Origin: Sphingopyxis sp. H115
GTDB taxonomy: Bacteria > Pseudomonadota > Alphaproteobacteria > Sphingomonadales > Sphingomonadaceae
Assembly (NCBI RefSeq): GCF_001468465.1
Contig: NZ_LNSA01000002.1
Location: 1 to 64,000, forward strand
DNA: 64,000 nucleotides
Direction of reading: 5' to 3'
In this document: one piece after another, positions 1 through 64,000 of the stretch
Numbering within the stretch: the stretch's first letter is position 1
Layout of the letters: each line of letters starts with the position of its first letter
Notes under the pieces: generated by a model
Told to the model about the DNA's origin: nothing
Database searches by the model: none
Seen by the model: the letters and a program-made list of their open reading frames with translations, nothing else
Position numbers and translations under genes: made by a program

Positions 1-302
1 ACCCCAACCCCTCCCTTAAAGGGGAGGGGCTTTTCCGGCCACAGCAGCGCCGCCGTCTCGGCGGTGTCGCCAACGAAATGCCGCGACAGGCGAAACAATT
101 CTTCGTCGACGCGGGTCGCGAGCAGCGCGCGCACCGTCCCGGCCTTCACCGCCGGGAAATCGAGGGCCTCGGTCAGCGCAGCGATCGCCCAGCCGCGGTC
201 GGGATCGGTGGTGTGGCGGAGGTAATCGACGATCAGCGCGAGCTTCGAATTGCGCGAGCGCGTGTAGATCAGCCGGTCGATCAGGGCCGCGAAGCGCTTC
301 AC
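1..302 (-). CDS. ATP-dependent DNA ligase, N-terminal part (cut by window edge)
   Basis: The minus strand reads an open frame from a GTG at 302 to the window edge. It begins VKRFAALIDRLIYTRSRN and continues with TTDPDRGWAIAALTEAL and ETAALLWP, which matches the N-terminal domain of the bacterial 'cisplatin' type ATP-dependent DNA ligase that seals nicks during repair. The start overlaps the stop of the upstream exonuclease gene as GTGA, so the two are translationally coupled in one repair operon. Only about 100 codons are visible, so the catalytic KxDG lysine lies outside the window. A GC-rich near-palindrome (8-29) lies in frame after the LLWP residues. Confidence 0.85.
   Translation of the reverse strand, partial: MKRFAALIDRLIYTRSRNSKLALIVDYLRHTTDPDRGWAIAALTEALDFPAVKAGTVRALLATRVDEELFRLSRHFVGDTAETAALLWPEKPLPFKGGVG
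8..29. repeat. GC-rich near-palindrome inside the ligase frame
   Basis: CCCCTCCC followed by TTAAA and GGGGAGGGG forms a near-palindrome. A similar CCCCTCCC...GGGAGGGG element lies between genes at 47365-47386. Here it appears to be read through in the ligase frame as PLPFKGG. Confidence 0.5.
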
Positions 303-1312
303 GCCTCCTCCTCCAAATCGCGGCCGACTAGGTGCAGCGCGCGCGCCTTGCGCTGCGTGAGTTCGCACCAGCGGAGCAGCCCGTCCTCGCTGCCGTGGGT
401 GATCCACGTCTCGCCGGGGTTCACCTCCGCGATCGTCGCGGTGAGTTCGTCCCAGTCGGCATGGTCCGAAATGACGAGCGGCAGTTCGACCATCCGCTGC
501 CGCGCGCGTTGGCGCACGCGCATCCAGCCCGACGCCATCGCGGTCACCGGATCGGGCAGCCGCCGCGACCAGCGGTCGTTCAGCGCCGATGGGGGCGCGA
601 GGACGATCTGCCCCGCCATCTCGGCCTTGTCGGTTTCGCTGACGAGGCGGAGTTCGCCAAGGTCAACGCCGTGCAGCGCATAGAGCGCACACATCTTTTC
701 GAGCGCGCCGTGGATATAGATGGGCGCGTCCCATCCCGCGCCGCGTAATTCGGCGATCACCCGCTGCGCCTTGCCCAGCGCATAGGCGCCGACGAGCACG
801 CTGCGATCGGGCTCGGCGCGCACCGCGCCGATCAGCTTGGCGATCTCGTCGCGGGTGGGAGGGTGGCGGAACACCGGCAGGCCGAAGGTCGCCTCGGTGA
901 TAAAAATATCGCACGGCACGACCTCGAAACGCGCGCAGGTCGGGTCGGCGCGGCGTTTGTAATCGCCGGTGACGACGATCCGCTCGCCTGCATATTCCAT
1001 CAATATCTGCGCGCTGCCGAGAACATGGCCGGCGGGATAAAAGCTGAAGCGCACGCCGCCGCGTTCGAACCCGCCGCCATAGGGGAATGCCTGATTATGG
1101 CTCGCCTCGGCATCGACGCCGTAACGCAGCGCCATGATCGCGAGCGTCTCGGGGGTCGCGAACACCGCGCCGTGGCCGCTGCGCGCATGGTCGGCATGGC
1201 CGTGCGTCACCGCGGCGCGGTCGACCGGGCGCGACGGGTCGATCCACAGGTCGGCGGGCTTTACATAGATGCCGCCGGGATGCGGCTCGATCCAGGTTTT
1301 TGTCTTTGCCAT
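299..1312 (-). CDS. Ligase-associated DNA exonuclease (metallo-beta-lactamase fold)
   Basis: This 337-residue protein starts MAKTKTWIEPHPGGIYV. It carries the metal-binding motif HGHADH at residues 37-42, typical of the MBL/beta-CASP nuclease fold. The family is known as the ligase-associated DNA exonuclease and is normally found next to the cisplatin-type ligase, as here. It is predicted to be a cytoplasmic nuclease that processes DNA ends before sealing. The ATG at 1312 shares one base with the stop of the UdgX gene (TGATG), and the stop overlaps the ligase start. The longer upstream frame to 1570 lies wholly inside the UdgX gene and was not used. Confidence 0.9.
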   Translation of the reverse strand: MAKTKTWIEPHPGGIYVKPADLWIDPSRPVDRAAVTHGHADHARSGHGAVFATPETLAIMALRYGVDAEASHNQAFPYGGGFERGGVRFSFYPAGHVLGSAQILMEYAGERIVVTGDYKRRADPTCARFEVVPCDIFITEATFGLPVFRHPPTRDEIAKLIGAVRAEPDRSVLVGAYALGKAQRVIAELRGAGWDAPIYIHGALEKMCALYALHGVDLGELRLVSETDKAEMAGQIVLAPPSALNDRWSRRLPDPVTAMASGWMRVRQRARQRMVELPLVISDHADWDELTATIAEVNPGETWITHGSEDGLLRWCELTQRKARALHLVGRDLEEEA

Positions 1313-2739
1313 CAGGCGGCGAGTCTCCGCGCCCGCGCCAGGTCGGCGACGAATATCGCCCGTTCCTCGGCGGCCCGCGCGCGGTCGGGCAGCCGGAGCA
1401 GGAAGGAGGGGTGGATCGTCGCGATCAGCTTCGTACCGCCTTCCAGCTCGTGTACCGCACCGCGCATCGATTTGATGCTCGCGCTTTTTCCGGTGGCCCC
1501 GCGCAAGGCACTTGCTCCCAGCGTCACGATCAGCTCGGGCTGGACAAAGGCGCGTTCCTTGTCGAGCCACCAGCGGCAGATGTCGATCTCGGCGTTCGTC
1601 GGATTCTGATGAAGCCGCCTTTTGCCGCGCGGCTCGAACTTGAAATGCTTGACCGCGTTGGTGAGGAACAGTTGCGTCCGCTCGAGTCCTGCCTCCTCCA
1701 GCGCCTCATTCAACACCTGCCCAGCCGGGCCGACGAAGGGGCGTCCCTGCAAATCCTCCTGGTCGCCCGGCTGCTCGCCGACGAGCATGATCCGCGCCGC
1801 TTCCGGCCCCTCGCCCGCCACGCCCTGCGTCGCGTCGCAATAGAGCGGGCAGCGCGTGCAGCGATCGACCGCCTTCGCCAATTCGGCCAGCGTCGCGATC
1901 TCGTCGCCTCGGGTCAATTCGTCCTGCACACGCGTCCGCCATTTGCCGGTCAATGGGTTCGCCATCGAAACGGCCTCCGCCCGCATGCGTTCCACCCGCG
2001 CCTCGGCGCCCGCGAGCAGCGGCGCAATATCCTGCGCCTCGGGCAGGTTCTTCCAATATTTCTTCGGCATCTCGGCACGCATCGCGGCAACCTTGACCCG
2101 CGCGGGGTTGAAGATCGCGCCATAATAAGTGCGCCACTGATCCTCGACGACGTCGCTATCGGGCACCTCGTCCTTTGTGCCGCCGGGACCATAGGTCAGC
2201 GTTTCATCCTGCCAGATCGCGCGCGCTTCGGGCGTTACGATCGCCCAGTCCATGCCGTAGAAGCGCCGCTGGAAGAAAGGCGCGGTCAACCGCAATATGC
2301 GATGCGAGGGTTCGAACCACGCCGCGAAACTCTCGCGCCCCGCCTCTTCGCCAAGCCGGCGGAAGCGCACGAAGGCGTGCATCTTGTGCACGTCGCGGCG
2401 GATCGCCTTATCGGCTTTTCGCAGCCAGTCGATTTCGGCGTCGGTCGTGCGCGCAAGCAGGTTCCGGTCGTGCAGCGCGCGCCACATGATCCGGTAAAGC
2501 CGCGCGGGCACCTCGGCATCGCGATGGCAAATCACCCGGTCGGCAATCTCGACCAGCTCGCGCGGCAGGCTGAGCCGCCCCGCGGGTGCGGCCGCGACCT
2601 CATCGCCGAACAGCGAAGCCCCTTCGGCACTACCGCGCCAGCTCACGTCTTCGGGCGCCACCCCGCCCGCGAGCAGCCCGCGCGCCGCGGCCCGCCATTC
2701 GGCAAAGTCGCCGGGGACCTTGAGCACCACTTCTCTCAT
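1312..2739 (-). CDS. udgX: UdgX uracil-DNA-binding protein fused to a TIGR03915/DUF4130 DNA-metabolism domain
   Basis: This 475-residue protein has two parts. Residues 1-250 resemble the DUF4130/TIGR03915 family that travels with radical SAM partners. Residues 280-475 are a UdgX-type family 4-like uracil-DNA glycosylase. Visible motifs are GEQPGDQEDLQGRPFVGPAG at 321-340, KRRLH at 373-377 and HPSFLLR at 443-449. In characterised UdgX the histidine of the KRRIH loop bonds covalently to the abasic site, and the equivalent His377 is present. Cys294, Cys297 and Cys388 are likely Fe-S ligands. The ATG at 2739 overlaps the upstream radical SAM stop as ATGA. Confidence 0.92.
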   Translation of the reverse strand: MREVVLKVPGDFAEWRAAARGLLAGGVAPEDVSWRGSAEGASLFGDEVAAAPAGRLSLPRELVEIADRVICHRDAEVPARLYRIMWRALHDRNLLARTTDAEIDWLRKADKAIRRDVHKMHAFVRFRRLGEEAGRESFAAWFEPSHRILRLTAPFFQRRFYGMDWAIVTPEARAIWQDETLTYGPGGTKDEVPDSDVVEDQWRTYYGAIFNPARVKVAAMRAEMPKKYWKNLPEAQDIAPLLAGAEARVERMRAEAVSMANPLTGKWRTRVQDELTRGDEIATLAELAKAVDRCTRCPLYCDATQGVAGEGPEAARIMLVGEQPGDQEDLQGRPFVGPAGQVLNEALEEAGLERTQLFLTNAVKHFKFEPRGKRRLHQNPTNAEIDICRWWLDKERAFVQPELIVTLGASALRGATGKSASIKSMRGAVHELEGGTKLIATIHPSFLLRLPDRARAAEERAIFVADLARARRLAA

Positions 2740-3986
2740 AACGCGAGGGCCAGCTGCTCCGCCGGGGGCGCGAAGCGTGCGCGCAGATCGGCGCTGTCGG
2801 TGAGCTTTCCCGGCCGCCAGTCGGGGGTGACGATGAAAGGCAGAAGTTTTTTCACCGATGCGGTCAGCTTCGCGAGATCGCCGAGCCTGAGCTTGCCCAG
2901 CCGCCGCGCCGCGACGATGCGGTCGACGGCGCGCGTCCCCAGCCCCGGCACGCGCAGCAGCAGTTCGCGCGGCGCGCGGTTGATGTCGACCGGAAAAATC
3001 TCGCGCCGCTGGAGCGCCCACGCAAGCTTCGGATCGATCGTGAGGTCGAGCATCCCCCCGCGGCCCCCTTCCATGATCTCGGCGCGCTCGAAGCCGTAGA
3101 AGCGGAGCAGCCAGTCGGCCTGGTACAGCCGGTGCTCGCGCATCAGCGGCGGGCGCACCGGCGGCAGGTCGCGGCTCGCATCGGGGATCGGGCTGTACGC
3201 CGAATAATAGACGCGGCGGAGCTGGTAGCCCGAATAAAGGTTCGTCGCGGTCTTCAATATATCGTCGTCGCGCGCCGCGTCGGCGCCGACGATCATCTGC
3301 GTCGATTGCCCCGCGGGCGCGAAGCGCGGCGGCTTTGCCTTGCCGATCAAGCGGCTTTTCGCCGCCTCGATCGCGTCGGATTCGCCGACGCGCACCGACG
3401 CCATCGTCTTGCGGATCGTCTCGGGCTTTTTTTCGGGCGCGAAACTATGCAATCCCTCTTCGGTCGGCAGTTCGACATTGGTCGAGAGGCGATCGGCATA
3501 GAGCCCCGCCAGCGCGACCAGTCCCGGATCGGCGCCCGCAATCGTCTTCAGATGGATGTAGCCGCCGAACCGATGCTCCTCGCGCAGGATGCGCGCCACC
3601 TCGACCAGTTGCTCCATCGTATAATCTTCGGACCGGATGATGCCCGACGAGAGGAACAGCCCCTCGATATAATTGCGCTTGTAGAAATCGAGCGTCAGCG
3701 CCGCGACCTCCTGCGGGCTGAAGCGCGCGCGCTCGACATTGCTCGACGCGCGGTTGATGCAGAAGCGGCAGTCGTAGATGCAGAAGTTGGTGAGCAATAT
3801 CTTGAGCAGCGAGATGCACCGTCCGTCGGGCGCATAGCTGTGGCAAATGCCCATGCCCTCGGTCGAGCCAATGCCCTTCGTTGCCGTCGAATCGCGCTTC
3901 ACCGTCCCCGACGACGCACAGGACGCGTCATATTTCGCGGCATCGGCAAGGATCGCCAGTTTTTCGAGAATCGGCTTCGCAGACAT
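2736..3986 (-). CDS. Putative DNA modification/repair radical SAM protein
   Basis: The protein has 416 residues with the radical SAM cluster motif CIYDCRFC (Cys69, Cys73, Cys76) and a C-terminal helix-hairpin-helix-like stretch (LLRVPGLGTRAVDRIVAAR), which suggests DNA contact. It matches the TIGR03916 family, which is almost always adjacent to a UdgX/DUF4130 partner. It would use S-adenosylmethionine and a 4Fe-4S cluster for radical chemistry; the substrate is unknown. It is the first gene of the four-gene repair operon, with its stop overlapping the udgX start. The gene to its 5' side is separated by 59 bases. Confidence 0.9.
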   Translation of the reverse strand: MSAKPILEKLAILADAAKYDASCASSGTVKRDSTATKGIGSTEGMGICHSYAPDGRCISLLKILLTNFCIYDCRFCINRASSNVERARFSPQEVAALTLDFYKRNYIEGLFLSSGIIRSEDYTMEQLVEVARILREEHRFGGYIHLKTIAGADPGLVALAGLYADRLSTNVELPTEEGLHSFAPEKKPETIRKTMASVRVGESDAIEAAKSRLIGKAKPPRFAPAGQSTQMIVGADAARDDDILKTATNLYSGYQLRRVYYSAYSPIPDASRDLPPVRPPLMREHRLYQADWLLRFYGFERAEIMEGGRGGMLDLTIDPKLAWALQRREIFPVDINRAPRELLLRVPGLGTRAVDRIVAARRLGKLRLGDLAKLTASVKKLLPFIVTPDWRPGKLTDSADLRARFAPPAEQLALAL

Positions 3987-4045
3987 GCCGCATGCCTATC
4001 ACGCGAACATAGAGAGAACAAATATCCTGCGTTAAGTTGCCGCGG

Positions 4046-5590
4046 TCACGCGTCGCGCCACCGCGCCGGCAGCGCGATATCGACGATCAGCCCGTCCGGT
4101 TCCCAGCGCCGCTCGATCGTTCCGCCCAGATTGTTCTTCACGCTGCGTTCCATCAGCAGCGTGCCGAAGCTGGTGCGATCGGGCGCGACGATTTCGCGGG
4201 CGCCGCCGCTCTCAGCCCAGGTCAGCCGGAACATACGATCATCGGCGCCTTCGGCGTCCTGCGTCCAGCCGATATCGACGCGCCCGGCTTCGCCTGTCAG
4301 CGCGCCATGCTTGACGGCGTTGGTCGCAAGTTCGTTGAACAGCAGCGCCATTGCGACGAGCGCATTTTCGGGCAGCAACAGGTCGGGGCCCGACCAGCGG
4401 ATCCGCGGGAAGGCCGCCTCGACCTCGCGCATCAGCGCATGCATCGACCCGGTCATGAAATTGGACCCGAGCAGGACATTTTGCGCGCGATTGAGCGCGT
4501 CGAGCCGGCTGCTGATCCGTTCGACATAATCGTCGACGTCCTGCGCGGCGTGGCGGGTCAGCGAGATGATCGCGCTGACCGTCGCGAACAGGTTTCGCAT
4601 CCGGTGGTGCAATTCGCGCATCAACAGATTGGCATTTTCCTGCCGGCTTTTCTGCTCGGTGATGTCGATGCAGATCCCGGTCAGGACGGCATCGTCGGCC
4701 TTGACGTCCCAGTCGCCGCGAATGCCCAGCCAGCGCACGCCGCGTTCGGGATGAACGATCCGATGCTCGACCTTGTACGGCGATCCGTCGGCAACCGATT
4801 CGCGCAGCGCGGCCAGCACCGACTCGCGGTCGTCGGGATGGATGCGGCCGATCGTGTCGTCGCGCGTCGCCAGCGCGGTGCGGTAGTCGGCGCCCCACAG
4901 TTCGGCGACCGCGCCGCGCCAATCGACCCCCTGGGTGCGGGCGTCGTATCGCCACGTCGCGATCCCCGAAAAATCGAGCGCGCGTTCGAGCGTTCGGCGC
5001 GCCTCGTCGCGTTCGGCGCCGAGGCGGCGCAGGTCCGCCTCCGCCATGATGATCCCGGCAAAATCTTCGAGCCGTTCGAGCTCGACATCGGTCAACGCAT
5101 CCCGTTGTTCCCGGTCGATGATACAAAGACTGCCGAGGACCGCACCATTATAAGCGCGCAGCGGCACCCCGGCATAGAAGCGGATATGAAGATCGCCCGT
5201 CACCAGCGGATTGTCATGAAATCGCGGATCGCCGAGCACGTCGGTGACCATCACCGGCCGGTCTTCGGCAATGACATATTGGCAAAAGCTCATCTCGCGC
5301 GGCGTTTCGGGGGTATCGAGGCCGTAGGCCGATTTGAACCACTGGCGACAGTCGTCGACCAAGGAAACAAGGGTGATGGGCACGCCGTAAAGTTCGGAAA
5401 CCATTTTGGTCACCCGATCGAACGCCTGTTCGGGTGGCGTGTCCATGATGCGATATTCACGGAGCGTATCAAGGCGAAGCCGTTCCGCCCGTGCAACCTC
5501 ATCTCCCCCGTCCGCCAAACCCCGTCCCTCGCCATCCTTCGATGCGGCGGGCGCCGCATCGTTCATCTCCCCGCGGCGCTGCTCTGCCAT
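4046..5590 (-). CDS. GAF-PAS sensor histidine kinase of the HWE/HisKA_2 type
   Basis: The 514-residue protein has a GAF domain (about 35-185), a PAS/PAC domain (about 205-315), and a kinase core with ELHHRMRN (phospho-acceptor probably His329) and the N-box FNELATNAVKHGAL (Asn424). The HRxxN dimerisation box is typical of the HWE/HisKA_2 kinases that phosphorylate PhyR in alphaproteobacteria. There is no transmembrane segment, so it should sense a cytoplasmic signal. It is divergent from phyR, 210 bases away, which supports a role in the general stress response. AAGGA precedes the ATG at 5590 by about 9 bases. Confidence 0.88.
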   Translation of the reverse strand: MAEQRRGEMNDAAPAASKDGEGRGLADGGDEVARAERLRLDTLREYRIMDTPPEQAFDRVTKMVSELYGVPITLVSLVDDCRQWFKSAYGLDTPETPREMSFCQYVIAEDRPVMVTDVLGDPRFHDNPLVTGDLHIRFYAGVPLRAYNGAVLGSLCIIDREQRDALTDVELERLEDFAGIIMAEADLRRLGAERDEARRTLERALDFSGIATWRYDARTQGVDWRGAVAELWGADYRTALATRDDTIGRIHPDDRESVLAALRESVADGSPYKVEHRIVHPERGVRWLGIRGDWDVKADDAVLTGICIDITEQKSRQENANLLMRELHHRMRNLFATVSAIISLTRHAAQDVDDYVERISSRLDALNRAQNVLLGSNFMTGSMHALMREVEAAFPRIRWSGPDLLLPENALVAMALLFNELATNAVKHGALTGEAGRVDIGWTQDAEGADDRMFRLTWAESGGAREIVAPDRTSFGTLLMERSVKNNLGGTIERRWEPDGLIVDIALPARWRDA

Positions 5591-5745
5591 GAATATGGTC
5601 CTTACAAAAGCATGCTGGCCGTATCATGCGGAAATTCGCACGATTACACCGACTTATGGCGTGGCCTCTTCGCGTCCCGGCTGACTCTACGCATTGCGCC
5701 CGGACAAGTTGCAGCAATCCTGCGAGCATTTGGGTGCGAGGAGCG

Positions 5746-5771
5746 GGAACCGACCCGCGCGCAGGCGCGTA
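5746..5771 (+). promoter_or_regulatory. Candidate EcfG-type promoter of phyR
   Basis: GGAAC at 5746-5750 is followed by 17 bases and CGTA at 5768-5771. The known EcfG consensus is GGAAC-N16/17-CGTT. A transcript would start near 5778, which excludes the in-frame ATG at 5771 and leaves a short leader before the ATG at 5801. Confidence 0.6.
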
Positions 5772-5800
5772 TGACGACACTTGATGAGGGAGCATTTTCG

Positions 5801-6595
5801 ATGACATTGGGTGAGGAACTTCGCGGCCATCTTCCGTATCTGCGCCGCTATGCGCGCGCCTTGACCGGCAGCCAGCAGCATGGCGACAATTTCGTGCATA
5901 CCACGCTGGAAGTCATCGTCGCCGCGCCCGAAGAGTTCCATAGCGGCGACGGGACCCGCATCGACCTCTACCGCAATTTCCACCGCATCTGGGAAAGCGC
6001 CTATATCGACGAAGGCGAGGACGCCGACGAAGGCGAACATCCGCTGGTCCGCGCGGCGCATCGCCGCCTTGTCCAGATCACGCCGCTTGGCCGGCAGATC
6101 CTGCTGCTCACCGCGCTCGAAGGCTTTTCGGTCGAAGAAGCCGGACTGATCACCGGCACCGACAGCGAAACGGTCGAGACGCTGCTCGCCGATGCCGTCG
6201 GCGAACTCGACCGCGAAACGCGCACGTCGGTGCTGATCATCGAGGATGAGCCGCTGATCGCGATGGAACTCGAACAGATCGTCCGCGACCTCGGCCACCG
6301 CATCGCCGGCATCGCGACGACGCATGACGACGCCGTCGCGGCGTTCGAGGAAACTGACGCCGGGCTCGTCCTTGCCGATATCCAGCTCGCCGACGGGTCC
6401 TCGGGAATCGATGCGGTGCAGGAGATATTGGCGATCGCCCCCGTGCCCGCGATCTTCATCACCGCCTTTCCCGAACGGCTGCTCACCGGCGGGCGGGTCG
6501 AACCGACCTTCCTGATTTCAAAGCCGTTCCGCGAAAACACCGTGCGCGCGGCGATCAGCCAGAGCCTGCTGTTCACCCCGCAGCTCGCGGCCTAA
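5801..6595 (+). CDS. phyR: General stress response regulator PhyR
   Basis: The 264-residue length is normal for PhyR. Residues 1-135 form a sigma-like domain (LPYLRRYARALTGSQQHGD) and residues 143-260 a receiver domain with acidic pocket EDE (148-150), phospho-acceptor Asp193, and Lys241. The sequence FITAFPERLLTG fits the FATGUY receiver subclass. When phosphorylated, PhyR binds the anti-sigma factor NepR and releases EcfG. GAGGGAG precedes the ATG at 5801 by about 8 bases, so this start is preferred to 5771. A GGAAC-type promoter lies just upstream. nepR-ecfG lies 1.3 kb downstream, separated by two inserted minus-strand genes. Confidence 0.95.
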   Translation: MTLGEELRGHLPYLRRYARALTGSQQHGDNFVHTTLEVIVAAPEEFHSGDGTRIDLYRNFHRIWESAYIDEGEDADEGEHPLVRAAHRRLVQITPLGRQILLLTALEGFSVEEAGLITGTDSETVETLLADAVGELDRETRTSVLIIEDEPLIAMELEQIVRDLGHRIAGIATTHDDAVAAFEETDAGLVLADIQLADGSSGIDAVQEILAIAPVPAIFITAFPERLLTGGRVEPTFLISKPFRENTVRAAISQSLLFTPQLAA

Positions 6596-6644
6596 CGTCT
6601 ACAAGGTGGGCGGTACCGGCCCGTCGAAAGCCGGGCAAAGGCCG

Positions 6645-7199
6645 TCAATCCGGCGAAGGCCCGCTGCCCGTCAGCTGGTCGACATTGTCCATGATCGTGC
6701 GGAACGCCTCGCTCGACGGCATTTCGTCGGCGCTGCGCCGCGGCATTTCGCCGCTGTCCAAGATGGCCTGCAGCGCGGCGCGGCCGCGCGACACGCGGCT
6801 TTTCATCGTGCCGACGGCGCAGCCGCAGATCGCCGCACCTTCTTCATAGGATAATTGCCCGGCGCCGATCAGGATGAGCGCCTCGCGCTGGTCGACGGGC
6901 AGCATCAGCAGCGCGCGCTGGACGTCGGCGAGGTGAAGGCTGTCGTCCTGGTCGTCGGGGGCGACAAGCAGCCGTTCGGCCGCCATCTCGTCATATTCGG
7001 CGGTGAATTTCTTGCGCCGCATCTGCGACAGGAAACAGTTGCGCAGTATCACGAAGGCCCAGCTTTTCATGCTGGCGGGCCCCGGCACATATTGCGCGCG
7101 CGCCTTCCACGCCTTCAGCATCGTTTCCTGCACCAGATCGTCCGCCATGTCGGCGTTGCCGGTCAGGCTGCGGCCAAAGGCGCGCAGGTGCGGCAACAT
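6645..7199 (-). CDS. Second EcfG-family sigma factor (5' end probably disrupted)
   Basis: At least 184 residues encode an ECF sigma factor very similar to the EcfG at 8153-8779. Shared segments include LPHLRA-GRSL-GN, FVILRN-FLSQMRR, DQREALIL and GTMKSRVSR. Region 2 and region 4 are both intact. No good ribosome binding site precedes the ATG at 7199, and the same frame continues upstream as coding-like sequence (PQPLDDTSFKRELAA) with no start codon before a stop. A well-placed ATG with GGAG exists at 7291 but in another frame. The gene may therefore be frameshifted, recoded, or start at 7199 with a trimmed end. The BLUF gene lies upstream on the same strand. Confidence 0.85.
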   Translation of the reverse strand: MLPHLRAFGRSLTGNADMADDLVQETMLKAWKARAQYVPGPASMKSWAFVILRNCFLSQMRRKKFTAEYDEMAAERLLVAPDDQDDSLHLADVQRALLMLPVDQREALILIGAGQLSYEEGAAICGCAVGTMKSRVSRGRAALQAILDSGEMPRRSADEMPSSEAFRTIMDNVDQLTGSGPSPD

Positions 7200-7246
7200 C
7201 GCCGCGAGTTCGCGCTTGAAGCTGGTATCGTCGAGCGGTTGAGGCG

Positions 7247-7291
7247 TTACGTCGCTGATAAAATGGCCTTTGTATGGCGATGGGTGGTCAT
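7247..7291 (-). CDS. 14-codon leader ORF before the second sigma factor
   Basis: The ATG at 7291 is preceded by GGAG with 5 bases of spacing and encodes MTTHRHTKAILSAT before a TAA. It lies in a different frame from the sigma gene; a -1 shift anywhere along it would join it to the coding-like frame that runs into the sigma factor. It could be the displaced true start of that gene or a leader peptide. Confidence 0.4.
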   Translation of the reverse strand: MTTHRHTKAILSAT

Positions 7292-7341
7292 CTCAGCTCC
7301 GGCTTAGCGGCTTGGCATGGCATTGCAAGCGCACCCCCGGG

Positions 7342-7746
7342 TCACGCCGGGCGCGGACGGCGGCCGAGCGCGATGAAATTGTAGAAAATCCGTTCATCCT
7401 CGGCATCGATGCGCCCGTTGGCGGCGAGCCGCGCCAGCGCGTCGTCGCGCCATTCGAAGCGCGGATCATAAAGCATCGCCCATTCGGCGAAATCGCGCGT
7501 CTCGACCGGCCGTCGCCGCACCTCGATCATGCCGCTGTGCCGCGGATCGGCGCGGATAACGGCAAGGCAGGCATCGACCCGTTCGGCCGGCCCCTCGAGA
7601 AGTTGCAGGAAATTGCGGCCGTTATAGACGAGCGCGCCGGTCAGTTCGTCGCGGATATTGTTGCGCCGCGCCGAAACGAGGATCGCGGCGATATCCTCTT
7701 CGCGGATCAACGGGTCGGCGACGCTGACATAAGTAACGGAAAGCAA
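7342..7746 (-). CDS. BLUF-domain blue-light sensor protein
   Basis: The 134-residue protein is a single BLUF domain plus a short tail. All the photochemical residues sit at canonical spacing: Tyr6, Asn30, Gln48 (in FLQLLEG), Trp89 and Met91 (in EWAML). These match Tyr8, Asn32, Gln50, Trp91 and Met93 of Slr1694-type BLUF proteins. It should bind FAD and sense blue light in the cytoplasm. The start is a TTG at 7746, preceded by AGGTGG with 4 bases of spacing. It lies upstream of the second sigma gene on the same strand, inside the stress-response locus. No effector domain is present, so it must act through a protein partner. Confidence 0.88.
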   Translation of the reverse strand: MLSVTYVSVADPLIREEDIAAILVSARRNNIRDELTGALVYNGRNFLQLLEGPAERVDACLAVIRADPRHSGMIEVRRRPVETRDFAEWAMLYDPRFEWRDDALARLAANGRIDAEDERIFYNFIALGRRPRPA

Positions 7747-7862
7747 AAGGCCACCTCTCGGATGCCGGCAAAAAGCCCGGCAAAGTGTGACCCCTCACAC
7801 CTCATCGCTTACGGGCCCTGTGCTTTCTTGGCAACGCGTTCGTCGCAAAAAAACGAAGCCGT

Positions 7863-7887
7863 GGAACCAGCGGCGCCTTTCCTCGTT
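7863..7887 (+). promoter_or_regulatory. EcfG-type promoter of nepR-ecfG
   Basis: GGAAC at 7863-7867, 16 bases, then CGTT at 7884-7887 is an exact match to the EcfG promoter consensus. It implies autoregulation of nepR-ecfG. Transcription would begin around 7893-7896, essentially at the nepR ATG. Confidence 0.75.
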
Positions 7888-7895
7888 GCTTCGGC

Positions 7896-8153
7896 ATGGC
7901 TACGCACGGCAACAACAGGACGAACGGCAAGGGAAGCGGCCACCACCCGCTGACCGACGCGCCGAATCGGCCGCAGGGAAGCTTTCCCGGCACCGGCAGC
8001 GACGAGTGGCATCGTACGCTGACCGGCCGGCAGTCGCCCGAGCCCGTGAGCGCGAAGCTGCGCATGATTTACGGCAATATCGTTTCCGAACAATTGCCCG
8101 ACCATATGCTCGACCTTCTCTCCCAGCTCGACCAGAAAAGCCCGAAACAATAA
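7896..8153 (+). CDS. nepR: Anti-sigma factor NepR
   Basis: The 85-residue protein has an unstructured N-terminal half and the NepR helix motif near the C terminus (KLRMIYGNIVSEQLPDHMLD, residues 54-73). NepR binds EcfG and keeps it inactive until phosphorylated PhyR displaces it. Its stop overlaps the ecfG start as TAATG, the normal coupled arrangement. The ATG at 7896 lies only 9 bases after the promoter -10 element, so the mRNA may be leaderless; no Shine-Dalgarno sequence is seen. No alternative downstream start would keep the whole protein. Confidence 0.9.
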   Translation: MATHGNNRTNGKGSGHHPLTDAPNRPQGSFPGTGSDEWHRTLTGRQSPEPVSAKLRMIYGNIVSEQLPDHMLDLLSQLDQKSPKQ

Positions 8154-8779
8154 TGACCGAAGCCACCGCCGCGTCGCAGGCCGGCGCCCTGTCGGACAGC
8201 GAATTCAAGGCGTTGCTGGCAGGCGTCATCCCCCACCTGCGCGCTTACGGGCGCAGCCTTTCGGGAAATCCCGACCTGGCCGACGATCTGACGCAGGACA
8301 CGATGGTCAAGGCGTGGGCGTCGCGCGAGCGGTTCGAACGCGGCACGTCGATCAAGGCGTGGACCTTCGTCATCCTGCGCAACACCTTCCTGTCGCAGAT
8401 GCGCCGCAACAAATTCGTCGGCGAATATGACGAGACCGCGGTCGAACGCACCATGTCCACCCCGGCAAGCCAGGAAGACAGCGGCGAAATGGCCGATTTG
8501 CAACGCGGCCTGATGGAATTGCCGCAGGACCAGCGCGAGGCGCTGATCCTCGTCGGCGCCGGCGGGCTATCCTATGAAGAGGCGGCGAGCATCTGCGACT
8601 GCGCGCTCGGCACGATGAAAAGCCGCGTGTCGCGCGCCCGCGCGGCGCTCGAGGAAATCATGAACCGCGGCCAATTTTCGCAAAAACGCGCCGACGCCCC
8701 GCCGTCGAGCGAGGCGGTCGATGCGATCATGGACAGCGTCGAGACGATCACCGCGCGGCGCGAGGCGGCAAACCGCTAA
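8153..8779 (+). CDS. ecfG: General stress response sigma factor EcfG
   Basis: The 208-residue ECF sigma factor has region 2 (DLADDLTQDTMVKAW; FVILRNTFLSQMRR) and region 4 (LPQDQREALILVGAGGLSYE; GTMKSRVSRARAAL). It directs RNA polymerase to GGAAC-N16/17-CGTT promoters and is held by NepR under unstressed conditions. The ATG is coupled to the nepR stop. The TTG/GTG-initiated longer frame upstream overlaps nepR entirely and was rejected. A close paralogue lies at 6645-7199. Confidence 0.95.
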   Translation: MTEATAASQAGALSDSEFKALLAGVIPHLRAYGRSLSGNPDLADDLTQDTMVKAWASRERFERGTSIKAWTFVILRNTFLSQMRRNKFVGEYDETAVERTMSTPASQEDSGEMADLQRGLMELPQDQREALILVGAGGLSYEEAASICDCALGTMKSRVSRARAALEEIMNRGQFSQKRADAPPSSEAVDAIMDSVETITARREAANR

Positions 8780-8846
8780 GCCCCCTCGACTTTGCGGTGC
8801 GCCAGCGCCAGAACGGAGCATCTTTTCCAGCAAAGCGAGCCTCCCC

Positions 8847-10022
8847 ATGACGAACCTGCCCCCCCTTGCCCTGATCGCCGCGCTCGCCGTTGCCGCCTGC
8901 ACGGCGCCCGCCACGACCGAAGCCGCCCCCGCCAACACCGCCAGCCTCGACGCATCGGGCGATCAGCCCGCAACCCCGCTCGCCGACGCGCCGTTCACGG
9001 TACAGGACATCGCCGATTTCAACGAACCCTGGGCGATGACTTTTGTCCCGGGCACCCGCGCGGCGCTGATCACCGAAAAGTCGGGCAAGCTCAAACTCTG
9101 GCAAGAAAATGGCCCGGTTCAGGATGTCGCGGGCGTGCCAAGCGTCGCCTATGGCGGGCAGGGTGGCTTCGGCGACGTGATCGTCGCGCCCGATTTCGCC
9201 GCGACCGGCACAATCTATCTGAGCTGGGTCGAAGCGGGCAGCGGCGGCACTTTCGGCGCGGTCGTCGGCAAGGCAAAGCTCGTCCAGGGTACGACGCCGC
9301 GGATCGAGGGCCTGCAGATCATCTGGAAACAGGATCCGAAGGTGACGGGCCGCGGCCATTTCTCGCACCGTCTCGCTTTCTCGCCCGACGGCAAATATCT
9401 GTTCGTCGGGTCGGGCGAGCGGCAGAAATTCGATCCCGCGCAGGACATGAAGGCGAATCTCGGCAAGGTGCTGCGTCTCAACCCCGACGGCAGCATCCCC
9501 GCCGACAACCCCTTTGTATCGCAAGGCGGCGTCACCGCGCAAATCTGGTCGCTCGGCCATCGCAATATCCTCGGCCTTGCCTTCGATGGCACGGGCAAGC
9601 TCTGGAATCAGGAAATGGGCCCGAAGGGCGGCGACGAGGTCAATCTGGTCGAAGCGAAGGCCAATTACGGTTATCCGATCGTGTCGAACGGCGATCATTA
9701 TGACGGCCGCGACATCCCCGACCATGGGACACGCCCCGAATTCGCCGCGCCGAAGCTGTGGTGGAACCCCGCGGTCTCGCCCGCCGGCCTCGCCTTCTAC
9801 AATGGCGACCTTTACCCCGGCTGGAAGAACAGCCTGCTGATGGGGGCGCTGTCGGGCGAGGGCCTCGTCCGCATGGCAATCGACGGCGACCGTCTCCACA
9901 AGTCCGACCGCTGGGATTTCGGCCAGCGCATCCGCGAGGTCGAGGTGCGTGACGACGGATCGGTCTGGCTGCTCACCGACGGCGAGGACGGCAAGCTGGT
10001 GAAGCTCGTCCCGAAGAAATAG
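8847..10022 (+). CDS. PQQ-dependent sugar dehydrogenase-like lipoprotein
   Basis: The 391-residue protein starts with a lipoprotein signal peptide (lipobox AVAAC near residue 18). It has the six-bladed propeller sequence of the soluble glucose/aldose dehydrogenase family (GdhB/YliI type). Recognisable stretches are FNEPWAMTFVPG, GHFSHRLAFSPDG, GHRNILGLAFD and QEMGPKGGDEVNL. Such enzymes oxidise aldoses in the periplasm with PQQ and calcium. Many homologues have unknown substrates, and no PQQ biosynthesis genes are seen here. It follows ecfG by 67 bases and could be partly cotranscribed. The start at 8847 gives a full signal peptide; the longer frame runs into ecfG. Confidence 0.85.
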   Translation: MTNLPPLALIAALAVAACTAPATTEAAPANTASLDASGDQPATPLADAPFTVQDIADFNEPWAMTFVPGTRAALITEKSGKLKLWQENGPVQDVAGVPSVAYGGQGGFGDVIVAPDFAATGTIYLSWVEAGSGGTFGAVVGKAKLVQGTTPRIEGLQIIWKQDPKVTGRGHFSHRLAFSPDGKYLFVGSGERQKFDPAQDMKANLGKVLRLNPDGSIPADNPFVSQGGVTAQIWSLGHRNILGLAFDGTGKLWNQEMGPKGGDEVNLVEAKANYGYPIVSNGDHYDGRDIPDHGTRPEFAAPKLWWNPAVSPAGLAFYNGDLYPGWKNSLLMGALSGEGLVRMAIDGDRLHKSDRWDFGQRIREVEVRDDGSVWLLTDGEDGKLVKLVPKK

Positions 10023-10065
10023 CCTGCGGCTTTCACCGCGGGGCAAGCATCCCTATATCGCTCCC

Positions 10066-10806
10066 ATGATCCGCGGATTCCTCACCCGGCGCGCCGAATG
10101 GCCCGCGCGCATTCCCGATCCCGACGCGCTGCCGCCGCTGACGCTGCTGTGGCGCGAGATCGGGTCGCTGGCGCGCGCGATCGGCGGCCGCGTCCGCCCG
10201 ATGCCGCCCGAACCCAATCCCGACAGCGAGCATCCCCCGGTGATGGTGCTGCCGGGTTTCCTGTCGGGCGACTGGGCGACGAAGGCGCTGCGCGCCGACC
10301 TGCGCCGCGCGGGGTTCCGCTGCTATGCCTGGGGCCTCGGCTTCAACCGCGGCGCGACCGCCGACATCATCGATCGCATCGACACACGCGTCCAGTGGAT
10401 CATCGACCGCACCGGCTATGCCCCCGCGCTGGTCGGCTGGTCGCTGGGCGGCATCTATGCGCGCGAATATGCGAAGCACCACCCGGACAAGGTCGCGCGC
10501 GTCGTCACGCTGGGTTCACCCTTTTCGGGCAGCCGCCGCGCCAACCGCGCCTGGCGGCTCTATCACCTCGTCGCGCGCCACCCGGTCGACAATCCGCCGA
10601 TCGACTTCCACCCGGCGCCGCGTCCCGAAATGCCGACCTTTGCGCTCTGGTCGAAACATGATGGCGTCGTCGCGGTCAGCAGCGCACGCGGGCTGCCCCA
10701 CGAAAGCGACCGGCAGGTCGAGGTCGATTGCGGCCATATGGGCTTTGCCTATGCGCCCACCTCGGTTGCGGCGATCGCAAAGGCGTTAACCGAAGACATA
10801 GGTTAA
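10066..10806 (+). CDS. Alpha/beta-hydrolase (lipase/PGAP1-like)
   Basis: The 246-residue protein has an alpha/beta-hydrolase core with the nucleophile elbow GWSLGG (Ser126), an oxyanion-hole region VLPGFLSGDW, a probable acid in SKHDGVV and a catalytic His in CGHMGF. There is no signal peptide. The reaction is probably hydrolysis of an ester or lipid; the substrate cannot be told. It lies 43 bases after the sugar dehydrogenase on the same strand. Confidence 0.75.
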   Translation: MIRGFLTRRAEWPARIPDPDALPPLTLLWREIGSLARAIGGRVRPMPPEPNPDSEHPPVMVLPGFLSGDWATKALRADLRRAGFRCYAWGLGFNRGATADIIDRIDTRVQWIIDRTGYAPALVGWSLGGIYAREYAKHHPDKVARVVTLGSPFSGSRRANRAWRLYHLVARHPVDNPPIDFHPAPRPEMPTFALWSKHDGVVAVSSARGLPHESDRQVEVDCGHMGFAYAPTSVAAIAKALTEDIG

Positions 10807-10849
10807 TCGGGCATAAGGCGATATCCGACGCGCCCAAGGAAGCCTGCCG

Positions 10850-11173
10850 ATGCTATCGATGACGACCGCCCTTGCCCTTGCGATGCAAACCGCCGCCGTG
10901 CCCGCACCGCCGGCCTGCCCCGCCGGGCTCGCGGCGGGCAGCGCGCGCATCTGGGTCTACAGCGCGCCCAGCGCCGGTGCGCGCAAGACCGCGAAACTGC
11001 GCCCGGGATCGCCGTTGTTTATCTGCAACGCCAATGCCGGCTGGCTCTATGTCCTGTACCGCGACCGGCGCCATTCGTGCCCCGGCACCGCGGCCGGCCT
11101 CGACCTGCGTTACACATCGACCTGCGCAAGCGGCTGGCTGCCGCGCCACCGCGTCGCGATCGTCAGCCGTTAG
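10850..11173 (+). CDS. Small secreted SH3-like protein
   Basis: The 107-residue protein has an N-terminal signal-like hydrophobic segment followed by a bacterial SH3-like pattern (IWVYSAPSAGARKTAKLRPG ... GWLYVLYRDR). Four cysteines lie in the mature part and could form disulfides in the periplasm. AAGGA lies about 9 bases before the ATG at 10850; an ATG at 10859 is an alternative. Function unknown. Confidence 0.65.
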   Translation: MLSMTTALALAMQTAAVPAPPACPAGLAAGSARIWVYSAPSAGARKTAKLRPGSPLFICNANAGWLYVLYRDRRHSCPGTAAGLDLRYTSTCASGWLPRHRVAIVSR

Positions 11174-11182
11174 AGTCAGGCC

Positions 11183-11701
11183 CTAACAAACATCGATGCG
11201 ATAAGCGGGCGCCGCGCGCCATTCCATCAGCATCCGTCCCGGCCGCTTCCCCGCACGTCCGGTCGATACGAAACCGATCCGGCGCAGCAGCGCGCGCGAT
11301 CGTTCGTTGTCGGGGTGGCATTCGGCGACGATCGAAGCGCCCGGCCGCGACGAAGCCAGCGCCTCGACCACCGCGCGCACTGCCTCGGTCGCAATGCCCT
11401 TGCCGCGCACGCGCGCGGCGAACCAGTAACCGATCTCATATTCCTGTCCCAACCGGCGGTGCACCCCGATCACGCCATTGAGGTCGAGGCCACTTGCATC
11501 GCGCACCGCGTGAAAGACATCCCCGCCCCCCGATCCCGCAATCAGCGCGCGGGCGTCGGCTTCGGTGAAGGGCGCGGGCAGGAAATGGACGCGCGAAGTC
11601 ACCGTTTCGTCGGTGATCGCGGCGAGCGCGCGCGCATCATCGGCGAACAGCGGGGTGATGCGGCAATGGTCGGTCGACAGGGCAAGCAAGGTATCGGTCA
11701 T
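11183..11701 (-). CDS. GNAT-family N-acetyltransferase (RimJ/RimL-like)
   Basis: The 172-residue protein has the order of GNAT motifs seen in ribosomal-protein and small-molecule acetyltransferases: an HFLPAPFTEADA region, the acetyl-CoA loop RVRGKGIATEA, and the C-terminal NERSRALLRRIGF. It would transfer acetyl from acetyl-CoA to an unknown amine. AGAAGAAG lies upstream of the ATG at 11701. The gene converges with the small SH3-like gene. Confidence 0.82.
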   Translation of the reverse strand: MTDTLLALSTDHCRITPLFADDARALAAITDETVTSRVHFLPAPFTEADARALIAGSGGGDVFHAVRDASGLDLNGVIGVHRRLGQEYEIGYWFAARVRGKGIATEAVRAVVEALASSRPGASIVAECHPDNERSRALLRRIGFVSTGRAGKRPGRMLMEWRAAPAYRIDVC

Positions 11702-11900
11702 GTCGCGTCTTCTTCTAAAAGCGCACGCCGTGACCGGAGGTTTGGTGGTGTGATGATGACCATTCGCCTGCCCGAACACGGCGGCGATGGTCACAGGTGA
11801 TGCCATGCCGCTCCTATGTAAAGGAGCGCCAATACGCCTTGAATCGGGTGGATCGGTCGTTGGTCATCGGCGACGGGCCTATGCGCAATTCGCGTCCGGG

Positions 11901-13250
11901 TCAATCCGCCACCAGCGCGTCGATCGCGGGCGCCGCGTCGACCTTGCCGGCAATCATCGCCTCGATCCTCCCGATCCGCGCGTCCGAAACGCCAAAAGCG
12001 CGCGCCGCCGATAGCCATTCGGCGCCCGTCACCCGCCCGTCGGCATCGTCCCGAATCAGCCCGCGCACGAAATCAGCGAAGCCTTTCCCGTGCGGCCGGC
12101 CCGCATCGTCGACCGCCTTCGCAAACAGCGCGCCGCATGCATAATAGGCGCGCTGGTCGTTCCTCCGCCGCGCGTCGGCGAGCGATCCCTTGGCCAGCGC
12201 CGCGATGCAGTCGCTGCGCGCGTCGGCCATGAACGCCTTTGCGTCATAGCTCGCGTCGGCACGTACCGCCGCCTGCATCGCCAGATAATCGGCGCCGCCT
12301 TCGGTAATCCACGCCTCGTCGGGCGTCGCATAGTCGACCGTCTCGCCAAGCCAGAAATGCGCGGCCTCGTGCGCGATGAACCAGCGCATCTGGTTGAGCG
12401 CGCCCGGCGTCTCCTTCAGCAGTTGCTTGCCCTCGATCCGCATCGTGATCATGCCGGGCGAAACGCTGCCCCCGGTGCTCGCGCCGGCGAAATCCGTCCC
12501 CGCCCAGCTCGCGATCACCATCGGCCGGCCGCTCTTGTGCGGCCCCATCTGCGTTTCGAAATCGCGAAAGACCGCCGGTGTGAAATTGCGCAGGCGCGTC
12601 GATATCCATGCCGGCAGGCCCGGGTCCAATATCGTCGCAACCGGATCGTCCGGCGACATCGCAACCTCGCCGACATAGACATAATTGTCGCCGACATCGT
12701 CGGCGCGCGTCACGCGCTGACCATCAAAAAGCAGGGGCGTGCCCCCGGCGGTCAGCGCGATCCGCGTCGGATAGTCCTGCGGCTCGCGCAACGCCGCGAC
12801 CGCCTCGCGGCTTTCCTTCGGAAAGCTTTTGAAATGACCGCCATAGAGGGCAAGCGTGCCGTCGGACAGGCGGATCGCCGGATCATAATCGGCAACCAGA
12901 TCCTTTGCGAGCGGGCGAAAGCGGATCATCACCTCGCGCGGGACGTCGCCGTCGGCGGCAACAAAAGCGTCGAAATCGCCGACCCGCTCCAGCGACACGC
13001 CCGGCGTCATCACCTCCCAGCTCTCACGGCGCCAGGGCCGCTGCTCGGCGCGCAGCATCGCCGAACGCGCAAATGCCCAGACGGGCGCATCAGCCGCGAA
13101 ACGAAAGCGCGCTTTCCATTCGTCGCTGTCGCGAAAGATCAGCACATCGTTCGCCGCCGCGATGGCGGTGGCCTCACCGCCTCCGGGTTTCGGTGGATGC
13201 GCAGCGCAAGCTGCCAGCAGGACAAAACATAACACCGGCAGAAATTTCAC
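11901..13250 (-). CDS. Secreted gluzincin-type metallopeptidase-like lipoprotein
   Basis: The 449-residue protein starts at a GTG (13250) preceded by a G-rich ribosome binding site. It has a lipoprotein signal peptide with lipobox LLAAC. It contains HEAAH at 294-298 followed 19 residues later by Glu317, the zinc-binding HExxH-18x-E pattern of M1-like gluzincins. Full M1 aminopeptidases also have a GAMEN motif, which I do not see, so the substrate class is uncertain. It probably sits in the outer membrane or periplasm. The longer frame upstream overlaps the divergent promoter region. Confidence 0.75.
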   Translation of the reverse strand: MKFLPVLCFVLLAACAAHPPKPGGGEATAIAAANDVLIFRDSDEWKARFRFAADAPVWAFARSAMLRAEQRPWRRESWEVMTPGVSLERVGDFDAFVAADGDVPREVMIRFRPLAKDLVADYDPAIRLSDGTLALYGGHFKSFPKESREAVAALREPQDYPTRIALTAGGTPLLFDGQRVTRADDVGDNYVYVGEVAMSPDDPVATILDPGLPAWISTRLRNFTPAVFRDFETQMGPHKSGRPMVIASWAGTDFAGASTGGSVSPGMITMRIEGKQLLKETPGALNQMRWFIAHEAAHFWLGETVDYATPDEAWITEGGADYLAMQAAVRADASYDAKAFMADARSDCIAALAKGSLADARRRNDQRAYYACGALFAKAVDDAGRPHGKGFADFVRGLIRDDADGRVTGAEWLSAARAFGVSDARIGRIEAMIAGKVDAAPAIDALVAD

Positions 13251-13370
13251 GCATACCCCCCTGAAAAATCCCCGGTATTCGGCGAAATAGCCAGTCCGCC
13301 CATTCGCTGTCAATCGTGCGAGACAATCGGTGCGCTTGACCAAATCCCATCACGCACTATTTAAAGTTAC

Positions 13371-13835
13371 ATGAAACGCGACAGCCGACTCTCGGGCGTT
13401 CTCCACGTCCTCCTCCACATGGCCGAGCAAGGCGCGCCGATGACGTCGGAGCAGCTCGCCAAGGCGATGCAGACGCACCCGGTCGTGATCCGCCGTACCC
13501 TCGGCGGCCTCCGCGATGCGGGCTTCGTCCATAGCGAAAAGGGGCATGGCGGCGGCTGGACGATCGCCAAGCCCCTCGCCGACATCACGATGCGCGACGT
13601 CTATGACGCGATCGGGCGGCCCGGCCTGATGGCGATGGGCAACCGCACCGAGGCGCCCGGCTGCCTCGTCGAGCGGGCGGTCAACGCCGCGCTCGATACC
13701 AGCTTTCAGGAGGCCGAGGCGCTGCTGCTCGCACGCTTCGCCGAGGTCACGCTCGCTGAGCTCGCCGCCGATTTCCACGCGCGCATGGCCGCGCGCTCCC
13801 CCTCCCCCACGACGCAGGAGCATATTCATGGCTGA
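13371..13835 (+). CDS. Rrf2-family transcriptional regulator
   Basis: The 154-residue protein has an N-terminal winged helix of the Rrf2 type (VLHVLLHMAEQGAPMTSEQL, HPVVIRRTLGGLRDAGFV, GHGGGWTIAKP). Some family members bind an Fe-S cluster through three cysteines, but this one has a single cysteine near residue 100 and probably lacks a cluster. It overlaps the downstream methyltransferase gene by 8 bases and so probably controls that operon. It is divergent from the metallopeptidase gene. Confidence 0.88.
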   Translation: MKRDSRLSGVLHVLLHMAEQGAPMTSEQLAKAMQTHPVVIRRTLGGLRDAGFVHSEKGHGGGWTIAKPLADITMRDVYDAIGRPGLMAMGNRTEAPGCLVERAVNAALDTSFQEAEALLLARFAEVTLAELAADFHARMAARSPSPTTQEHIHG

Positions 13836-14523
13836 AGGCGCCCAGCATTTCCTCGACAGCTTCAAGGACCCCGAAGCGGTCGCGCACTACACCGAAGGGC
13901 CGAAGCGTTTCGTCCCCGGCCTCGACGGCCTCCACCGCATGACCGGCCTCCTCCTCGCCGAACGCGTGCCCGCCGACGCGCATATCCTCGTCCTCGGCGC
14001 GGGTGGCGGCAGCGAGATGAAGGCAATGGCCGACGCCTATCCGGGCTGGCGCTTCACCGGCGTCGATCCCGCGGGACCGATGCTCGACCTCGCGGCCAAG
14101 GTCATGGGCGCGAATGCCCACCGCGCCGAGTTGGTCGAGGGCTATATCGACGACGCGCCCGCCGGCCCCTTCGACGGCGCGACCTGCCTCCTCACGCTCC
14201 ATTTCCTGGAAACCGAAGAGCGCATCCGTACCGCCGGCGAAATTAGCAAGCGGCTGAAACCCGGCGCGCCCTTCGTCGCCGCGCATGGCAGCTTTCCCCA
14301 AGAGGCCGGCGAACGCGACCGCTGGCTCGACCGCTACGCGTCCTATGCGATCGCCTCGGGCGGCAATCCCGAACAGGTCGCCAAGGGCCGCGAGGCCGTC
14401 GCAACGCACGTCGCGATGCTCAGCCCCGAAGCCGACGAAGAGGTGCTCCGCACCGCGGGCTTCACCGGCGTCGAACAATTCTACGCCGCCTTCACCTGGC
14501 GCGGCTGGGTCGGCTATGCTTGA
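13828..14523 (+). CDS. Class I SAM-dependent methyltransferase
   Basis: The 231-residue protein has a Rossmann methyltransferase fold. Motif I is ILVLGAGGGSEMKA, followed by the acidic residue in GWRFTGVDPAGPMLDLA and a motif IV-like region GATCLLTLHFLE. It uses S-adenosylmethionine; the substrate is unknown. It overlaps the upstream Rrf2 regulator gene by 8 bases, which makes a two-gene operon. Confidence 0.85.
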   Translation: MAEGAQHFLDSFKDPEAVAHYTEGPKRFVPGLDGLHRMTGLLLAERVPADAHILVLGAGGGSEMKAMADAYPGWRFTGVDPAGPMLDLAAKVMGANAHRAELVEGYIDDAPAGPFDGATCLLTLHFLETEERIRTAGEISKRLKPGAPFVAAHGSFPQEAGERDRWLDRYASYAIASGGNPEQVAKGREAVATHVAMLSPEADEEVLRTAGFTGVEQFYAAFTWRGWVGYA

Positions 14524-14579
14524 GCGCCGCGTCCGACGCGCGATATTGTAGCGGCGCCGCGGCGCGCTAATATCGGGCG

Positions 14580-15125
14580 ATGACACAGGATCTGCCGATC
14601 GGCCGGGCGCTCCGCCGCTTCCGCCGCCTCAACGCTATCAAGCAGGGCCATTTCGCGGAGCTGCTCGGCGTCGCGCAGGCGAGCGTCTCGCGCTGGGAAA
14701 GCGGCACGCACGAGCCAGACGCGGCGCACCGCGAGAAAATCGCCGCCCTGATCGCCGCGCAGACGGGGAGCGACGCCGATGCCGCGCTCAAGCGGCTGGT
14801 CGAGACCTCGACGCAGGCGGTTCACCTCGTCTGCGACGCGACGCACCGCCTGCTCGCGGCGTCGCCCGCGCGTGCGGCGTCGTGGCAGGCCGACGCCCGG
14901 GCCTGTGTCGGCATGTCGCTGTGGCGCTTCGCAACGCGCGAAATCATTCTCGCCGAAGCGGGGCTCGCGGCGGCGGGCTGGTTCGAGCGCCCGTTCCAGA
15001 CCCTCGACGTCCGGACCGGCGCCAACGGCAGCCGCGAAATCCCCGTCCGCCCCGGACGGATGCGCTGGGAGACCATTCCGCTTTCGGGCGGCCGCACAGG
15101 ACGCCTGACGACGACGATTGGCTGA
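14580..15125 (+). CDS. XRE-family DNA-binding regulator
   Basis: The 181-residue protein has an N-terminal Cro/C1 helix-turn-helix (HFAELLGVAQASVSRWESGT, residues about 23-42). A C-terminal region of about 110 residues has no clear family and may be a PAS-like ligand-binding domain. It lies 56 bases after the methyltransferase gene on the same strand. Target genes unknown. Confidence 0.78.
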   Translation: MTQDLPIGRALRRFRRLNAIKQGHFAELLGVAQASVSRWESGTHEPDAAHREKIAALIAAQTGSDADAALKRLVETSTQAVHLVCDATHRLLAASPARAASWQADARACVGMSLWRFATREIILAEAGLAAAGWFERPFQTLDVRTGANGSREIPVRPGRMRWETIPLSGGRTGRLTTTIG

Positions 15126-15205
15126 CGCGCATAATTTTTACGTGTCCGCCTTCGCGGCGCATTTCTATGACGAACCCTTCAAGCGTCGCTGTGAAGGACC
15201 GCCCG

Positions 15206-15817
15206 ATGGAACAGGCCATTCAGACAGATCCCGCCCGTCTCGAAGCCATTCTCGCTTTCGTCCAGTCGGCGGAGAAGCTCAAGGACACGCTGCGGAGCGG
15301 CATCACCGCGCAGGGCCGCGCCGAGAGTACCGCCGAACATAGCTGGCGGCTCTGCTTGATGACGATCTTGTTCGACCGCGAACTGGGCGATCACGACCGC
15401 CTCAAACTGCTCAAGCTGTGTATCGTGCACGACCTCGGCGAAGCGATTTCGGGCGACGTTCCGGCGACGCTGCAGGTCGCGGGCGACGGGCGCGCCGCGC
15501 AAGAACGCGCCGATCTGATGACATTATGCGCCCCATTGCCGGACGACCTCCGCGACGAACTCGTCGCGCTGTGGGACGAATATACCGCAGCCGCCACGCC
15601 CGAGGCGATCCTCGCCAAGGGCTTCGACAAGCTCGAGACGATGCTCCAGCACCTCGTCGGAAAGAACGGTCCCGATTTCGATTACCGGTTCAACCTCGCC
15701 TATGGCGCAAAGCATACCGCGCGCCATCCACTGCTCGCGCAATTACGCGACCTCGTCGATCGGGAAACCCAAAAACGCGTGATAATGATGGCGCCGGCCG
15801 AACCAGCCAAAGGCTGA
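15206..15817 (+). CDS. HD-domain hydrolase (YfbR/HDDC2-like)
   Basis: The 203-residue protein has an HD metal-binding core: His in STAEHSWRLCL, His-Asp in IVHDLGEAISGD, and a later Asp in FDKLETMLQHL. This is typical of the YfbR/HDDC2 type 5'-nucleotidases that remove phosphate from nucleoside monophosphates. GAAGGA lies 7 bases before the ATG at 15206. An ATG at 15167 would add 13 residues but has a poorer ribosome binding site. Confidence 0.82.
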   Translation: MEQAIQTDPARLEAILAFVQSAEKLKDTLRSGITAQGRAESTAEHSWRLCLMTILFDRELGDHDRLKLLKLCIVHDLGEAISGDVPATLQVAGDGRAAQERADLMTLCAPLPDDLRDELVALWDEYTAAATPEAILAKGFDKLETMLQHLVGKNGPDFDYRFNLAYGAKHTARHPLLAQLRDLVDRETQKRVIMMAPAEPAKG

Positions 15818-15897
15818 ACTCCGCCTACGGCGCGATCAGCTCTTGGGTTTCCGTGATGCCATTTTTTGCACTGGCTCCCCCTTGTGTCGCCAAATAA

Positions 15898-15923
15898 TAC
15901 AATATATTGCGCAATATATTGTA
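15898..15923. promoter_or_regulatory. Perfect 26-bp palindromic operator made of two CAATATATTG boxes
   Basis: Positions 15900-15909 and 15912-15921 are both CAATATATTG, itself a palindrome, and are separated by CG. With the flanking TA on each side the whole 26 bases are a perfect inverted repeat. It lies 28 bases before the S41 peptidase ATG, in a promoter position. The MarR-type regulator encoded at the end of the same operon is the obvious candidate to bind it. Confidence 0.7.
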
Positions 15924-15950
15924 CGAATCGGATCGCGGACGGGACACAGG

Positions 15951-17270
15951 ATGAAGAACGAGCGTTGGGCCATATTTCTTGCCGCCACGACCGCATGGCT
16001 GGCGACCGTTGCAGCTGTGGACGAAGCCCCGCTCTCCGCGGCCGACAGGCGCGCCGTGGTCGAACAGCTCGGCCAAGCGCTCGAAGCGAACTATGTCTAC
16101 CCGGACAAGGCAAAGACGATCGCCGCGACCTTGCGGCGCAATCTCGATGCCGGCGACTATGACACCGCGCATGACCGCCCCGCCCTCGCGCGCGAACTGA
16201 CCGACGATCTGATTGCCGCGTCGGGCGACCTGCATTTCGCGGTCGGGGTCGACCCTGAATGGGTCGCCAACTATGCCGCGAAAAAGGATCCCGCCCGTGC
16301 CGCTGCGCTGCGCGAACAGGAACGTCGCGAGGAAGCACGGCAGAATTTCGGCTTTTCCGGCCTGCGCTATCTCGACGGCAACATCGCCTATGTCGACCTC
16401 GCCCATTTCGCTGACCCCGAACTCGGCTATGACGCCGCCGCGGCGGCGATGCGCTTTATCGAAAATGGCGACGCGGTCATCTATGACCTCCGTTATAATA
16501 ATGGCGGTCATCTGGAGATGGCGCAGCTGCTCGCGAGCCAGCTCTTTCCCGGCGACCGGGATCAGGAGCTGTTCGATTATGACTATAGTCTCGACGGCCG
16601 CCGCGTCGCGCGCGGCCAGTGGGTGCTCCCCGCGCTGCCCGCGAAGCGGCTGACCGGCAAGCCCGTCTATATCCTGACCGGTTCGACCAGTTTTTCCGCC
16701 GCCGAATGGTTCGCCTACACGCTCAAGAAGCTGGACCGTGCAACGCTGGTCGGCGAACGCACCGCGGGCGGGGCGCATCCGGTCGACCGCAAACCCGTCG
16801 GCCGCGATTTCTTCGTGCAGGTGCCGATCGGCCAGATCCGCGATCCCGTGGACGGCGGCGATTTCGAGGGGCAGGGCGTCGCGCCCGACCACCAGCTTGC
16901 CTCGGTCGACGCGCTCGCCTTCGCCCACCGCCTCGCGCTTGCCGACCTTGCCAAAGCCGATCCGGCCAAACGCGCCGACGCCGACTGGTTCGCTCCGCAG
17001 CTGGCGCCGCACGCGCCGCTATCCGCCGCCGCACTCGAAGCGGTGACCGGCCGTTACGAAGGGCGCCGCGTCGATCTTGTGGACGGCAAATTGCGCTATA
17101 CGTGGCGCGAGCGGCTGCGCCTGACGCTCGAACCGCTCGGCGGCGACCTGCTGGCGATCGAGGGCGTGCGCGACTTCCGCTTCCGTATCGTCCGCAAAGG
17201 CGGCAAGGTCGCCGCGCTCGAACGCATCAACCGCGACGGAACAACCCAGATCTATGCCCGCCTCGACTGA
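15951..17270 (+). CDS. S41-family peptidase (tail-specific protease-like)
   Basis: The 439-residue protein has a signal peptide or N-terminal membrane anchor and the S41 core. This includes YLDGNIAYVDLAHFADPE, DLRYNNGGHLEMAQLL and the nucleophile region LTGSTSFSAAEWFAY, where the Ser preceding AAEW is the probable catalytic residue. It is a secreted processing or degradative protease-like protein. A C-terminal beta-rich domain (about 345-439) resembles the tail seen in other sphingomonad S41 proteins. It overlaps the downstream MarR gene by 17 bases and is preceded by the double CAATATATTG operator. The ATG at 15951 follows a weak ribosome binding site. Confidence 0.82.
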   Translation: MKNERWAIFLAATTAWLATVAAVDEAPLSAADRRAVVEQLGQALEANYVYPDKAKTIAATLRRNLDAGDYDTAHDRPALARELTDDLIAASGDLHFAVGVDPEWVANYAAKKDPARAAALREQERREEARQNFGFSGLRYLDGNIAYVDLAHFADPELGYDAAAAAMRFIENGDAVIYDLRYNNGGHLEMAQLLASQLFPGDRDQELFDYDYSLDGRRVARGQWVLPALPAKRLTGKPVYILTGSTSFSAAEWFAYTLKKLDRATLVGERTAGGAHPVDRKPVGRDFFVQVPIGQIRDPVDGGDFEGQGVAPDHQLASVDALAFAHRLALADLAKADPAKRADADWFAPQLAPHAPLSAAALEAVTGRYEGRRVDLVDGKLRYTWRERLRLTLEPLGGDLLAIEGVRDFRFRIVRKGGKVAALERINRDGTTQIYARLD

Positions 17271-17733
17271 CCTGGCCGCAGAACTCGACGATATCTCCTT
17301 CCTCGGCCGCCTCAGCGAAGCGCTGAGCCAGCGGATCGAGGAACAGACGCGCCCGCTGTTCGACGAGGCGGGGATCGTGGTGCCGGTGCGGTCCTGCTCG
17401 CTGCTTTCGGCGCTCAGCGCGGTGGGCGACGCTTCGGCGGCCGATCTTGCGCGCACGCTCGGCCAGTCACACCAACTGGTGGTCCAGAAATGTCCCGCGC
17501 TGCTGCGGCTCGGCCTGATCACCCAGCAACCCGACCCCGCCGACGCGCGGCGCAAGATTTTCCGGCTGACCGAAGCAGGCGAAGATCAGCTCCGCCGGCT
17601 CGACGCCTACAGCGCCCGGATCCGCGAGGTTTACCGCGCGCTTTTCGAGGAGGTTGGCGATGTGCATGGAACGATATTGAAAGCACTGAAAGCGCTCGAC
17701 GATCGTTCGCTCAGTGCCCGGATGGCGGAATAG
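17254..17733 (+). CDS. MarR-family transcriptional regulator
   Basis: The 159-residue protein has a MarR winged helix (LSAVGDASAADLARTLGQSH, then CPALLRLGLITQQPDPADARRK wing, residues about 48-95) and long dimerisation helices at both ends. It overlaps the S41 peptidase gene by 17 bases. The pair probably forms a self-repressed unit with the palindrome at 15898-15923. No ligand can be inferred. Confidence 0.82.
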   Translation: MPASTDLAAELDDISFLGRLSEALSQRIEEQTRPLFDEAGIVVPVRSCSLLSALSAVGDASAADLARTLGQSHQLVVQKCPALLRLGLITQQPDPADARRKIFRLTEAGEDQLRRLDAYSARIREVYRALFEEVGDVHGTILKALKALDDRSLSARMAE

Positions 17734-18216
17734 TCAAAGCCCCCGGAACATCACCAACGCGTCGACGAAGCCTTCGGCCGGATGCGCGAACGCCCCCGGC
17801 AACCGCCCGACGATCTCGAACCCCAGCGACTGCCACAGGCCGACCGCGCGGACGTTGCTGCTGACGACGAAGTTGAACTGCATCGCCCGAAAGCCGCGCG
17901 CCTTCGCATGGTCGATCGAATGCAGCGCCATCGCCCGCGCGACCCCGCGCCCCGTCGCCGCCGCGCCGGTCACATAGCCCGCATTGGCGACATGCGCTCC
18001 CCCGCCCGCCTGGTTGGCGCGCAGATAATAGGTGCCGAGGATAATCCCGTCCTCTTCGGCAACGAACACCTCCTTTCCCGCTCCGAACCAGTAAGCGAGC
18101 GCGTCCGCCTCGCGCATGTCGCGGTCCAGCGTATAGGTCTCGCCGGCGCGGATCATCGGTTCGATGATCGCCCACACCGCGGCGGCATCGGCCTTAGTGG
18201 CACGCCTGACGATCAT
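17734..18216 (-). CDS. GNAT-family N-acetyltransferase
   Basis: The 160-residue protein has GNAT motifs: an N-terminal IVRRATKADAAAVWAI strand-helix, VFVAEEDGIILGTYYL, the acetyl-CoA loop AAATGRGVARAM, and the C-terminal VGLWQSLGFEIVGRLP typical of phosphinothricin-like acetyltransferases. The start at 18216 overlaps the stop of the upstream thioesterase gene as ATGA, so the two are coupled. It abuts the MarR gene on the opposite strand. Confidence 0.83.
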   Translation of the reverse strand: MIVRRATKADAAAVWAIIEPMIRAGETYTLDRDMREADALAYWFGAGKEVFVAEEDGIILGTYYLRANQAGGGAHVANAGYVTGAAATGRGVARAMALHSIDHAKARGFRAMQFNFVVSSNVRAVGLWQSLGFEIVGRLPGAFAHPAEGFVDALVMFRGL

Positions 18217-18605
18217 CCGAGGAAGGGCGCGACAATTTCGTCGGTCACGCGCAGCGGCCGCCCGCTTGCCTTGTCGAGCAGCGCCCACACCGTCCGCGCG
18301 CGGACATGCACCTTTCCGTCCGCGCCGGTAAATTCCATGAAGCGGTCGAACTTTGCGCCCTGCGGCTTGTCGGCGACCCAGGTTCGCGCCGTCACCGTTG
18401 CGCCGGGGCCGAGTGCGCGGAGATAATCGATCTCGTGGCGTACGACGACCCAGATATAGGCATCCTTGTGTGCCTCGGGCGCCGCGGCGTCCCAATGCCC
18501 CGTCGCAACCTGCTGGATCCACTGCACCCAGACGGCATTATTGACATGGCCGAGCTCGTCGATGCTGTCGGGGGTGGCGGTGAGCTGGAGGTTATATTCT
18601 TTCAT
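18213..18605 (-). CDS. 4-hydroxybenzoyl-CoA-type acyl-CoA thioesterase
   Basis: The 130-residue protein is a single hot-dog fold thioesterase. Near the N terminus it has the typical DSIDELGHVNNAVWVQWIQQ pattern with the catalytic Asp/Asn region, followed by HEIDYLRALGPGATVTARTW. It hydrolyses acyl-CoA thioesters in the cytoplasm; chain specificity is unknown. The ATG at 18605 is the only start that fits family length. It overlaps the downstream acetyltransferase gene by four bases. Confidence 0.86.
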   Translation of the reverse strand: MKEYNLQLTATPDSIDELGHVNNAVWVQWIQQVATGHWDAAAPEAHKDAYIWVVVRHEIDYLRALGPGATVTARTWVADKPQGAKFDRFMEFTGADGKVHVRARTVWALLDKASGRPLRVTDEIVAPFLG

Positions 18606-18839
18606 CGGGAAAGCCCTAGCCCCAACGCCCCCGCAACAAAAGCGGCCGTTGGGGCAATCCGGTTCCGGCTTGTTTGACAGGTCAGCCGCGCCTGCTAAAG
18701 GGTTCGGGCCGAGAATAGAGTTGCAGGGTGGTGTCTCCTGCGCTCCCTTTTGAGGGGGTTCTTCTCCGCCACGGCGTTCGACCAATTGGGTGGGAACGCT
18801 GCCACGACCCGTCGCGGCTTTCCCCGCAGGAGCGTGAAA

Positions 18840-19169
18840 ATGCACTATATCTATCTGCTGGCCGCTATCGTCTTCGAGGTGTTGGCAACATCCTTCCTCA
18901 AACAAGCCGACGGCTTTACCAAATTGACGCCTTCGCTCGTCACGGTCGCAGGCTATGCGACCTCCTTCTTTTTCCTGTCGCTAGCGCTCAGGGATTTGCC
19001 GACCGGCATCGCCTATGCGATCTGGTCGGGCGTCGGCATCGTACTGATCGCCGCGATCGCCTGGCTGTTTCAGGGGCAAAGGCTCGACGCGCCGGCGCTG
19101 TTCGGCATGGCCCTCATCACCGCCGGGGTGGTCGTGATGAACGTCTTCTCAAAGAGCGTGGCGCACTGA
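18840..19169 (+). CDS. Small multidrug resistance (SMR) efflux protein, EmrE-like
   Basis: The 109-residue protein has four transmembrane helices. It keeps the essential membrane glutamate (Glu13, equivalent to EmrE Glu14) and the GIAYAIWSGVGIVLI segment with the conserved Trp. It is closer to the quaternary-ammonium (EmrE/Qac) type than to guanidinium exporters, and exports cationic compounds in exchange for protons. AGGAG precedes the ATG at 18840 by about 8 bases. A possible promoter, TTGACA at about 18674, lies far upstream, but no riboswitch was recognised in the 230-base leader. Confidence 0.9.
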   Translation: MHYIYLLAAIVFEVLATSFLKQADGFTKLTPSLVTVAGYATSFFFLSLALRDLPTGIAYAIWSGVGIVLIAAIAWLFQGQRLDAPALFGMALITAGVVVMNVFSKSVAH

Positions 19170-19195
19170 GAAGGCGATGGCGGCCGCCGGGCCGG

Positions 19196-20446
19196 CTAGG
19201 CCAGCTCGACGGTCGTCACCATATAACCTGCGTCGCGGAGTGAGGCGACAAGACTGTCGAGATGCTCGCGGTCGCGCGCCTCGCACTCGATGTCGGTGAT
19301 CAGCCCCTTCGCGGGCAGCGTCGTGAAGATCCGCTGGTGATAAATTTCGATGATGTTGACCTGCTTCTCGTCGAACAGCTTCATCACCTTGAACAGCGCG
19401 CCCGGCCGGTCCTGCAAGCGGATGCGCAGGCGTGCGATGCGGCCCGACCGCGCGAGGTCGCGCAGCAGCACATTGGCGAGCAACCGCGTGTCGATATTGC
19501 CGCCGGTGAGCACGAGGCCGACCTTGCGCCCGGCAAATTCTTCGGGATGCGCCAGCATCGCCGCTAGCCCCGCGGCGCCCGCGCCCTCGACAACCGTCTT
19601 TTCGATCTGGAGCAGCAGGCTGACCGCGCGCTCGAGATGGCGTTCGGCGACGAGCACGATGTCGTCGTTGAGTTCGGCGACCAGCTTGCGCGTGTAAGCG
19701 CCCGGCTCCTTCACCGCGATGCCCTCGGCGAGCGTGTCACCCTCGCACGCCATGTCGACGCCGTTGAGCTCGGCGTACATCGACGGATAAAGCTCGGCCT
19801 GCACGCCAACGAGGCGCATGTCGTTCTTGATCCCACGCGCCGCGGTGCCCATGCCGGCAAGCAGCCCGCCGCCGCCGATCGGAACAATGAGGGTATCGAG
19901 TTCGGGCACATCCTCGAGCATTTCGAGCGCGACCGTCCCCTGCCCCGCCGCGACATGCGGATGGTCGAAGGGATGGACGAAGGTCAGCCCGCGCTCGACC
20001 TCGAGCACGCGCGCGTGCGCATAGGCGTCGTCGAAGGTCTCACCGTGCAGCACGATCGTCGCGCCATGGCTCGCGGTCTGCGACACTTTCACCTGCGGCG
20101 TCGTGCTCGGCATCACGATGGTGACGGGCACGCCGAGACGCTTGCCATGATAGGCGAGGCCCTGCGCATGATTGCCCGCCGACGCCGCAATTGCGCCGCG
20201 CGCCTTCGCCTCGTCGTCGAGCAGAAGCAGCGCGTTCAAGGCGCCGCGTTCCTTGTACGCCGCGGTGAATTGCAGATTCTCGAACTTCAGCCACACCTCG
20301 GCGCCGACCAGCTCGGACAGCGTCTGCGAGTGCAGGGTCGGCGTCCGCACGACCGCGCCATTAATTCGTTCCGCCGCCGCGCGCACATCGTCCAATGTGA
20401 TCGCCGGAAGATCGGCGGCGGAGGTCAGGGTGAGTTGATCGGTCAT
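19196..20446 (-). CDS. ilvA: Threonine ammonia-lyase (threonine dehydratase)
   Basis: The 416-residue protein is a fold type II PLP enzyme with a C-terminal ACT domain. The PLP lysine is Lys65 in TAAYKERGAL, the phosphate-binding loop is PIGGGGLLAG, and the Asn/Ser region is SAGNHAQGLAYH. The ACT domain spans about 335-416. It deaminates threonine to 2-oxobutyrate, the first step toward isoleucine or a catabolic route; length and ACT arrangement fit the catabolic-like short form. It is divergent from the dehydrogenase gene at 20505. Confidence 0.93.
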   Translation of the reverse strand: MTDQLTLTSAADLPAITLDDVRAAAERINGAVVRTPTLHSQTLSELVGAEVWLKFENLQFTAAYKERGALNALLLLDDEAKARGAIAASAGNHAQGLAYHGKRLGVPVTIVMPSTTPQVKVSQTASHGATIVLHGETFDDAYAHARVLEVERGLTFVHPFDHPHVAAGQGTVALEMLEDVPELDTLIVPIGGGGLLAGMGTAARGIKNDMRLVGVQAELYPSMYAELNGVDMACEGDTLAEGIAVKEPGAYTRKLVAELNDDIVLVAERHLERAVSLLLQIEKTVVEGAGAAGLAAMLAHPEEFAGRKVGLVLTGGNIDTRLLANVLLRDLARSGRIARLRIRLQDRPGALFKVMKLFDEKQVNIIEIYHQRIFTTLPAKGLITDIECEARDREHLDSLVASLRDAGYMVTTVELA

Positions 20447-20504
20447 AGCGATGCGGCCCTAGCCTATCTGGCGCGCCGCGCAAACTATGCTTATGGACAC
20501 AGCC

Positions 20505-21383
20505 ATGAGCGAACAAAAATTGCGCATCACTTTCATCGGTACCGGCGTCATGGGCGGACCGATGGCGGGCCACCTCGTCAAGGCGGGCCATCATCTCACC
20601 GTCTATAACCGCACGCGCGCCAAGGCCGATGCGTGGGCCGTACAGCATGGCGGCACCGCTGCGGCGACCCCGGCGGAGGCGGCAGAGGGCGCCGATGTGG
20701 TCCTGACCTGCGTCGGCAACGACGACGATCTGGCGCAGGTGACGCTCGGCCGCGACGGCGCGTTCAAGGCGATGAAAAAGGGCGCGCTGTTCGTCGATCA
20801 CACCACCGTTTCGGCGCGCATCGCGCGTCAGCTGTCGGTCGAAGCCGACGGGCTCGGCCTGCTCTGTCTCGACGCCCCCGTCTCGGGCGGCGAGGCGGGC
20901 GCGCAGAACGGCACGCTGTCGATCATGTGCGGCGGCAGCAAGGCCGCGTTCGACGCCGCGGCGCCGGTGATACAGGCCTATGCCGCGCGCATGGTGCATA
21001 TCGGCGGTCCCGGCGCGGGGCAGACGACGAAGATGGTCAACCAGATTGCGATCGCCGGGGTGATCCAGGGCCTGTCCGAAGCGCTGCGCTTCGCGCAGGC
21101 GTCGCGGCTCGATACCGACAAGGTATTCGAGGCGGTGTCAGGCGGCGCGGCGGCGAGCTGGCAGATGCTCAACCGCTGGGGCACGATGGCGAAGGACGAG
21201 TTCGACTTCGGCTTCGCGGTCGACTGGATGCGCAAGGATTTGGGCCTTGCGATCGACGAAGCGCGCGCGAATGGTGCGACCTTGCCCGTCGCCAGCCTCG
21301 TCGACCAATTCTACGCCGATGTGCAAAAGGCCGGCGGCGGCCGCAAGGATACGAGTTCGCTGGTGACGAGGCTGCCGAAATGA
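20505..21383 (+). CDS. NAD(P)-dependent beta-hydroxyacid dehydrogenase (3-hydroxyisobutyrate dehydrogenase family)
   Basis: The 292-residue protein has an N-terminal Rossmann motif FIGTGVMGGPMAGHLVKAGH, the substrate-binding DAPVSGGEAGAQNGTL, and the catalytic lysine in GQTTKMVNQ, as in 3-hydroxyisobutyrate and tartronate semialdehyde reductases. The exact substrate is unknown. Earlier in-frame ATGs at 20487 and 20493 are possible; none has a clear ribosome binding site. The stop overlaps the next gene's start as ATGA. Confidence 0.85.
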   Translation: MSEQKLRITFIGTGVMGGPMAGHLVKAGHHLTVYNRTRAKADAWAVQHGGTAAATPAEAAEGADVVLTCVGNDDDLAQVTLGRDGAFKAMKKGALFVDHTTVSARIARQLSVEADGLGLLCLDAPVSGGEAGAQNGTLSIMCGGSKAAFDAAAPVIQAYAARMVHIGGPGAGQTTKMVNQIAIAGVIQGLSEALRFAQASRLDTDKVFEAVSGGAAASWQMLNRWGTMAKDEFDFGFAVDWMRKDLGLAIDEARANGATLPVASLVDQFYADVQKAGGGRKDTSSLVTRLPK

Positions 21384-23044
21384 AGCGCCTCCTGCTGGCC
21401 GCGCTGGCCCTCACCCTCGCCGCCCCCGCGCACGCCGACACGCTGGTCGACAATGTCAACGGCATCACACTCGACAAGGACGGCAAGCTCGTCCGCTTCA
21501 CCGGGCTCGTCATCGATACCGAGGGCAAGGTGAAGCAGTTGCTCGACCGCAAGGACAAGCGCCCAGAACGCCCCGATTTCAAGCAGGACGGCAAGGGCAG
21601 GACCCTGATCCCCGGCCTGATCGACGCGCACGGCCATGTCATGGGGCTGGGTTTCCAGCTGATGCTGCTCGACCTTTCGGACACGACCAGCCTTGCCGAG
21701 GCGCAGGCGGCGATCCGCAAATATGCCGCCGACAATCCCGAAATGCCGTGGATCATCGGATCGGGCTGGAACCAGGAAAAATGGGGCCTCGGCCGCTTCC
21801 CGACCGCCGCCGACCTCGACGCCGCGGTGCCGAACCGCCCCGTCTGGCTCGGCCGCGTCGACGGCCACGCCGGCTGGGCGAACAGCGCCGCGATGGCCGC
21901 CGCGAAGATTACCGCCGCGAGCAAGTCGCCCGAGGGCGGCCGTATCGAGATGGAAGGCGGCAAGCCGAGCGGCGTTTTCGTCGATGCGGCGATGAACCTG
22001 ATCGACAGCGCCAAGCCCAAGCCGCTCGCGCGCGACCTCGACCGCGCGCTGTACCTCGCGCAGCAGAAGCTGCTCGAACAGGGGATCACGACGATTGCCG
22101 ACATGGGCACGACGATCGAGGAGTGGCAGGCCTATCGCCGCGCGGGCGACAAGAAGCAGCTCGCGGTGCGCGTCCTCTCCTATGGCGGCGACATCGACAA
22201 TATGGCGCTGATCGCCGGACCCGGCCCGACGCCCTGGCTCTATGACGACCGGCTCCGCATGGTCGGGGTGAAGCTCTATCTCGACGGTGCCTTGGGATCG
22301 CGCGGCGCGTGGCTGAAAGCGCCTTATGCCGACGCGCCGGGGCAGAAGGGCTTGCCCCTCCTCACCCCCGCGCAGCTCCGCAACAAGATGGTGCGCGCGT
22401 CGATGGACAAGTTCCAGGTCGCGATCCACGCGATCGGCGACGCCGCCAATGCCGAGGCGCTCGACGCAATTACCGACCTCACCGCCGATCTCCCCGGCGA
22501 ACGCCGCTGGCGCATCGAACATGCGCAGATCATCGACCCCGTCGACATCCCCCGTTTCGCGACGCTCAAGGTCATCGCCTCGATGCAGCCGATCCACCAG
22601 CCGAGCGACCGGGTGATGGCCGAAGCGCGCCTTGGTCCCGACCGCCTGAAAGGCGCCTATGCGTGGCGCAGCCTCCAGAATGCCGGCGTCCGCCTCGCCT
22701 TCGGTTCGGACGTGCCGGTCGAAAGCGCCAACCCCTTCCCCGGCATCGCCGCCGCCATCTCGCGCACCGACGCGAAGGGCGAACCCTTCGGCGGCTGGCG
22801 TCCCGAGGAAGCGGTCAGCCGCGAGACCGCGCTCGACGGCTTCACGCGCACGGCGGCCTTTGCCGGGTTCGCCGAGGACCGGATCGGCACGCTGATGCCC
22901 GGCATGCGCGCCGACTTCCTGATCGTCGACGCCGACCCAATGCTCGCGAGCCCCGACGAGATCCGCCGCATGGTGCCGCTCGAAACCTGGGTCGGCGGTT
23001 ATCGCTATTACAAGCGGAAAGAGGGGGCGACCGTTGGCCGGTGA
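21380..23044 (+). CDS. Secreted amidohydrolase (YtcJ/Amidohydro_3 family)
   Basis: The 554-residue protein has a cleavable signal peptide (AALALTLAAPAHA) and the metal-dependent hydrolase signature LIPGLIDAHGHVMGLG. It also has HAIGDAANAEALDA, RIEHAQIID and the late LAFGSDVPVESANPF, which are metal and catalytic sites of the YtcJ-type amidohydrolases. It probably hydrolyses a C-N bond in the periplasm. It is coupled to the dehydrogenase gene (ATGA) and overlaps the following flavoprotein gene by 11 bases. Confidence 0.87.
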   Translation: MKRLLLAALALTLAAPAHADTLVDNVNGITLDKDGKLVRFTGLVIDTEGKVKQLLDRKDKRPERPDFKQDGKGRTLIPGLIDAHGHVMGLGFQLMLLDLSDTTSLAEAQAAIRKYAADNPEMPWIIGSGWNQEKWGLGRFPTAADLDAAVPNRPVWLGRVDGHAGWANSAAMAAAKITAASKSPEGGRIEMEGGKPSGVFVDAAMNLIDSAKPKPLARDLDRALYLAQQKLLEQGITTIADMGTTIEEWQAYRRAGDKKQLAVRVLSYGGDIDNMALIAGPGPTPWLYDDRLRMVGVKLYLDGALGSRGAWLKAPYADAPGQKGLPLLTPAQLRNKMVRASMDKFQVAIHAIGDAANAEALDAITDLTADLPGERRWRIEHAQIIDPVDIPRFATLKVIASMQPIHQPSDRVMAEARLGPDRLKGAYAWRSLQNAGVRLAFGSDVPVESANPFPGIAAAISRTDAKGEPFGGWRPEEAVSRETALDGFTRTAAFAGFAEDRIGTLMPGMRADFLIVDADPMLASPDEIRRMVPLETWVGGYRYYKRKEGATVGR

Positions 23045-24302
23045 CACGCCGTCCCGCCGCGCGTTGCTGACCGGGCTTGCCGCGTTGCCGGTCGCGGCGA
23101 GCGCGACGGCGGCCGAGCGCAAGGAACGCCGCTCGAAAAAGCGCAAACCGGCGAAACCGAAGATACAGCATGTCGACGTCGCGATCATCGGCGCCGGCGT
23201 GTTCGGCGCGTGGACCGCGTGGCATCTGCTGCGCGCGGGCAAGTCGGTGCGCCTGTTCGACGCCTATGGCGCCGGCAATGCGCGCAGCTCATCAGGGGGC
23301 GAAAGCCGCGTCATTCGCATGGGCTACGGCGCTGACCATATCTATTCGGAGATGGCGCGCGATTCGCTCGAATATTGGAAGGCGCTGTCCGACACGGCGA
23401 GCGCGCCGATTTTTCACAACACCGGCGTGCTCTGGTTCGCGCCGCAGGGCGACGCCTATACCGCGCAGTCGCTCGCGTGGCTGCAGGCGAACCGCGTCGG
23501 CCACGAGCATGGCGACGTCAGCTGGCTGCAGAATAGATATCGCCAGATCCAATTCTATCAGGGCGAAACCGGTATCCTCGAAACCGGGACGGGCGCGCTG
23601 ATCGCCGCCAGAGGCGTGCAGGAGGTGATCGCCGACGCGCAGATTGCGGTCGAGCGCGTCGTCATGCCCGCACCGCTTTTTTCCAAACGGATCAAGCGCC
23701 ACACGCTGCCCGATGGCGGCACCGCCGACCATCTCGTCTATGCCGCGGGGCCGTGGATCGCCGAGCTTTTCCCGCAGCAGTTGATGAACAAGATCGTCGC
23801 GACGCGGCAGGAGGTCTATCATTTCGGCGCACCGCAGGGCGACAGCCGCTTCGCGCCGCCCGAACTGCCCGTCTGGGCCGATTTCAACAACGGCCGCATC
23901 GTTTACGGCATCCCCGACCTCGAAGGCGCAGGCTTCAAGATCGCGTTCGACACGCACGGCCCGACGATCGACCCCGACACGCTCGAACGCCAGCTCACTC
24001 CGGCGGGCATCGCCGAGGCGCGCGCCTATGTCGCGCGGCGCTTCCCCGGGCTCGCCAATGCGCCGCTGATCGGCGGGCGCGTCTGCCAATATGAGAATAG
24101 CTCGAACGGCGATTATCTGATCGACCGCTTTCCGGGGCAGGAGCGCGTGTGGCTCGTCGGCGGCGGGTCGGGGCATGGGTTTAAGAACGGCCCCGCGGTC
24201 GGCAAGCGCGTCGCGGCGCATATCCTCGACGAGGATCTGGCGGTCGAACCGCGCTTCGCCTTCTCGAGCAAGGGCACGGTGGCGGCGCGGACGGTGTTCT
24301 GA
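23034..24302 (+). CDS. Tat-exported FAD-dependent oxidoreductase (DAO/sarcosine oxidase-like)
   Basis: The 422-residue protein starts at a TTG (23034) preceded by GAGGGGG. Its N terminus has a twin-arginine signal (PSRRALLTGLAALPVAAS). The FAD-binding motif is VAIIGAGVFGAWTAWHLLRAG and the C-terminal FAD contact is VWLVGGGSGHGFKNGP, as in sarcosine or N-methyl amino acid oxidases. Export by Tat implies folding with FAD in the cytoplasm before secretion. It overlaps the amidohydrolase gene by 11 bases, so both probably act on one pathway outside the inner membrane. Confidence 0.85.
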   Translation: MAGDTPSRRALLTGLAALPVAASATAAERKERRSKKRKPAKPKIQHVDVAIIGAGVFGAWTAWHLLRAGKSVRLFDAYGAGNARSSSGGESRVIRMGYGADHIYSEMARDSLEYWKALSDTASAPIFHNTGVLWFAPQGDAYTAQSLAWLQANRVGHEHGDVSWLQNRYRQIQFYQGETGILETGTGALIAARGVQEVIADAQIAVERVVMPAPLFSKRIKRHTLPDGGTADHLVYAAGPWIAELFPQQLMNKIVATRQEVYHFGAPQGDSRFAPPELPVWADFNNGRIVYGIPDLEGAGFKIAFDTHGPTIDPDTLERQLTPAGIAEARAYVARRFPGLANAPLIGGRVCQYENSSNGDYLIDRFPGQERVWLVGGGSGHGFKNGPAVGKRVAAHILDEDLAVEPRFAFSSKGTVAARTVF

Positions 24303-24328
24303 GCGAACCATCTTCGCCTACCACTACC

Positions 24329-24406
24329 CGTCATCCCGGTGAAGGCCGGGATCTCGCCGGTGCGGTTCCACGAGAGGGTGAGATCCCGGCATTCGCCGGG
24401 ATGACG
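24329..24406. repeat. Intergenic palindromic repeat (GTCATCCCGG type)
   Basis: CGTCATCCCGG at the left end and CCGGGATGACG at the right end enclose a second inner repeat (GGGATCTC/GAGATCCC). The same end sequences recur at several places in this window, so this is a REP-like dispersed element. Confidence 0.75.
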
Positions 24407-24428
24407 ATTTGAGGAGGGGTAGACAAGC

Positions 24429-25577
24429 GTGCACCTGACCGACTGCCATAACATCGACGATTTCCGCGCGCTCGCAAAGCGGCGCCTGCCCTGGCCGGTG
24501 TTCGACTATATCGACGGCGCCGCCGACGACGAAGTCACCCGCCGCCGCAACCGCGCCGCCTTCGACGATTGCGACCTGATCCCGCGCGTCCTCGCCGGGG
24601 TCGAAAGCGTCGACATGAAGACGACGCTGTTCGGGCGCGAGATCGCAATGCCGCTCTTCCTCTCGCCCACCGCGCTGCAACGCCTGTTCCACTGGCAGGG
24701 CGAACGCGCTGTGCTCCGCGCCGCCGCGAACGCGGGCACCGTCGCGGGCATTTCGAGCCTTGCGACGATCAGCCTAGCCGAAGCCGGCGCGCTGACGAGC
24801 GGCCCGAAACTCTTCCAGCTCTATGTCCACCACGACGAGGGGCTCAACCAGGCGATGCTCGACGCCGCGCGCGATGCCAAATTCGACGCCGTCGCGCTCA
24901 CCGTCGATACGATTGTCGGCGGCAACCGCGAACGCTGCCTGCGCTCGGGCTTCACCTCGCCGCCGCGCTTCACCGCGTCGAACATGCTGAGCTACGCCGC
25001 CAAGCCCGGCTGGGGGCTCAATTATATGCTCCGCGAAAAGTTCAGCCTGCCCAATCTCGCGACGCATGTTTCCGAAGGGTCGAGCGTCCCCAAATCGGTC
25101 GCCGAATATTTCACCTCGATGCTCGACCAGAGCCTCGACTGGAAACGCGCCGAGGCGATCCGCAAGAAGTGGGACGGCCCCTTCTGCCTGAAAGGGATCG
25201 TCGCGGTCGAGGATGCGAAACGCGCCGCCGACATCGGCGCCACCGCGATCATGGTGTCGAACCACGGCGGGCGCCAGCTTGACGGCAGCATTTCGCCGTT
25301 CGACGCGCTCGCCGCGATCGTCGATGCGGTGGGCGACAAGGTCGAGGTGATCTGCGACGGCGGCATCACGCGCGGCACCCATGTGCTGAAAGCGCTGTCG
25401 GTCGGCGCGAAGGCCTGTTCGGGCGGGCGCCTCTATCTTTACGCGCTCGCGGCGGCGGGCGAGGATGGCGTCGCGAGCGCGATCGCCCTGCTCCGTGCCG
25501 AGATGGAACGCGGCATGAAATTGATGGGGGCCAGGACCCTCGCGGATCTCGGCCCCCATAATTTGCGCTGGCGCTGA
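24429..25577 (+). CDS. FMN-dependent alpha-hydroxyacid oxidase/L-lactate dehydrogenase
   Basis: The 382-residue protein starts at a GTG preceded by GGAGGGG. It belongs to the (S)-2-hydroxyacid oxidase family, with the FMN barrel and the active-site NHGGRQLDG (His279 is the expected catalytic base). The N-terminal PVFDYIDGAADDEVT is typical of lactate dehydrogenases of the LldD type. It oxidises L-lactate or a related hydroxyacid to the 2-oxoacid. It is bracketed by palindromic repeats on both sides. Confidence 0.9.
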   Translation: MHLTDCHNIDDFRALAKRRLPWPVFDYIDGAADDEVTRRRNRAAFDDCDLIPRVLAGVESVDMKTTLFGREIAMPLFLSPTALQRLFHWQGERAVLRAAANAGTVAGISSLATISLAEAGALTSGPKLFQLYVHHDEGLNQAMLDAARDAKFDAVALTVDTIVGGNRERCLRSGFTSPPRFTASNMLSYAAKPGWGLNYMLREKFSLPNLATHVSEGSSVPKSVAEYFTSMLDQSLDWKRAEAIRKKWDGPFCLKGIVAVEDAKRAADIGATAIMVSNHGGRQLDGSISPFDALAAIVDAVGDKVEVICDGGITRGTHVLKALSVGAKACSGGRLYLYALAAAGEDGVASAIALLRAEMERGMKLMGARTLADLGPHNLRWR

Positions 25578-25589
25578 CTTTCCCTCTTT

Positions 25590-25676
25590 CGTCATCCCTG
25601 CGAAAGCGGGGACCCAGTTCCAGGATCGCGTTTGCAATCGACGTCGAGCTGGGTTCCCGTTTTCGCGGGAATGACG
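25590..25676. repeat. Intergenic palindromic repeat (GTCATCCCTGCGAAAGC type)
   Basis: CGTCATCCCTGCGAAAGCGGG on the left mirrors the right end with CGCGGGAATGACG, around an inner GGAACC-like inverted pair. It lies between convergent gene ends, and is a second variant of the dispersed repeat family. Confidence 0.72.
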
Positions 25677-25684
25677 ATTGAAGC

Positions 25685-27136
25685 TTACGCCACCCCGGAC
25701 TCCTCCTTCTTGCCGATCCCGCCCCAGTCGATGCCGCGCGTCATGTACATCACCCCGGCAAGGGCAAAGAACATCAGCACCGACCCGATCAGCAGCGCAT
25801 AGGCTTCGAGATTGAGCAGCGTATAGAGCAGGGCATAGAGCCCGATCAGCATCGCCGCGAGGAAGCGTGCGCGCTTCCAGCTTCCCAGCACCGCCGCACT
25901 GTAGAAGGTCAGCAGGCCGATAATAGCCGCCGAGGCAACCATATAGGCGGGCATGAAGCCGATCACCTCGGCAAAGGCCAGCAGCAGGACGAAAAACAGC
26001 ACCAGCGCGATACCGGTCAGCAGATATTCGGCCGGTGCAACGCGCGCGCCCGCGATGATGTCGAACATCAAAAAGGCGACGAAGGTGAAACCGATGAACA
26101 GGAAGCCATATTTGATGCTGCGATCGACCTGGCTGTACAGGTCGACAGGCTCGATCAGGCTGATCGCGACCGCCTTTGCGGTGCCGCCCGACGCCTCGGC
26201 ACTATTGGGCGCGGTCTCGACCGCATAGGATTCGCGCGGGCCATAATTTGTCGTCACCGGCGGCGACAGGTCGCCCGTCAGCACCTGCGCCTGTCCCAGC
26301 GCCAGATTGGGAACCGCATAGGTCGCGGTGAACCCGGTGCTTTTGACCTCACGCGTCGCGGGCAGGAAGTCGCCGCCGAAGCTCGGGTTCGGCCAGCTCG
26401 ACTTGACCGTCCAGCGCGTATCGACCCCGCGCGGGATCAGTTTGAAATCGCCGAGCCCGCGCACGCCGATCTTGTAATCAACCTTCATCGGCGCCGCAGC
26501 GCTCCAGTCGACGAACGCGAAGGTGCCCGAATTGCCCGTCGAGAGCAGCCCCTTGCCCGGCTGGAGCGCGAGCGGCGTGCCGTCGACGGTCAAACTGTTG
26601 CCGTCCACCAGCCCGCGCGCATCGCTGATGCCGAGCCGCACTTCGGCGCGGTCGAGCATCAGCGCCTCGCGCGTCACGCCATAGCGCGCGATATCGGCGG
26701 GCAGCACGAACTCGGCGCTCCCCGCGATCTGGCTTTCATAGACGACCGTTTCGTATATCGCCTTCTTGCGCTTCTCGGGCTTGATGACGACGTCGGCCTT
26801 GTTCGTCTGCGGCGACAGGTACAGGTTGCGGATCGTGTTGACGGTCCGCGTCACATCCTTGCCATTTTCCTCGACCGTCGTCGTTTCGGTCGCACGATAG
26901 GGGATGACGACGACCGGGCCGGCGATCGTCTGCTGCCCGCCCCAACCCTGCCCGATCGAGGCCTGTGCCGTTTCGGCCTGTTGCTGGCGGTCCCAGAGCA
27001 GGCCGTATATCATCAAAAGGGGAACCATCAGCGCCACCGCGATCAGCACCGCGATGACCAGCTTGACGCCGGGACTTCGCTCGCTGCGCGCCGGCGGAAC
27101 GGGGGGGACGGAAACGCTTTGAGAGGCTTGCGTCAT
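25685..27136 (-). CDS. creD: Inner-membrane protein CreD family
   Basis: The 483-residue protein matches the CreD (cell envelope integrity, Cet) family. It has one N-terminal transmembrane helix (VIAVLIAVALMVPLLMIYGL), a large periplasmic domain (about 60-335), and a cluster of five to six helices at the C-terminal end. In E. coli CreD is under CreBC control and affects envelope integrity; no creBC genes are visible here. GGAG lies about 10 bases before the ATG at 27136. Confidence 0.88.
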   Translation of the reverse strand: MTQASQSVSVPPVPPARSERSPGVKLVIAVLIAVALMVPLLMIYGLLWDRQQQAETAQASIGQGWGGQQTIAGPVVVIPYRATETTTVEENGKDVTRTVNTIRNLYLSPQTNKADVVIKPEKRKKAIYETVVYESQIAGSAEFVLPADIARYGVTREALMLDRAEVRLGISDARGLVDGNSLTVDGTPLALQPGKGLLSTGNSGTFAFVDWSAAAPMKVDYKIGVRGLGDFKLIPRGVDTRWTVKSSWPNPSFGGDFLPATREVKSTGFTATYAVPNLALGQAQVLTGDLSPPVTTNYGPRESYAVETAPNSAEASGGTAKAVAISLIEPVDLYSQVDRSIKYGFLFIGFTFVAFLMFDIIAGARVAPAEYLLTGIALVLFFVLLLAFAEVIGFMPAYMVASAAIIGLLTFYSAAVLGSWKRARFLAAMLIGLYALLYTLLNLEAYALLIGSVLMFFALAGVMYMTRGIDWGGIGKKEESGVA

Positions 27137-27227
27137 GGGGGAACATACTCCGCTGCTTCAACTCGTCGATGAAATTGCACGGTTCATCGGCGCGGTCAAG
27201 CCGGTTGCGGCAAAGCCTCCCGCCATG

Positions 27228-27252
27228 AAAAAAGCGGCCGCATGGCCGCTTT
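27228..27252 (-). terminator. Rho-independent terminator, minus strand
   Basis: AAAGCGGCC and GGCCGCTTT (27231-27252) form a 9-bp stem with a 4-base loop, followed on the minus strand by a run of T. It lies between the TorF gene and creD. Confidence 0.7.
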
Positions 27253-27262
27253 CGATCCCGAT

Positions 27263-27303
27263 CGGAAGAAAATGGAGGGGCGGCCTCCCCCTGAAGCCGC
27301 CCC
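27263..27303 (-). terminator. Terminator after the first TorF gene
   Basis: GGGGCGGC (27277-27284) pairs with GCCGCCCC (27296-27303). The minus strand then runs into TTTTCTTC. It lies 10 bases after the TorF stop codon. Confidence 0.7.
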
Positions 27304-27312
27304 GGCCCGGCG

Positions 27313-28047
27313 TCAGAAAGAAACGCCGAGCGTGAACACCACGGCGCCGTCGGCGCCGACCGATTCCTTGTAGCCGAGCGCCTTGGGCGCATCGGTATTC
27401 ACATAGGCGACGCTGCCGGTGAGCATCTTGTAGCTTGCCGACACGCCGATCGAATAATCGATCACTTCGCCGTCGGCGCCGCCAAGGAAACTGTCGCTTT
27501 TGGCATAGCCGATGTGGCCGTTCAGGCTGAACGGCGTGCTCGGGATCGCAACGCCGGCGTCGGTGTAGAAATAGACGGCGCTGTCGTCGCCAAGTGAATC
27601 CTGACCGCCCGGCGCCCAGGCGACGCCGGCCTTGAGCGAGGCGGGGCCAAGGGCGCCCTTGACCGAGAAATAGGGTTCGACGATCGAGCTGTTCGACGTG
27701 CCGGGATAAAGATAGAGGGTCGCGCCGATGTCGGCGGTCAGGCCCGGAACGACCTCGGTCGAATAGCCCCCGAAAACGTCGATTTCGGTGCCGTCGGCAA
27801 AACCGATACTCGACCCCCATGTGCCGACATACAGCCCGCTGTCATGGCTGATGCCGAAACCGCCCTGGATCGCCGCCTCTTCGTTCGACTGGCTGAAACC
27901 GCGGAAACGATAGTCGCTGACGACCGTTGCGCTACCGGTGATGGTGATGCCGTCGCCGGCGTCTTCTTCTTCCTGGGCGAAGGCCGGCGTGGACATGGCC
28001 GACGCCGCGAGAAGCATGCCGAAGCATGCGCGGGAAAGAATTTTCAT
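27313..28047 (-). CDS. TorF-family outer-membrane protein, copy 1
   Basis: The 244-residue protein has a cleavable signal peptide (MLLAASAMSTPAFAQ) and a beta-barrel pattern of alternating strands ending in VVFTLGVSF, a C-terminal Phe typical of outer-membrane barrels. SDYRFRGFSQSNE is a hallmark of the TorF putative porin family. Substrate unknown. It is a tandem paralogue of the gene at 28346-29107. The two share signal peptide, C terminus and even 5' leader sequence, but terminators separate their transcripts. Confidence 0.85.
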   Translation of the reverse strand: MKILSRACFGMLLAASAMSTPAFAQEEEDAGDGITITGSATVVSDYRFRGFSQSNEEAAIQGGFGISHDSGLYVGTWGSSIGFADGTEIDVFGGYSTEVVPGLTADIGATLYLYPGTSNSSIVEPYFSVKGALGPASLKAGVAWAPGGQDSLGDDSAVYFYTDAGVAIPSTPFSLNGHIGYAKSDSFLGGADGEVIDYSIGVSASYKMLTGSVAYVNTDAPKALGYKESVGADGAVVFTLGVSF

Positions 28048-28282
28048 GGACAGATCCCTGATTGGTTAAACGGATCGTCCCTGCCTGCCGCACGACGGCC
28101 AGCCTCTTTCTGGGCCGATCCGGTCTTGCGTAGGCTTGATGTTGACGAAATTTGTGCGGCGCACAACAAAAAAGGCCGTCGCGAAGCATCTTCGCCGCGC
28201 GATGCGACTTTTTTGCAACATATGGTCGTCCAAACCGGTCTCGCCCGTAACTATCATATAGATTTCGCGCGCCAGGGGCACG

Positions 28283-28315
28283 AAAAAGGGGGCGGCCTCC
28301 CCCGAAGCCGCCCCC
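28283..28315 (-). terminator. Terminator after the second TorF gene
   Basis: GGGGGCGGC (28288-28296) pairs with GCCGCCCCC (28307-28315). The minus strand continues with TTTTT. It is near-identical in design to the hairpin after copy 1. Confidence 0.75.
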
Positions 28316-28345
28316 TTCGCGCGTGGTCGCTGACCCGTCAGGCGA

Positions 28346-29107
28346 TCAGAAAGAAACGCCCAGCGTAAAGACCACGGTTGGATCGTAAAGCGTGTCGAAG
28401 GCCTTGACCCCCGTCTTCTTGATGTCGGTATCGACATATTGGACCGACAGCGTCGCCGGGCCGAGGACGTAGGAGGCGCCGAGCGACCAGTCGATATAAT
28501 TGCCGTCGGGCGCGGTCAGCGCGAGCGAGCCGTCGGCATAGCCGACCCCCGCGCTCAGCGTGATCGGCGTGTTCGGGACGCCATAGCCGAGGCCGAGGTT
28601 GAGATACCAGCTGTCGTCGCCCAGCGAATCCTGGTCCCAGGCATAGGCGACGGTACCGGTCGCCGACAGCGGACCGATATCGTGCGACAATTTCCCGATC
28701 GCTTCGAAATAGTCGGTCGGCGCGCCGCCGTCGTCGCTGCCCGGATAGGTGTACCAGGTGACCCCGACGTCGATCGACGTGCCCGGCGCGATTTCGGTCG
28801 CATAGCCGCCGTAAAGGTCGAGTTCGAACTTGCCATAGGCGGGGCTGTCGGGAAGCGACGATCCCCAGGTACCGACATAAAAACCGCTGTCGTGGCTGAG
28901 CGTCAGCGTCGGCTGCACCGCGACCTTTTCGTTTGACAGCGAAATGCCGCGGAAGCGATAGTCGGACGTGACCGAAATCCCGCCCGAAAGCGTGAGCGGG
29001 CCGCTGGCCTCGCCAATCTCGGCCGATTCGTCCTGGGCGAAAGCCGGCGTCGACATCGCCGACGCAGCGAGCAACGCGCCGAAACACAGCTTGCCAAAAA
29101 ACTTCAT
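28346..29107 (-). CDS. TorF-family outer-membrane protein, copy 2
   Basis: The 253-residue protein has a signal peptide LLAASAMSTPAFAQ, the TorF motif SDYRFRGISLSNE, and a C-terminal VVFTLGVSF. It is predicted to be an outer-membrane beta-barrel, possibly a porin. The ATG at 29107 follows GAGGGGGATC. Upstream, ACGGATCGTCCC and GCCTGCCG also occur before copy 1, so the duplicated unit includes the leader. The 298-base gap between the copies holds a terminator and the copy 1 promoter region, with an inverted repeat TTGTGC-GGC-GCACAA at 28152-28166. Confidence 0.85.
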   Translation of the reverse strand: MKFFGKLCFGALLAASAMSTPAFAQDESAEIGEASGPLTLSGGISVTSDYRFRGISLSNEKVAVQPTLTLSHDSGFYVGTWGSSLPDSPAYGKFELDLYGGYATEIAPGTSIDVGVTWYTYPGSDDGGAPTDYFEAIGKLSHDIGPLSATGTVAYAWDQDSLGDDSWYLNLGLGYGVPNTPITLSAGVGYADGSLALTAPDGNYIDWSLGASYVLGPATLSVQYVDTDIKKTGVKAFDTLYDPTVVFTLGVSF

Positions 29108-29365
29108 GGGTGATCCCCCTCGATAAACGGATCGTCCCGCCTGCCGTGCGCGTTCACGCCTCTTCATTCGGGCCTGTAACGACGAACCGGGGCAAAGTTG
29201 CGCATTATGCCGTTAGGTACAAATGAAAATTGCTCGAAAGTTGCGGATCGGTATCAAACTGTGTCTTTGACGCAACAATTGGACGGCGGCGCGCTTCGCT
29301 TTGCCAAGCCGCCTCGGGGCGGCTAAAGAGCGACGGATATCTCCCCATCTGTCGAGCCACTAGCG

Positions 29366-30517
29366 ATGAGCGATCACAATCCCGGCCTGCGCCCCTGGCG
29401 CGATATTGCACGGCGCGAATGCCGCCAGATCATGGTGGGCGACGTCCCCGTCGGCGGCGGCGCGCCGATCAGCGTCCAGACGATGACCAACACGCTGACG
29501 AGCGATCCGGTGGCGACGATCGACCAGATCCGCCGCTGCGAGGAGGCCGGCGCCGACCTGATCCGCGTCTCGTGCCCCGACACCGATTCGACCGCCGCGC
29601 TCGGCAAGATCGTGCGCGCGGCGCGAATCCCGATCATCGCCGACATCCATTTCCACTATAAGCGCGCCTTGGAGGCCGCCGACGCCGGCGCCGCGTGCCT
29701 GCGCATCAACCCAGGCAATATCGGCTCGTCCGAACGCGTCGGCGAGGTCGTGCGCGCGGCGAAGGCGAATGGCTGCGCGATCCGCATCGGCGTCAACGCC
29801 GGCAGCCTCGAGAAAGACCTGCTCGAAAAATATGGCGAGCCCTGCCCCGAAGCACTCGTCGAAAGCGCGCTCGACCATATCAAGCTGCTCCAGGACCACG
29901 ACTTCCACGAGTATAAGGTCGCGGTGAAGGCGAGCGACGTCTTTCTCGCGGTCGCCGCCTATGCGCAGCTCGCCGACGCGGTCGATTGCCCGCTCCACCT
30001 CGGCATTACCGAGGCCGGCGGGCTGATCGGCGGCACGGTCAAATCGGCGCTCGGCATCGGCAACCTGCTCTGGGCCGGCATCGGCGACACGATCCGCGTT
30101 TCGCTCTCCGCCGAACCAGAAGAGGAAATCCGCGTCGGCTACGAAATACTGAAATCGCTCGGCCTGCGCACCCGCGGCGTCCGCGTCGTTTCCTGCCCCA
30201 GCTGTGCGCGGCAGGGTTTCGACGTCATCCGCACCGTCCAGGCGCTCGAAGACGCGCTCAGCCACATCAAGACCCCGATGTCGCTCTCGGTATTGGGCTG
30301 CGTCGTCAACGGCCCCGGCGAGGCGCGCGAGACCGACATCGGCATCACCGGCGGCGGCAACGGCAAGCATATGGTCTTCCTCTCGGGCGTCACCGACCAT
30401 CATGTCGAGGATGCCGACATGATCGGCCACATCGTGAAGCTGGTCGAGGCCAAGGCGGCCGAGATCGACGCCGGCAGCGCGGTGAGCATGGACACGCTGC
30501 ACGGCAAGGCGGCGTAA
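29366..30517 (+). CDS. ispG: 4-hydroxy-3-methylbut-2-enyl-diphosphate synthase (flavodoxin type)
   Basis: The 383-residue protein is IspG/GcpE, the penultimate enzyme of the MEP isoprenoid pathway. It has the TIM-barrel start ([19 protein letters not shown]) and the 4Fe-4S ligands Cys277 and Cys280 (CPSC) and Cys312 ([10 protein letters not shown]). It converts methylerythritol cyclodiphosphate to HMBPP, using reduced flavodoxin or ferredoxin. The start at 29366 begins [18 protein letters not shown], the usual alphaproteobacterial N terminus. Divergent from TorF copy 2. Confidence 0.95.
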
Positions 30518-30522
30518 AGCGA

Positions 30523-30584
30523 AATCCCGCGAAGGCGCCGGCCTTGGGATGGGAACTGTCTTTCCTCACCTTCGGCGGGATGAC
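30523..30584. repeat. Degenerate palindromic repeat after ispG
   Basis: AATCCCGCGAAGG on the left and CCTTCGGCGGGATGACG on the right are imperfect mirror images. It resembles the other GTCATCCC elements. Confidence 0.45.
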
Positions 30585-30701
30585 GATAGAGTTGAGGGCC
30601 ACATCCACCAGCAAAGCACCCACCCCAAAACGACCACCCGCCACTTGCACCACTGTCAGTAACCGCTAGTCTCCCCGCAACCTGAACAAGGGGGGAAGCC
30701 G

Positions 30702-31118
30702 ATGCCGGGCAAGTTCGACGCGCTGGACCGCCTCGTCCAGCTATTACTCCTCGTCGCGGGGCTTGGCGCGATCGCCAATGGCGCCTTCATGCTCGTCGAC
30801 CCGCTCGAATGGTATGTCTTCATTCCGACCGTGGTGACGACCGGCCCGCCCAACGCGCATTTCATCCGCGACATCGGCCTCGCCTATCTGGGATCGGGCG
30901 CGATCCTTATCTACGCCGCCGCGAACCCCATCCTCCGCTGGCGCGCCGCGCTCGTCGGCGGGCTGTGGCTGACGCTGCACGGGCTGCTCCACATTTATGA
31001 AGTGCTCGCGGGCATCTGCGGCCCCGCGACCTTCTGGGCCGACGCACCGGGGGTCGTCGCCCAGCCGGCGATGGTGATCGCCGCGCTTGTCATCCTTCGC
31101 GCGCGAAAGCGGATTTGA
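30702..31118 (+). CDS. Four-helix membrane protein of unknown function
   Basis: The 138-residue protein has about four hydrophobic helices (LVQLLLLVAGLGAIANGAFML; FIRDIGLAYLGSGAILIYAA; ALVGGLWLTLHGLLHIYEVL; QPAMVIAALVIL). A GGGGGGAAG ribosome binding site precedes the ATG. I do not recognise a family with confidence. It is 31 bases upstream of the acetyltransferase gene and may be cotranscribed with it. Confidence 0.7.
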   Translation: MPGKFDALDRLVQLLLLVAGLGAIANGAFMLVDPLEWYVFIPTVVTTGPPNAHFIRDIGLAYLGSGAILIYAAANPILRWRAALVGGLWLTLHGLLHIYEVLAGICGPATFWADAPGVVAQPAMVIAALVILRARKRI

Positions 31119-31149
31119 CAGCGGCCGCGCCGCGCGACAGACGGCTGCC

Positions 31150-31629
31150 ATGACCCTTTCCATCCGCCCCGCCACGCCCGCCGACCTGCCGCTGATCGCT
31201 GAGTTCATCCGCGACCTCGCCGCCTATGAACAGCTCGCGCACGAAGTCCGCTTCGACGAAGCCAAGCTGGGCGCCAACCTGTTCGGCCCGCGCCCCTATG
31301 CCGAGGTCGTCATCGGCGAGATCGACGGGAGCCCGCAGGGCTTCGCCCTCTTCTTCCACAATTTCTCGACCTTCGAGGGGCGTCCCGGCATCTATCTCGA
31401 AGACCTGTTCGTCCGCCCCGAAGCGCGCGGATCGGGACTCGGCAAGGCGTTGCTGTCGCACCTCGCGAAGCTGGGCGTCGAGCGCGGCTGCGCGCGGCTC
31501 GAATGGTCGGTGCTCGACTGGAACACCCCGTCGATCGGTTTCTACCAGAGCCTCGGTGCCAAGCTGATGGACGAATGGACCGTCATGCGAGTCGATGGCG
31601 ACGCGCTGACGAAGTTGGCTGTGTCCTGA
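31150..31629 (+). CDS. GNAT-family acetyltransferase, diamine/spermidine acetyltransferase-like
   Basis: The 159-residue protein matches the SAT-like GNAT branch. It has IRPATPADLPLIAEFIRDLA, then YLEDLFVRPEARGSGLGKAL with the acetyl-CoA loop, then LEWSVLDWNTPSIGFYQSLG. Such enzymes acetylate polyamines or related amines; the real substrate is unknown. The ATG at 31150 has a weak ribosome binding site. Confidence 0.85.
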   Translation: MTLSIRPATPADLPLIAEFIRDLAAYEQLAHEVRFDEAKLGANLFGPRPYAEVVIGEIDGSPQGFALFFHNFSTFEGRPGIYLEDLFVRPEARGSGLGKALLSHLAKLGVERGCARLEWSVLDWNTPSIGFYQSLGAKLMDEWTVMRVDGDALTKLAVS

Positions 31630-31640
31630 TTTCGCACCCC

Positions 31641-31703
31641 TGATTTGATCCGGGGTCCCAGCGCGCGCCGTGGAATGGATGCCGGATCAAGTCCGGCATG
31701 ACG
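31641..31703. repeat. Palindromic repeat (TTGATCCGG / CCGGATCAA type)
   Basis: TGATTTGATCCGGGGTCCC on the left and GCCGGATCAAGTCCGGCATGACG on the right form an imperfect palindrome between convergent genes. Confidence 0.6.
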
Positions 31704-31714
31704 AAAAAGGAAAG

Positions 31715-32821
31715 CTAACGCACCCCGCGCGGCTTGCGCCGTTCCATCGGCCAGCTTGGCATATGCGCGTCCGACAGCGCCTTCGCCTCGGCGGGCGCGA
31801 CGCCCAACTCGGTAAGCGCGCGCTGCAACGCCTCCGCCGGCGCCACCGCAATATCGGGCAGCACACCCTCGCCTTCCCAATCCTTGCCCGTCGCCGGATC
31901 ATAGGTCCGCCCGACGGGGATGAAGGCGCCATAACCGCCGCCCAGATCCTCGCCGCGCCCGAAATGATTGGCGCCCGCGGTCGGCGCGCCGACCAGAATG
32001 CCGCGCCCCGTGTGCTTCATGGCCAGCGCAAAATGCTCGGCTGCCGACGCGCTCGCGCCCGACGTCAGCACATAGACTTTGGCATCGCGCAGCCGCGCGT
32101 CGGCGTTCGGCGTCGCCCAATGTTCGCGCGCGACCATGCCCGCGTCGCCCTTCGCCATCCGCATCGACGCGATGCCCGCGATCGGCGAGCCGCCCTCGGC
32201 ATCGACCGACGCGCGCGTCGCCATCGTCACCAGCCGCGTTTCCTTGCCGAACAGCCACGGAAAGATAACGTCCATCTGGTCGAGCCCGCCGCCATTGTGC
32301 GTGCGGATGTCGAAAATGATCGCCTTCGCATCGGCATGGTCGGCCATGAACTTCGCCGCCTCGGCCGTCACCGCGTCGTCCATCGGAAAGAGGTTGAAGC
32401 GCACAAAGGCGATCCCCGGCGCGATCCATCCCGCCTGCTCGACCGGCACTTTTTTCGGGCGCGGTGCCGGCGTCGCGCCGCCCGGCGCGGGCGCGGCGCC
32501 CGCCGCCGCTTCGGGGACGCGCAGCCGCAGATGCCCGTCGGGCGACACCGCGTTCACGTCGCTGTCGATCGCGGCGCCGAGCGCCTCGCCAGAGAGCCCC
32601 TTGTAGCGGCCCGCGGCGATGCCCGCGCGGATCGCGGCCGCGTAGCGCTTGCCCGTTTCGGGATAGAGATAATCGCGCTCGAGCAGCGCGGCATATTTTT
32701 CGGCGATCGCATCGGCGCTCGCCTCTTCGGCCGCGAACGCGGACGATGGCGCGAGCAAGGGGGCCGCAGCCGTTCCGGCGGCGACCAACAGAGCGGGCAA
32801 AAGATGCGACAAACGAATCAT
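31715..32821 (-). CDS. S41-family peptidase (second copy in the window)
   Basis: The 368-residue protein has a signal peptide (LLPALLVAAGTAAAPLLAPSS) and the S41 fold: FDIRTHNGGGLDQMDVI and the nucleophile region VLTSGASASAAEHFALAM, with the Ser before AAEH as the likely catalytic residue. It acts in the periplasm as a protease-like protein. It is only distantly similar to the S41 protein at 15951, and a Pro/Ala-rich insert (about 110-128) separates its N-terminal part from the core. The ATG at 32821 gives the shortest complete signal peptide. Confidence 0.83.
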   Translation of the reverse strand: MIRLSHLLPALLVAAGTAAAPLLAPSSAFAAEEASADAIAEKYAALLERDYLYPETGKRYAAAIRAGIAAGRYKGLSGEALGAAIDSDVNAVSPDGHLRLRVPEAAAGAAPAPGGATPAPRPKKVPVEQAGWIAPGIAFVRFNLFPMDDAVTAEAAKFMADHADAKAIIFDIRTHNGGGLDQMDVIFPWLFGKETRLVTMATRASVDAEGGSPIAGIASMRMAKGDAGMVAREHWATPNADARLRDAKVYVLTSGASASAAEHFALAMKHTGRGILVGAPTAGANHFGRGEDLGGGYGAFIPVGRTYDPATGKDWEGEGVLPDIAVAPAEALQRALTELGVAPAEAKALSDAHMPSWPMERRKPRGVR

Positions 32822-32899
32822 TCCAGTCTCCAATCCAGCCCCGGCAGATCGAAGTGTATCACATCAATAATACAGATCAATTACATTTGTAGTCGAAGA

Positions 32900-33097
32900 T
32901 CAGGTCTTGCGCGCGAACCAGACCAGCACCGCCCCGACCACCATCGTCACCACGCCGTTGCGCGTCCACACCGTGTCGCCCAGCATGAAGCTGCTCGCCG
33001 GCCAGCGAACGATGTCGAGCCCCTGCAACGCCCACAGCCCGCCGACGAGGATCATCGCGACGCCGACGATCGCCATTATGCCTTTCAACGCACCCAT
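32900..33097 (-). CDS. Small two-helix membrane protein
   Basis: The 65-residue protein has two hydrophobic helices (IMAIVGVAMILVGGLWALQG and NGVVTMVVGAVLVWFA). The ATG at 33097 lies inside the 3' end of the upstream acyltransferase gene (13-base overlap), so the two are coupled. Function unknown. Confidence 0.65.
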   Translation of the reverse strand: MGALKGIMAIVGVAMILVGGLWALQGLDIVRWPASSFMLGDTVWTRNGVVTMVVGAVLVWFARKT

Positions 33098-34242
33098 CCA
33101 ACCCTCCCCGCTTTGCGCTGCAATCCGATCAGCGGCCGCAGCCAGCCGATGCTGCGCCCGATCCAGTAGAAAAGCCAGCAGCCAGTTACCGTCGCCGCAA
33201 CCAATATCAGGAAGGACGGCAGCGCGCTGGTCCCGGCGCGAAGCAGATACCAGCCGGCGACGACGATGATCGTCTGGTGGACGATGTAAAAGGGGAATAC
33301 CGCCTCGGCGAGCATCGCGCGTTTGGGATGGTCGCGGTTCCAGTACCGGTCGGCAACCCCGACGAGCGCGACGATCGTCGTCCAGCCTTGGACTTGATGC
33401 GCGATGTCGAAGGCCGTCCGGCCCCAGTCGGGGGACTGCGCGCCGCTGAGCCAAAGGCAGAGGATCGCGGCGACAACCGCGAAGGCCGCGATGCCGACCG
33501 CCAGCGCGAGGCGCCACCAGCGCGCCACCGCGTCGAACAGGATCGGCCGCTCGCGGAGCAGCCAGCCGACGAAAAAGGGCATCAGATAATGAAGATGCGA
33601 CGGGCCGTCGTCGACCAGCGCGTGCGTTTCGTCATGGTCCGGGAACAGCGCGAGCAGCAACAGCCACCAGAGGAGCGGCAGGGCGAGCAGCCGCCAGCCG
33701 CCGAGCCACCGCGCCGCGCCATCGGCGATCCTCGCGCGGGCCTCTGCCGGCACCCACGCAAGGATCGCCGCGGCGATCGTCGTATAGGCCCACAGATAGA
33801 CGACGAACCACAGATGTTGCCATGTCGGCAGCACGATGCCGTCGAGCGTTCCGAAGCGGAAATAGTCGCTGGTCCAGAAGGTCCCGAGGCTCTTCGCATA
33901 GCCATGCTGCGTGACCAGCTCGATCCACGGCTGCGGCGGGATGACGGCAAGGACGCCGAAAGCGAGGGGGATCAGCAGCCGCGCGCTGCGCGAGCGCATA
34001 AACGCCGCGCTGCCGCCGAGTTTTGCAAACAGCGCCGCGCTCGCATAGCCTGACACGAGGAACAGCAGGGGCAGCCGCCAGCTGTTCGTCGCGAGCATCG
34101 GCAGTTGCACCCAGTCGATCGGCTGCGCGATCTTCACATGCCAGCCCCACGGCACGAAATACATGCCGATATGATAGAGGATCAGCAGCGCGAAGGCGCC
34201 GATCCGCAGCCAATCCATGCCGAGATGGCGTGTAGCGGTCAT
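33085..34242 (-). CDS. Acyltransferase-3 (OafA/YrhL-like) membrane protein
   Basis: The 385-residue protein has about ten transmembrane helices and the acyltransferase-3 hallmarks: MDWLRIGAFALLILYH (equivalent of the family's N-terminal LDxLRxxA...H) and FLVSGYASA. It transfers acyl groups to extracytoplasmic sugars or lipids; target unknown. The start at 34242 is preferred. The frame's longer N-terminal extension is a translation of the adjacent palindromic repeat (WIPDQVRDD). Confidence 0.85.
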   Translation of the reverse strand: MTATRHLGMDWLRIGAFALLILYHIGMYFVPWGWHVKIAQPIDWVQLPMLATNSWRLPLLFLVSGYASAALFAKLGGSAAFMRSRSARLLIPLAFGVLAVIPPQPWIELVTQHGYAKSLGTFWTSDYFRFGTLDGIVLPTWQHLWFVVYLWAYTTIAAAILAWVPAEARARIADGAARWLGGWRLLALPLLWWLLLLALFPDHDETHALVDDGPSHLHYLMPFFVGWLLRERPILFDAVARWWRLALAVGIAAFAVVAAILCLWLSGAQSPDWGRTAFDIAHQVQGWTTIVALVGVADRYWNRDHPKRAMLAEAVFPFYIVHQTIIVVAGWYLLRAGTSALPSFLILVAATVTGCWLFYWIGRSIGWLRPLIGLQRKAGRVGWVR

Positions 34243-34260
34243 GCCGGTCTTTCCCAAAAG

Positions 34261-34336
34261 TTCGTCATCCCGGACTTGATCCGGGATCCAGGCAACATCG
34301 CGCAAATGGATCCCGGATCAAGTCCGGGATGACGAA
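34261..34336. repeat. Perfect palindromic repeat (ACTTGATCCGGGAT type)
   Basis: Two 30-base arms, TTCGTCATCCCGG...GGGATCCA and its exact reverse complement, flank a 16-base centre. This is the best-preserved member of the dispersed repeat family in the window. Confidence 0.8.
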
Positions 34337-34347
34337 GGGAGATCCAT

Positions 34348-35865
34348 CTATCGCACCACGCGCCAAGCCAGCTCGGCAAATTCGCAAAGCAGCGGCCGCG
34401 TATCGCGCGGGTCGATGATATCCTCGACCCCGAATTTCTCTGCCGTCCGGAATGGCGAGCGCACGCGGTTGAGCCTTTCGCGGATCGCCTCCAGATGCGC
34501 GACGGGGTCCTCGGCGGCCTCGAGCTCGCTCTTGTACGCCACCTCGACCCCGCCCTCGATCGGCAGGCTGCCCCAGTCGCCCGACGGCCAGGCGAAGCGA
34601 TACTGGAACCGCTCGGCGTTCGACATCGCGCTCCCCGCAATCCCATAGGCGCGCCGCACCACGACCGACGCCAGTGGCACGGTCGCGCGGTAGATCGCGT
34701 TCATCGCCTGCACCCCGTACCGGATCGTCCCCGTCCGCTCGGCCTCGCCGCCGATCATGAAGCCCGGATTGTCGACGAGGTGGACGATCGGCAGCCGGAA
34801 CTGGTCGGCCATCTTGACGAAACGCTCCGCCTTCTCGCTTGTCTTCGCGTCCCACGATCCGCCGAGGTAGGAGGGATCGCTCGCCAGCACCGCGACCGGA
34901 TACCCATCGAGCCGCGCAAAGGCGGTAATCACCGCGCGCCCCCAGCGCGCGCCCATTTCGAAGACGCTGCCCGTATCGAACACCGCATTCGCGATGCGGC
35001 GCATCGAATAGACCTGCTTCGCCTCGCGCGGCACGACCGACAGCAAGGCCTCGTCGCGGCGCCCCGCCGGATCGCTGCATTCGGTCCTAAGCGCGCGGTC
35101 GTGGATCGATGACGGCAAATAGGACAGGAACCGCCGCGCCGCCGCAAAGGCTTCGGCCTCGCTCGCCACCTCGTCGTCGACGACGCCGTTGCGCGTATGG
35201 ACATCGACACCGCCCAGTTCCTCGCGGTCCAACGTATCGCCGATCGCCGCCGCGACCGCTGGCCCCGCCGCGAACAGCTGCGACAGCCCGCGCACCATGA
35301 TGCTGTAATGGCTGGCGACGACGCGCGCCGCACCCAGCCCCGCGGTCGGCCCCAATGCCAGCGCGACCACCGGCACCGTGTCGAGGTTCGCGATGATCTC
35401 GTCCCAGCCGGGCACGTGCGGGATATAGGTGTATCCCATGTCTTCCAATGTCTTGACCGACCCGCCGCCGCCGGTGCCGTCGATCATGCGGATCAGCGGC
35501 AGGCGATATTCATGCGCCATCGCCTCGCATTGGACGAATTTCCTGTGCAGCGCCGCATCGGCTGCGCCGCCGCGCACGGTGAAATCGTCGGCGCTCGCGA
35601 CGACCGGCCGCCCGTCGATATTCGCGCGCCCGAAGATGAAATTGGACGCGGCGAGGTCCTCGAGTTCGCCATCGGCGCCATATTTTCCGCGCCCCGCAAT
35701 CTTGCCGATCTCACGGAAACTGCCTTCGTCCACGATCCCCGCGAGCCGCGCCCGCGCGTCCATCTTGCCGCGCCCGTGCTGGCGCGCGACCTTTTCCTCG
35801 CCGCCCATCTTCTCGGCCATCGCGCGGCGCTGCCCGAGTTCGCCCACTTCTTTTTTCCAGCTCAT
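34348..35865 (-). CDS. Acyl-CoA carboxylase beta (carboxyltransferase) subunit
   Basis: The 505-residue protein is a biotin-dependent carboxyltransferase of the propionyl/methylcrotonyl-CoA carboxylase beta type. It has IRMIDGTGGGGSV, GPTAGLGAARVVASHYSIM and the C-terminal half with HLVDNPGFMIGGEAE, plus the oxyanion glycines. It moves carboxyl from biotin to an acyl-CoA and needs an alpha (biotin carboxylase) partner, which is not in this window. It stands alone, with the palindromic repeat after it and a divergent small thioredoxin-like gene. Confidence 0.85.
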   Translation of the reverse strand: MSWKKEVGELGQRRAMAEKMGGEEKVARQHGRGKMDARARLAGIVDEGSFREIGKIAGRGKYGADGELEDLAASNFIFGRANIDGRPVVASADDFTVRGGAADAALHRKFVQCEAMAHEYRLPLIRMIDGTGGGGSVKTLEDMGYTYIPHVPGWDEIIANLDTVPVVALALGPTAGLGAARVVASHYSIMVRGLSQLFAAGPAVAAAIGDTLDREELGGVDVHTRNGVVDDEVASEAEAFAAARRFLSYLPSSIHDRALRTECSDPAGRRDEALLSVVPREAKQVYSMRRIANAVFDTGSVFEMGARWGRAVITAFARLDGYPVAVLASDPSYLGGSWDAKTSEKAERFVKMADQFRLPIVHLVDNPGFMIGGEAERTGTIRYGVQAMNAIYRATVPLASVVVRRAYGIAGSAMSNAERFQYRFAWPSGDWGSLPIEGGVEVAYKSELEAAEDPVAHLEAIRERLNRVRSPFRTAEKFGVEDIIDPRDTRPLLCEFAELAWRVVR

Positions 35866-35921
35866 GGGGATCAGGCTATCTTACGTTGACGGAAACGTCA
35901 TGCAAAACCTATCGTCGGTGT

Positions 35922-36410
35922 ATGAACCGCACGGTCGCCCTTGCTCTCGCCGCAGCACTGCTCTCCCTCGCCCCCGTTGCGGCCAGCGAAACGCGCACGA
36001 TTCCCGGCGTCGCCGATCCCTACACCACCGACGCCTTTATCGCCGACCCGATGCCCGCGATCGACGCCGCGCTGTCGCGCGCCGCGCAATCGGGCAAGCG
36101 CGTGCTGCTCGTCATGGGCACCGGCGCGTGCCACGACAGCGCCTGGTTCGCCAACCTGATCGCCACCGAACGCTTCGCTCCCGTCCGCGCACGCTACGAG
36201 ATCGTCTTTGCCGATATCGGCATGCCGCACGTCCGCGGTCAGGGACGCAACCCCGAGGTTCCCAAACGCTTCGGCTTCCGGATCAAGGGCACGCCGACCG
36301 TCGCCGTGCTCGATGCCGACGGCCGCGTCCTCAACCGCAAGGCCGCCCCCAAATGGCGCAATGCCGCCAGCCGCAGCGACGACGACAGCTATAATGAACT
36401 GATGGACTAG
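35922..36410 (+). CDS. Secreted thioredoxin-fold protein with CHDS motif
   Basis: The 162-residue protein has a signal peptide (TVALALAAALLSLAPVAAS) and a thioredoxin-like fold, with GTGACHDSAWFANLI in the active-site position and cis-Pro region IKGTPTVAVLD. The usual CxxC is replaced by CHDS, so the resolving Cys is missing. This form is known in some thioredoxin-like families and suggests isomerase, peroxidase-like or structural roles, not simple disulfide reduction. The start at 35922 gives a proper signal peptide. Confidence 0.75.
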   Translation: MNRTVALALAAALLSLAPVAASETRTIPGVADPYTTDAFIADPMPAIDAALSRAAQSGKRVLLVMGTGACHDSAWFANLIATERFAPVRARYEIVFADIGMPHVRGQGRNPEVPKRFGFRIKGTPTVAVLDADGRVLNRKAAPKWRNAASRSDDDSYNELMD

Positions 36411-36420
36411 GGAGAGAGAC

Positions 36421-37200
36421 ATGGCCGACATGAACCTGGCGGGGCGCGTCGCGCTCGTCACCGGCGCCTCGCGCGGGATCGGCCGCGGCATCGCGATCGG
36501 CCTCGCCGAGGCGGGCGCCGACGTCGCAGTCAACTACACGCGCGGCGAGGACGCCGCCGCCGAAACCGTCGCCGCGATCGAGGCGCTCGGCCGCAAGGCC
36601 AAAGCCTATCAGGCATCGGTCACCGACGAGGCCGCCTGCGCCGCGATGGTCGCCGCGGTCGAGGCCGACTTCGGCCCCCTCTCGATCCTGATCAACAATG
36701 CGGGCATCGCGAGCCGCGGGCAGTCGGTCGCCGACACCAGCCCCGAGGAGGTCGACAAGCTCTTCGCCGTCCACGCCGCCGGCCCGCACCGCCTCAGCCG
36801 CCTCGCGCTACCGCAGCTCCGCACGCACAAGCGCAGCGACATCATCGTCATCTCGAGCATCGCCACCTATGTGAACTCGCCGAACGGCGCCCCCTACACG
36901 ATGGCGAAGGCCGCGGGCGAAGCCTTTGCGCTGACGCTCGCCAAGGAAGAGCTGGCGAACGGCGTCCGCGTCAACATCGTCGCCCCCGCGCTGACCGTCA
37001 GCGACATGGGCGAAAAACTCTCGCGCGCGATCACGGGCGAGGCCGACATCCACCACCTCGACGCCAAAATGCCCTTCGGCCGCGTCGCCGTCCCCGCCGA
37101 TGTGGCGGCGGCGGTCGTGTGGTTCGTCAGCGACGCGAACAGTTATTGCTCGGGCCAGAAGCTGAACATCGACGGCGCGGGACAGGCGACCTTCCGCTAA
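36421..37200 (+). CDS. Short-chain dehydrogenase/reductase (FabG-like)
   Basis: The 259-residue classical SDR has the NAD(P)-binding TGASRGIGRGIA, NNAGIA and the catalytic YxxxK as YTMAK, with SS before it. Substrate unknown; the closest known functions are 3-oxoacyl reductases or alcohol dehydrogenases. A GGAGAG ribosome binding site precedes the ATG by five bases. It is cotranscribed with the thioredoxin-like gene (10-base gap) and probably with the exporter 9 bases downstream. Confidence 0.88.
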   Translation: MADMNLAGRVALVTGASRGIGRGIAIGLAEAGADVAVNYTRGEDAAAETVAAIEALGRKAKAYQASVTDEAACAAMVAAVEADFGPLSILINNAGIASRGQSVADTSPEEVDKLFAVHAAGPHRLSRLALPQLRTHKRSDIIVISSIATYVNSPNGAPYTMAKAAGEAFALTLAKEELANGVRVNIVAPALTVSDMGEKLSRAITGEADIHHLDAKMPFGRVAVPADVAAAVVWFVSDANSYCSGQKLNIDGAGQATFR

Positions 37201-37209
37201 GGCGCTCCC

Positions 37210-38112
37210 ATGCGTCCCGATTCGGCCTCTCCCGTCATCCCCTTCCTGATCGCCTGTGCTGGCATCGCGACCTTTTCGGCGATGGACGTGCTGATGAAGG
37301 GGCTGTCGATCGACATCGGCGCCTATAACGCCGTGCTCTGGCGTACCGGCACCGGAGCTTTGCTGAGCGGCCTCCTTTACTTCGCGACCCGCCCCAAATG
37401 GCCGAGCCGGGCGACGATGCAAATCCACGCGTGGCGTTCGCTCTTCGTCGCGGGCATGGCGCTCAGCTTCTTCTGGGCGCTCGCGCGACTGCCGATGGCC
37501 GAAGCCATCGCGCTTGCCTTCGTCGCGCCGCTGATGGCGCTCTACATGGCGGCGATTTTTCTGGGCGAGAAGATCGGCCCGCGCTCGATCGCCGCCTCAG
37601 CGCTCGGCCTGTGCGGAGTGCTCGTGATCGTCGCGGGCAAGCTCGGCGGCAGCGACTATAGCGACGAGGCGCTCCTCGCGGTCGGCGCGGTGTTCCTCTC
37701 CGCCATCTTCTACGCCTACAATCTCATCCTCGCGCGGCGGCAGGCGAAAATGGCCGAGCCGATGGAAATCGCCTTCTTCCAGAATTTCTTCGTCGCCGCG
37801 ATCCTCGCTTTGGGCGCCCCGTGGTTCCTAGCGGTTCCCGACGCAAGCCACGCGCCGAACATCCTCGGCGCCGCGATCCTCGCAACGACCTCGCTGCTGC
37901 TATTGAGCTGGGCCTACGCCCGCGCAGAGACTCAGATCCTCGCGACGACCGAATATACCGGCTTCCTCTGGGCGATGCTGTTCGGCTGGTTCTTCTTCGA
38001 AGAGGCGGTGACGCTGCCGACGCTGGCAGGCGCGGTGCTGATCGTAGCCGCCTGCCTGATCGTCGCGCGCAAGGCGCCCCACGGCGACCCCATCGAGCCG
38101 GCGGCGGCTTAG
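37210..38112 (+). CDS. DMT-superfamily (EamA) transporter
   Basis: The 300-residue protein has ten predicted transmembrane helices in two EamA repeats (about 10-140 and 150-295). It belongs to the drug/metabolite exporters, often for amino acids or other metabolites. Substrate unknown. It follows the SDR gene by 9 bases and is convergent with the tsaC/sua5 gene. Confidence 0.85.
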   Translation: MRPDSASPVIPFLIACAGIATFSAMDVLMKGLSIDIGAYNAVLWRTGTGALLSGLLYFATRPKWPSRATMQIHAWRSLFVAGMALSFFWALARLPMAEAIALAFVAPLMALYMAAIFLGEKIGPRSIAASALGLCGVLVIVAGKLGGSDYSDEALLAVGAVFLSAIFYAYNLILARRQAKMAEPMEIAFFQNFFVAAILALGAPWFLAVPDASHAPNILGAAILATTSLLLLSWAYARAETQILATTEYTGFLWAMLFGWFFFEEAVTLPTLAGAVLIVAACLIVARKAPHGDPIEPAAA

Positions 38113-38122
38113 AGAGGTTATT

Positions 38123-39070
38123 TCACACCGCCGCCCGCGCCAGCCGGTCGTTGATAGCTGCGCCCAACCCCTCGACCGGAATCGCCGCTACCGCGATCTT
38201 CGGCTTCGCGCTCGCCGCCCCCGCGTGCAGCGCGTCGAACAGCCGCGCCGCCGCCTCGGTCAAGTCGCCCGCCGCGCTCAAATCATAATCGCCTGCCACT
38301 GCGCCGAACCCGATCGCGAACTCGTCTTCTGCAAAGGCCGTCACCCCCAACCGCACCGGCTTGCCCGGCGCATAATGGCTCGCGAGCATCCCCGGCGCGA
38401 CGATCTCCGATCCCTTGACTCCCGTCACCGCCAGCCAGCTCGCCTCGCAAAGCATCTCCGCCGTCACCGGCCCCGGCCGCAATATCTCGACCGCACCATC
38501 CTTCACCCGCGCGATCGTCGATTCGACGCCTGCCGTCGTCGGCCCGTCGTCGATCACCAGCACGATCCGCCCGTCGAGGCTGGCGAGCACATGCGCCGCC
38601 TTGGTCGGGCTCACCTTCCCGCTCGCATTGGCGCTCGGCGCCGCGAGCGGCGCGCGCGACGCCGTCAGCAATGCCTGCATCGCGCGGTGCCCCGGCACCC
38701 GCAGCGCAATCGTGTCGAGCCCCGCGGTCGCCACGCTCGCGACCGGGCAGTCGGGCGTGCGCGCGACCACCAAGGTCAGCGGCCCCGGCCAGAACCGCGC
38801 CGCCAGCGCCCGCTCGACTTCACCAAACACGCCCAGCCGCTCGGCCGCCGCCAGATCGGGCACATGGACGATCAACGGGTTGAAATCGGGCCGCCCCTTC
38901 GCGGCATAGATGCGCGCCACAGCTTCGGCGTTGCGCGCATCGGCAGCGAGGCCGTAGACCGTCTCGGTCGGCACTGCGACCGGCTGCCCGGCGGCGATCG
39001 CCGCCGCCGCTTCGGCGATCGCCGCGCGATCGAACGCGCGAACCAGCGTGGAATTTGAGGCTTGGGCCAT
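38123..39070 (-). CDS. tsaC: L-threonylcarbamoyladenylate synthase (TsaC/Sua5)
   Basis: The 315-residue protein has a YrdC domain (about 10-200, with PTETVYGLAADARN and KGRPDFNPLIVHV) and a C-terminal Sua5 domain (about 210-315), so it is the long Sua5 form. It makes threonylcarbamoyl-AMP from threonine, bicarbonate and ATP, for the t6A modification of ANN-decoding tRNAs. The ATG at 39070 gives a normal N terminus. It is divergent from the acyl-CoA dehydrogenase gene, 51 bases away. Confidence 0.93.
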   Translation of the reverse strand: MAQASNSTLVRAFDRAAIAEAAAAIAAGQPVAVPTETVYGLAADARNAEAVARIYAAKGRPDFNPLIVHVPDLAAAERLGVFGEVERALAARFWPGPLTLVVARTPDCPVASVATAGLDTIALRVPGHRAMQALLTASRAPLAAPSANASGKVSPTKAAHVLASLDGRIVLVIDDGPTTAGVESTIARVKDGAVEILRPGPVTAEMLCEASWLAVTGVKGSEIVAPGMLASHYAPGKPVRLGVTAFAEDEFAIGFGAVAGDYDLSAAGDLTEAAARLFDALHAGAASAKPKIAVAAIPVEGLGAAINDRLARAAV

Positions 39071-39121
39071 GCCGCGCTATAGCGCCCGCGCAACGATATT
39101 CACCAGCAAAGAACCGCACCC

Positions 39122-40864
39122 ATGACCTACACGCCGCCCACGACCGAACAGCTCTTCGTTCTCGACCATATCGCGCGCATCGACGCGATGGCGCAGCATG
39201 ACAAATTCGCCGCCGCGACCCCCGACATGGTCGAAGCGATCGTCACCGGCATCGGCGACTTCGCCGCCGAGGTCTATGCCCCGCTCAACCGCGTCGGCGA
39301 TACGCAGAACCCCCAATGGCAGGACGGCAAGGTCACCATGCCCCCGGGCTTCAAGGACGCGTACAAACAGTTCGTCGAGGCGGGCTGGGGCAGCATCGAC
39401 GGCCCGGGCGAATATGGCGGACAGGATCTGCCCTTCACGCTCGCGACCGTGGTGATCGAGGCGCTCGGCAGCGCCAACATGGGCTTTTCGCTCTGCAGCA
39501 TCCTGACCCCCGGCGCGATCCACGCGCTGATGGCCTATGGCACCGAGGAACAGCGCCAGACCTGGCTTCCCAAGCTCGTCACCGGCGAGTGGAACGGCAC
39601 GATGAACCTGACCGAGCCCGCCGCGGGCAGCGACGTCGGCGCGCTGCGCTCGACCGCCGAAAAGATCACCGAGGGCCCGAACGCCGGCCTCTACAAGATC
39701 CGCGGCCAGAAAATCTTCATCACCTTCGGCGAGCATGACCTTACCGACAATATCGTCCACCTCGTCCTCGCCCGCACCCCTGGCGCGCCCGAGGGGACGC
39801 GCGGCATCTCGCTCTTCCTCGTCCCCAAATACCGCCTCGATGCCGATGGCAATCCGACGATCAGCAACGGCGTCCACTGTGCCTCGATCGAGCACAAGCT
39901 CGGCATCCACGGCTCGCCCACCGCGGTGATGGTCTATGGCGAGGACGAGGACTGCCTCGGCGAGATCGTCGGCGACGAAATGGGCGGGATGCGCGCGATG
40001 TTCGTGATGATGAACAACGCGCGGCTGATGATCGGTTGCCAGGGCATCCAGATCGGCGAGCGCGCGACGCAGCAGGCGCAGCGCTTCGCCGCCGAGCGCG
40101 TCCAGTCGGCGCTCGCGGGCTCGCCCGATCGCACCCCGGTGACGATCGACCAGCACCCCGACGTCCGTCGGATGCTGTGGCGGATGCGCGCCCAGACCGA
40201 GGCCGCGCGCGCGCTGACCTATTATGCCGCGGCGCAAATCGACTTCGGCAAGCTCGGCGACGAAGCCGCCGCGATGCGCGCCGAAGTGCTGATCCCGCTG
40301 GTCAAGGCGCACGCGACCGACATCGGCTGCGAGGTCGCGAGCCTCGGCGTGCAGGTGCATGGCGGCATGGGCTTCATTGAGGAAACCGGCGCCGCACAGC
40401 ATTATCGCGACGCGCGCATCGCGCCGATCTACGAAGGCACCAACGGCATTCAGGCCGCCGATCTGGTCGGGCGCAAGCTCGGCATGGCAGGCGGCGACCT
40501 CGTCCGCAGCCTGATCGACGATATCGCGGCGGGCGCCGCCGATTCTCCCGAACTCCAGCAGCTCGTCGATGCGTGCCGCGCGGTCACCGACTGGATGGTC
40601 GGCGCAAACACCGCCGACCGGCTCGCGGGCAGCTACCCCTATCTCACCATGCTCGCGACGGCGACCTGCGGCTGGTTGATGGCGCTTCAGCACAAGGCAG
40701 CGAAGACCGCGCTCGACGAGGGGAACGGCGACGCCGCCTTTCTCGAAGCGAAGATTGCCTCGACCCGCTTCTACCTGCAGCAGATCGTGCCCGCGGCGAC
40801 GGGCCTTGCGGCGTCGGCACTCGCCGGCGACGCGGCGCTCGCGCCCTTGCCTGCGGCGGGCTGA
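39122..40864 (+). CDS. Acyl-CoA dehydrogenase (long form with C-terminal extension)
   Basis: The 580-residue protein has the acyl-CoA dehydrogenase core: MNLTEPAAGSDVGALRS, QVHGGMGFIEE and the catalytic-Glu region PIYEGTNGIQA (Glu438). It ends with the C-terminal domain typical of the long FadE-like dehydrogenases of alphaproteobacteria. It oxidises acyl-CoA to the 2-enoyl-CoA with FAD and passes electrons to an electron-transfer flavoprotein. Chain specificity unknown. Confidence 0.92.
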   Translation: MTYTPPTTEQLFVLDHIARIDAMAQHDKFAAATPDMVEAIVTGIGDFAAEVYAPLNRVGDTQNPQWQDGKVTMPPGFKDAYKQFVEAGWGSIDGPGEYGGQDLPFTLATVVIEALGSANMGFSLCSILTPGAIHALMAYGTEEQRQTWLPKLVTGEWNGTMNLTEPAAGSDVGALRSTAEKITEGPNAGLYKIRGQKIFITFGEHDLTDNIVHLVLARTPGAPEGTRGISLFLVPKYRLDADGNPTISNGVHCASIEHKLGIHGSPTAVMVYGEDEDCLGEIVGDEMGGMRAMFVMMNNARLMIGCQGIQIGERATQQAQRFAAERVQSALAGSPDRTPVTIDQHPDVRRMLWRMRAQTEAARALTYYAAAQIDFGKLGDEAAAMRAEVLIPLVKAHATDIGCEVASLGVQVHGGMGFIEETGAAQHYRDARIAPIYEGTNGIQAADLVGRKLGMAGGDLVRSLIDDIAAGAADSPELQQLVDACRAVTDWMVGANTADRLAGSYPYLTMLATATCGWLMALQHKAAKTALDEGNGDAAFLEAKIASTRFYLQQIVPAATGLAASALAGDAALAPLPAAG

Positions 40865-40978
40865 ATCGGCTCGAATCCTGCGCCGTGCGCCCGTCCGCGC
40901 GGCGTAGGATTTCGTTCATAATTAACGCGATGATAACCATCTGGGACTAGACGCGACCGGCAATTGCTGGAGACGTGC

Positions 40979-43270
40979 GTGCCCATTCCGGTGAAAAGTC
41001 TGATGATCAGCTGGCGAAGCATCGCATTGTCGGTGTTTCTCAGCCTTGTCGTGGGCTTTTCCGGCATCGGCATTCCGCTCGACCGGATTCTCGGCGCGGC
41101 GGCGGCGAATTTCGCCAGTCGTCCCGTTTCAGGCGATATCGTCGTTGTCGCGCTCGACGACCAAACTCTTACCGATTCGCCGAACGGCAGTTTTTCCATG
41201 ACGCAATATGCGCGGGTCGTCGAAGCAATCGACGAAGCGGGCGCAAAGCGCCTGTTCGTCGATTTCTATTTCGACCGCCGCGAAAAGGACCGCGATTTTT
41301 CGCGTTTCACGACCGCCATTCGGCGGATGGGCGACCGCGCGGTGCTCGCTGTCGCGACAAAATCGGTGCCGGGAACGGGCCGCAACCGCTCGATCTTCCC
41401 CAGTCCGGCATTTGGCACGGCCGCAAAGCGGGCGAGCATCGCTTGGGACGACGAGTTTTGGCAGGTCTGGCGTTTGCCCAAGGCTTATGTCGCGGACGGG
41501 CAATTGCTGCCCAGCTTTGCGTCGTTGCTCGCCGGCAAGCCCGGCAATCGCGCGGAGCTATTTCACCTCGATTTTTCTTACGACACCGCGAGTATCAAAC
41601 AATATAGCGCCAGCGACCTGCTCTCGGGATCAGTTGGCGCAAAGCAGCTGGCGGGCAAGGACGTGATCTTTGCGCCCACCGCCTCGACCTTTCAGGATGC
41701 CTACTATCTTCCCGGCAACAATCAGGTTCCCGGCGCCTATATCCATGTAATCGGCGGCGAAACGCTCAAACGTGGCAATCCGGTCGATATCGGCTGGTGG
41801 CCTGCACTTGTCTTCATCGCCGCATGGTTGGGAATTGCATTGCTACCCCCATTTCAGCGGTGGTTTTCCTGGGCGGCGCTTGCGGCGGTCGCGATACTTG
41901 TGATCGGCCAAGCTATTTTGTCTACGATGCTGGTCACCCTGTCGATTGCGCCTGCCTCCTTTTTCGCGGCGGCCGTCAGCGCGAATGTGTCGCGCAAACG
42001 CCGGCGCTTTTCGGCCCAGCGCGAGAATCCGCTTTCGGGCCTGCCCAATTTCGAAGCGCTCCGGTCGCAGCCCGCGTTCGGCAGCGCGACCGTGATCGCG
42101 GCGAAAGTCGTCAATTTCGAGGATCTCGCCGCCTTCATCCCCGGCGACGGGATCGGCAAGCTCGTCGAACAAGTCACCCGCCGCCTCCAGCTGGCTTCGC
42201 AGGGCACCACGCTCCACCACGATCTCGACGGCACCTTCGCCTGGCTCGTCCCCTATTATCAGCACAGCCAGATCGAGGGACAGCTGGCGGGCCTCGCCGC
42301 GCTGTTCAACGCGCCGCTGACGATCGGCGAGCTGCGCGTCGATGTCGCGATCGCCTTCGGGGTCAACGATGAATTCGAAGGCTCGAACGCGCAGCGCCTC
42401 GCCGCGGCGCTCGTCGCCGCCGAACGCGCGATCCGCACGCGGTCGCTGTGGACCAAATATACCTCGCGCCAGAAAGAGGATGCCGGCTGGCAGCTCTCCT
42501 TCCACTCGCAGCTTGAAGATGCGCTGACCGGCGGCGACATCTGGGTCGCCTTCCAGCCGCAATATCAGATCGCGACGCGGCAGCTCGTCGGGGTCGAGGC
42601 GCTTGCGCGCTGGACGCACCCGACGCGCGGACCGATCCCGCCCGACGAATTCATCGTGCAGGCCGAAAAGAGCCAGGACATCTATCGCCTCACGCTCTTC
42701 GTGATGGATCAGGCGATCCGGTCGGCGGCGCAGCTTCGCGACCGCGGCATGCCGATCAACATGTCGGTCAACCTGTCGGCGACGCTGCTCGATCACAGCG
42801 ACCTCGTCGGCACGATCCGCGTCATGCTGACCGCGCATCACCTGCCGCCCGAGGCGCTGACGATCGAGATCACCGAAACCGCGCAGATCGAAAACAGCCG
42901 CCAGGCGCGCCAGACGCTCGCGCAGCTGCGCCGGACGGGCATCCGCCTGTCGATCGACGATTATGGCACCGGCCAGTCGAACCTCGAATATCTGACCGAG
43001 ATCGAGGCCGACGAAATCAAGATCGACAAGCGATTCGTGATGACGATGCGCGATTCGCAGCGGAACCTCGAAGTCGTTAAATCGACGATCGATCTGGCGC
43101 ACCGTCTCGGCGCCGTCGCGGTTGCAGAAGGCATCGAGGATGCCGAAACCATGACGCTGCTCGCCGACCTCGGCTGCGATGTCGGACAGGGTTATCATCT
43201 TGGAAAACCCCAACTGTTTTCCGAATTGACCGCGACCCTCACCGCGATTCCCCATAACCGCACCGCATAA
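40979..43270 (+). CDS. CHASE2 - degenerate GGDEF - EAL cyclic-di-GMP phosphodiesterase
   Basis: The 763-residue protein starts at a GTG (40979) six bases after CTGGAG. A periplasmic CHASE2 sensor (about 30-265) is held by an N-terminal helix and three more helices (about 270-340). A GGDEF-like domain follows (about 350-490) but has lost the GGDEF site (it reads HHDLDGTF). The C-terminal EAL domain (about 505-755) looks catalytic, with the variant VEALARW, SVNLSA, EITETAQIE, DDYGTG, KIDKRFV and AEGIED. It should hydrolyse c-di-GMP. The in-frame TTG at 40964 is an alternative start. Confidence 0.88.
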   Translation: MPIPVKSLMISWRSIALSVFLSLVVGFSGIGIPLDRILGAAAANFASRPVSGDIVVVALDDQTLTDSPNGSFSMTQYARVVEAIDEAGAKRLFVDFYFDRREKDRDFSRFTTAIRRMGDRAVLAVATKSVPGTGRNRSIFPSPAFGTAAKRASIAWDDEFWQVWRLPKAYVADGQLLPSFASLLAGKPGNRAELFHLDFSYDTASIKQYSASDLLSGSVGAKQLAGKDVIFAPTASTFQDAYYLPGNNQVPGAYIHVIGGETLKRGNPVDIGWWPALVFIAAWLGIALLPPFQRWFSWAALAAVAILVIGQAILSTMLVTLSIAPASFFAAAVSANVSRKRRRFSAQRENPLSGLPNFEALRSQPAFGSATVIAAKVVNFEDLAAFIPGDGIGKLVEQVTRRLQLASQGTTLHHDLDGTFAWLVPYYQHSQIEGQLAGLAALFNAPLTIGELRVDVAIAFGVNDEFEGSNAQRLAAALVAAERAIRTRSLWTKYTSRQKEDAGWQLSFHSQLEDALTGGDIWVAFQPQYQIATRQLVGVEALARWTHPTRGPIPPDEFIVQAEKSQDIYRLTLFVMDQAIRSAAQLRDRGMPINMSVNLSATLLDHSDLVGTIRVMLTAHHLPPEALTIEITETAQIENSRQARQTLAQLRRTGIRLSIDDYGTGQSNLEYLTEIEADEIKIDKRFVMTMRDSQRNLEVVKSTIDLAHRLGAVAVAEGIEDAETMTLLADLGCDVGQGYHLGKPQLFSELTATLTAIPHNRTA

Positions 43271-43297
43271 CTGCCAGATTGGCGGCAATTTTTATAG

Positions 43298-43329
43298 TTA
43301 AGACTCGATTTACCTTATTAATTAAGGTA
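43298..43329 (+). promoter_or_regulatory. Candidate regulatory region of the micro-ORF: CtrA-like site, GANTC and inverted repeat
   Basis: TTAA at 43298-43301, 7 bases, then TTTA at 43309-43312 resembles the CtrA box TTAA-N7-TTAA. GACTC at 43302-43306 is a GANTC (CcrM) site. TACCTTA at 43311-43317 and TAAGGTA at 43323-43329 are perfect inverted arms. The stretch is AT-rich and lies 50-80 bases before the micro-ORF. The protein that binds is inferred, not shown. Confidence 0.4.
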
Positions 43330-43378
43330 TATGCGCTGTTAACTGTTCCGTATGGGCAGTGCCAACAGGAGATCTGAA

Positions 43379-43441
43379 ATGGGTTGGTTTTGGAAATTTC
43401 TGGGCGGCGCCGGCACGCAAAGCGGCGGCGGTCAAGCCTAA
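43379..43441 (+). CDS. 20-residue Trp-rich micro-ORF
   Basis: The ATG at 43379 is preceded by AGGAG with 7 bases of spacing and reads MGWFWKFLGGAGTQSGGGQA before TAA. A strong Rho-independent terminator begins 22 bases after the stop, so the gene looks like a complete short transcription unit. The first half is hydrophobic and aromatic with one Lys, and the second half is Gly/Gln-rich. I do not recognise the peptide. It could be a membrane-associated small protein, a leader peptide or a signalling peptide. It lies in the 700-base gap between the EAL protein and nrdA. Confidence 0.6.
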   Translation: MGWFWKFLGGAGTQSGGGQA

Positions 43442-43463
43442 CTCGGAAACGAATTGAAGGAGA

Positions 43464-43495
43464 GGGCTCCGGCATCGCCGGGGCCCTTTCTTTTT
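43464..43495 (+). terminator. Rho-independent terminator of the micro-ORF
   Basis: GGGC-T-CCGGC (43464-43473) pairs with GCCGG-G-GCCC (43477-43486) around a 3-base loop, and is followed by TTTCTTTTT. Confidence 0.8.
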
Positions 43496-43776
43496 GTCCG
43501 CCGCGCGCCGACGGCCATCTGCGGGGGTCATCGGCCGAAGCTGCGCGACAGCGTTCATCGGCGCCCTGCCGCCGGCGTTCAGGCATTCAAAAAATATGGA
43601 GCCCACGCCGTGTGCGCCGCATCCCGTGCAAAGCCGCGGAAAGGCTGGCGCGGCGCCCGATCGCCCGGGCACCCGCCGCGACGAGACGAATCAAAATATC
43701 GACGAGTTGAGTCCCCGAACTGTCATTTACCGTCTTGCATCGTTGCGCCGACGTGGCACTATAGGTGGTGGGTCAG

Positions 43777-43887
43777 CCACGGGGGCACCCCAATAAATTG
43801 TATCAGGCCGTAAGTGGCGGATTTCCGTCGTCCATCGCACATGGGCGCGGAAAAACCCTTGCTGCGCCCAAAAAAAGTGCCCCGTGG
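43777..43887 (+). promoter_or_regulatory. Structured leader upstream of nrdA
   Basis: CCACGGGGGCAC (43777-43788) can pair with GTGCCCCGTGG (43877-43887) with one bulged G, closing a 110-base domain. Inside it TGGGCGC (43842-43848) pairs with GCGCCCA (43864-43870). A possible promoter (TTGCAT at 43736, CTATAG at about 43760) lies just before, so the domain would be in the nrd transcript's 5' end. Two GANTC sites (43688, 43709) lie upstream of that. No known riboswitch was recognised, and an adenosylcobalamin box was not found. The remaining 43496-43950 sequence holds no gene that I can support. Confidence 0.4.
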
Positions 43888-43981
43888 ACGGGTTTAGATG
43901 CTAGGATCGGGGCTTCGCCCTGAGTCGAACAAGACAGGAACAGAGCGCACGATGTGCGCGGTCAGATCGGGGGCGAATAAG

Positions 43982-45934
43982 ATGGATTTTCGGGAAAGCG
44001 AACGGGTGGAGACGAGCGACGTGGCGACGGTGGAACTGACGAAAAATGACGCTCCGGCAGCTCCCGAATCGAAGGGCGAATCGATCGCAGACGCGAAGCC
44101 CGCGGCGAAGCTCAACGACGGCAGCGAGCCCAAGGTGCACGCGCGCCGCTTTGCCATCGTGACCGACGCGAGCCGCGACGCGCTGCTCACCGACTTCGGC
44201 AAGGAAACGCTGCAGGACCGCTATCTGCTGCCCGGCGAATCGTACCAGGACCTCTTCGCGCGCGTCGCCGACGCCTATGCCGACGATCAGGATCATGCGC
44301 AGCGCCTCTACGACTATATCTCGAAGCTGTGGTTCATGCCCGCGACCCCCGTTCTCTCGAACGGCGGCACCGGCCGCGGTCTGCCGATCAGCTGCTACCT
44401 CAATTCGGTCGACGACAGCCTTGAGGGCATCGTCGGCACGTGGAACGAGAATGTCTGGCTCGCGAGCCGCGGCGGCGGCATCGGCACCTATTGGGGCGCG
44501 GTGCGCGGCATCGGCGAACCCGTCGGCCTCAACGGCAAGACCAGCGGCATCATTCCCTTCGTCCGCGTGATGGACTCGCTCACTCTCGCGATTTCGCAGG
44601 GCTCGCTCCGCCGCGGTTCGGCCGCCTGCTATCTCGACATCTCGCACCCCGAGATCGAGGAGTTCCTCGAGGTCCGCAAACCCTCGGGCGACTTCAACCG
44701 CAAGGCTTTGAACCTCCACCACGGCGTCCTGATCACCGACGAGTTCATGGAAGCCGTCCGCGACGGCAAGGAATTCGACCTTCGTTCGCCGAAGGACCAG
44801 AGCGTCCGCGGCACCGTCGACGCGCGCTCGCTCTTCCAGAAGCTCGTCGAGACGCGCCTTGCGACGGGCGAGCCCTACATCATCTTCATCGACCAGGTGA
44901 ACCGCATGATGCCCAAGCATCACCGCGACCTGGGGCTCAAGGTCACCACCTCGAACCTCTGCTCCGAAATCACCCTGCCGACCGGCCGCGACCATCTCGG
45001 CAACGATCGCACCGCGGTCTGCTGCCTCTCGTCGCTCAACCTCGAAACCTGGGACGAGTGGAACGGCGACAAGCGCTTCATCGAGGATGTCATGCGCATG
45101 CTCGACAACGTCCTGCAGGATTATATCGACCGCGCCCCGCCCGAAATGGCGCGCGCCAAATATAGCGCCAGCCGCGAACGCTCGGTCGGTCTCGGCGTCA
45201 TGGGCTTCCACAGCTTCCTTCAGGCGCGCGGCCTGCCGTTCGAAGGCGCGATGGCAAAATCCTCGAACCTGCGCGTCTTCAAGCATATCCGCGCGCAGGT
45301 CGACGCCGCCTCGATGCTCCTCGCGAACGAGCGCGGCCCCTGCCCCGATGCCGCCGATCAGGGCGTGATGGAACGCTTCAGCTGCAAGATGGCGATCGCG
45401 CCGACCGCGTCGATCAGCATCATCTGCGGCGGCACCAGCGCGTGCATCGAGCCGATCCCGGCGAACATCTACACGCACAAGACGCTCTCGGGCAGCTTCT
45501 CGATCCGCAACCCGCATCTCGAAGCGCTGCTCGTCGACAAGGCGAAGAACAGCGACGCGATCTGGAACTCGATCCTCGAGCGCGGCGGCAGCGTCCAGCA
45601 CCTCGACTTCCTGACGCAGGACGAAAAGGATGTGTTCAAGACCAGCTTCGAGATCGACCAGCGCTGGCTGCTCGAACTCGCCGCCGACCGCACGCCCTAT
45701 ATCGATCAGGCCGCGAGCCTGAACCTGTTCATCCCCGCCGACGTCGAGAAGTGGGACCTGCTCATGCTCCACTACCGCGCGTGGGAGCTCGGCATCAAAT
45801 CGCTCTATTATCTCCGCTCGAAATCGGTGCAGCGCGCCGGCTTCGCGGGCGGGGTCGAAGCCGACAACACGTCGGAAGCCCCGAAATATGAGCTGCAGAC
45901 CACCGATTATGACGAGTGCCTGGCTTGTCAGTAA
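43982..45934 (+). CDS. nrdA: Class I ribonucleotide reductase, alpha subunit
   Basis: The 650-residue protein is the large subunit of an aerobic class I ribonucleotide reductase. It has the substrate-site Cys in PISCYLNSVDDS, the paired NLCSEITLPT region, the loop ASISIICGGTSACIEPI and the C-terminal redox tail CLACQ. No typical N-terminal ATP-cone is obvious. It makes deoxynucleotides from nucleoside diphosphates with the NrdB subunit. The ATG at 43982 is the chosen start; ATGs at 43951 and others extend it. The stop overlaps the small membrane gene. Confidence 0.92.
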   Translation: MDFRESERVETSDVATVELTKNDAPAAPESKGESIADAKPAAKLNDGSEPKVHARRFAIVTDASRDALLTDFGKETLQDRYLLPGESYQDLFARVADAYADDQDHAQRLYDYISKLWFMPATPVLSNGGTGRGLPISCYLNSVDDSLEGIVGTWNENVWLASRGGGIGTYWGAVRGIGEPVGLNGKTSGIIPFVRVMDSLTLAISQGSLRRGSAACYLDISHPEIEEFLEVRKPSGDFNRKALNLHHGVLITDEFMEAVRDGKEFDLRSPKDQSVRGTVDARSLFQKLVETRLATGEPYIIFIDQVNRMMPKHHRDLGLKVTTSNLCSEITLPTGRDHLGNDRTAVCCLSSLNLETWDEWNGDKRFIEDVMRMLDNVLQDYIDRAPPEMARAKYSASRERSVGLGVMGFHSFLQARGLPFEGAMAKSSNLRVFKHIRAQVDAASMLLANERGPCPDAADQGVMERFSCKMAIAPTASISIICGGTSACIEPIPANIYTHKTLSGSFSIRNPHLEALLVDKAKNSDAIWNSILERGGSVQHLDFLTQDEKDVFKTSFEIDQRWLLELAADRTPYIDQAASLNLFIPADVEKWDLLMLHYRAWELGIKSLYYLRSKSVQRAGFAGGVEADNTSEAPKYELQTTDYDECLACQ

Positions 45935-46266
45935 AGAGCTTCTTCGCCGACGCTTTTGGGATCACGCAGCTGCGTGAAAGCCACAAAACGCTCGGCGGGG
46001 GAAAGTTCTGGACTCTGATGGGTGCGACACTGGCCTATATCGCCATTGGTTCTACGCTGAGCATAATGGCGGTCTGGCCCGGCAACTGCGACCATGAGGG
46101 TCGTCGGCTCACAGGGTTCTTTAAGCAATTCAACTGCAGCCCCGACCTGCTTTCCGGGGGCGCAGTCGAAATAGGTCTGTTTGTCTGGCTTTGGTCGCTT
46201 CCGACGATCGGTATCGTCGTGGTGGCATGGTCCTGGATCAATCATTTTCAGCGCAAACGCGCTTGA
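45916..46266 (+). CDS. Two-helix membrane protein encoded between nrdA and nrdB
   Basis: The 116-residue frame starts at a GTG (45916) that overlaps nrdA by 19 bases (TTG at 45925 is an alternative). It has two transmembrane segments (about 31-54 and 84-108), a loop with Cys58 and Cys74 that would face the periplasm, and a basic C terminus (QRKRA). GC content is visibly lower than in nrdA and nrdB. I do not recognise a family. It sits in the nrd operon, 21 bases before nrdB, so it should be expressed with reductase. It could also be an insertion with no role in nucleotide reduction. Confidence 0.6.
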   Translation: MPGLSVKSFFADAFGITQLRESHKTLGGGKFWTLMGATLAYIAIGSTLSIMAVWPGNCDHEGRRLTGFFKQFNCSPDLLSGGAVEIGLFVWLWSLPTIGIVVVAWSWINHFQRKRA

Positions 46267-46287
46267 ACGACGTAGTGGAGTAAGTAG

Positions 46288-47352
46288 ATGCCCCTTCTAG
46301 AAGCCCGCAAAACCTACAAGCCCTTCGAATATCCCTGGGCGTTCGATTTCTGGAAGCGCCAGCAGCAGATCCACTGGGTGCCCGAGGAAGTGCCGCTGGG
46401 CGAGGATTGCCGCGACTGGGCGCAGAAGATCAGCGACCATGAACGCAACCTGCTCACGCAGATTTTCCGCTTCTTCACCCAGGCCGATATCGAGGTGCAG
46501 GATTGCTACCACGAAAAATATGGCAGCGTGTTCAAGCCGACCGAGATCAAGATGATGCTGACCGCGTTCAGCAACATGGAAACGGTGCATATCGCGGCGT
46601 ACAGCCACCTGCTCGACACGATCGGCATGCCCGAAAGCGAATATGGCATGTTCCTCGAATATGACGAGATGCGCGCCAAGCACGACTATATGGGCACCTT
46701 CGGCGTCGAAACCGACGAGGATATCGCGCGCACCCTCGCGATGTTCGGCGGCTTTACCGAGGGGCTTCAGCTCTTCGCCAGCTTCGCGATGCTGATGAAC
46801 TTCCCGCGCTTCAACAAGATGAAGGGCATGGGCCAGATCGTCAGCTGGTCGATCCGCGACGAAAGCCTGCACTGCGAAGGCATCATCAAGCTGTTCCACA
46901 CCTTCACCAAGGAACGCGGCTGCCTGACCAAGGCGGTGAAGGAAGACATCATCGACACCTGCCAGAAAACGGTGCGGCTCGAGGATGCGTTCATCGACCT
47001 CGCGTTCGAACAGGGCCCCGTCCCCGGCATGACGCCCAAGGAGATCAAGCGCTACATCCGCTACATCGCCGACTGGCGCCTGGGCCAGCTCGGGTTCCAG
47101 CCGATCTACATGATCGACGAGCACCCGCTCCCCTGGCTCGCCCCGCTGCTGAACGGCGTCGAGCACGCCAACTTCTTCGAAACGCGCGCGACCGAATATT
47201 CGAAGGGCGCGACGCGCGGCGACTGGAACACCGTCTGGTCGAGCTTCGACAGCCGCAAGAAGGCCAAGACCAGCGACGACCCCGCCCCCGCGGCCGACGC
47301 CGAAAACGACGGCGAGGACATGTTCGCCAAAGCAGGGATTGCCGCGGAGTAA
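46288..47352 (+). CDS. nrdB: Class I ribonucleotide reductase, beta subunit
   Basis: The 354-residue protein is the di-iron radical-bearing subunit. The segment METVHIAAYSHLL holds Glu98, His101 and the probable radical Tyr105 (matching the Glu-x2-His-x3-Tyr spacing around E. coli Tyr122). A second ligand block is DESLHCEGI. A C-terminal tail rich in Asp/Ala leads to the NrdA-binding end. GGAG lies about 10 bases before the ATG. It acts with NrdA. Confidence 0.93.
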   Translation: MPLLEARKTYKPFEYPWAFDFWKRQQQIHWVPEEVPLGEDCRDWAQKISDHERNLLTQIFRFFTQADIEVQDCYHEKYGSVFKPTEIKMMLTAFSNMETVHIAAYSHLLDTIGMPESEYGMFLEYDEMRAKHDYMGTFGVETDEDIARTLAMFGGFTEGLQLFASFAMLMNFPRFNKMKGMGQIVSWSIRDESLHCEGIIKLFHTFTKERGCLTKAVKEDIIDTCQKTVRLEDAFIDLAFEQGPVPGMTPKEIKRYIRYIADWRLGQLGFQPIYMIDEHPLPWLAPLLNGVEHANFFETRATEYSKGATRGDWNTVWSSFDSRKKAKTSDDPAPAADAENDGEDMFAKAGIAAE

Positions 47353-47364
47353 GACAAGCATAAA

Positions 47365-47413
47365 CCCCTCCCGCGTGCGGGAGGGGGTGATCGGAGACCC
47401 GTGGCTCCGATCA
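47365..47413. repeat. Two adjacent hairpins after nrdB
   Basis: CCCCTCCCGC and GCGGGAGGGG (47365-47386) form a perfect palindrome with a 2-base centre. TGATCGGAG and CTCCGATCA (47388-47413) form a second stem. There is no T-run, so a Rho-independent role is doubtful. The first hairpin resembles the near-palindrome in the ligase gene at 8-29. Confidence 0.55.
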
Positions 47414-47501
47414 CGAGACTTACCAGCTTGCTCCCTAGTCGCCGCGGGGAGGGCCAGCAACGCCGCCACCCCCGCGCAACGCAAAAGAGCCAGAGGCCAA
47501 A

Positions 47502-47732
47502 ATGACCGAAAAGAAAAAAGAAAAACTCCTGATCCTCAGCCAGCCGCAGCGCGCGACCCTCGAAGGCCTCTCGAACCGCCGCCCCCAGCTCCCGACCGAC
47601 CCCGTCCGCGACGAACTCGTCACGCTGGGCCTCGTGGTCAAACAGGGCGCCAAATGGGCGCTGACCCCGACGGGCAAGAAAGTGCTGGCGGCGAGCTCGA
47701 ACCGGCGGAATTCGGGCGGGTTTTCGGTTTGA
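47502..47732 (+). CDS. Small hypothetical protein, possibly winged-helix-like
   Basis: The 76-residue protein is Lys-rich at the N terminus, with the pattern RDELVTLGLVVKQGAKWALTPTGKKVLAA, which resembles a winged-helix recognition element with a wing. GAGG precedes the ATG at 47502 by about 5 bases. Function unknown. Confidence 0.6.
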   Translation: MTEKKKEKLLILSQPQRATLEGLSNRRPQLPTDPVRDELVTLGLVVKQGAKWALTPTGKKVLAASSNRRNSGGFSV

Positions 47733-47751
47733 AGGTTGTAGTTTTTCTGAT

Positions 47752-48285
47752 CTAAATGATCGACAAATTCAGAATTCTATTAGTGAAGGCGGCGCCGCTT
47801 ACACCAAACATCTTAGCAAATTTCTGAACCAAGGCATCGTCTTCTAGATCCAAAGTGGCAGGGCACACTTTTCTTACGAAGCGCTCTGGCATTAGTACAC
47901 TAGCGGCAAATGCATTTGCCGAAATCTCGATATCGTCAAAACCTCCGGACGAAATATTATCTCGTCTGAGAACACCCTTGTCCACGTGTACGGTGTTCTT
48001 TAACATTCTCTCGTGCATAATATGATGCCCGAGCTCATGGGCTATAGTAAATCTCTGCCTATTATTGTGATGAAGAACATTATAGACGATATTCTTTTGG
48101 CCACCCTTAATGAATGCCATACCAGATAAATCGTCCTCTAATATCATCGCTTGCAGACGGCATCCCTCTGCCACCGCGATTTCCTTAATCGGTACTGGCA
48201 GCGTCAGACTGGGCCACCTGTCCATAACTTTGTGGGCGGCAGCCTCCCCCGATCGGCGCGCCTTAGAAATTTGCGCAAATGTCAT
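47752..48285 (-). CDS. ImmA/IrrE-family metallopeptidase
   Basis: The 177-residue protein has the zinc-peptidase motif HELGHH and the family's surrounding QRFTIAHELGHHIMHE, with the later Glu/Ile-rich IEISANAFAASVLMP. ImmA proteases cleave a cognate XRE repressor. The gene starts (ATG 48285) two bases after the stop of the XRE gene, so the two are one operon. A start at 48327 inside the XRE gene is possible. The whole segment is clearly lower in GC than its surroundings, which suggests transfer. Confidence 0.85.
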   Translation of the reverse strand: MTFAQISKARRSGEAAAHKVMDRWPSLTLPVPIKEIAVAEGCRLQAMILEDDLSGMAFIKGGQKNIVYNVLHHNNRQRFTIAHELGHHIMHERMLKNTVHVDKGVLRRDNISSGGFDDIEISANAFAASVLMPERFVRKVCPATLDLEDDALVQKFAKMFGVSGAAFTNRILNLSII

Positions 48286-48286
48286 A

Positions 48287-48664
48287 TCAAGAATTTTCAA
48301 CGATTTGAGCGATCGTCGCAGCCTCATTGCGAGACACAGTCGACCCAGAAATTTTCACCGCCTTGGCCTTCCCCTTCAGATCACCAGCAAGCGCGACGTT
48401 CAAAGGCAGAATATCTGATATCGTTTGCATCTTGAGCGCTTGGACGAGCTCGATCGCCTGATGCAACAGCACGCGCTGCCGCCCGGCCTCAATATTCGCA
48501 ATTGATGCCCGGCTAAGGCCAACCAGATTCGCCAACTTTTGCTGGCTAATTTTACGCGCCAACCTTTCGTCCGCCACTCGCTTTCCGAACACGGAATAAA
48601 GATCTGCCTGTTCCACGGAATCTGGGAATAGAGTGTCAAGAGGGAGCATGTCAACCTGACCCAT
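48287..48664 (-). CDS. XRE-family antitoxin/repressor-like regulator
   Basis: The 125-residue protein has a Cro/C1 helix-turn-helix (ISQQKLANLVGLSRASIANI, residues about 39-58), followed by a C-terminal tail that is the likely ImmA target region. It pairs with the downstream ImmA-type gene. A 17-base inverted repeat at 48668-48684 lies at its start and is probably an autoregulatory operator. An ATG at 48685 would place the repeat inside the coding region, so the start at 48664 is preferred. Confidence 0.82.
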   Translation of the reverse strand: MGQVDMLPLDTLFPDSVEQADLYSVFGKRVADERLARKISQQKLANLVGLSRASIANIEAGRQRVLLHQAIELVQALKMQTISDILPLNVALAGDLKGKAKAVKISGSTVSRNEAATIAQIVENS

Positions 48665-48667
48665 TAA

Positions 48668-48684
48668 TGTTTGTGTTACAAACA
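48668..48684. promoter_or_regulatory. Inverted-repeat operator of the XRE gene
   Basis: TGTTTGT, three bases (GTT), then ACAAACA are perfect 7-base arms. It lies just upstream of the preferred XRE start (48664) and would overlap the minus-strand promoter; TTGTCA lies about 20 bases further up. Confidence 0.65.
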
Positions 48685-48768
48685 TATGATTGCATTATTG
48701 ACAATTGGTCGAAGCGATATAGGATCCAATTGTCTCGATTCGGGGCGCAAATCGAAAAGGATTGAAGA

Positions 48769-48945
48769 ATGAAGAATCCCGGAAGTAGCAGCGGCAAAAA
48801 CGGCGGCATCTATCAAGAGGTCGGCCCGCGGGGCGGACGGTACGACAACTATTCGACCGTTCCGGACAATACCCGCCTTCCGCCGACAACCACGCCCGGA
48901 CGCGGATGGACGCAGGTTCGCCGCACGCCCGACAGCAAGCGCTAA
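48769..48945 (+). CDS. YjzC-like small protein (58 residues)
   Basis: ATG at 48769 (AAAGG upstream) gives KNPGSSSGKNGGIYQEVGPR, then TTPGRGWTQVRR near the end. It has the GIYQEVGPRGG and proline-rich pattern of the small YjzC family. It is basic with no Cys. It is divergent from the XRE/ImmA pair and followed 11 bases later by a Cys-rich small gene. Function unknown. Confidence 0.65.
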   Translation: MKNPGSSSGKNGGIYQEVGPRGGRYDNYSTVPDNTRLPPTTTPGRGWTQVRRTPDSKR

Positions 48946-48956
48946 GGAGTGAGGAA

Positions 48957-49163
48957 ATGGCGTCCTACTATGTCAACATGAACGCTCAATCGAACGGCGA
49001 TCACGAGGTCCACAAGTCCGACTGTACGTGGCTTCCCTATCCGGAGAACCGTATCTATTTGGGCGAATTCGTTTCCTGCTACGGGGCAGTCGATGCTGCG
49101 CGAAAGCATTATACCCAAGTGAACGGTTGCTACTATTGTTCGCCCAACTGCCACACCGGCTGA
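48957..49163 (+). CDS. Small Cys-rich protein (68 residues)
   Basis: The ATG at 48957 is preceded by AAGGAGTGAGG. The 68 residues include HEVHKSDC near the N terminus and NGCYYCSPNCH near the C terminus, so a metal-binding CxxCxxxCH site is likely. It resembles small proteins found in accessory regions of many bacteria. The upstream frame to 48906 is out of register with the ribosome binding site and was rejected. Function unknown. Confidence 0.68.
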   Translation: MASYYVNMNAQSNGDHEVHKSDCTWLPYPENRIYLGEFVSCYGAVDAARKHYTQVNGCYYCSPNCHTG

Positions 49164-49178
49164 TGCGGTCAATCTTGG

Positions 49179-49211
49179 TCTAGCGGGATAACCTTTAGGA
49201 TTCCCGCTAGA
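49179..49211 (+). terminator. Hairpin after the Cys-rich gene
   Basis: TCTAGCGGGA and TCCCGCTAGA are perfect 10-base arms. No T-run follows, so a Rho-independent role is uncertain. The flanking 49164-49383 otherwise holds only the repeat at 49266 and no gene. Confidence 0.5.
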
Positions 49212-49265
49212 CACGCACTTTGGGGCGTTACGGTCACAGTTTACTTGGCCCCCAATTGCCTTACG

Positions 49266-49297
49266 ACGCATGATCCCGGATAAAGTCCGGGGTGACG
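49266..49297. repeat. Partial palindromic repeat (half element)
   Basis: GCATGATCCCGGATAAAGTC followed by CGGGGTGACG is one end of the dispersed GTCATCCCGG family, without a clear opposite arm. Confidence 0.5.
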
Positions 49298-49383
49298 AAG
49301 AGGTGGGGTGTCGATCAGGGAAACGCCTTGCCCCGGGACTACTTAACTGTATGATGCAAGCAATACAGTAAGGAAGTCCCGCC

Positions 49384-49926
49384 ATGCCCTTCACCGTCCT
49401 CCTCCTCGCCGCCGCGCTCGGCGCCGCGCCGCCAGCCACCGGCACCCCCATGCCCACCGGCGAAGCCCTCACCGCGCGGATCGAGGCCAGTGACGCCCGC
49501 CTGTTCTGGGCTGCGTTCGAAGGCTGCGACGCAAAAGCGCTCCCCGACCTGCTCGCGCCCGATTTCCGCATGATCCACGACAAGGACGGCCTTGCCCTAC
49601 CCAGCCGCGACGCGATGATCGCTGGTGTCGCAAAGAATTGCGCCAATCGCATGCCCGGCGGCGCCCATGCGGGGTACAGGAACCGCCGCCTGCTCGTCCC
49701 CGGATCGCACCGCGTCCGCGCGATGGGCGACTGGGGCGCGCTGGAGGAGGGCGCGCACGTCTTTTTCGAATGGAATGCCCGCGACGCGCGCTGGGACATG
49801 GTCGGCGGCGCGCATTATATGCACCTGTGGCAATGGATGCCCGCCGAAGCGCGCTTTCGCCTGTCGCAAAGCTACAGCTACGATCATGCCGGCGCCGCGC
49901 CCTATCCGCCCGCTTCCGCGCCCTGA
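49384..49926 (+). CDS. Secreted SnoaL/DUF4440-like protein
   Basis: The 180-residue protein has a signal peptide (VLLLAAALGAAPPATG) and an NTF2-like fold start (LTARIEASDARLFWAAFEGC), followed by a WDMVGGAHYMHLWQW segment. AAGGAAG lies 7 bases before the ATG. Such proteins are often small periplasmic enzymes or binding domains; no substrate is implied. Confidence 0.68.
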   Translation: MPFTVLLLAAALGAAPPATGTPMPTGEALTARIEASDARLFWAAFEGCDAKALPDLLAPDFRMIHDKDGLALPSRDAMIAGVAKNCANRMPGGAHAGYRNRRLLVPGSHRVRAMGDWGALEEGAHVFFEWNARDARWDMVGGAHYMHLWQWMPAEARFRLSQSYSYDHAGAAPYPPASAP

Positions 49927-50031
49927 CCCCGAACCGGGCTCGCGCCCGCGCCGCACCCCCAAATCCTGTTTCGCGCGCCTCCCCCCAAAAAAAGCTTTCC
50001 TACACGTTCGCTTTATGTTCCAAACTGTCGG

Positions 50032-50742
50032 ATGAGCCATATCGCCCCCATTGCCGCGCCCGACGCGGCCGCCGCCCTCCCCGCCGAAACCACCCCCGCG
50101 CTCGACGCGCACGGCCATGACCCTGCCGCTTACGACTGGGTGCCGGTGCTGAAAAAGCGCCGCAAGGACGGCTGGTCGCCCGACAGGCAGCGCGCCTTTA
50201 TCGAGACGCTGGCCGACTGCGGGTCGGTCGTCACCGCGGCGCAGCGCGTCGGCATGTCCGAATCCTCCGCCTATCGCCTGCGCCGCTCGCCCGGCGCCGA
50301 GGCGTTCGACCGCGCCTGGTCGGCGGCGATCGACGCGGCGTCGAAGAAATTGCTCGACGCCGCCTTCGAACGCGCGCTCGTCGGCACCGACGAGCCGGTG
50401 TTCGACCGCGACGGCAACCGCGTCGGCCGCCGCCTGCGCCAGAGCGACCGGCTGCTGATGTTCCTGCTGCGCGCCTATGCGCCCGACCGGTTCGGCGAGC
50501 GCCCCGCGGCGCCCGCCCCCGCCGTCACCCCGGTTGCCGAGGCGCTCGTCCAGCTTCACCCCGCGCCGCCGCCCGCGCCCGCGGCGCTGATGGCGCCCGA
50601 GGATCTGGCGGTCGCACTCGAAGTCGCCGATCATTTCGACGGCCAGTTGCCGCGCTGGTACCGCGACGACGCGGCCGATGCCGTCGAGGAGCCCGCTGAA
50701 ACGCCGCTCGCGCCGTCATCCGACAAGGCTGACCTTTGCTGA
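50032..50742 (+). CDS. Helix-turn-helix protein of the sphingomonad type
   Basis: The 236-residue protein has an N-terminal helix-turn-helix (WSPDRQRAFIETLADCGSVV, then AQRVGMSESSAYRLRR, about residues 45-85) as in homeodomain-like or terminase-small-subunit-like proteins. A Pro/Ala-rich middle and an acidic tail follow. The stop lies inside a set of 10-base repeats (50728-50790). No signal peptide. Targets unknown. Confidence 0.68.
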   Translation: MSHIAPIAAPDAAAALPAETTPALDAHGHDPAAYDWVPVLKKRRKDGWSPDRQRAFIETLADCGSVVTAAQRVGMSESSAYRLRRSPGAEAFDRAWSAAIDAASKKLLDAAFERALVGTDEPVFDRDGNRVGRRLRQSDRLLMFLLRAYAPDRFGERPAAPAPAVTPVAEALVQLHPAPPPAPAALMAPEDLAVALEVADHFDGQLPRWYRDDAADAVEEPAETPLAPSSDKADLC

Positions 50743-50790
50743 ACTTTGGCAACAGCGCCGCGCCACGGGGCTGAACTTTGCTGAACTTTG
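50728..50790. repeat. CTGAACTTTG short repeats over the end of the HTH gene
   Basis: GCTGACCTTT (50728-50737), GCTGAACTTTG (50738-50748), GCTGAACTTTG (50770-50780) and the same (50780-50790) are spaced about 10, 32 and 10 bases apart. In another frame they read LTFAEL and LNFAEL. The gene's stop codon lies in the second copy. Confidence 0.6.
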
Positions 50791-50813
50791 CCGCCGCGAA
50801 CGGGGCATCACCC

Positions 50814-51320
50814 TCAATTCATCACCGACCCCGCCGGAAACCCGCGCAGCCCCGCGACCGCGAACATCACCCCGCCGCGCACCGCCTCGGGCGAGTCCTC
50901 GAGCAGGTAGAGCTTCACCAGTTCGCGCGTCACCTCGCTGTCGTCGTCGACGACCAGCCGCAGCGACGCGATGCCGAGGTCGTTCTTCGAAATCACCACG
51001 TCGCGGATCAGCGGCAGCGGCCAGCTGTCCGACGCACCGCGATACAGCCGCGCGCCGTCGTGCCAGATAAACGCATCGCGCCGCCGCCACGCGCGAAAAA
51101 AGGCGGCAAAGCCGAGCAGCGCCGCCACGATCGCGGCGGTGACGAGCAGATTGCCGAACAGCAGCATGCGCAGCACGTCGCCCGCGCCGTCGCCCCACGC
51201 GCCGCGCGCCTGCCGCACGATCAGCGCCGTCGCGGCGAGCGCGCACAGCAATTGCCCCGCCAGCAGCGGCTTCGCCTTAAGCCGGCCGATCACGATCTGT
51301 CTGTTCCCCCCGCCTGTCAT
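50814..51320 (-). CDS. Two-helix membrane protein of unknown function
   Basis: The 168-residue protein has two transmembrane segments (AGQLLCALAATALIVRQA and LLVTAAIVAALLGFAAFFRAW) and then a soluble domain with ISKNDLGIASLRLVVDDDSE and REL/KLYLL strands, resembling a PH-like membrane domain. The ATG at 51320 is used. Function unknown. Confidence 0.68.
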   Translation of the reverse strand: MTGGGNRQIVIGRLKAKPLLAGQLLCALAATALIVRQARGAWGDGAGDVLRMLLFGNLLVTAAIVAALLGFAAFFRAWRRRDAFIWHDGARLYRGASDSWPLPLIRDVVISKNDLGIASLRLVVDDDSEVTRELVKLYLLEDSPEAVRGGVMFAVAGLRGFPAGSVMN

Positions 51321-51460
51321 CGCGCGCCCTACATAGGAAGCGCCCCCGCCCCGCGCCAGTCCGCAGCGCCGACCGACCTGCTCGCCCCGCCCTTTGCCAC
51401 CGCCCCCGCCTTGACACGCCGCACCGCGGCGCGCACCCATCGGCAGGGGAGAATAACCGC

Positions 51461-52246
51461 ATGATATCGCGTCATTGCACCATCGTCGCGGCGATCGGCA
51501 CTGTTTTCGCCGCGTCGGCCGGTGCGACGCAGGCGCCGCCCGCACCGCCGCCGCTGCCCGACCCCGTGACCGAACGGCATTTCAGCCCAGAGGGCCGGAT
51601 TTCGATCGAAACCTATCGGCTCGATCCGGCGACCGCGCCGGTTCCGCCGCCGACGGTCGCGCAGCGCCGCTATCTGGCGCACCGGCTGGGCAAGCGGGCG
51701 GGCAAGCCGCTCGACGTCGTCGTCGCCTGCTGGATCAAACCATCGGGCGAGGTCGCCGACAATTGCGCGCCGGACAATTTACACGCCTATTCCCAATTCG
51801 ACGTGTTCGCACTCGATTTCGCCCGCGTGCCCCGGCCGGTGTTCCCGGTCTTTCCCGAACTCACCGACCGCCGGCCCCAACCCCGCCGCGTCGAATATCG
51901 CTACCATTACGACGGCGCGCCGCTCGCGCCGATCGACTGGAACCGCGGGCCGCTCGTCGACCGGCAGCAGATCGCGCCGATCGCGCGCACCGACTGGGTC
52001 GAATATCCGATCCGTGCGATGGCGGCGCGCAAGGAGGCAAAGGTCGTGGTCGAATGCCAGGTGCAGGACGACCGATCGGTCGTCTGCCGCACACTCGACG
52101 TCGTACCGGCCGAGAATATGTCCCATTTTTCGGATGCCGGCGAATATCAATATATTGCGCGGCGCGCGCCCGCGACGCTCGCGGACGGCCGCAACAGCGC
52201 CGGTGCGCGCGCGCGCTTCGAACTCGACTTCCGCCTGCCCGACTGA
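51461..52246 (+). CDS. Secreted protein with TonB C-terminal-like domain
   Basis: The 261-residue protein has a signal peptide (IVAAIGTVFAASAGATQ), a Pro-rich stretch and two TonB_C-like segments. The later one is YPIRAMAARKEAKVVVECQV with a following RTLDVVPAENMSHF. GGGAGA lies before the ATG. There is no N-terminal helix that stays in the membrane, so it is not a classical TonB. Function unknown. Confidence 0.65.
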   Translation: MISRHCTIVAAIGTVFAASAGATQAPPAPPPLPDPVTERHFSPEGRISIETYRLDPATAPVPPPTVAQRRYLAHRLGKRAGKPLDVVVACWIKPSGEVADNCAPDNLHAYSQFDVFALDFARVPRPVFPVFPELTDRRPQPRRVEYRYHYDGAPLAPIDWNRGPLVDRQQIAPIARTDWVEYPIRAMAARKEAKVVVECQVQDDRSVVCRTLDVVPAENMSHFSDAGEYQYIARRAPATLADGRNSAGARARFELDFRLPD

Positions 52247-52278
52247 CCGGGCCCGAACGTCACCGGGGAGACCGCTGC

Positions 52279-52881
52279 ATGTCCAGCCATCGTATCATCG
52301 CCGCCGCGCTCGCCGTCGCTGCGCTTGCACCGTCTGCCGCCGCGACCTCGATCTACACCCCGCCCCCGCACAACGCCGATCGTGCGTGCGGGGCACTTGC
52401 GGGCCTGCTTGCGCGGCTCGCGACCGCCGAACGCCGCGAACTCACCGACCTCCTGCTCGGCATGCGAGTGACGACCGACGCACTCGGGCGCGTTCAGGGG
52501 GCCGAGTGGGACGCGCTGCTCGCGGAGCTGCGCACGCACAATGGCAAGCCGGACAAGCGGCCGATGCGGCTGACCGCGCTGCACCGCATCGACGACCGCG
52601 ACCGCAAGAACGCCGCACTTTACGTGGCGATGGTCGAGCGCGAACGTTGGGAGCTGCATCGCTATGCAGGCGACGACGGCATGCTGATGCCGATCTATGA
52701 ACCCCACCCGCATTATGAAACCGCGCCGGGCTTCTGGATAGTCGTCTTCAGCGGCAACCAGGTCGTCAGCCTGCGCGAAGCAGGCGAACTCTATATGACG
52801 GGCCTGGGCAAGGCGACCGACTGCCGGGGCGCCGTCGACCCCGAGGAGCCCGTCGCCGTCACCGTGCCCCGAAGGGACTAA
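52279..52881 (+). CDS. Small secreted hypothetical protein
   Basis: The 200-residue protein has a signal peptide (IIAAALAVAALAPSAAA) and no family that I recognise. It follows the TonB_C-like gene by 32 bases. GGGGAG precedes the ATG at 52279. Confidence 0.62.
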   Translation: MSSHRIIAAALAVAALAPSAAATSIYTPPPHNADRACGALAGLLARLATAERRELTDLLLGMRVTTDALGRVQGAEWDALLAELRTHNGKPDKRPMRLTALHRIDDRDRKNAALYVAMVERERWELHRYAGDDGMLMPIYEPHPHYETAPGFWIVVFSGNQVVSLREAGELYMTGLGKATDCRGAVDPEEPVAVTVPRRD

Positions 52882-52956
52882 CCGGGCCGTGCGCGCGGCA
52901 AGCCGGTGCCGCACCTGCTTCATCCTTGCTATAGTGCAAGCGAAAGGAGAAAGCCC

Positions 52957-53112
52957 ATGCAGGCCGTAACCGAAGGCGACCGCCGTAAGGAGGTGCGCAC
53001 CCTCCTCGACCAGATCCAGGCGCATCCCGAACGCGACTGGACCGCGGCGCGCCAGCGCCTCGCGACGCTCAACAAGCTGATCGCGGGGCCCGCGCGCCAA
53101 AACCCGCACTAG
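52957..53112 (+). CDS. 51-residue hypothetical protein
   Basis: The ATG at 52957 has AAAGGAGAAAG upstream and a TATAGT-like -10 box near 52930. The product is helical and charged (RKEVRTLLDQIQAHPERDW; RQRLATLNKLIAGP). No family recognised. Confidence 0.58.
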   Translation: MQAVTEGDRRKEVRTLLDQIQAHPERDWTAARQRLATLNKLIAGPARQNPH

Positions 53113-53246
53113 GCGCACCGGCACCGGCCGCTCGTCGCGCGCGCGCCGCCGTCCGCCGCAAGCGCCCGCGGGCAGAGGCAACAAGCGGGCAGATCGCCGG
53201 TTTCTCCTTGGCGGCATCGAACCGATGCCAGACGATGGAGACCGAC

Positions 53247-53630
53247 ATGCGCAAAGCCCCAGCTCCCGCTCTCGGCGCGCTCGCGCTCGCCCTTTTGGCG
53301 GCGCCCGCGCTGGCCCAGCCCGCTCCCGACCCCGCCGCCGGTCCCGCGCAACGCACCGACGCCGCCGGCCAAGCCGCCGATGCCGCCAACCTCACGCTTG
53401 CGACGCGCGAACAGGTGCGCCCCGGCGCGCAGATCCATTCGACCGACGGCCAGAGCGTCGGCACCGTCCAGAGCATCGACGGCGACACCGCCATCGTCGT
53501 ACGCGACGGCGCGCTCTACAATATCCCGCTCGCTGCCATCTACCATGGCGCGGTCGGCTCGTCGCATGGCCTCGTCACCAAATTGTCGAGCGCAGAGATC
53601 GAGGCGCGCACCGCCGCCGCAGCCGAATAG
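53247..53630 (+). CDS. Secreted Ala-rich protein with PRC-barrel-like motif
   Basis: The 127-residue protein has a signal peptide (ALALALLAAPALAQ) and a compact domain with GAQIHSTDGQSVGTVQSIDG, which resembles the beta-barrel PRC fold. GGAG lies 6 bases before the ATG at 53247. It is followed by two strong hairpins. Function unknown. Confidence 0.65.
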   Translation: MRKAPAPALGALALALLAAPALAQPAPDPAAGPAQRTDAAGQAADAANLTLATREQVRPGAQIHSTDGQSVGTVQSIDGDTAIVVRDGALYNIPLAAIYHGAVGSSHGLVTKLSSAEIEARTAAAAE

Positions 53631-53685
53631 CGCCGCGCACGAACAGCGGCGGCGACCCCTTGCAGCAAGGGAGGTTGCCACGCTC

Positions 53686-53769
53686 GGGGAGCCGGGTGCA
53701 CCCGGCTCCCCTCAGCAGACCGTATCGCATCAGCGATCGGGGAGGGAGCCGGGATACCGGCTCCCTTTC
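53686..53769 (+). terminator. Two strong hairpins after the PRC-like gene
   Basis: GGGGAGCCGGG and CCCGGCTCCCC (53686-53711) form a perfect palindrome around TGCA. AGGGAGCCGG and CCGGCTCCCT (53743-53766) form a second stem followed by TTTC. The two stems share GGGAGCCGG, so they are near copies. The gene-free stretch 53631-53888 holds only these and the terminator at 53802. Confidence 0.6.
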
Positions 53770-53801
53770 GCCGTTCAGCCGATGATGTCGAGCCGGGCAA
53801 G

Positions 53802-53839
53802 AAAATGGCCCGCCCCCCCAAAAAAAAGGGAGCGGGCCA
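53802..53839 (-). terminator. Rho-independent terminator of the DUF2171 gene
   Basis: TGGCCCGC (53806-53813) pairs with GCGGGCCA (53832-53839), and the minus strand continues into TTTTC. The loop contains a long A-run. Confidence 0.6.
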
Positions 53840-53888
53840 GTTTCGTTGCCGGCACGCCGGATTACGCCGCCAGCCCTCCGGTATTGCG

Positions 53889-54128
53889 TTATTCGGCCTC
53901 TTCGAACAGGTCGATCGCATTAGCTGCATTGGCCGACAGCCGGACGGTGTCGCCCTCGACCGCGGCAACGAGGCCGGCGGGCAGGTAATGATGCTTGCCG
54001 TCGACGCTGTCGGATTTGGTCAGCTTGATACGCTCGCCGTCGAGATGGTCGACGGTCCCGATATGGACGCCGTCGGCGCCGATGACATTCATATCTTCCT
54101 TGATCGCGCTATGGTCATGCTCTGCCAT
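53889..54128 (-). CDS. DUF2171-family small protein
   Basis: The 79-residue protein has the DUF2171 (PRC-like) pattern, MNVIGADGVHIGTVDHLDGERIKL then GKHHYLPAGLV. It is typical of sphingomonads and often stress-related. The ATG at 54128 is the natural start; the much longer frame above it is antisense to the neighbouring gene. Confidence 0.72.
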   Translation of the reverse strand: MAEHDHSAIKEDMNVIGADGVHIGTVDHLDGERIKLTKSDSVDGKHHYLPAGLVAAVEGDTVRLSANAANAIDLFEEAE

Positions 54129-54266
54129 CGTCAGTCTCCTTGCGCTCCGGGTGGGGGAGCCTCGCCACCATACGCGCGAAGTTCGAGTCGGCTCCATAGC
54201 CATGGACGAAGCGCCCCAGACTCGCGCCCGCTTTCCATTCACGCCCGGTCGCGTTATCCTTCGCCG

Positions 54267-54989
54267 ATGCGCCGCTTGTTCGCCATCATCGGCCTTACCC
54301 TTCTTGCCGCGCCGCTTCCAGCCCTGGGCTGCTCGGTTGCCCCAGGTTATCGGGTGCCGACGAATTTGGAGCTTGTCGAGAGCGCCGACCTGATTCTGCT
54401 CGGCACCGTAACCGCGGGCGATCCAGCCCCTGAAAGCAGCAGGGAACCGACGATCGCGGTCGAGCCCGTCGAAGCGCTCAAGGGCGTCATGCCTCCCGGC
54501 CCCATTGCCCTCGACGGGGTGATCGCGACCGGCGCCGAAACGCTGCCCAGCAATCCCTACGAACTCGAAGAAGCGCATCCGCAGAGCTTTGCCGGGGCGT
54601 GCATCCGTTACCTGTTTCCGCGCGGGTCGCGCGTGCTCTTCTTCCTCGACCGGCAGGATGGCGGCTGGCGCGCGGCGGGCGGCCCGTTCAGCCGCTGGGC
54701 CGAAGATGTGCTGACCGACGACGCGCCCTGGTTGCGGCTCGTACGCTTTTACGTCGACATCGCCGAGCTGCCCGAAGCCGAACGTGCCGCTGCGCTCGCC
54801 GGGCGCCGCGAAGAACTCGCCGCGCTTGGCGACGATCCCGTCGCGCAGCTGGTCGCCGCGGACATCGACCGCCAGCTTGCGGGGCCGAACCCGCCGCTGC
54901 GCGGCGAGCTGCCGCCGGCGCCCGACCCGGCGGACGCCGAGAGCGCCGAAGAGACGGATATCGAAAGCGAGGACGGCGAACCCAGCTAG
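54267..54989 (+). CDS. Secreted hypothetical protein with acidic tail
   Basis: The 240-residue protein has a signal peptide (IIGLTLLAAPLPALGC) whose cysteine could also be a lipobox-like site, and a domain with GSRVLFFLDRQDGGWRAAGG. The C terminus is strongly acidic (AEETDIESEDGE). It diverges from DUF2171 and converges with the nuclease. Function unknown. Confidence 0.65.
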   Translation: MRRLFAIIGLTLLAAPLPALGCSVAPGYRVPTNLELVESADLILLGTVTAGDPAPESSREPTIAVEPVEALKGVMPPGPIALDGVIATGAETLPSNPYELEEAHPQSFAGACIRYLFPRGSRVLFFLDRQDGGWRAAGGPFSRWAEDVLTDDAPWLRLVRFYVDIAELPEAERAAALAGRREELAALGDDPVAQLVAADIDRQLAGPNPPLRGELPPAPDPADAESAEETDIESEDGEPS

Positions 54990-54999
54990 GGCGAGCGCC

Positions 55000-55599
55000 C
55001 TAGGACGAGCCAGCGCACCAGGGGCGCCGTCGGCCCTCCCACGACCGCGCCAGCCCTTCTCCGATGAGCAGCAATCCGACGCTGTCGCCGTCGCGCGTGA
55101 CGATCCGCAACTTGCGCCCATAACGATCGCTGTCGCGTCCGGCGCTTTCGAGGCTGAAGGCGCCCTCGTTAAGCCATTGCTGCAATCGCTCGGTCGCCGC
55201 GCCGCCCAGCGCCGCCTCCTCGGCGCAGCGCGCGGGATGGGTTTCGGGGGTGTCGATGTCCGCGATCCGGTATTTTTCGCCCGCGAACCAGAAGGTGTCG
55301 CCATCGACGACGCAATTGCTGCCGCCGCCACTGTGGCAAAAGGTGAAATGAGCCGACAATTCGTCGTGCATTGCCCTGCCGGACGCCGCGCCTTCCTCAG
55401 AAGCGAACAGCGCTGCGACGGGTGCCACCACGGCATCGGCCTCCTCTGGAAACCGCTGGAAAATCGACACCGCCGCAACGAACGCAACCATCATCGCCGG
55501 CGCCAGCCACGGATTAGCGCGCACGGACCGCTGCCGCACGATCGGGTTTCGGCGGCGCACCGCGCGTCGCTCTCTGTGATGGAAATCGGGGCCGGACAT
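55000..55599 (-). CDS. Membrane-anchored thermonuclease-like protein
   Basis: The 199-residue protein has one N-terminal helix (NPWLAPAMMVAFVAAVSIF) and a staphylococcal nuclease fold at about 90-195: VVDGDTFWFAGEKYRIADID, TPETHPARC and DRYGRKL. It should cleave nucleic acid in the periplasm. The Arg and Glu catalytic residues cannot be confirmed without alignment. Confidence 0.8.
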   Translation of the reverse strand: MSGPDFHHRERRAVRRRNPIVRQRSVRANPWLAPAMMVAFVAAVSIFQRFPEEADAVVAPVAALFASEEGAASGRAMHDELSAHFTFCHSGGGSNCVVDGDTFWFAGEKYRIADIDTPETHPARCAEEAALGGAATERLQQWLNEGAFSLESAGRDSDRYGRKLRIVTRDGDSVGLLLIGEGLARSWEGRRRPWCAGSS

Positions 55600-55715
55600 A
55601 TCCCGACCCTAGCGAGTGGGGCTTAGCAAAACCCCAACGAGGCGGCTCCGCAATGGCGGGCAAGACCCGACAAACGCGTTCGCTCCGGCGCCGTTTCAGA
55701 TCCTATGTCGACCAG

Positions 55716-56030
55716 TCAGGGCGCGCCGCGCGGTTCGTCGTCGTCGACCCCGCCCGGGCCCAGTTCGTCCTCCTCGTCATCGTCGCTGCGCTCGCCGCGA
55801 TAAGCGTCCATGTCGATCCGGCCCGATCGTTCCATCTGGCGCATATGATCGACCAGATCCTGCACATCGTCGCTCGCGCCGGCGCTCGGCTTCTTGGCAC
55901 TATCCTCGAGGCGCGTCTCGCGCCGTGCCGCCTCGGCGACGCTCTGCGCCTGCGCGCCCTCGTCATCCTGCTCGCGGTTGCGGGCCTCGGGGGCATCTGC
56001 TGCGGGGGGTATGCGGGGATCGTCGATCAT
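55716..56030 (-). CDS. Small highly charged hypothetical protein
   Basis: The 104-residue protein is very acidic and rich in Asp, Glu, Ala and Gly, with no hydrophobic core or signal peptide, so it is probably disordered. AAGGA precedes the ATG at 56030. No family recognised. Confidence 0.55.
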   Translation of the reverse strand: MIDDPRIPPAADAPEARNREQDDEGAQAQSVAEAARRETRLEDSAKKPSAGASDDVQDLVDHMRQMERSGRIDMDAYRGERSDDDEEDELGPGGVDDDEPRGAP

Positions 56031-56084
56031 GTCCGGTTCCTTTTAGGGATGGCCGGAAAACGCACAGCTCCGTCGTGCCGTTCC

Positions 56085-56777
56085 TCAGACGGTCGCGGCG
56101 AGCACCTTATTCTCGATCACGCGGATGAGCGCCTCCGGATCCTGCGCGCCGGGAATCAGCATCCGGCCGCCCAGAATGAAAGCGGGCACGCCGGTGATAT
56201 TCTGGTCGGCCCAATAGGCTTCCTCGGTGCGCACCATTTCGCCGAATTCACCCGACGCAAGGATCGCCACGGCGCGGTCCCGGTCGAGCCCGACCGATGC
56301 GGCGGCATCGGCTAGTACGTTATGGTCGCCGACATCGCGATTGTCGGTAAAATGAGCGGCGAACAGCGCCAGCTTCAATGCCGTCTGTACTCCAGTCGGC
56401 CCCTTCTGTTCGGGGTCTTCCATCGCCGCCGCCCAGGTCAGCAGGCGATGCGCGTCGAAACTGTTGCGCATGCGGAAATCGGGCCCGCGGTTGAAGGCAA
56501 AGCCCAACTCGGCCGCAATGCTCGCGAGACGCTCCGTATTGGCGCGGCTCTGCTCGGCGCTGATGCCATATTTACGCATGACATGGCTGGCGGCAGCCTC
56601 GCCCTCCACCGGCATATCGGGATTGAGCTCGAATGGATGCCACTGGACGCGAAAATCCAGTCGCCCGGCGAAATGATCGATGACCTTGCGGAATTTCAGC
56701 CAGCCGATGATGCACCAGGGACACATCACGTCGGACACGATATCGACGCTCAAGCGCGGCACGCGCGGTTCAGTCAA
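56085..56777 (-). CDS. DsbA-family oxidoreductase (FrnE-like)
   Basis: The 230-residue protein has a thioredoxin-like fold with the active-site motif VMCPWCIIG (CPWC, about residues 19-22) and a helical insert, and lacks a signal peptide, as in the FrnE/2-hydroxychromene-2-carboxylate isomerase-like group. It probably acts on thiols in the cytoplasm. The start is a TTG at 56777 with AGGAG 7 bases upstream. A longer frame exists but lacks this spacing. Confidence 0.8.
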   Translation of the reverse strand: MTEPRVPRLSVDIVSDVMCPWCIIGWLKFRKVIDHFAGRLDFRVQWHPFELNPDMPVEGEAAASHVMRKYGISAEQSRANTERLASIAAELGFAFNRGPDFRMRNSFDAHRLLTWAAAMEDPEQKGPTGVQTALKLALFAAHFTDNRDVGDHNVLADAAASVGLDRDRAVAILASGEFGEMVRTEEAYWADQNITGVPAFILGGRMLIPGAQDPEALIRVIENKVLAATV

Positions 56778-56809
56778 AGCCGATCTCCTGCCGGCGCGGC
56801 GCGGCGCGC

Positions 56810-56950
56810 TCAATCGGCTGCGCGGCGATCCTTGCCTGTTCGCCGGTCGCCCTTGCGACGATCCGGCCCCTTATAATCGGGATCATCGGCCTTGCGGCGG
56901 TCGCCCGCGCGCCGGTCCGAACGCCCCCTCTTGTCCTCATCGTCCGCCAT
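56810..56950 (-). CDS. 46-residue Asp/Arg-repeat protein
   Basis: The ATG at 56950 (GGAAG upstream) gives a very basic, low-complexity protein with repeated DRR units (SDRRAGDRRK, GPDRRKGDRRTGKDRR). The order of Asp-Arg-Arg repeats suggests a disordered nucleic-acid- or protein-binding tail. It lies between the DsbA-like gene and the four-helix membrane gene on the same strand. Not certain to be expressed. Confidence 0.5.
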   Translation of the reverse strand: MADDEDKRGRSDRRAGDRRKADDPDYKGPDRRKGDRRTGKDRRAAD

Positions 56951-57151
56951 AGGCTTCCTCCCACCCAAAGGAAAATGGAAGCGACCCGGCGCCCAGTAAC
57001 TCATATAATGATCAAAAAGACAAGCAACGGTCCGAATCCGCCGATTGTTGGGCATCGGCTTGAGGTTCGGGGCGGAATTCCCGGCACCGGTTCTCGCCGG
57101 GGTTTACATCGCTATCGGCCACGTCCGGCCGAAAATTGTCAATCTGCCGAA

Positions 57152-57580
57152 TTAAAGGCCTGCATTGGCCGTTCCATCGACCGCAGCCACCGGCGCCGGT
57201 CGCGACAGCACCCACCAGCCGCCGATCAGCAGCAGCACCGACAAGGCCTCGACGATCATGGCCTGCACGATCCCCGAATTGACCGGATCGCCGCTCGCGG
57301 CGCCGAACAGCCGCCCGGCCAGCGCCGTGCCGTAAAGCGCCGCGGGCACCAGCAATGCGCGTACCCACGCCGGGACCAGTGCGCCGAGCGCCGCCGCGCC
57401 CGCCGAGACGAGAAAGAAGGACGACAGATCGGCGCGCAGCGTGTTGATCGCGACCCCGCTGATCGTGAAACCGAAGGTCTCGGTATAGCTCGCGGGATCG
57501 ATCAACCCGCGCGCGCCGACGATGCCAAAAAATGCCGCCCACAGCAGGACGGCGCCGCGCAAGACCATATGGACCATCAT
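57152..57580 (-). CDS. Four-helix membrane protein (DUF4345-like)
   Basis: The 142-residue protein has about four transmembrane helices (VLLWAAFFGIVGARGLIDP; LRADLSSFFLVSAGAAALGA; ALLVPAALYGTALAGRL; VEALSVLLLIGGWWVL). AGGGAG lies 4 bases before the first ATG of the pair at 57580. The pattern resembles small DUF4345-type proteins; function unknown. Confidence 0.68.
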   Translation of the reverse strand: MMVHMVLRGAVLLWAAFFGIVGARGLIDPASYTETFGFTISGVAINTLRADLSSFFLVSAGAAALGALVPAWVRALLVPAALYGTALAGRLFGAASGDPVNSGIVQAMIVEALSVLLLIGGWWVLSRPAPVAAVDGTANAGL

Positions 57581-57639
57581 TTTTCTCCCTGTTTGCCGCA
57601 AGCTGCGGCATCGGGGAAGAAAGTTCAATCTCTTCCGCG

Positions 57640-58794
57640 TCAAATGCCGGAGGAAGCGAACGTCTCTTCGATCCAGCCGCCGCCGAGTACGCGCGAATTG
57701 TCGGCAGCATCGTACAGCACCGCCGCCTGTCCCGGCGCGACGCCATATTCGGCTTCGGCAAAGATCAGCCGGTCGCCCGCGATCGTCGCCGGCACAGGCT
57801 TCGCCATGCTGCGCACCTTCGCCAGCACGTCGCGCCCCTCGACATCGGCGAGCAAGTTCGCCTCTCCCATCCGCGCGCCCGACACGGCAAGCGCCCGTCG
57901 TGGTCCGACGATCACTTCCTTCTTCTCAGCATCGAGCCGCACCACATAAAGCGGCTCGGCCTGACCGCCGATCTCGATCCCGCGGCGCTGCCCGACCGTA
58001 TAATGGATCAGCCCCCTGTGCGCGCCGAGCACCGTGCCGTCGACATGGACGATCGCGCCCTGGTCGTCGGCTTCGGGCCGCAGCTTCCTGACCAGCGTCG
58101 CATAGTCGCCGTCTGGCACGAAACAAATGTCCTGGCTGTCGGGCTTGCTAGCGACGCCCAGCCCCAAGTCGCGGGCGATCTCGCGTACCACGCTCTTTTC
58201 GAGACCGCCCAATGGGAAGCGCAGGAAGTCGAGCTGGTCCTGCGTCGTCGCGAAGAGGAAATAGCTCTGGTCGCGCGCCGGATCGACCGCGCGGTGCAGT
58301 TCGGCGCCCGCCGGGCCCATCATGCGCCGGACATAATGGCCGGTCGCGAGGCAGTCGGCGCCAAGTTCCTTTGCAAGGCGAAACAGGTCGGTGAACTTCA
58401 CCCCCATATTGCACCGCACGCACGGAATCGGCGTCCGTCCGCTGAGATATTCGTCGGCAAACTGGTCGATCACCGTGTCGCGGAACCGGCTTTCATGGTC
58501 ATAGACATGATGCGCGAAGCCCAGCCGGTCAGCGACCGCGCGCGCGTCGCGGATATCCTGTCCCGCGCAACAGGCGCCGACGCGCTTAGCCTTCGCGCCA
58601 TGATCGTAGAGTTGCAGCGTCACGCCGATGACCTCGGCGCCCGATCGCGCGGCAAGCGCGGCGACGACGCTCGAGTCGACTCCGCCCGACATCGCGACGA
58701 CGATTCGCCGGTCCTTCAGCGGCATAGGCAGCTGAAAATCGGCCTGGGCAAGCCCGGCGGGCGAGAAAATCGTATCGATCATGGTCGGCGCCAT
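57640..58794 (-). CDS. mnmA: tRNA-specific 2-thiouridylase MnmA
   Basis: The 384-residue enzyme has the PP-loop SGGVDSS and the conserved cysteine pair of the family in CVRCN and DICFVPDG. It thiolates U34 of Lys, Glu and Gln tRNAs, using ATP and a relayed sulfur. An ATG at 58782 is an alternative start with no better ribosome binding site. It converges with the DUF4345-like gene's neighbourhood and diverges from the sciP cluster. Confidence 0.93.
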
Positions 58795-58926
58795 CTAGGG
58801 ATGCAGGCCCCAAAATACCAGCTTTTCCGCCACGCGCGTCAAGATATTGACGGGGGTTAAGCTTCGCTAACAGGGACTGAAACGGGCATTTACGGGACCT
58901 TAGGCCCTCTGCGCTAGACCGGCATC

Positions 58927-59307
58927 ATGAATGTTGCCCCGTCAGAATTTCCGCGCCTGCCTGGTGCCGCCAGAGTGTCGAAGCCCGACTTCGACATCAT
59001 CATGGCCGTGTCCGGGGCGCGTCAGGCGATGCTGCCGACCGCGCGGCTGGTGCGCGCGCAGGCGTTGCGCGAATCGCACGACGCAGCGCTTAACGCGCTG
59101 CGTCAAATTCTGGGCGGAGCGCGCCGGACGGCGGAACAAAAAGCGGCGCGCGCCGTTCGCTTCCTCGACCTGTCGGACGAGGTGAACGCCCTGCCGGAAA
59201 CTATGAATGACCTGTTTACCAGAGGGCTTCAGTCGATGTTGAATCCCTCCGGCCTAAAGCAAAAAACGTCGGAACCACCCCCCTCCGACGATGCAAATAT
59301 GGAATGA
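58927..59307 (+). CDS. Conserved hypothetical protein upstream of sciP
   Basis: The 126-residue protein is helical, without cysteines or a signal peptide (ARQAMLPTARLVRAQALRES; LNALRQILGGARR). It overlaps the SciP-like gene by 4 bases, so they are a coupled operon. Upstream, TTAA at 58857, 7 bases and TAAC resemble a CtrA site. Function unknown. Confidence 0.68.
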   Translation: MNVAPSEFPRLPGAARVSKPDFDIIMAVSGARQAMLPTARLVRAQALRESHDAALNALRQILGGARRTAEQKAARAVRFLDLSDEVNALPETMNDLFTRGLQSMLNPSGLKQKTSEPPPSDDANME

Positions 59308-59609
59308 CTATGATCGAGAATCAGAAAATCCGGCCCGCACAGGTCATCGGCCCCTTGGGTGAACCGCTGACGCTGGACACCTTGCCGCCCGCATCGACGA
59401 CCCGCTGGGTCGTTCGCCGCAAGGCAGAGGTTGTTGCGGCCGTCAACGGCGGGCTCCTGTCCGTCGACGAAGCGTGCGAACGCTATGGGCTGACCCTCGA
59501 GGAATTTGCCGGCTGGCAGCGGTCGATCGACCGCAGCGGCATGCCCGGACTGCGCGTGACGCGCATCCAGCATTATCGCGACCTCTACGAGCGCCAACAG
59601 CGCTTCTGA
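59304..59609 (+). CDS. sciP: SciP-like cell-cycle regulator (DUF1153)
   Basis: The 101-residue protein matches SciP of Caulobacter. It has VIGPLGEPLTLDTLPPASTT, RWVVRRKAEVVAAVNGGLLS, and the helix-turn-helix continuation SVDEACERYGLTLEEFAGWQ. SciP binds CtrA or DNA and represses CtrA-controlled genes at the G1/S transition. ATG at 59304 overlaps the upstream gene; ATG at 59310 (MIENQK) is an alternative. A Rho-independent terminator follows. Confidence 0.9.
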   Translation: MTMIENQKIRPAQVIGPLGEPLTLDTLPPASTTRWVVRRKAEVVAAVNGGLLSVDEACERYGLTLEEFAGWQRSIDRSGMPGLRVTRIQHYRDLYERQQRF

Positions 59610-59634
59610 GCCGCGGGACCGGACCAGAATGAGA

Positions 59635-59663
59635 GAGGGCGCCTCGGGCGCCCTCTTTTTTTT
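59635..59663 (+). terminator. Rho-independent terminator of sciP
   Basis: GAGGGCGCC (59635-59643) pairs with GGCGCCCTC (59647-59655) around TCG, followed by eight T. Confidence 0.85.
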
Positions 59664-59734
59664 GCCTCGAGCAGCGGGCGGCGTCAGAAACCCAAAGAAG
59701 ATGCGCGTTCTTTCAACAGGATGACGTTTTCTTT

Positions 59735-59759
59735 GCAACCCTCCTGTTCACCCCGCGTT
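59735..59759 (+). promoter_or_regulatory. Possible EcfG-type promoter of the small lipoprotein
   Basis: GCAAC at 59735-59739, 16 bases, then CGTT at 59756-59759 differs from the EcfG consensus at one base (GGAAC). A transcript would start about 25 bases before the ATG at 59794. One mismatch makes this uncertain. Confidence 0.35.
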
Positions 59760-59793
59760 AAGCGGCTGAGTCAACTTTTGGAGAGAACTCGAC

Positions 59794-60069
59794 ATGCGCA
59801 AGATGATTATCGCCCTCACCGCCGCCTCGGCCCTCTCGCTCGGCGCCTGCCAGAGCCCGGCCGCCGACAAGGTTGAGGACCAGGCCGAAGCCCAAGCCGA
59901 AGCGATCGACGATCAGGCTGACGCGATGCCCGAAGGCGCCGCCAAGGAAGCGATGGAAGACAAGGCCGACAAGGTCGAGGAAATGGGCGAGGAAAAGGCC
60001 AACGCGATGGACGACAATGGCGAGATCGCCCCGTCCGAAACCGGCGTCGGCGACACGCAGACGAAATAA
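59794..60069 (+). CDS. Small acidic lipoprotein
   Basis: The 91-residue protein has a lipoprotein signal (ALTAASALSLGAC, Cys about residue 19). The mature part is rich in Ala, Glu, Asp and Lys and lacks aromatic residues except one or none, so it is probably an extended helix. A strong terminator follows. It may be a stress-induced envelope lipoprotein if the EcfG-like promoter is real. Confidence 0.75.
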   Translation: MRKMIIALTAASALSLGACQSPAADKVEDQAEAQAEAIDDQADAMPEGAAKEAMEDKADKVEEMGEEKANAMDDNGEIAPSETGVGDTQTK

Positions 60070-60090
60070 TCCCTCTTCGGGGTTGCCAGA

Positions 60091-60122
60091 GGGCGCCGGA
60101 GCTTGGCTTCGGCGCCCTTTTT
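60091..60122 (+). terminator. Rho-independent terminator of the lipoprotein gene
   Basis: GGGCGCCG (60091-60098) pairs with CGGCGCCC (60110-60117), followed by TTTTT. Confidence 0.85.
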
Positions 60123-60277
60123 GCATGTCCGGAACGGTCGCCGTGCTGTGACCCGCGTCACCGCTGCCCCGCGCCACGCGCGCTAATCCCGGCCGCGGGG
60201 CGGCGAGGCAACCCTTGCCCCCTCACCTTCCCGCCGCCGTCTGCGACCCGCGGCGGCGGGGAGGACCAGGCCGTTCG

Positions 60278-60937
60278 TCAGGCGCCGAGCTGTGCCAAGA
60301 CGTCCCGGACGCCGCGCTGGGCGGGGTCGGCGCGCAGCGCGGTGAGCGCTGCCGCGACGTCGACCGCATATTCGGCAACACCCGCGCTCTCGCCCTTCCA
60401 CCGGGCGTCGAGCGCATGGACGAGCGCGATCGCGGCGCGATTTTCGGACAGGGTGTGGACGTCGAGTTCGGTCAGTCCCTCGGCGAGGCATTGGACGAAC
60501 AGCGCCGCAGTCATCATCCGCGCCAGCCCCTTGCCGTGGAAGGCATCGAGCACCGCGACCGAATATTCGCCGACGCGGCTCTCGCCGTTCGGGCCGCCGC
60601 GATTGCGCACCGCATGCACCGCGCCGATCGCGGGCCAGCCCGGACATTCGCTGCAGATCGCGCCCCAGGCGATATGGTCGTGCCCGTCGACGTCGACCAG
60701 CCGCTCGATCACCGCATCGGGCAGCATCGGCGCCGGCGAGAAAAAGCGCAGGTAGCGCGACTCGGAGGACAGCTTTGCGATCCCGTCGCGCAGCAGCGCC
60801 TCGTCGTCGGGAGTGATCGTGCGCAGGCATACCTGCGTCCCGTCGTTCAGCGCGCTGTGCACCGCGATATCGCCCAGCCGCCCGGCCGCTGCCTGCTGCG
60901 CGGGCACCCCCGCCTGCCTGTCCGTCGTCCCGGTCAT
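60278..60937 (-). CDS. GNAT-family N-acetyltransferase
   Basis: The 219-residue protein has an N-terminal extension and then the GNAT motifs TITPDDEALLRDGIAKLS, SRYLRFFSPAPM, and the acetyl-CoA loop in DAFHGKGLARMM. A perfect AGGAGG precedes the ATG. It resembles acetyltransferases found as separate domains in the Pat/acetyl-CoA synthetase group. Substrate unknown. Confidence 0.82.
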   Translation of the reverse strand: MTGTTDRQAGVPAQQAAAGRLGDIAVHSALNDGTQVCLRTITPDDEALLRDGIAKLSSESRYLRFFSPAPMLPDAVIERLVDVDGHDHIAWGAICSECPGWPAIGAVHAVRNRGGPNGESRVGEYSVAVLDAFHGKGLARMMTAALFVQCLAEGLTELDVHTLSENRAAIALVHALDARWKGESAGVAEYAVDVAAALTALRADPAQRGVRDVLAQLGA

Positions 60938-61020
60938 CGCGGCCTCCTGCGGCTCGCAGGATAGGCAAGACCGACGACGCTGGCAATTCGCGCCGTCGCC
61001 GACCTAGCGCATCAAGCCGG

Positions 61021-62844
61021 TCAGGCGTCGTCGCCCATGCGAAGCGCGGCGATGAAGGCTTCCTGCGGAATGTTGACGTTGCCATATTCGCGCATCCGCT
61101 TCTTGCCCTCTTTCTGCTTTTCGAGGAGCTTTTTCTTGCGGGTCGCGTCGCCGCCATAGCATTTGGCGGTCACGTCCTTGCGCAGCGCGGCGATGGTTTC
61201 GCGCGCGATCACCTTGCCGCCGATCGCCGCCTGGATCGGGATCTTGAACATGTGGCGCGGGATCAGGTCCTTCAGCCGCTCGCACATGCCGCGGCCGCGG
61301 CTTTCGGCCGATCCGCGGTGGACAATCATCGACAGCGCATCGACCGGCTCGTTGTTGACGAGGATGCTCATCTTGACGAGGTCGCCGGGGCGGTGGCCGA
61401 TCTGGTGATAGTCGAACGACGCATAGCCGCGGCTGATGCTTTTCAGCCGGTCGTAGAAGTCGAACACGACTTCGTTGAGCGGCAGTTCATAGGTGATCTG
61501 CGCGCGGCCGCCCACATAGGTCAGGTTCTTCTGCACCCCGCGGCGGTCCTGGCACAGCTTCAGGATCGGGCCGAGATAATCGTCGGGGACATAGATCACC
61601 GCCTCGATCCACGGCTCCTCGATCTCGTCGATGCGGTTCGGGTCGGGCATGTCGGCGGGGTTGTGAAGCTCGATCTCCTTCGCCGCCTCATTCTTGGTGT
61701 GGCTGAGCTTCAGCTTGTAGACCACCGACGGCGCGGTGGTGATGAGGTCGAGGTCATATTCGCGCGTCAGCCGCTCCTGGATGATCTCGAGGTGGAGCAG
61801 GCCGAGGAAGCCGCAGCGGAAGCCGAAGCCGAGCGCGGCCGAGCTTTCCATCTCGAACGAGAAGCTCGCGTCGTTCAAACGCAGCTTCTGGATCGACTCG
61901 CGCAATTTCTCGAAGTCGTTGGCGTCGGTCGGGAAGAGGCCGCAGAAGACGACCGGCTGGACTTCCTTGAACCCCGGCAGCGGCGCCGCGGCGGGCTTTT
62001 TCGCGTCGGTCACCGTGTCGCCGACGCGCGCCTGCGCGACGTCCTTGATCTGCGCGGTGATGAAGCCGATCTCGCCGGGGCCGATCTCGGTCAGTTCCTC
62101 GCGCTTGGGCGTGAAACAGCCGACGCGGTCGATCAGGTGGGTGGTGCCCGCCTGCATGAACTTGATCTGCTGACCTTTTTTCAACACGCCGTCGATCACG
62201 CGGACGAGGATGACGACGCCGAGATAGGGATCGTACCAGCTGTCGACGAGCATCGCGACGAGCGGCGCCGCGGCGTCGCCCTTCGGCGGCGGGATCTTCG
62301 TCACGATCGCCTCGAGGCATTCCTCGATGCCGATCCCCGATTTAGCCGACGCGAGCACCGCGTCGTCGGCGGGGAGGCCGATGATATCCTCGATCTCGGC
62401 CTTCACCTTGTCGACGTCGGCGGCGGGCAGGTCGATCTTGTTGATCACCGGCACGATTTCATGGTCGTGCTCGATCGACTGATAGACGTTCGCGAGCGTC
62501 TGCGCCTCGACCCCCTGCGCCGCATCGACGACGAGCAACGCGCCCTCGCACGCGGCGAGGCTGCGCGACACTTCATAGGCGAAGTCGACGTGCCCCGGCG
62601 TGTCCATGAGATTCAGCTCATAGGTTTCGCCGTCCTTCGCGGTATATTTGAGCCGCACCGTCTGCGCCTTGATCGTGATCCCGCGCTCTTTCTCGATATC
62701 CATATTATCAAGGACTTGCGCCGACATTTCGCGCGCTGTCAGCCCGCCGGTGAACTGGATCAGCCGGTCGGCGAGCGTCGACTTGCCATGGTCGATGTGC
62801 GCGATGATCGAAAAATTGCGGATATGGGACAAGGGCGTGGTCAT
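61021..62844 (-). CDS. lepA: Elongation factor 4 (LepA)
   Basis: The 607-residue protein is a translational GTPase with the G1 motif AHIDHGKST, switch region [10 protein letters not shown], the GTPase G3 DTPGHVDF, and the LepA-specific C-terminal domain with the late [13 protein letters not shown]. It back-translocates stalled ribosomes. It stands alone here; the signal peptidase partner often found next to it is not seen. Confidence 0.97.
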
Positions 62845-63261
62845 GCGCGGCGCCCTAGCAGGGGTTTGCGGCGCTGTCAGCAGGGAGTGGACGGCGCGGC
62901 GCCGCGGGCGTCGCTTTCGGCCAAAAGTCAGTAAAGGTCAGCCCAACATGCGTCTGTTTTGACCCCCGATCGCCAATGAGGCGCGCGGCAGGCGGAAGTT
63001 GTCAAGCTTGCCACCGCATCGACACCGGAAACAAGGGGTTGACGGCCAGCCATGGGCGGAAAGTCACCAATGTCGCCCAGCGCGGCGGCGGCAGGAAAGA
63101 TCGCAAAAAATCGCGCGCGGCCGCGATGTTTGGCGCGCGATGAAGCAGCGGTTCGGACAAGTCAAAGAGCCAGACCCCGAGGCTGGCATGGCGGAATAAT
63201 GTAGGAAAGGGGTTTTTCGCGGTGTGGCCGAAGATTTTGCGCCGGATTATACGTAAAACCG
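62845..63261. other. Gene-free stretch between lepA and vsr
   Basis: No open frame with a ribosome binding site and family resemblance was found. A TTG-started frame (62999-63199) is low-complexity Arg/Gln and was rejected. GC falls toward the vsr gene at the right end, so this may be the edge of a transferred segment. Confidence 0.4.
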
Positions 63262-63678
63262 TCAGGAAATTTCGAGGAATGACCTTAGCTTCGCTTCCAA
63301 ATCTGATCCCAATGTCTCACACTCCCACAATGTAAGCACCGACCAACCGGTGCCTACTAATGCCCTTTCGTTTCGGATGTCCCGTTCCCGCGTTTTTTCA
63401 AACTTTCGCGACCAAAACCCGCTGTTGCTTGAAGGTCGACGGACGATTGGACAGGTTAGGTCGCCGTGTTGATGCCAAAAGCAACCATGTACAAAAATTG
63501 CTTTTTTCCGCCCAATCAATGCAATGTCAGGACGCCCCGGCAAATCGTTCCGGTGCAACCGATAACCAATGCCCAGCCGTCTTAGCACCCGCCTTACTGC
63601 AATCTCCGGCCTAGTATCCTTTCCTTTCGACCCGCGCATGATCCGAGATCGCTTTTCGGGCGAAACAAAATCAATCAA
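63262..63678 (-). CDS. vsr: Very short patch repair endonuclease Vsr
   Basis: The 138-residue protein has the Vsr signature: the Asp region DLPGRPDIALIG, VHGCFWHQHGDLTC with zinc and active-site residues, and LTLWECETL. Vsr nicks T:G mismatches that arise from deamination of 5-methylcytosine. It lies 8 bases after the cytosine methyltransferase, its usual partner, and the region is lower in GC than the genome average. Confidence 0.93.
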   Translation of the reverse strand: MIDFVSPEKRSRIMRGSKGKDTRPEIAVRRVLRRLGIGYRLHRNDLPGRPDIALIGRKKAIFVHGCFWHQHGDLTCPIVRRPSSNSGFWSRKFEKTRERDIRNERALVGTGWSVLTLWECETLGSDLEAKLRSFLEIS

Positions 63679-63686
63679 GGGACGCC

Positions 63687-64000
63687 CTACAAACCAGCAT
63701 ACTTCAATAACTCATCGAAATGCTTGGCTACAGCTTCCGCAAGCTTAACGGGAACCGCGTTTCCAATTTGAGTGTACTTTGGCACCTCTCGTTCAAAGTT
63801 CCCCTCGCGTGGATTACCGGCACGTCGCAAGCCACCTGTCGTTCGCTTGCCCTTAAAGACATAGGTGTCAGGAAATGTTTGTAGACGCGCCCACTCTCGC
63901 ACCGTCAATGATCGGGGTTGCTGGTAGTGCACATAGTCATCAGCCAGCGAGCAGGCGGTGATTGTCGGCCCGTGATTGCTCCAACGACGAGGCAACACAC
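63687..64000 (-). CDS. DNA (cytosine-5-)-methyltransferase, C-terminal part (cut by window edge)
   Basis: The C-terminal about 100 residues show motif IX/X of 5-methylcytosine methyltransferases: RSLTVREWARLQTFPDTYVF and YTQIGNAVPVKLAEAVAKHF. The catalytic PC motif IV lies outside the window. The gene stops 8 bases before vsr begins. GC content is low, as in restriction-modification or Dcm-like cassettes. Recognition sequence unknown. Confidence 0.88.
   Translation of the reverse strand, partial: VLPRRWSNHGPTITACSLADDYVHYQQPRSLTVREWARLQTFPDTYVFKGKRTTGGLRRAGNPREGNFEREVPKYTQIGNAVPVKLAEAVAKHFDELLKYAGL

Follow-up and report, generated by a model that had tools for sequence, protein, structure and literature searches.

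What do a blue-light sensor gene and a second sigma factor gene do between phyR and nepR-ecfG? The locus that raises this question lies in a 64,000-nucleotide stretch of the Sphingopyxis sp. H115 genome (contig NZ_LNSA01000002.1), hereafter the window, and is, judged from its sequence, the core general stress response (GSR) locus of Sphingopyxis. An HWE-family histidine kinase gene with GAF and PAS domains (4046..5590, minus strand; Pfam GAF, PAS_3 and HWE_HK) is divergent from phyR (5801..6595, plus strand; NF006623, 348 bits), the counterpart of S. granuli TFA phyR2. Its PhyR product has both the sigma-like and the receiver domains (Pfam PhyR_sigma2, PhyR_sigma-like and Response_reg) that define this alphaproteobacterial regulator. 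There follow an EcfG sigma gene (6645..7259, minus strand; Sigma70_r2 and r4_2), a BLUF gene (7342..7746, minus strand), nepR (7896..8153, plus strand; PF18557, 34.3 bits against a cut-off of 25.7), equivalent to nepR2 of S. granuli, and a second EcfG sigma gene (8153..8779, plus strand). The nepR stop codon (8151-8153) overlaps the ATG of this last gene at 8153, which places NepR directly upstream of a sigma factor. These domain and family matches bear out the gene identities proposed in the initial annotation of the phyR-nepR-ecfG locus. Neither Rfam nor tRNA scans matched anything in the window.

The gene order is shared with Sphingopyxis relatives and S. granuli TFA. The minus-strand sigma gene, designated ecfG2 below, is present in 74 of the 76 genus loci examined (73 among the 75 fetched and one in the window), and two loci without it (L120 and L127) were dropped. 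Of the 74 fetched nepR loci, some truncated by contig ends, 63 hold a relative of the HWE kinase gene. We excluded L177, which has a frameshifted ecfG2, from the locus tree and the start-codon counts (n = 73), and L185, which has a BLUF fragment, from the BLUF tree and residue counts (45 complete proteins). As the loci are related, start-codon counts across them are not independent observations.

The S. granuli TFA locus (nepR2-ecfG1, ecfG2 and phyR2) has the same genes in the same relative orientations, with GGAAC-N16-CGTT before nepR2-ecfG1 and no EcfG promoter before ecfG2, according to the accessible text of its description (PMC7083833). The window matches this layout: the minus-strand sigma gene is divergent from nepR-ecfG1, convergent with phyR and lacks an EcfG promoter. 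By synteny, it is the putative ortholog of ecfG2, reported in the same text as the constitutive master sigma of strain TFA and the main contributor to stress resistance, with an expression practically unchanged in an ecfG double mutant (PMC7083833). The nepR-linked gene would be, also by synteny, the auxiliary sigma ecfG1, the role given to the nepR2-linked gene of TFA in that text (PMC7083833). On this synteny, we reject the reading of the minus-strand sigma as an alternative output. The idea that both minus-strand genes were inserted in the locus holds for BLUF, which is optional, and fails for ecfG2, which belongs to the genus-wide locus.

EcfG-type promoter motifs precede both phyR and nepR-ecfG1. 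The motif upstream of phyR (GGAAC-N17-CGTA; 5746..5771, plus strand) begins at base 5746, where the initial annotation started the region, and a GGAAC-N15..18-CGT element precedes phyR in all 63 loci holding the gene and enough upstream DNA (CGTA in 62, CGTT in one). The nepR-ecfG1 promoter (GGAAC-N16-CGTT; 7863..7887, plus strand) ends 8 nt before the nepR ATG. It is present in 74 of 74 loci in the GGAAC-N16/17-CGTT form typical of the GSR, at 8 nt from the ATG in 66 of 72 loci, 9 nt in five and 51 nt in one. About 32 nt upstream of its -35 box is a block of conserved columns, GCAACGCGTTCGTCGCAAAA (7831..7850), which is conserved in loci with and without BLUF and has one exact match in the window and none in 100 shuffles.

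No strict EcfG promoter faces BLUF or ecfG2 in any of the 74 loci (0/46 facing BLUF). A relaxed reverse motif overlaps the nepR promoter in 41 of 46 BLUF loci and likewise in 25 of the 28 loci without BLUF, including S. granuli (L186); it is the nepR promoter read backwards. BLUF is faced by a promoter-like sequence that is not of the EcfG type (TTGCCA-N17-TAAGC; 7807..7834, minus strand), a weak assignment matched in only 17 of 45 loci that have BLUF and in 6 of 28 that lack it. Downstream of BLUF, ecfG2 has a promoter-like element of its own with conserved columns, TTGCA...CGCTAAGC (7302..7328, minus strand), and this type of pattern recurs in 60 of 73 loci, whether or not they contain BLUF. 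Co-transcription of BLUF and ecfG2 is therefore not required, and an obligatory BLUF-ecfG2 operon is not supported.

The BLUF gene codes for a protein of 134 amino acids (PF04940, 93.9 bits) from a TTG start, the codon used in 40 of 44 loci (GTG in two, ATG in two). As first annotated, it has Tyr6, Asn30, Gln48, Trp89 and Met91. Y6, N30, Q48 and M91 are invariant in 45 of 45 locus proteins, and position 89 is tryptophan in 36 and phenylalanine in nine. We take the Tyr, Asn, Gln and Met to be the flavin-site residues of BLUF photoreceptors, and the protein combines them with the BLUF domain. PF04940 was the only domain found, without an effector domain, as in short BLUF proteins of the PixD/BlrB type. 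The predicted model (pLDDT 85.6) has two C-terminal helices (101-110 and 115-129) and a fold like those of PixD (1x0p and 2hfn) and BlrB (2byc), with a match over nearly the whole length that includes the C-terminal part (TM 0.79/0.80 and 34% identity against 2byc_B).

A BLUF gene, or a piece of one, adjoins ecfG2 in 46 of the 74 genus loci with ecfG2, and such a repeated placement is not due to chance. The initial annotation would have been refuted had BLUF and this sigma not co-occurred in other genomes, and they do co-occur. The 45 complete locus proteins form one clade (support 100/100), and the Mantel r was 0.673, a value that none of 2000 permutations reached. The clade is inherited, with its photochemical residues intact, and has been lost repeatedly. 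BLUF is also dispensable, since 28 of 74 loci with ecfG2 lack it, 12 changes in its presence have to be placed on the locus tree and one genome (L152) has a clear relic of the lost gene. Its median dN/dS is 0.122 (12 chosen close pairs) versus 0.034-0.050 in the neighbor genes. Six other Sphingopyxis BLUF copies that we looked at (L299-L304) are not at the GSR locus. Frequent BLUF-GSR pairing across the family was not seen: outside the genus, inspection by eye of the matches listed revealed a BLUF gene less than 1 kb from nepR, coding for a distant BLUF, only in G089 (L278). This neighborhood proves little because it is near the chance expectation of about 0.1, a rough hand estimate from about 150 listed BLUF genes, 2 kb and 3.2 Mb.

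The ecfG2 gene appears to start at an ATC codon (7257..7259, minus strand), 20 codons upstream of its first ATG. Both minus-strand genes of the initial annotation are present, but with this start the sigma gene would extend to 7259, rather than 7199; read from the ATC, the product has 204 amino acids. In the interval from the in-frame TGA upstream to the ATG at 7199, which has no canonical start, the ATC is the only codon resembling a start. It stands in the context TATCA, and a Shine-Dalgarno-like AAAGG (7267..7271, minus strand) precedes it by 7 nt. The start zone (-26 to -15 codons) has only near-cognate codons in 44 of 73 loci (ATC in 43, ATT in one), and S. terrae is among the bacteria with the ATC form. 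The remaining 29 have ATG or GTG within the zone, at or near the place of the ATC in 25 of 73 loci and a few codons downstream of it in L152, L157, L158 and L160. In a wider zone (-40 to +12 codons), 28 of 73 loci still lack a canonical start and 45 have a canonical in-frame codon.

The near-cognate loci share the context TAT(C/T)A (TATCA or TATTA) in 44 of 44 cases and have a Shine-Dalgarno match of at least 4 nt in 43 of 44, versus 1075 of 8800 random windows. Where the ATC occupies codon -20 (35 loci), entropy is 0 at the ATC, about 1.4 bits per site upstream, and 0.40, 0.35 and 0.83 by codon position downstream. As read from these sequences, coding constraint on ecfG2 begins at the ATC. 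Control genes had canonical starts at the expected place (62/62 for phyR, 44/44 for BLUF and 71/72, all ATG, for nepR). ecfG1 was rejected as a second near-cognate gene: it lacks a canonical start in 5 of 72 loci in the narrow zone, but has one within -40 to +12 codons in 72 of 72. We also discarded, by eye, an upstream frame-shifted ATG for ecfG2, which opens a short overlapping frame in the window that is not conserved, and infC of this genome as a near-cognate gene, since it has in-frame ATGs at its likely start.

Could translation begin at 7199 instead, to yield a 184-amino acid protein preceded by a leader sequence that is conserved but not translated? Within the ecfG2 frame no canonical start comes before this ATG, which has an equivalent in 72 of 73 loci. 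However, the stretch upstream of it carries the codon-type constraint described above, the Shine-Dalgarno and TATCA are located at the ATC, and a solved sigma factor (5uxx) matches the longer EcfG2 from residue 13 (E 1.5e-40), hence residues before the ATG. Furthermore, S. granuli NBRC 100800 (L186/L237) has CTG at the equivalent position and an ATG upstream instead. We consider a start at 7199 very improbable and favor the ATC.

For BLUF, the alternatives concern its role. We infer a light effect on the GSR via BLUF from gene position only, and the same position could be mere inheritance of an intergenic site by a passenger that landed once between ecfG2 and nepR and has its partners elsewhere in the cell. 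The 12 changes in presence and the relic in L152, a constraint weaker than that on the neighbors, the separate promoter-like element of ecfG2 and the near absence of BLUF-GSR neighbors outside the genus (by eye, among the matches listed) all agree with a passenger. Against it, 46 of 74 loci retain BLUF at this one place, four of its photochemical residues do not vary among the 45 proteins compared, and the six other copies in the genus are not at the GSR locus. We regard a passenger as a real possibility, at somewhat less than even odds. BLUF could also be an output made under stress within the EcfG regulon, for example for photoprotection, as its divergent position next to the nepR promoter, which is EcfG-driven, and the relaxed reverse motif would allow. 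But that motif is also present without BLUF, and expression of ecfG2 in TFA is constitutive and practically the same in the ecfG double mutant in the accessible text (PMC7083833), so that an output is unlikely. No strict EcfG motif faces BLUF, and BLUF is therefore likelier a GSR input than an output.

We thus favor, with a probability of roughly 0.6, a GSR locus that combines, as one whole, a master EcfG2, an AUC start that keeps its synthesis low and a BLUF blue-light input. By analogy with S. granuli TFA, EcfG2 would be the constitutively made master sigma, which stress-activated PhyR should free from NepR and which, once freed, would switch on nepR-ecfG1. Its putative AUC start (AUU in one locus), with a Shine-Dalgarno and with U before and A after the codon, could keep EcfG2 synthesis below the level of the anti-sigma factor. 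BLUF, with its PixD/BlrB-like fold and a gene that is not under an EcfG promoter, may act as a blue-light input that tunes the switch by binding a partner, most likely EcfG2, NepR or PhyR.

A broader form of this proposal is tentative, and we rate it as doubtful. In many Sphingopyxis, initiation of translation from an AUC, in an invariant UAUCA context, would hold back the master sigma, its supply depending on IF3 and the state of the ribosome as a checkpoint besides PhyR-NepR, and a divergent stand-alone BLUF would bind a GSR protein as a blue-light input by a route distinct from LOV kinases. The accessible text of PMC11165598 reports working genetics in the genus. If the AUC is used, a very rare start codon would limit a master stress regulator across a large part of a genus, offering a natural system for how bacteria exploit start-codon proofreading, and software that trusts ATG, GTG and TTG would cut 20 residues from EcfG2. 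Should BLUF feed the switch, the GSR would receive blue light via a stand-alone binding protein and not a LOV kinase.

Non-AUG starts are known from infC and other genes, which use near-cognate AUY codons with a Shine-Dalgarno. The ecfG2 start resembles them in both features and differs in that it belongs to a sigma factor gene, with AUC in more than half of the genus loci and a fixed UAUCA context. We found no report of an AUC-start ecfG2 or of BLUF in the GSR, nor of a short BLUF (BlrB or PixD) joined with the PhyR-NepR-EcfG switch, in the literature searched, which takes in few subscription journals. The accessible texts that pair BLUF with a "general stress response" deal with sigma B in Listeria and Bacillus, not with PhyR-NepR-EcfG. 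The closest relatives of the locus differ from it as well: the locus tags of S. granuli TFA are consecutive (SGRAN_1161-1164), with no BLUF named in the accessible text (PMC7083833), and S. granuli NBRC 100800 has no BLUF and an upstream ATG for ecfG2. A known light route into PhyR is through LOV histidine kinases, such as Rubellimicrobium RT-HK and those of Erythrobacter (PMC12148442, accessible text). Like them, the locus would tie a blue-light flavin receptor to the PhyR-NepR-EcfG switch, here by the position of BLUF only. In the LOV systems, however, the LOV domain is fused to an HWE/HisKA2 kinase and acts via that kinase (PMC12148442, accessible text), whereas the Sphingopyxis BLUF stands alone: the domain search showed no kinase domain in it, and any effect would have to come from binding.

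The general stress response (GSR) locus of the window comprises a GAF-PAS-HWE kinase gene (4046-5590, minus strand), phyR (5801-6595, plus strand), the ECF sigma factor gene ecfG2 (6645-7259, minus strand), which lies between phyR and a BLUF gene (7342-7746, minus strand), nepR (7896-8153, plus strand), and a second ECF sigma factor gene, ecfG1 (8153-8779, plus strand). All the genes named by the initial annotation are present, each backed by family searches, and we regard their identities as virtually certain. The nearest named locus, that of Sphingopyxis sp. JAI128, shares 98% sigma factor identity with the window.

Conservation around the 5' end of ecfG2 points to initiation at an AUC codon (probability about 0.93). 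The first ATG (7199) falls inside the conserved N-terminus, and the frame is open 5' of it up to a TGA, with ATC at 7257-7259 as the sole start-like codon. The N-terminal stretch (ISDVTPQPLDDTSFKRELAA in the window) has a similar conserved counterpart in relatives, some of which place an ATG or GTG at the site of the window ATC or close to it. Furthermore, the match of a solved sigma factor (5uxx) begins at residue 13 of the protein read from the ATC, eight residues ahead of ATG 7199. Across 73 loci (L177 set aside), codons -26 to -15 hold only a near-cognate start in 44 (ATC in 43, ATT in one) and an ATG or GTG in 29, counts that are not independent events in kin loci. In four of the 29 (L152, L157, L158, and L160), the ATG or GTG comes after an ATC, and we scored these as ATC type on the locus tree. 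The ecfG2 of L177 (genome G122) seems frameshifted, in two tblastn pieces, through an assembly error or a real change.

A Shine-Dalgarno match of at least 4 nt (AAAGG, AAGG or, in three loci, AAAG) stands 5' of the start in 43 of the 44 near-cognate loci, versus 1075 of 8800 random windows; the one miss, L167, was scored at its second ATT, and AAAGG stands 5' of the first. Where ATC occupies codon -20 (35 loci), it does not vary; sites in the 12 codons 5' of it average approximately 1.4 bits, and the 19 codons that follow show a coding pattern (0.40, 0.35, and 0.83 bits). The near-cognate codon is preceded by T and followed by A in 44/44 loci; in the other loci, T is the preceding base for 1/15 in-frame ATG and 11/17 GTG codons in the zone. 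Bases flanking the start codon pair with the initiator tRNA loop in a model reportedly associated with a 2003 paper by Esposito. Control genes of the same loci start with ATG (phyR, 62/62; nepR, 71/72) or, for BLUF (n = 44), with TTG (40), GTG (2), and ATG (2). A canonical start (ATG, GTG or TTG) is absent from codons -6 to +5 in 43/72 ecfG2 and 5/72 ecfG1 genes; widening the zone to -40 to +12 recovers one in 72/72 ecfG1 and 45/73 ecfG2 genes, leaving 28/73 ecfG2 genes with none.

The same arrangement described for S. granuli TFA identifies the minus-strand sigma factor as EcfG2 and the nepR-linked one as EcfG1. In that study (PMC7083833), nepR2-ecfG1 is transcribed from a GGAAC-N16-CGTT promoter; ecfG2 is divergent from it, lacks this promoter, and is convergent with phyR2. 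There, EcfG2 is constitutive and acts as the global switch, on which ecfG1 depends (PMC7083833). The promoter pattern of our loci agrees with this assignment: strict GGAAC-N-CGTT stands 5' of nepR in 74/74 loci and faces neither BLUF nor ecfG2 in any of the 74, and GGAAC-N-CGT stands 5' of phyR in 63/63. Thus, the sigma factor initially annotated as an alternative output is likely the master sigma factor.

We also identified a promoter-like TTGCA...CGCTAAGC element 5' of ecfG2 in 60 of 73 loci, with BLUF present or not, which in the window ends 42 nt from the ATC. It is missing, among the 73, from L183, L184, L190, and all ten loci with a GTG start and no BLUF (L122, L146, L149-L151, L153, L155, L156, L173, and L188). 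L146, L173, and L188 are placed apart from the others on the locus tree; recombination seems to have spread a single haplotype across the ten. A TTGCCA-N17-TAAGC element faces BLUF in the window; its assignment as a promoter is weak because the pattern occurs in 17/45 BLUF and 6/28 BLUF-less loci. The -10 box lies 8 nt 5' of the nepR ATG in 66/72 loci (7888-7895 in the window) and 9 nt in five, a short distance suggesting that the nepR-ecfG1 mRNA may be leaderless or have a very short leader. Block GCAACGCGTTCGTCGCAAAA (7831-7850), located 5' of the nepR promoter, is conserved in many loci irrespective of BLUF and could be a site for a regulator or belong to a promoter that faces BLUF.

NepR was matched in 77 and BLUF in 49 of 80 Sphingopyxis genomes. 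We compared nepR loci from 76 genomes (75 fetched plus the window); of the remaining four, three lack a NepR match and G262 has only a second-NepR-like one. The ecfG2 gene is at the nepR locus in 74/76 (73/75 fetched, absent in L120 and L127). Of these 74 loci, 46 carry BLUF in the interval from ecfG2 to nepR (L185, with only a piece, included), so BLUF and this sigma factor co-occur in other genomes. In a wider family sample of 199 genomes, 105 have BLUF and 177 NepR; outside the genus, by eye and among the matches listed, BLUF adjoins nepR only in G089. There (L278, 5194-7721), the BLUF is a different and distant one; it stands 5' of nepR-ecfG in the same orientation, and phyR is convergent.

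In a comparison with 40 other family or genus BLUFs, the 45 complete BLUFs from the locus fell into a single group (support 100/100), and their distances follow those of the sigma genes (Mantel r 0.673, 0/2000 permutations as high, n = 44). The locus tree (73 loci) requires 12 changes for BLUF presence and 10 for start type. An 82-nt remnant of BLUF persists in L152 (78% identity, E 8e-15), and chance may account for the weaker nucleotide matches in L124, L159, L174, and L182 (E 2e-4 to 2e-3). The dN/dS of BLUF is 0.122 (median of 12 close, hand-chosen pairs), with neighbors at 0.047 (ecfG2), 0.035 (ecfG1), 0.050 (nepR), and 0.034 (phyR, nine pairs). Together, these patterns indicate that the locus BLUF is a selected, dispensable gene inherited largely vertically.

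The window BLUF is the sole one found in its genome. It has the photochemical residues initially reported (Tyr6, Asn30, Gln48, Trp89, and Met91); Y6, N30, Q48, and M91 are invariant across the 45 locus BLUFs, and position 89 holds W in 36 of them and F in nine. Its structure model (pLDDT 85.6, pTM 0.80) has a BLUF fold plus two C-terminal helices. PixD is the best structural match by E-value; BlrB follows closely and has a higher TM-score, and BlrB (2byc) is the closest structure by sequence. Proteins of this kind work through light-dependent binding. The gene set, promoter motifs, BLUF conservation, and coding constraint from the ATC onward, all read from sequence, frame a mechanism modeled on S. 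granuli and the family, in which EcfG2 would be made constitutively, held by NepR, and freed by PhyR. The AUC start would keep EcfG2 synthesis low, and BLUF could feed light into the response by binding to one of the GSR proteins. We give even odds that BLUF acts on the switch; it is more likely an input than an output because the strict EcfG promoter is absent at BLUF.

A literature search, with subscription journals mostly outside its coverage, found no AUC start described in ecfG2 and, among the matches listed, no BLUF joined with the PhyR-NepR-EcfG response; two papers with both BLUF and general-stress-response wording concern, in their available parts, sigma B. LOV kinases connect light to the PhyR-NepR-EcfG response (PMC12148442). 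A second NepR match (L195, 4920-6070; G000:C2, about 108.8 kb) lies approximately 300 bp from a divergent second phyR homolog (53% identical), a pair that resembles nepR1-phyR1 of S. granuli. The four S. granuli TFA locus tags are consecutive, with BLUF not named in the available part of the study (PMC7083833), and S. granuli NBRC 100800 (L237) lacks BLUF at this locus.
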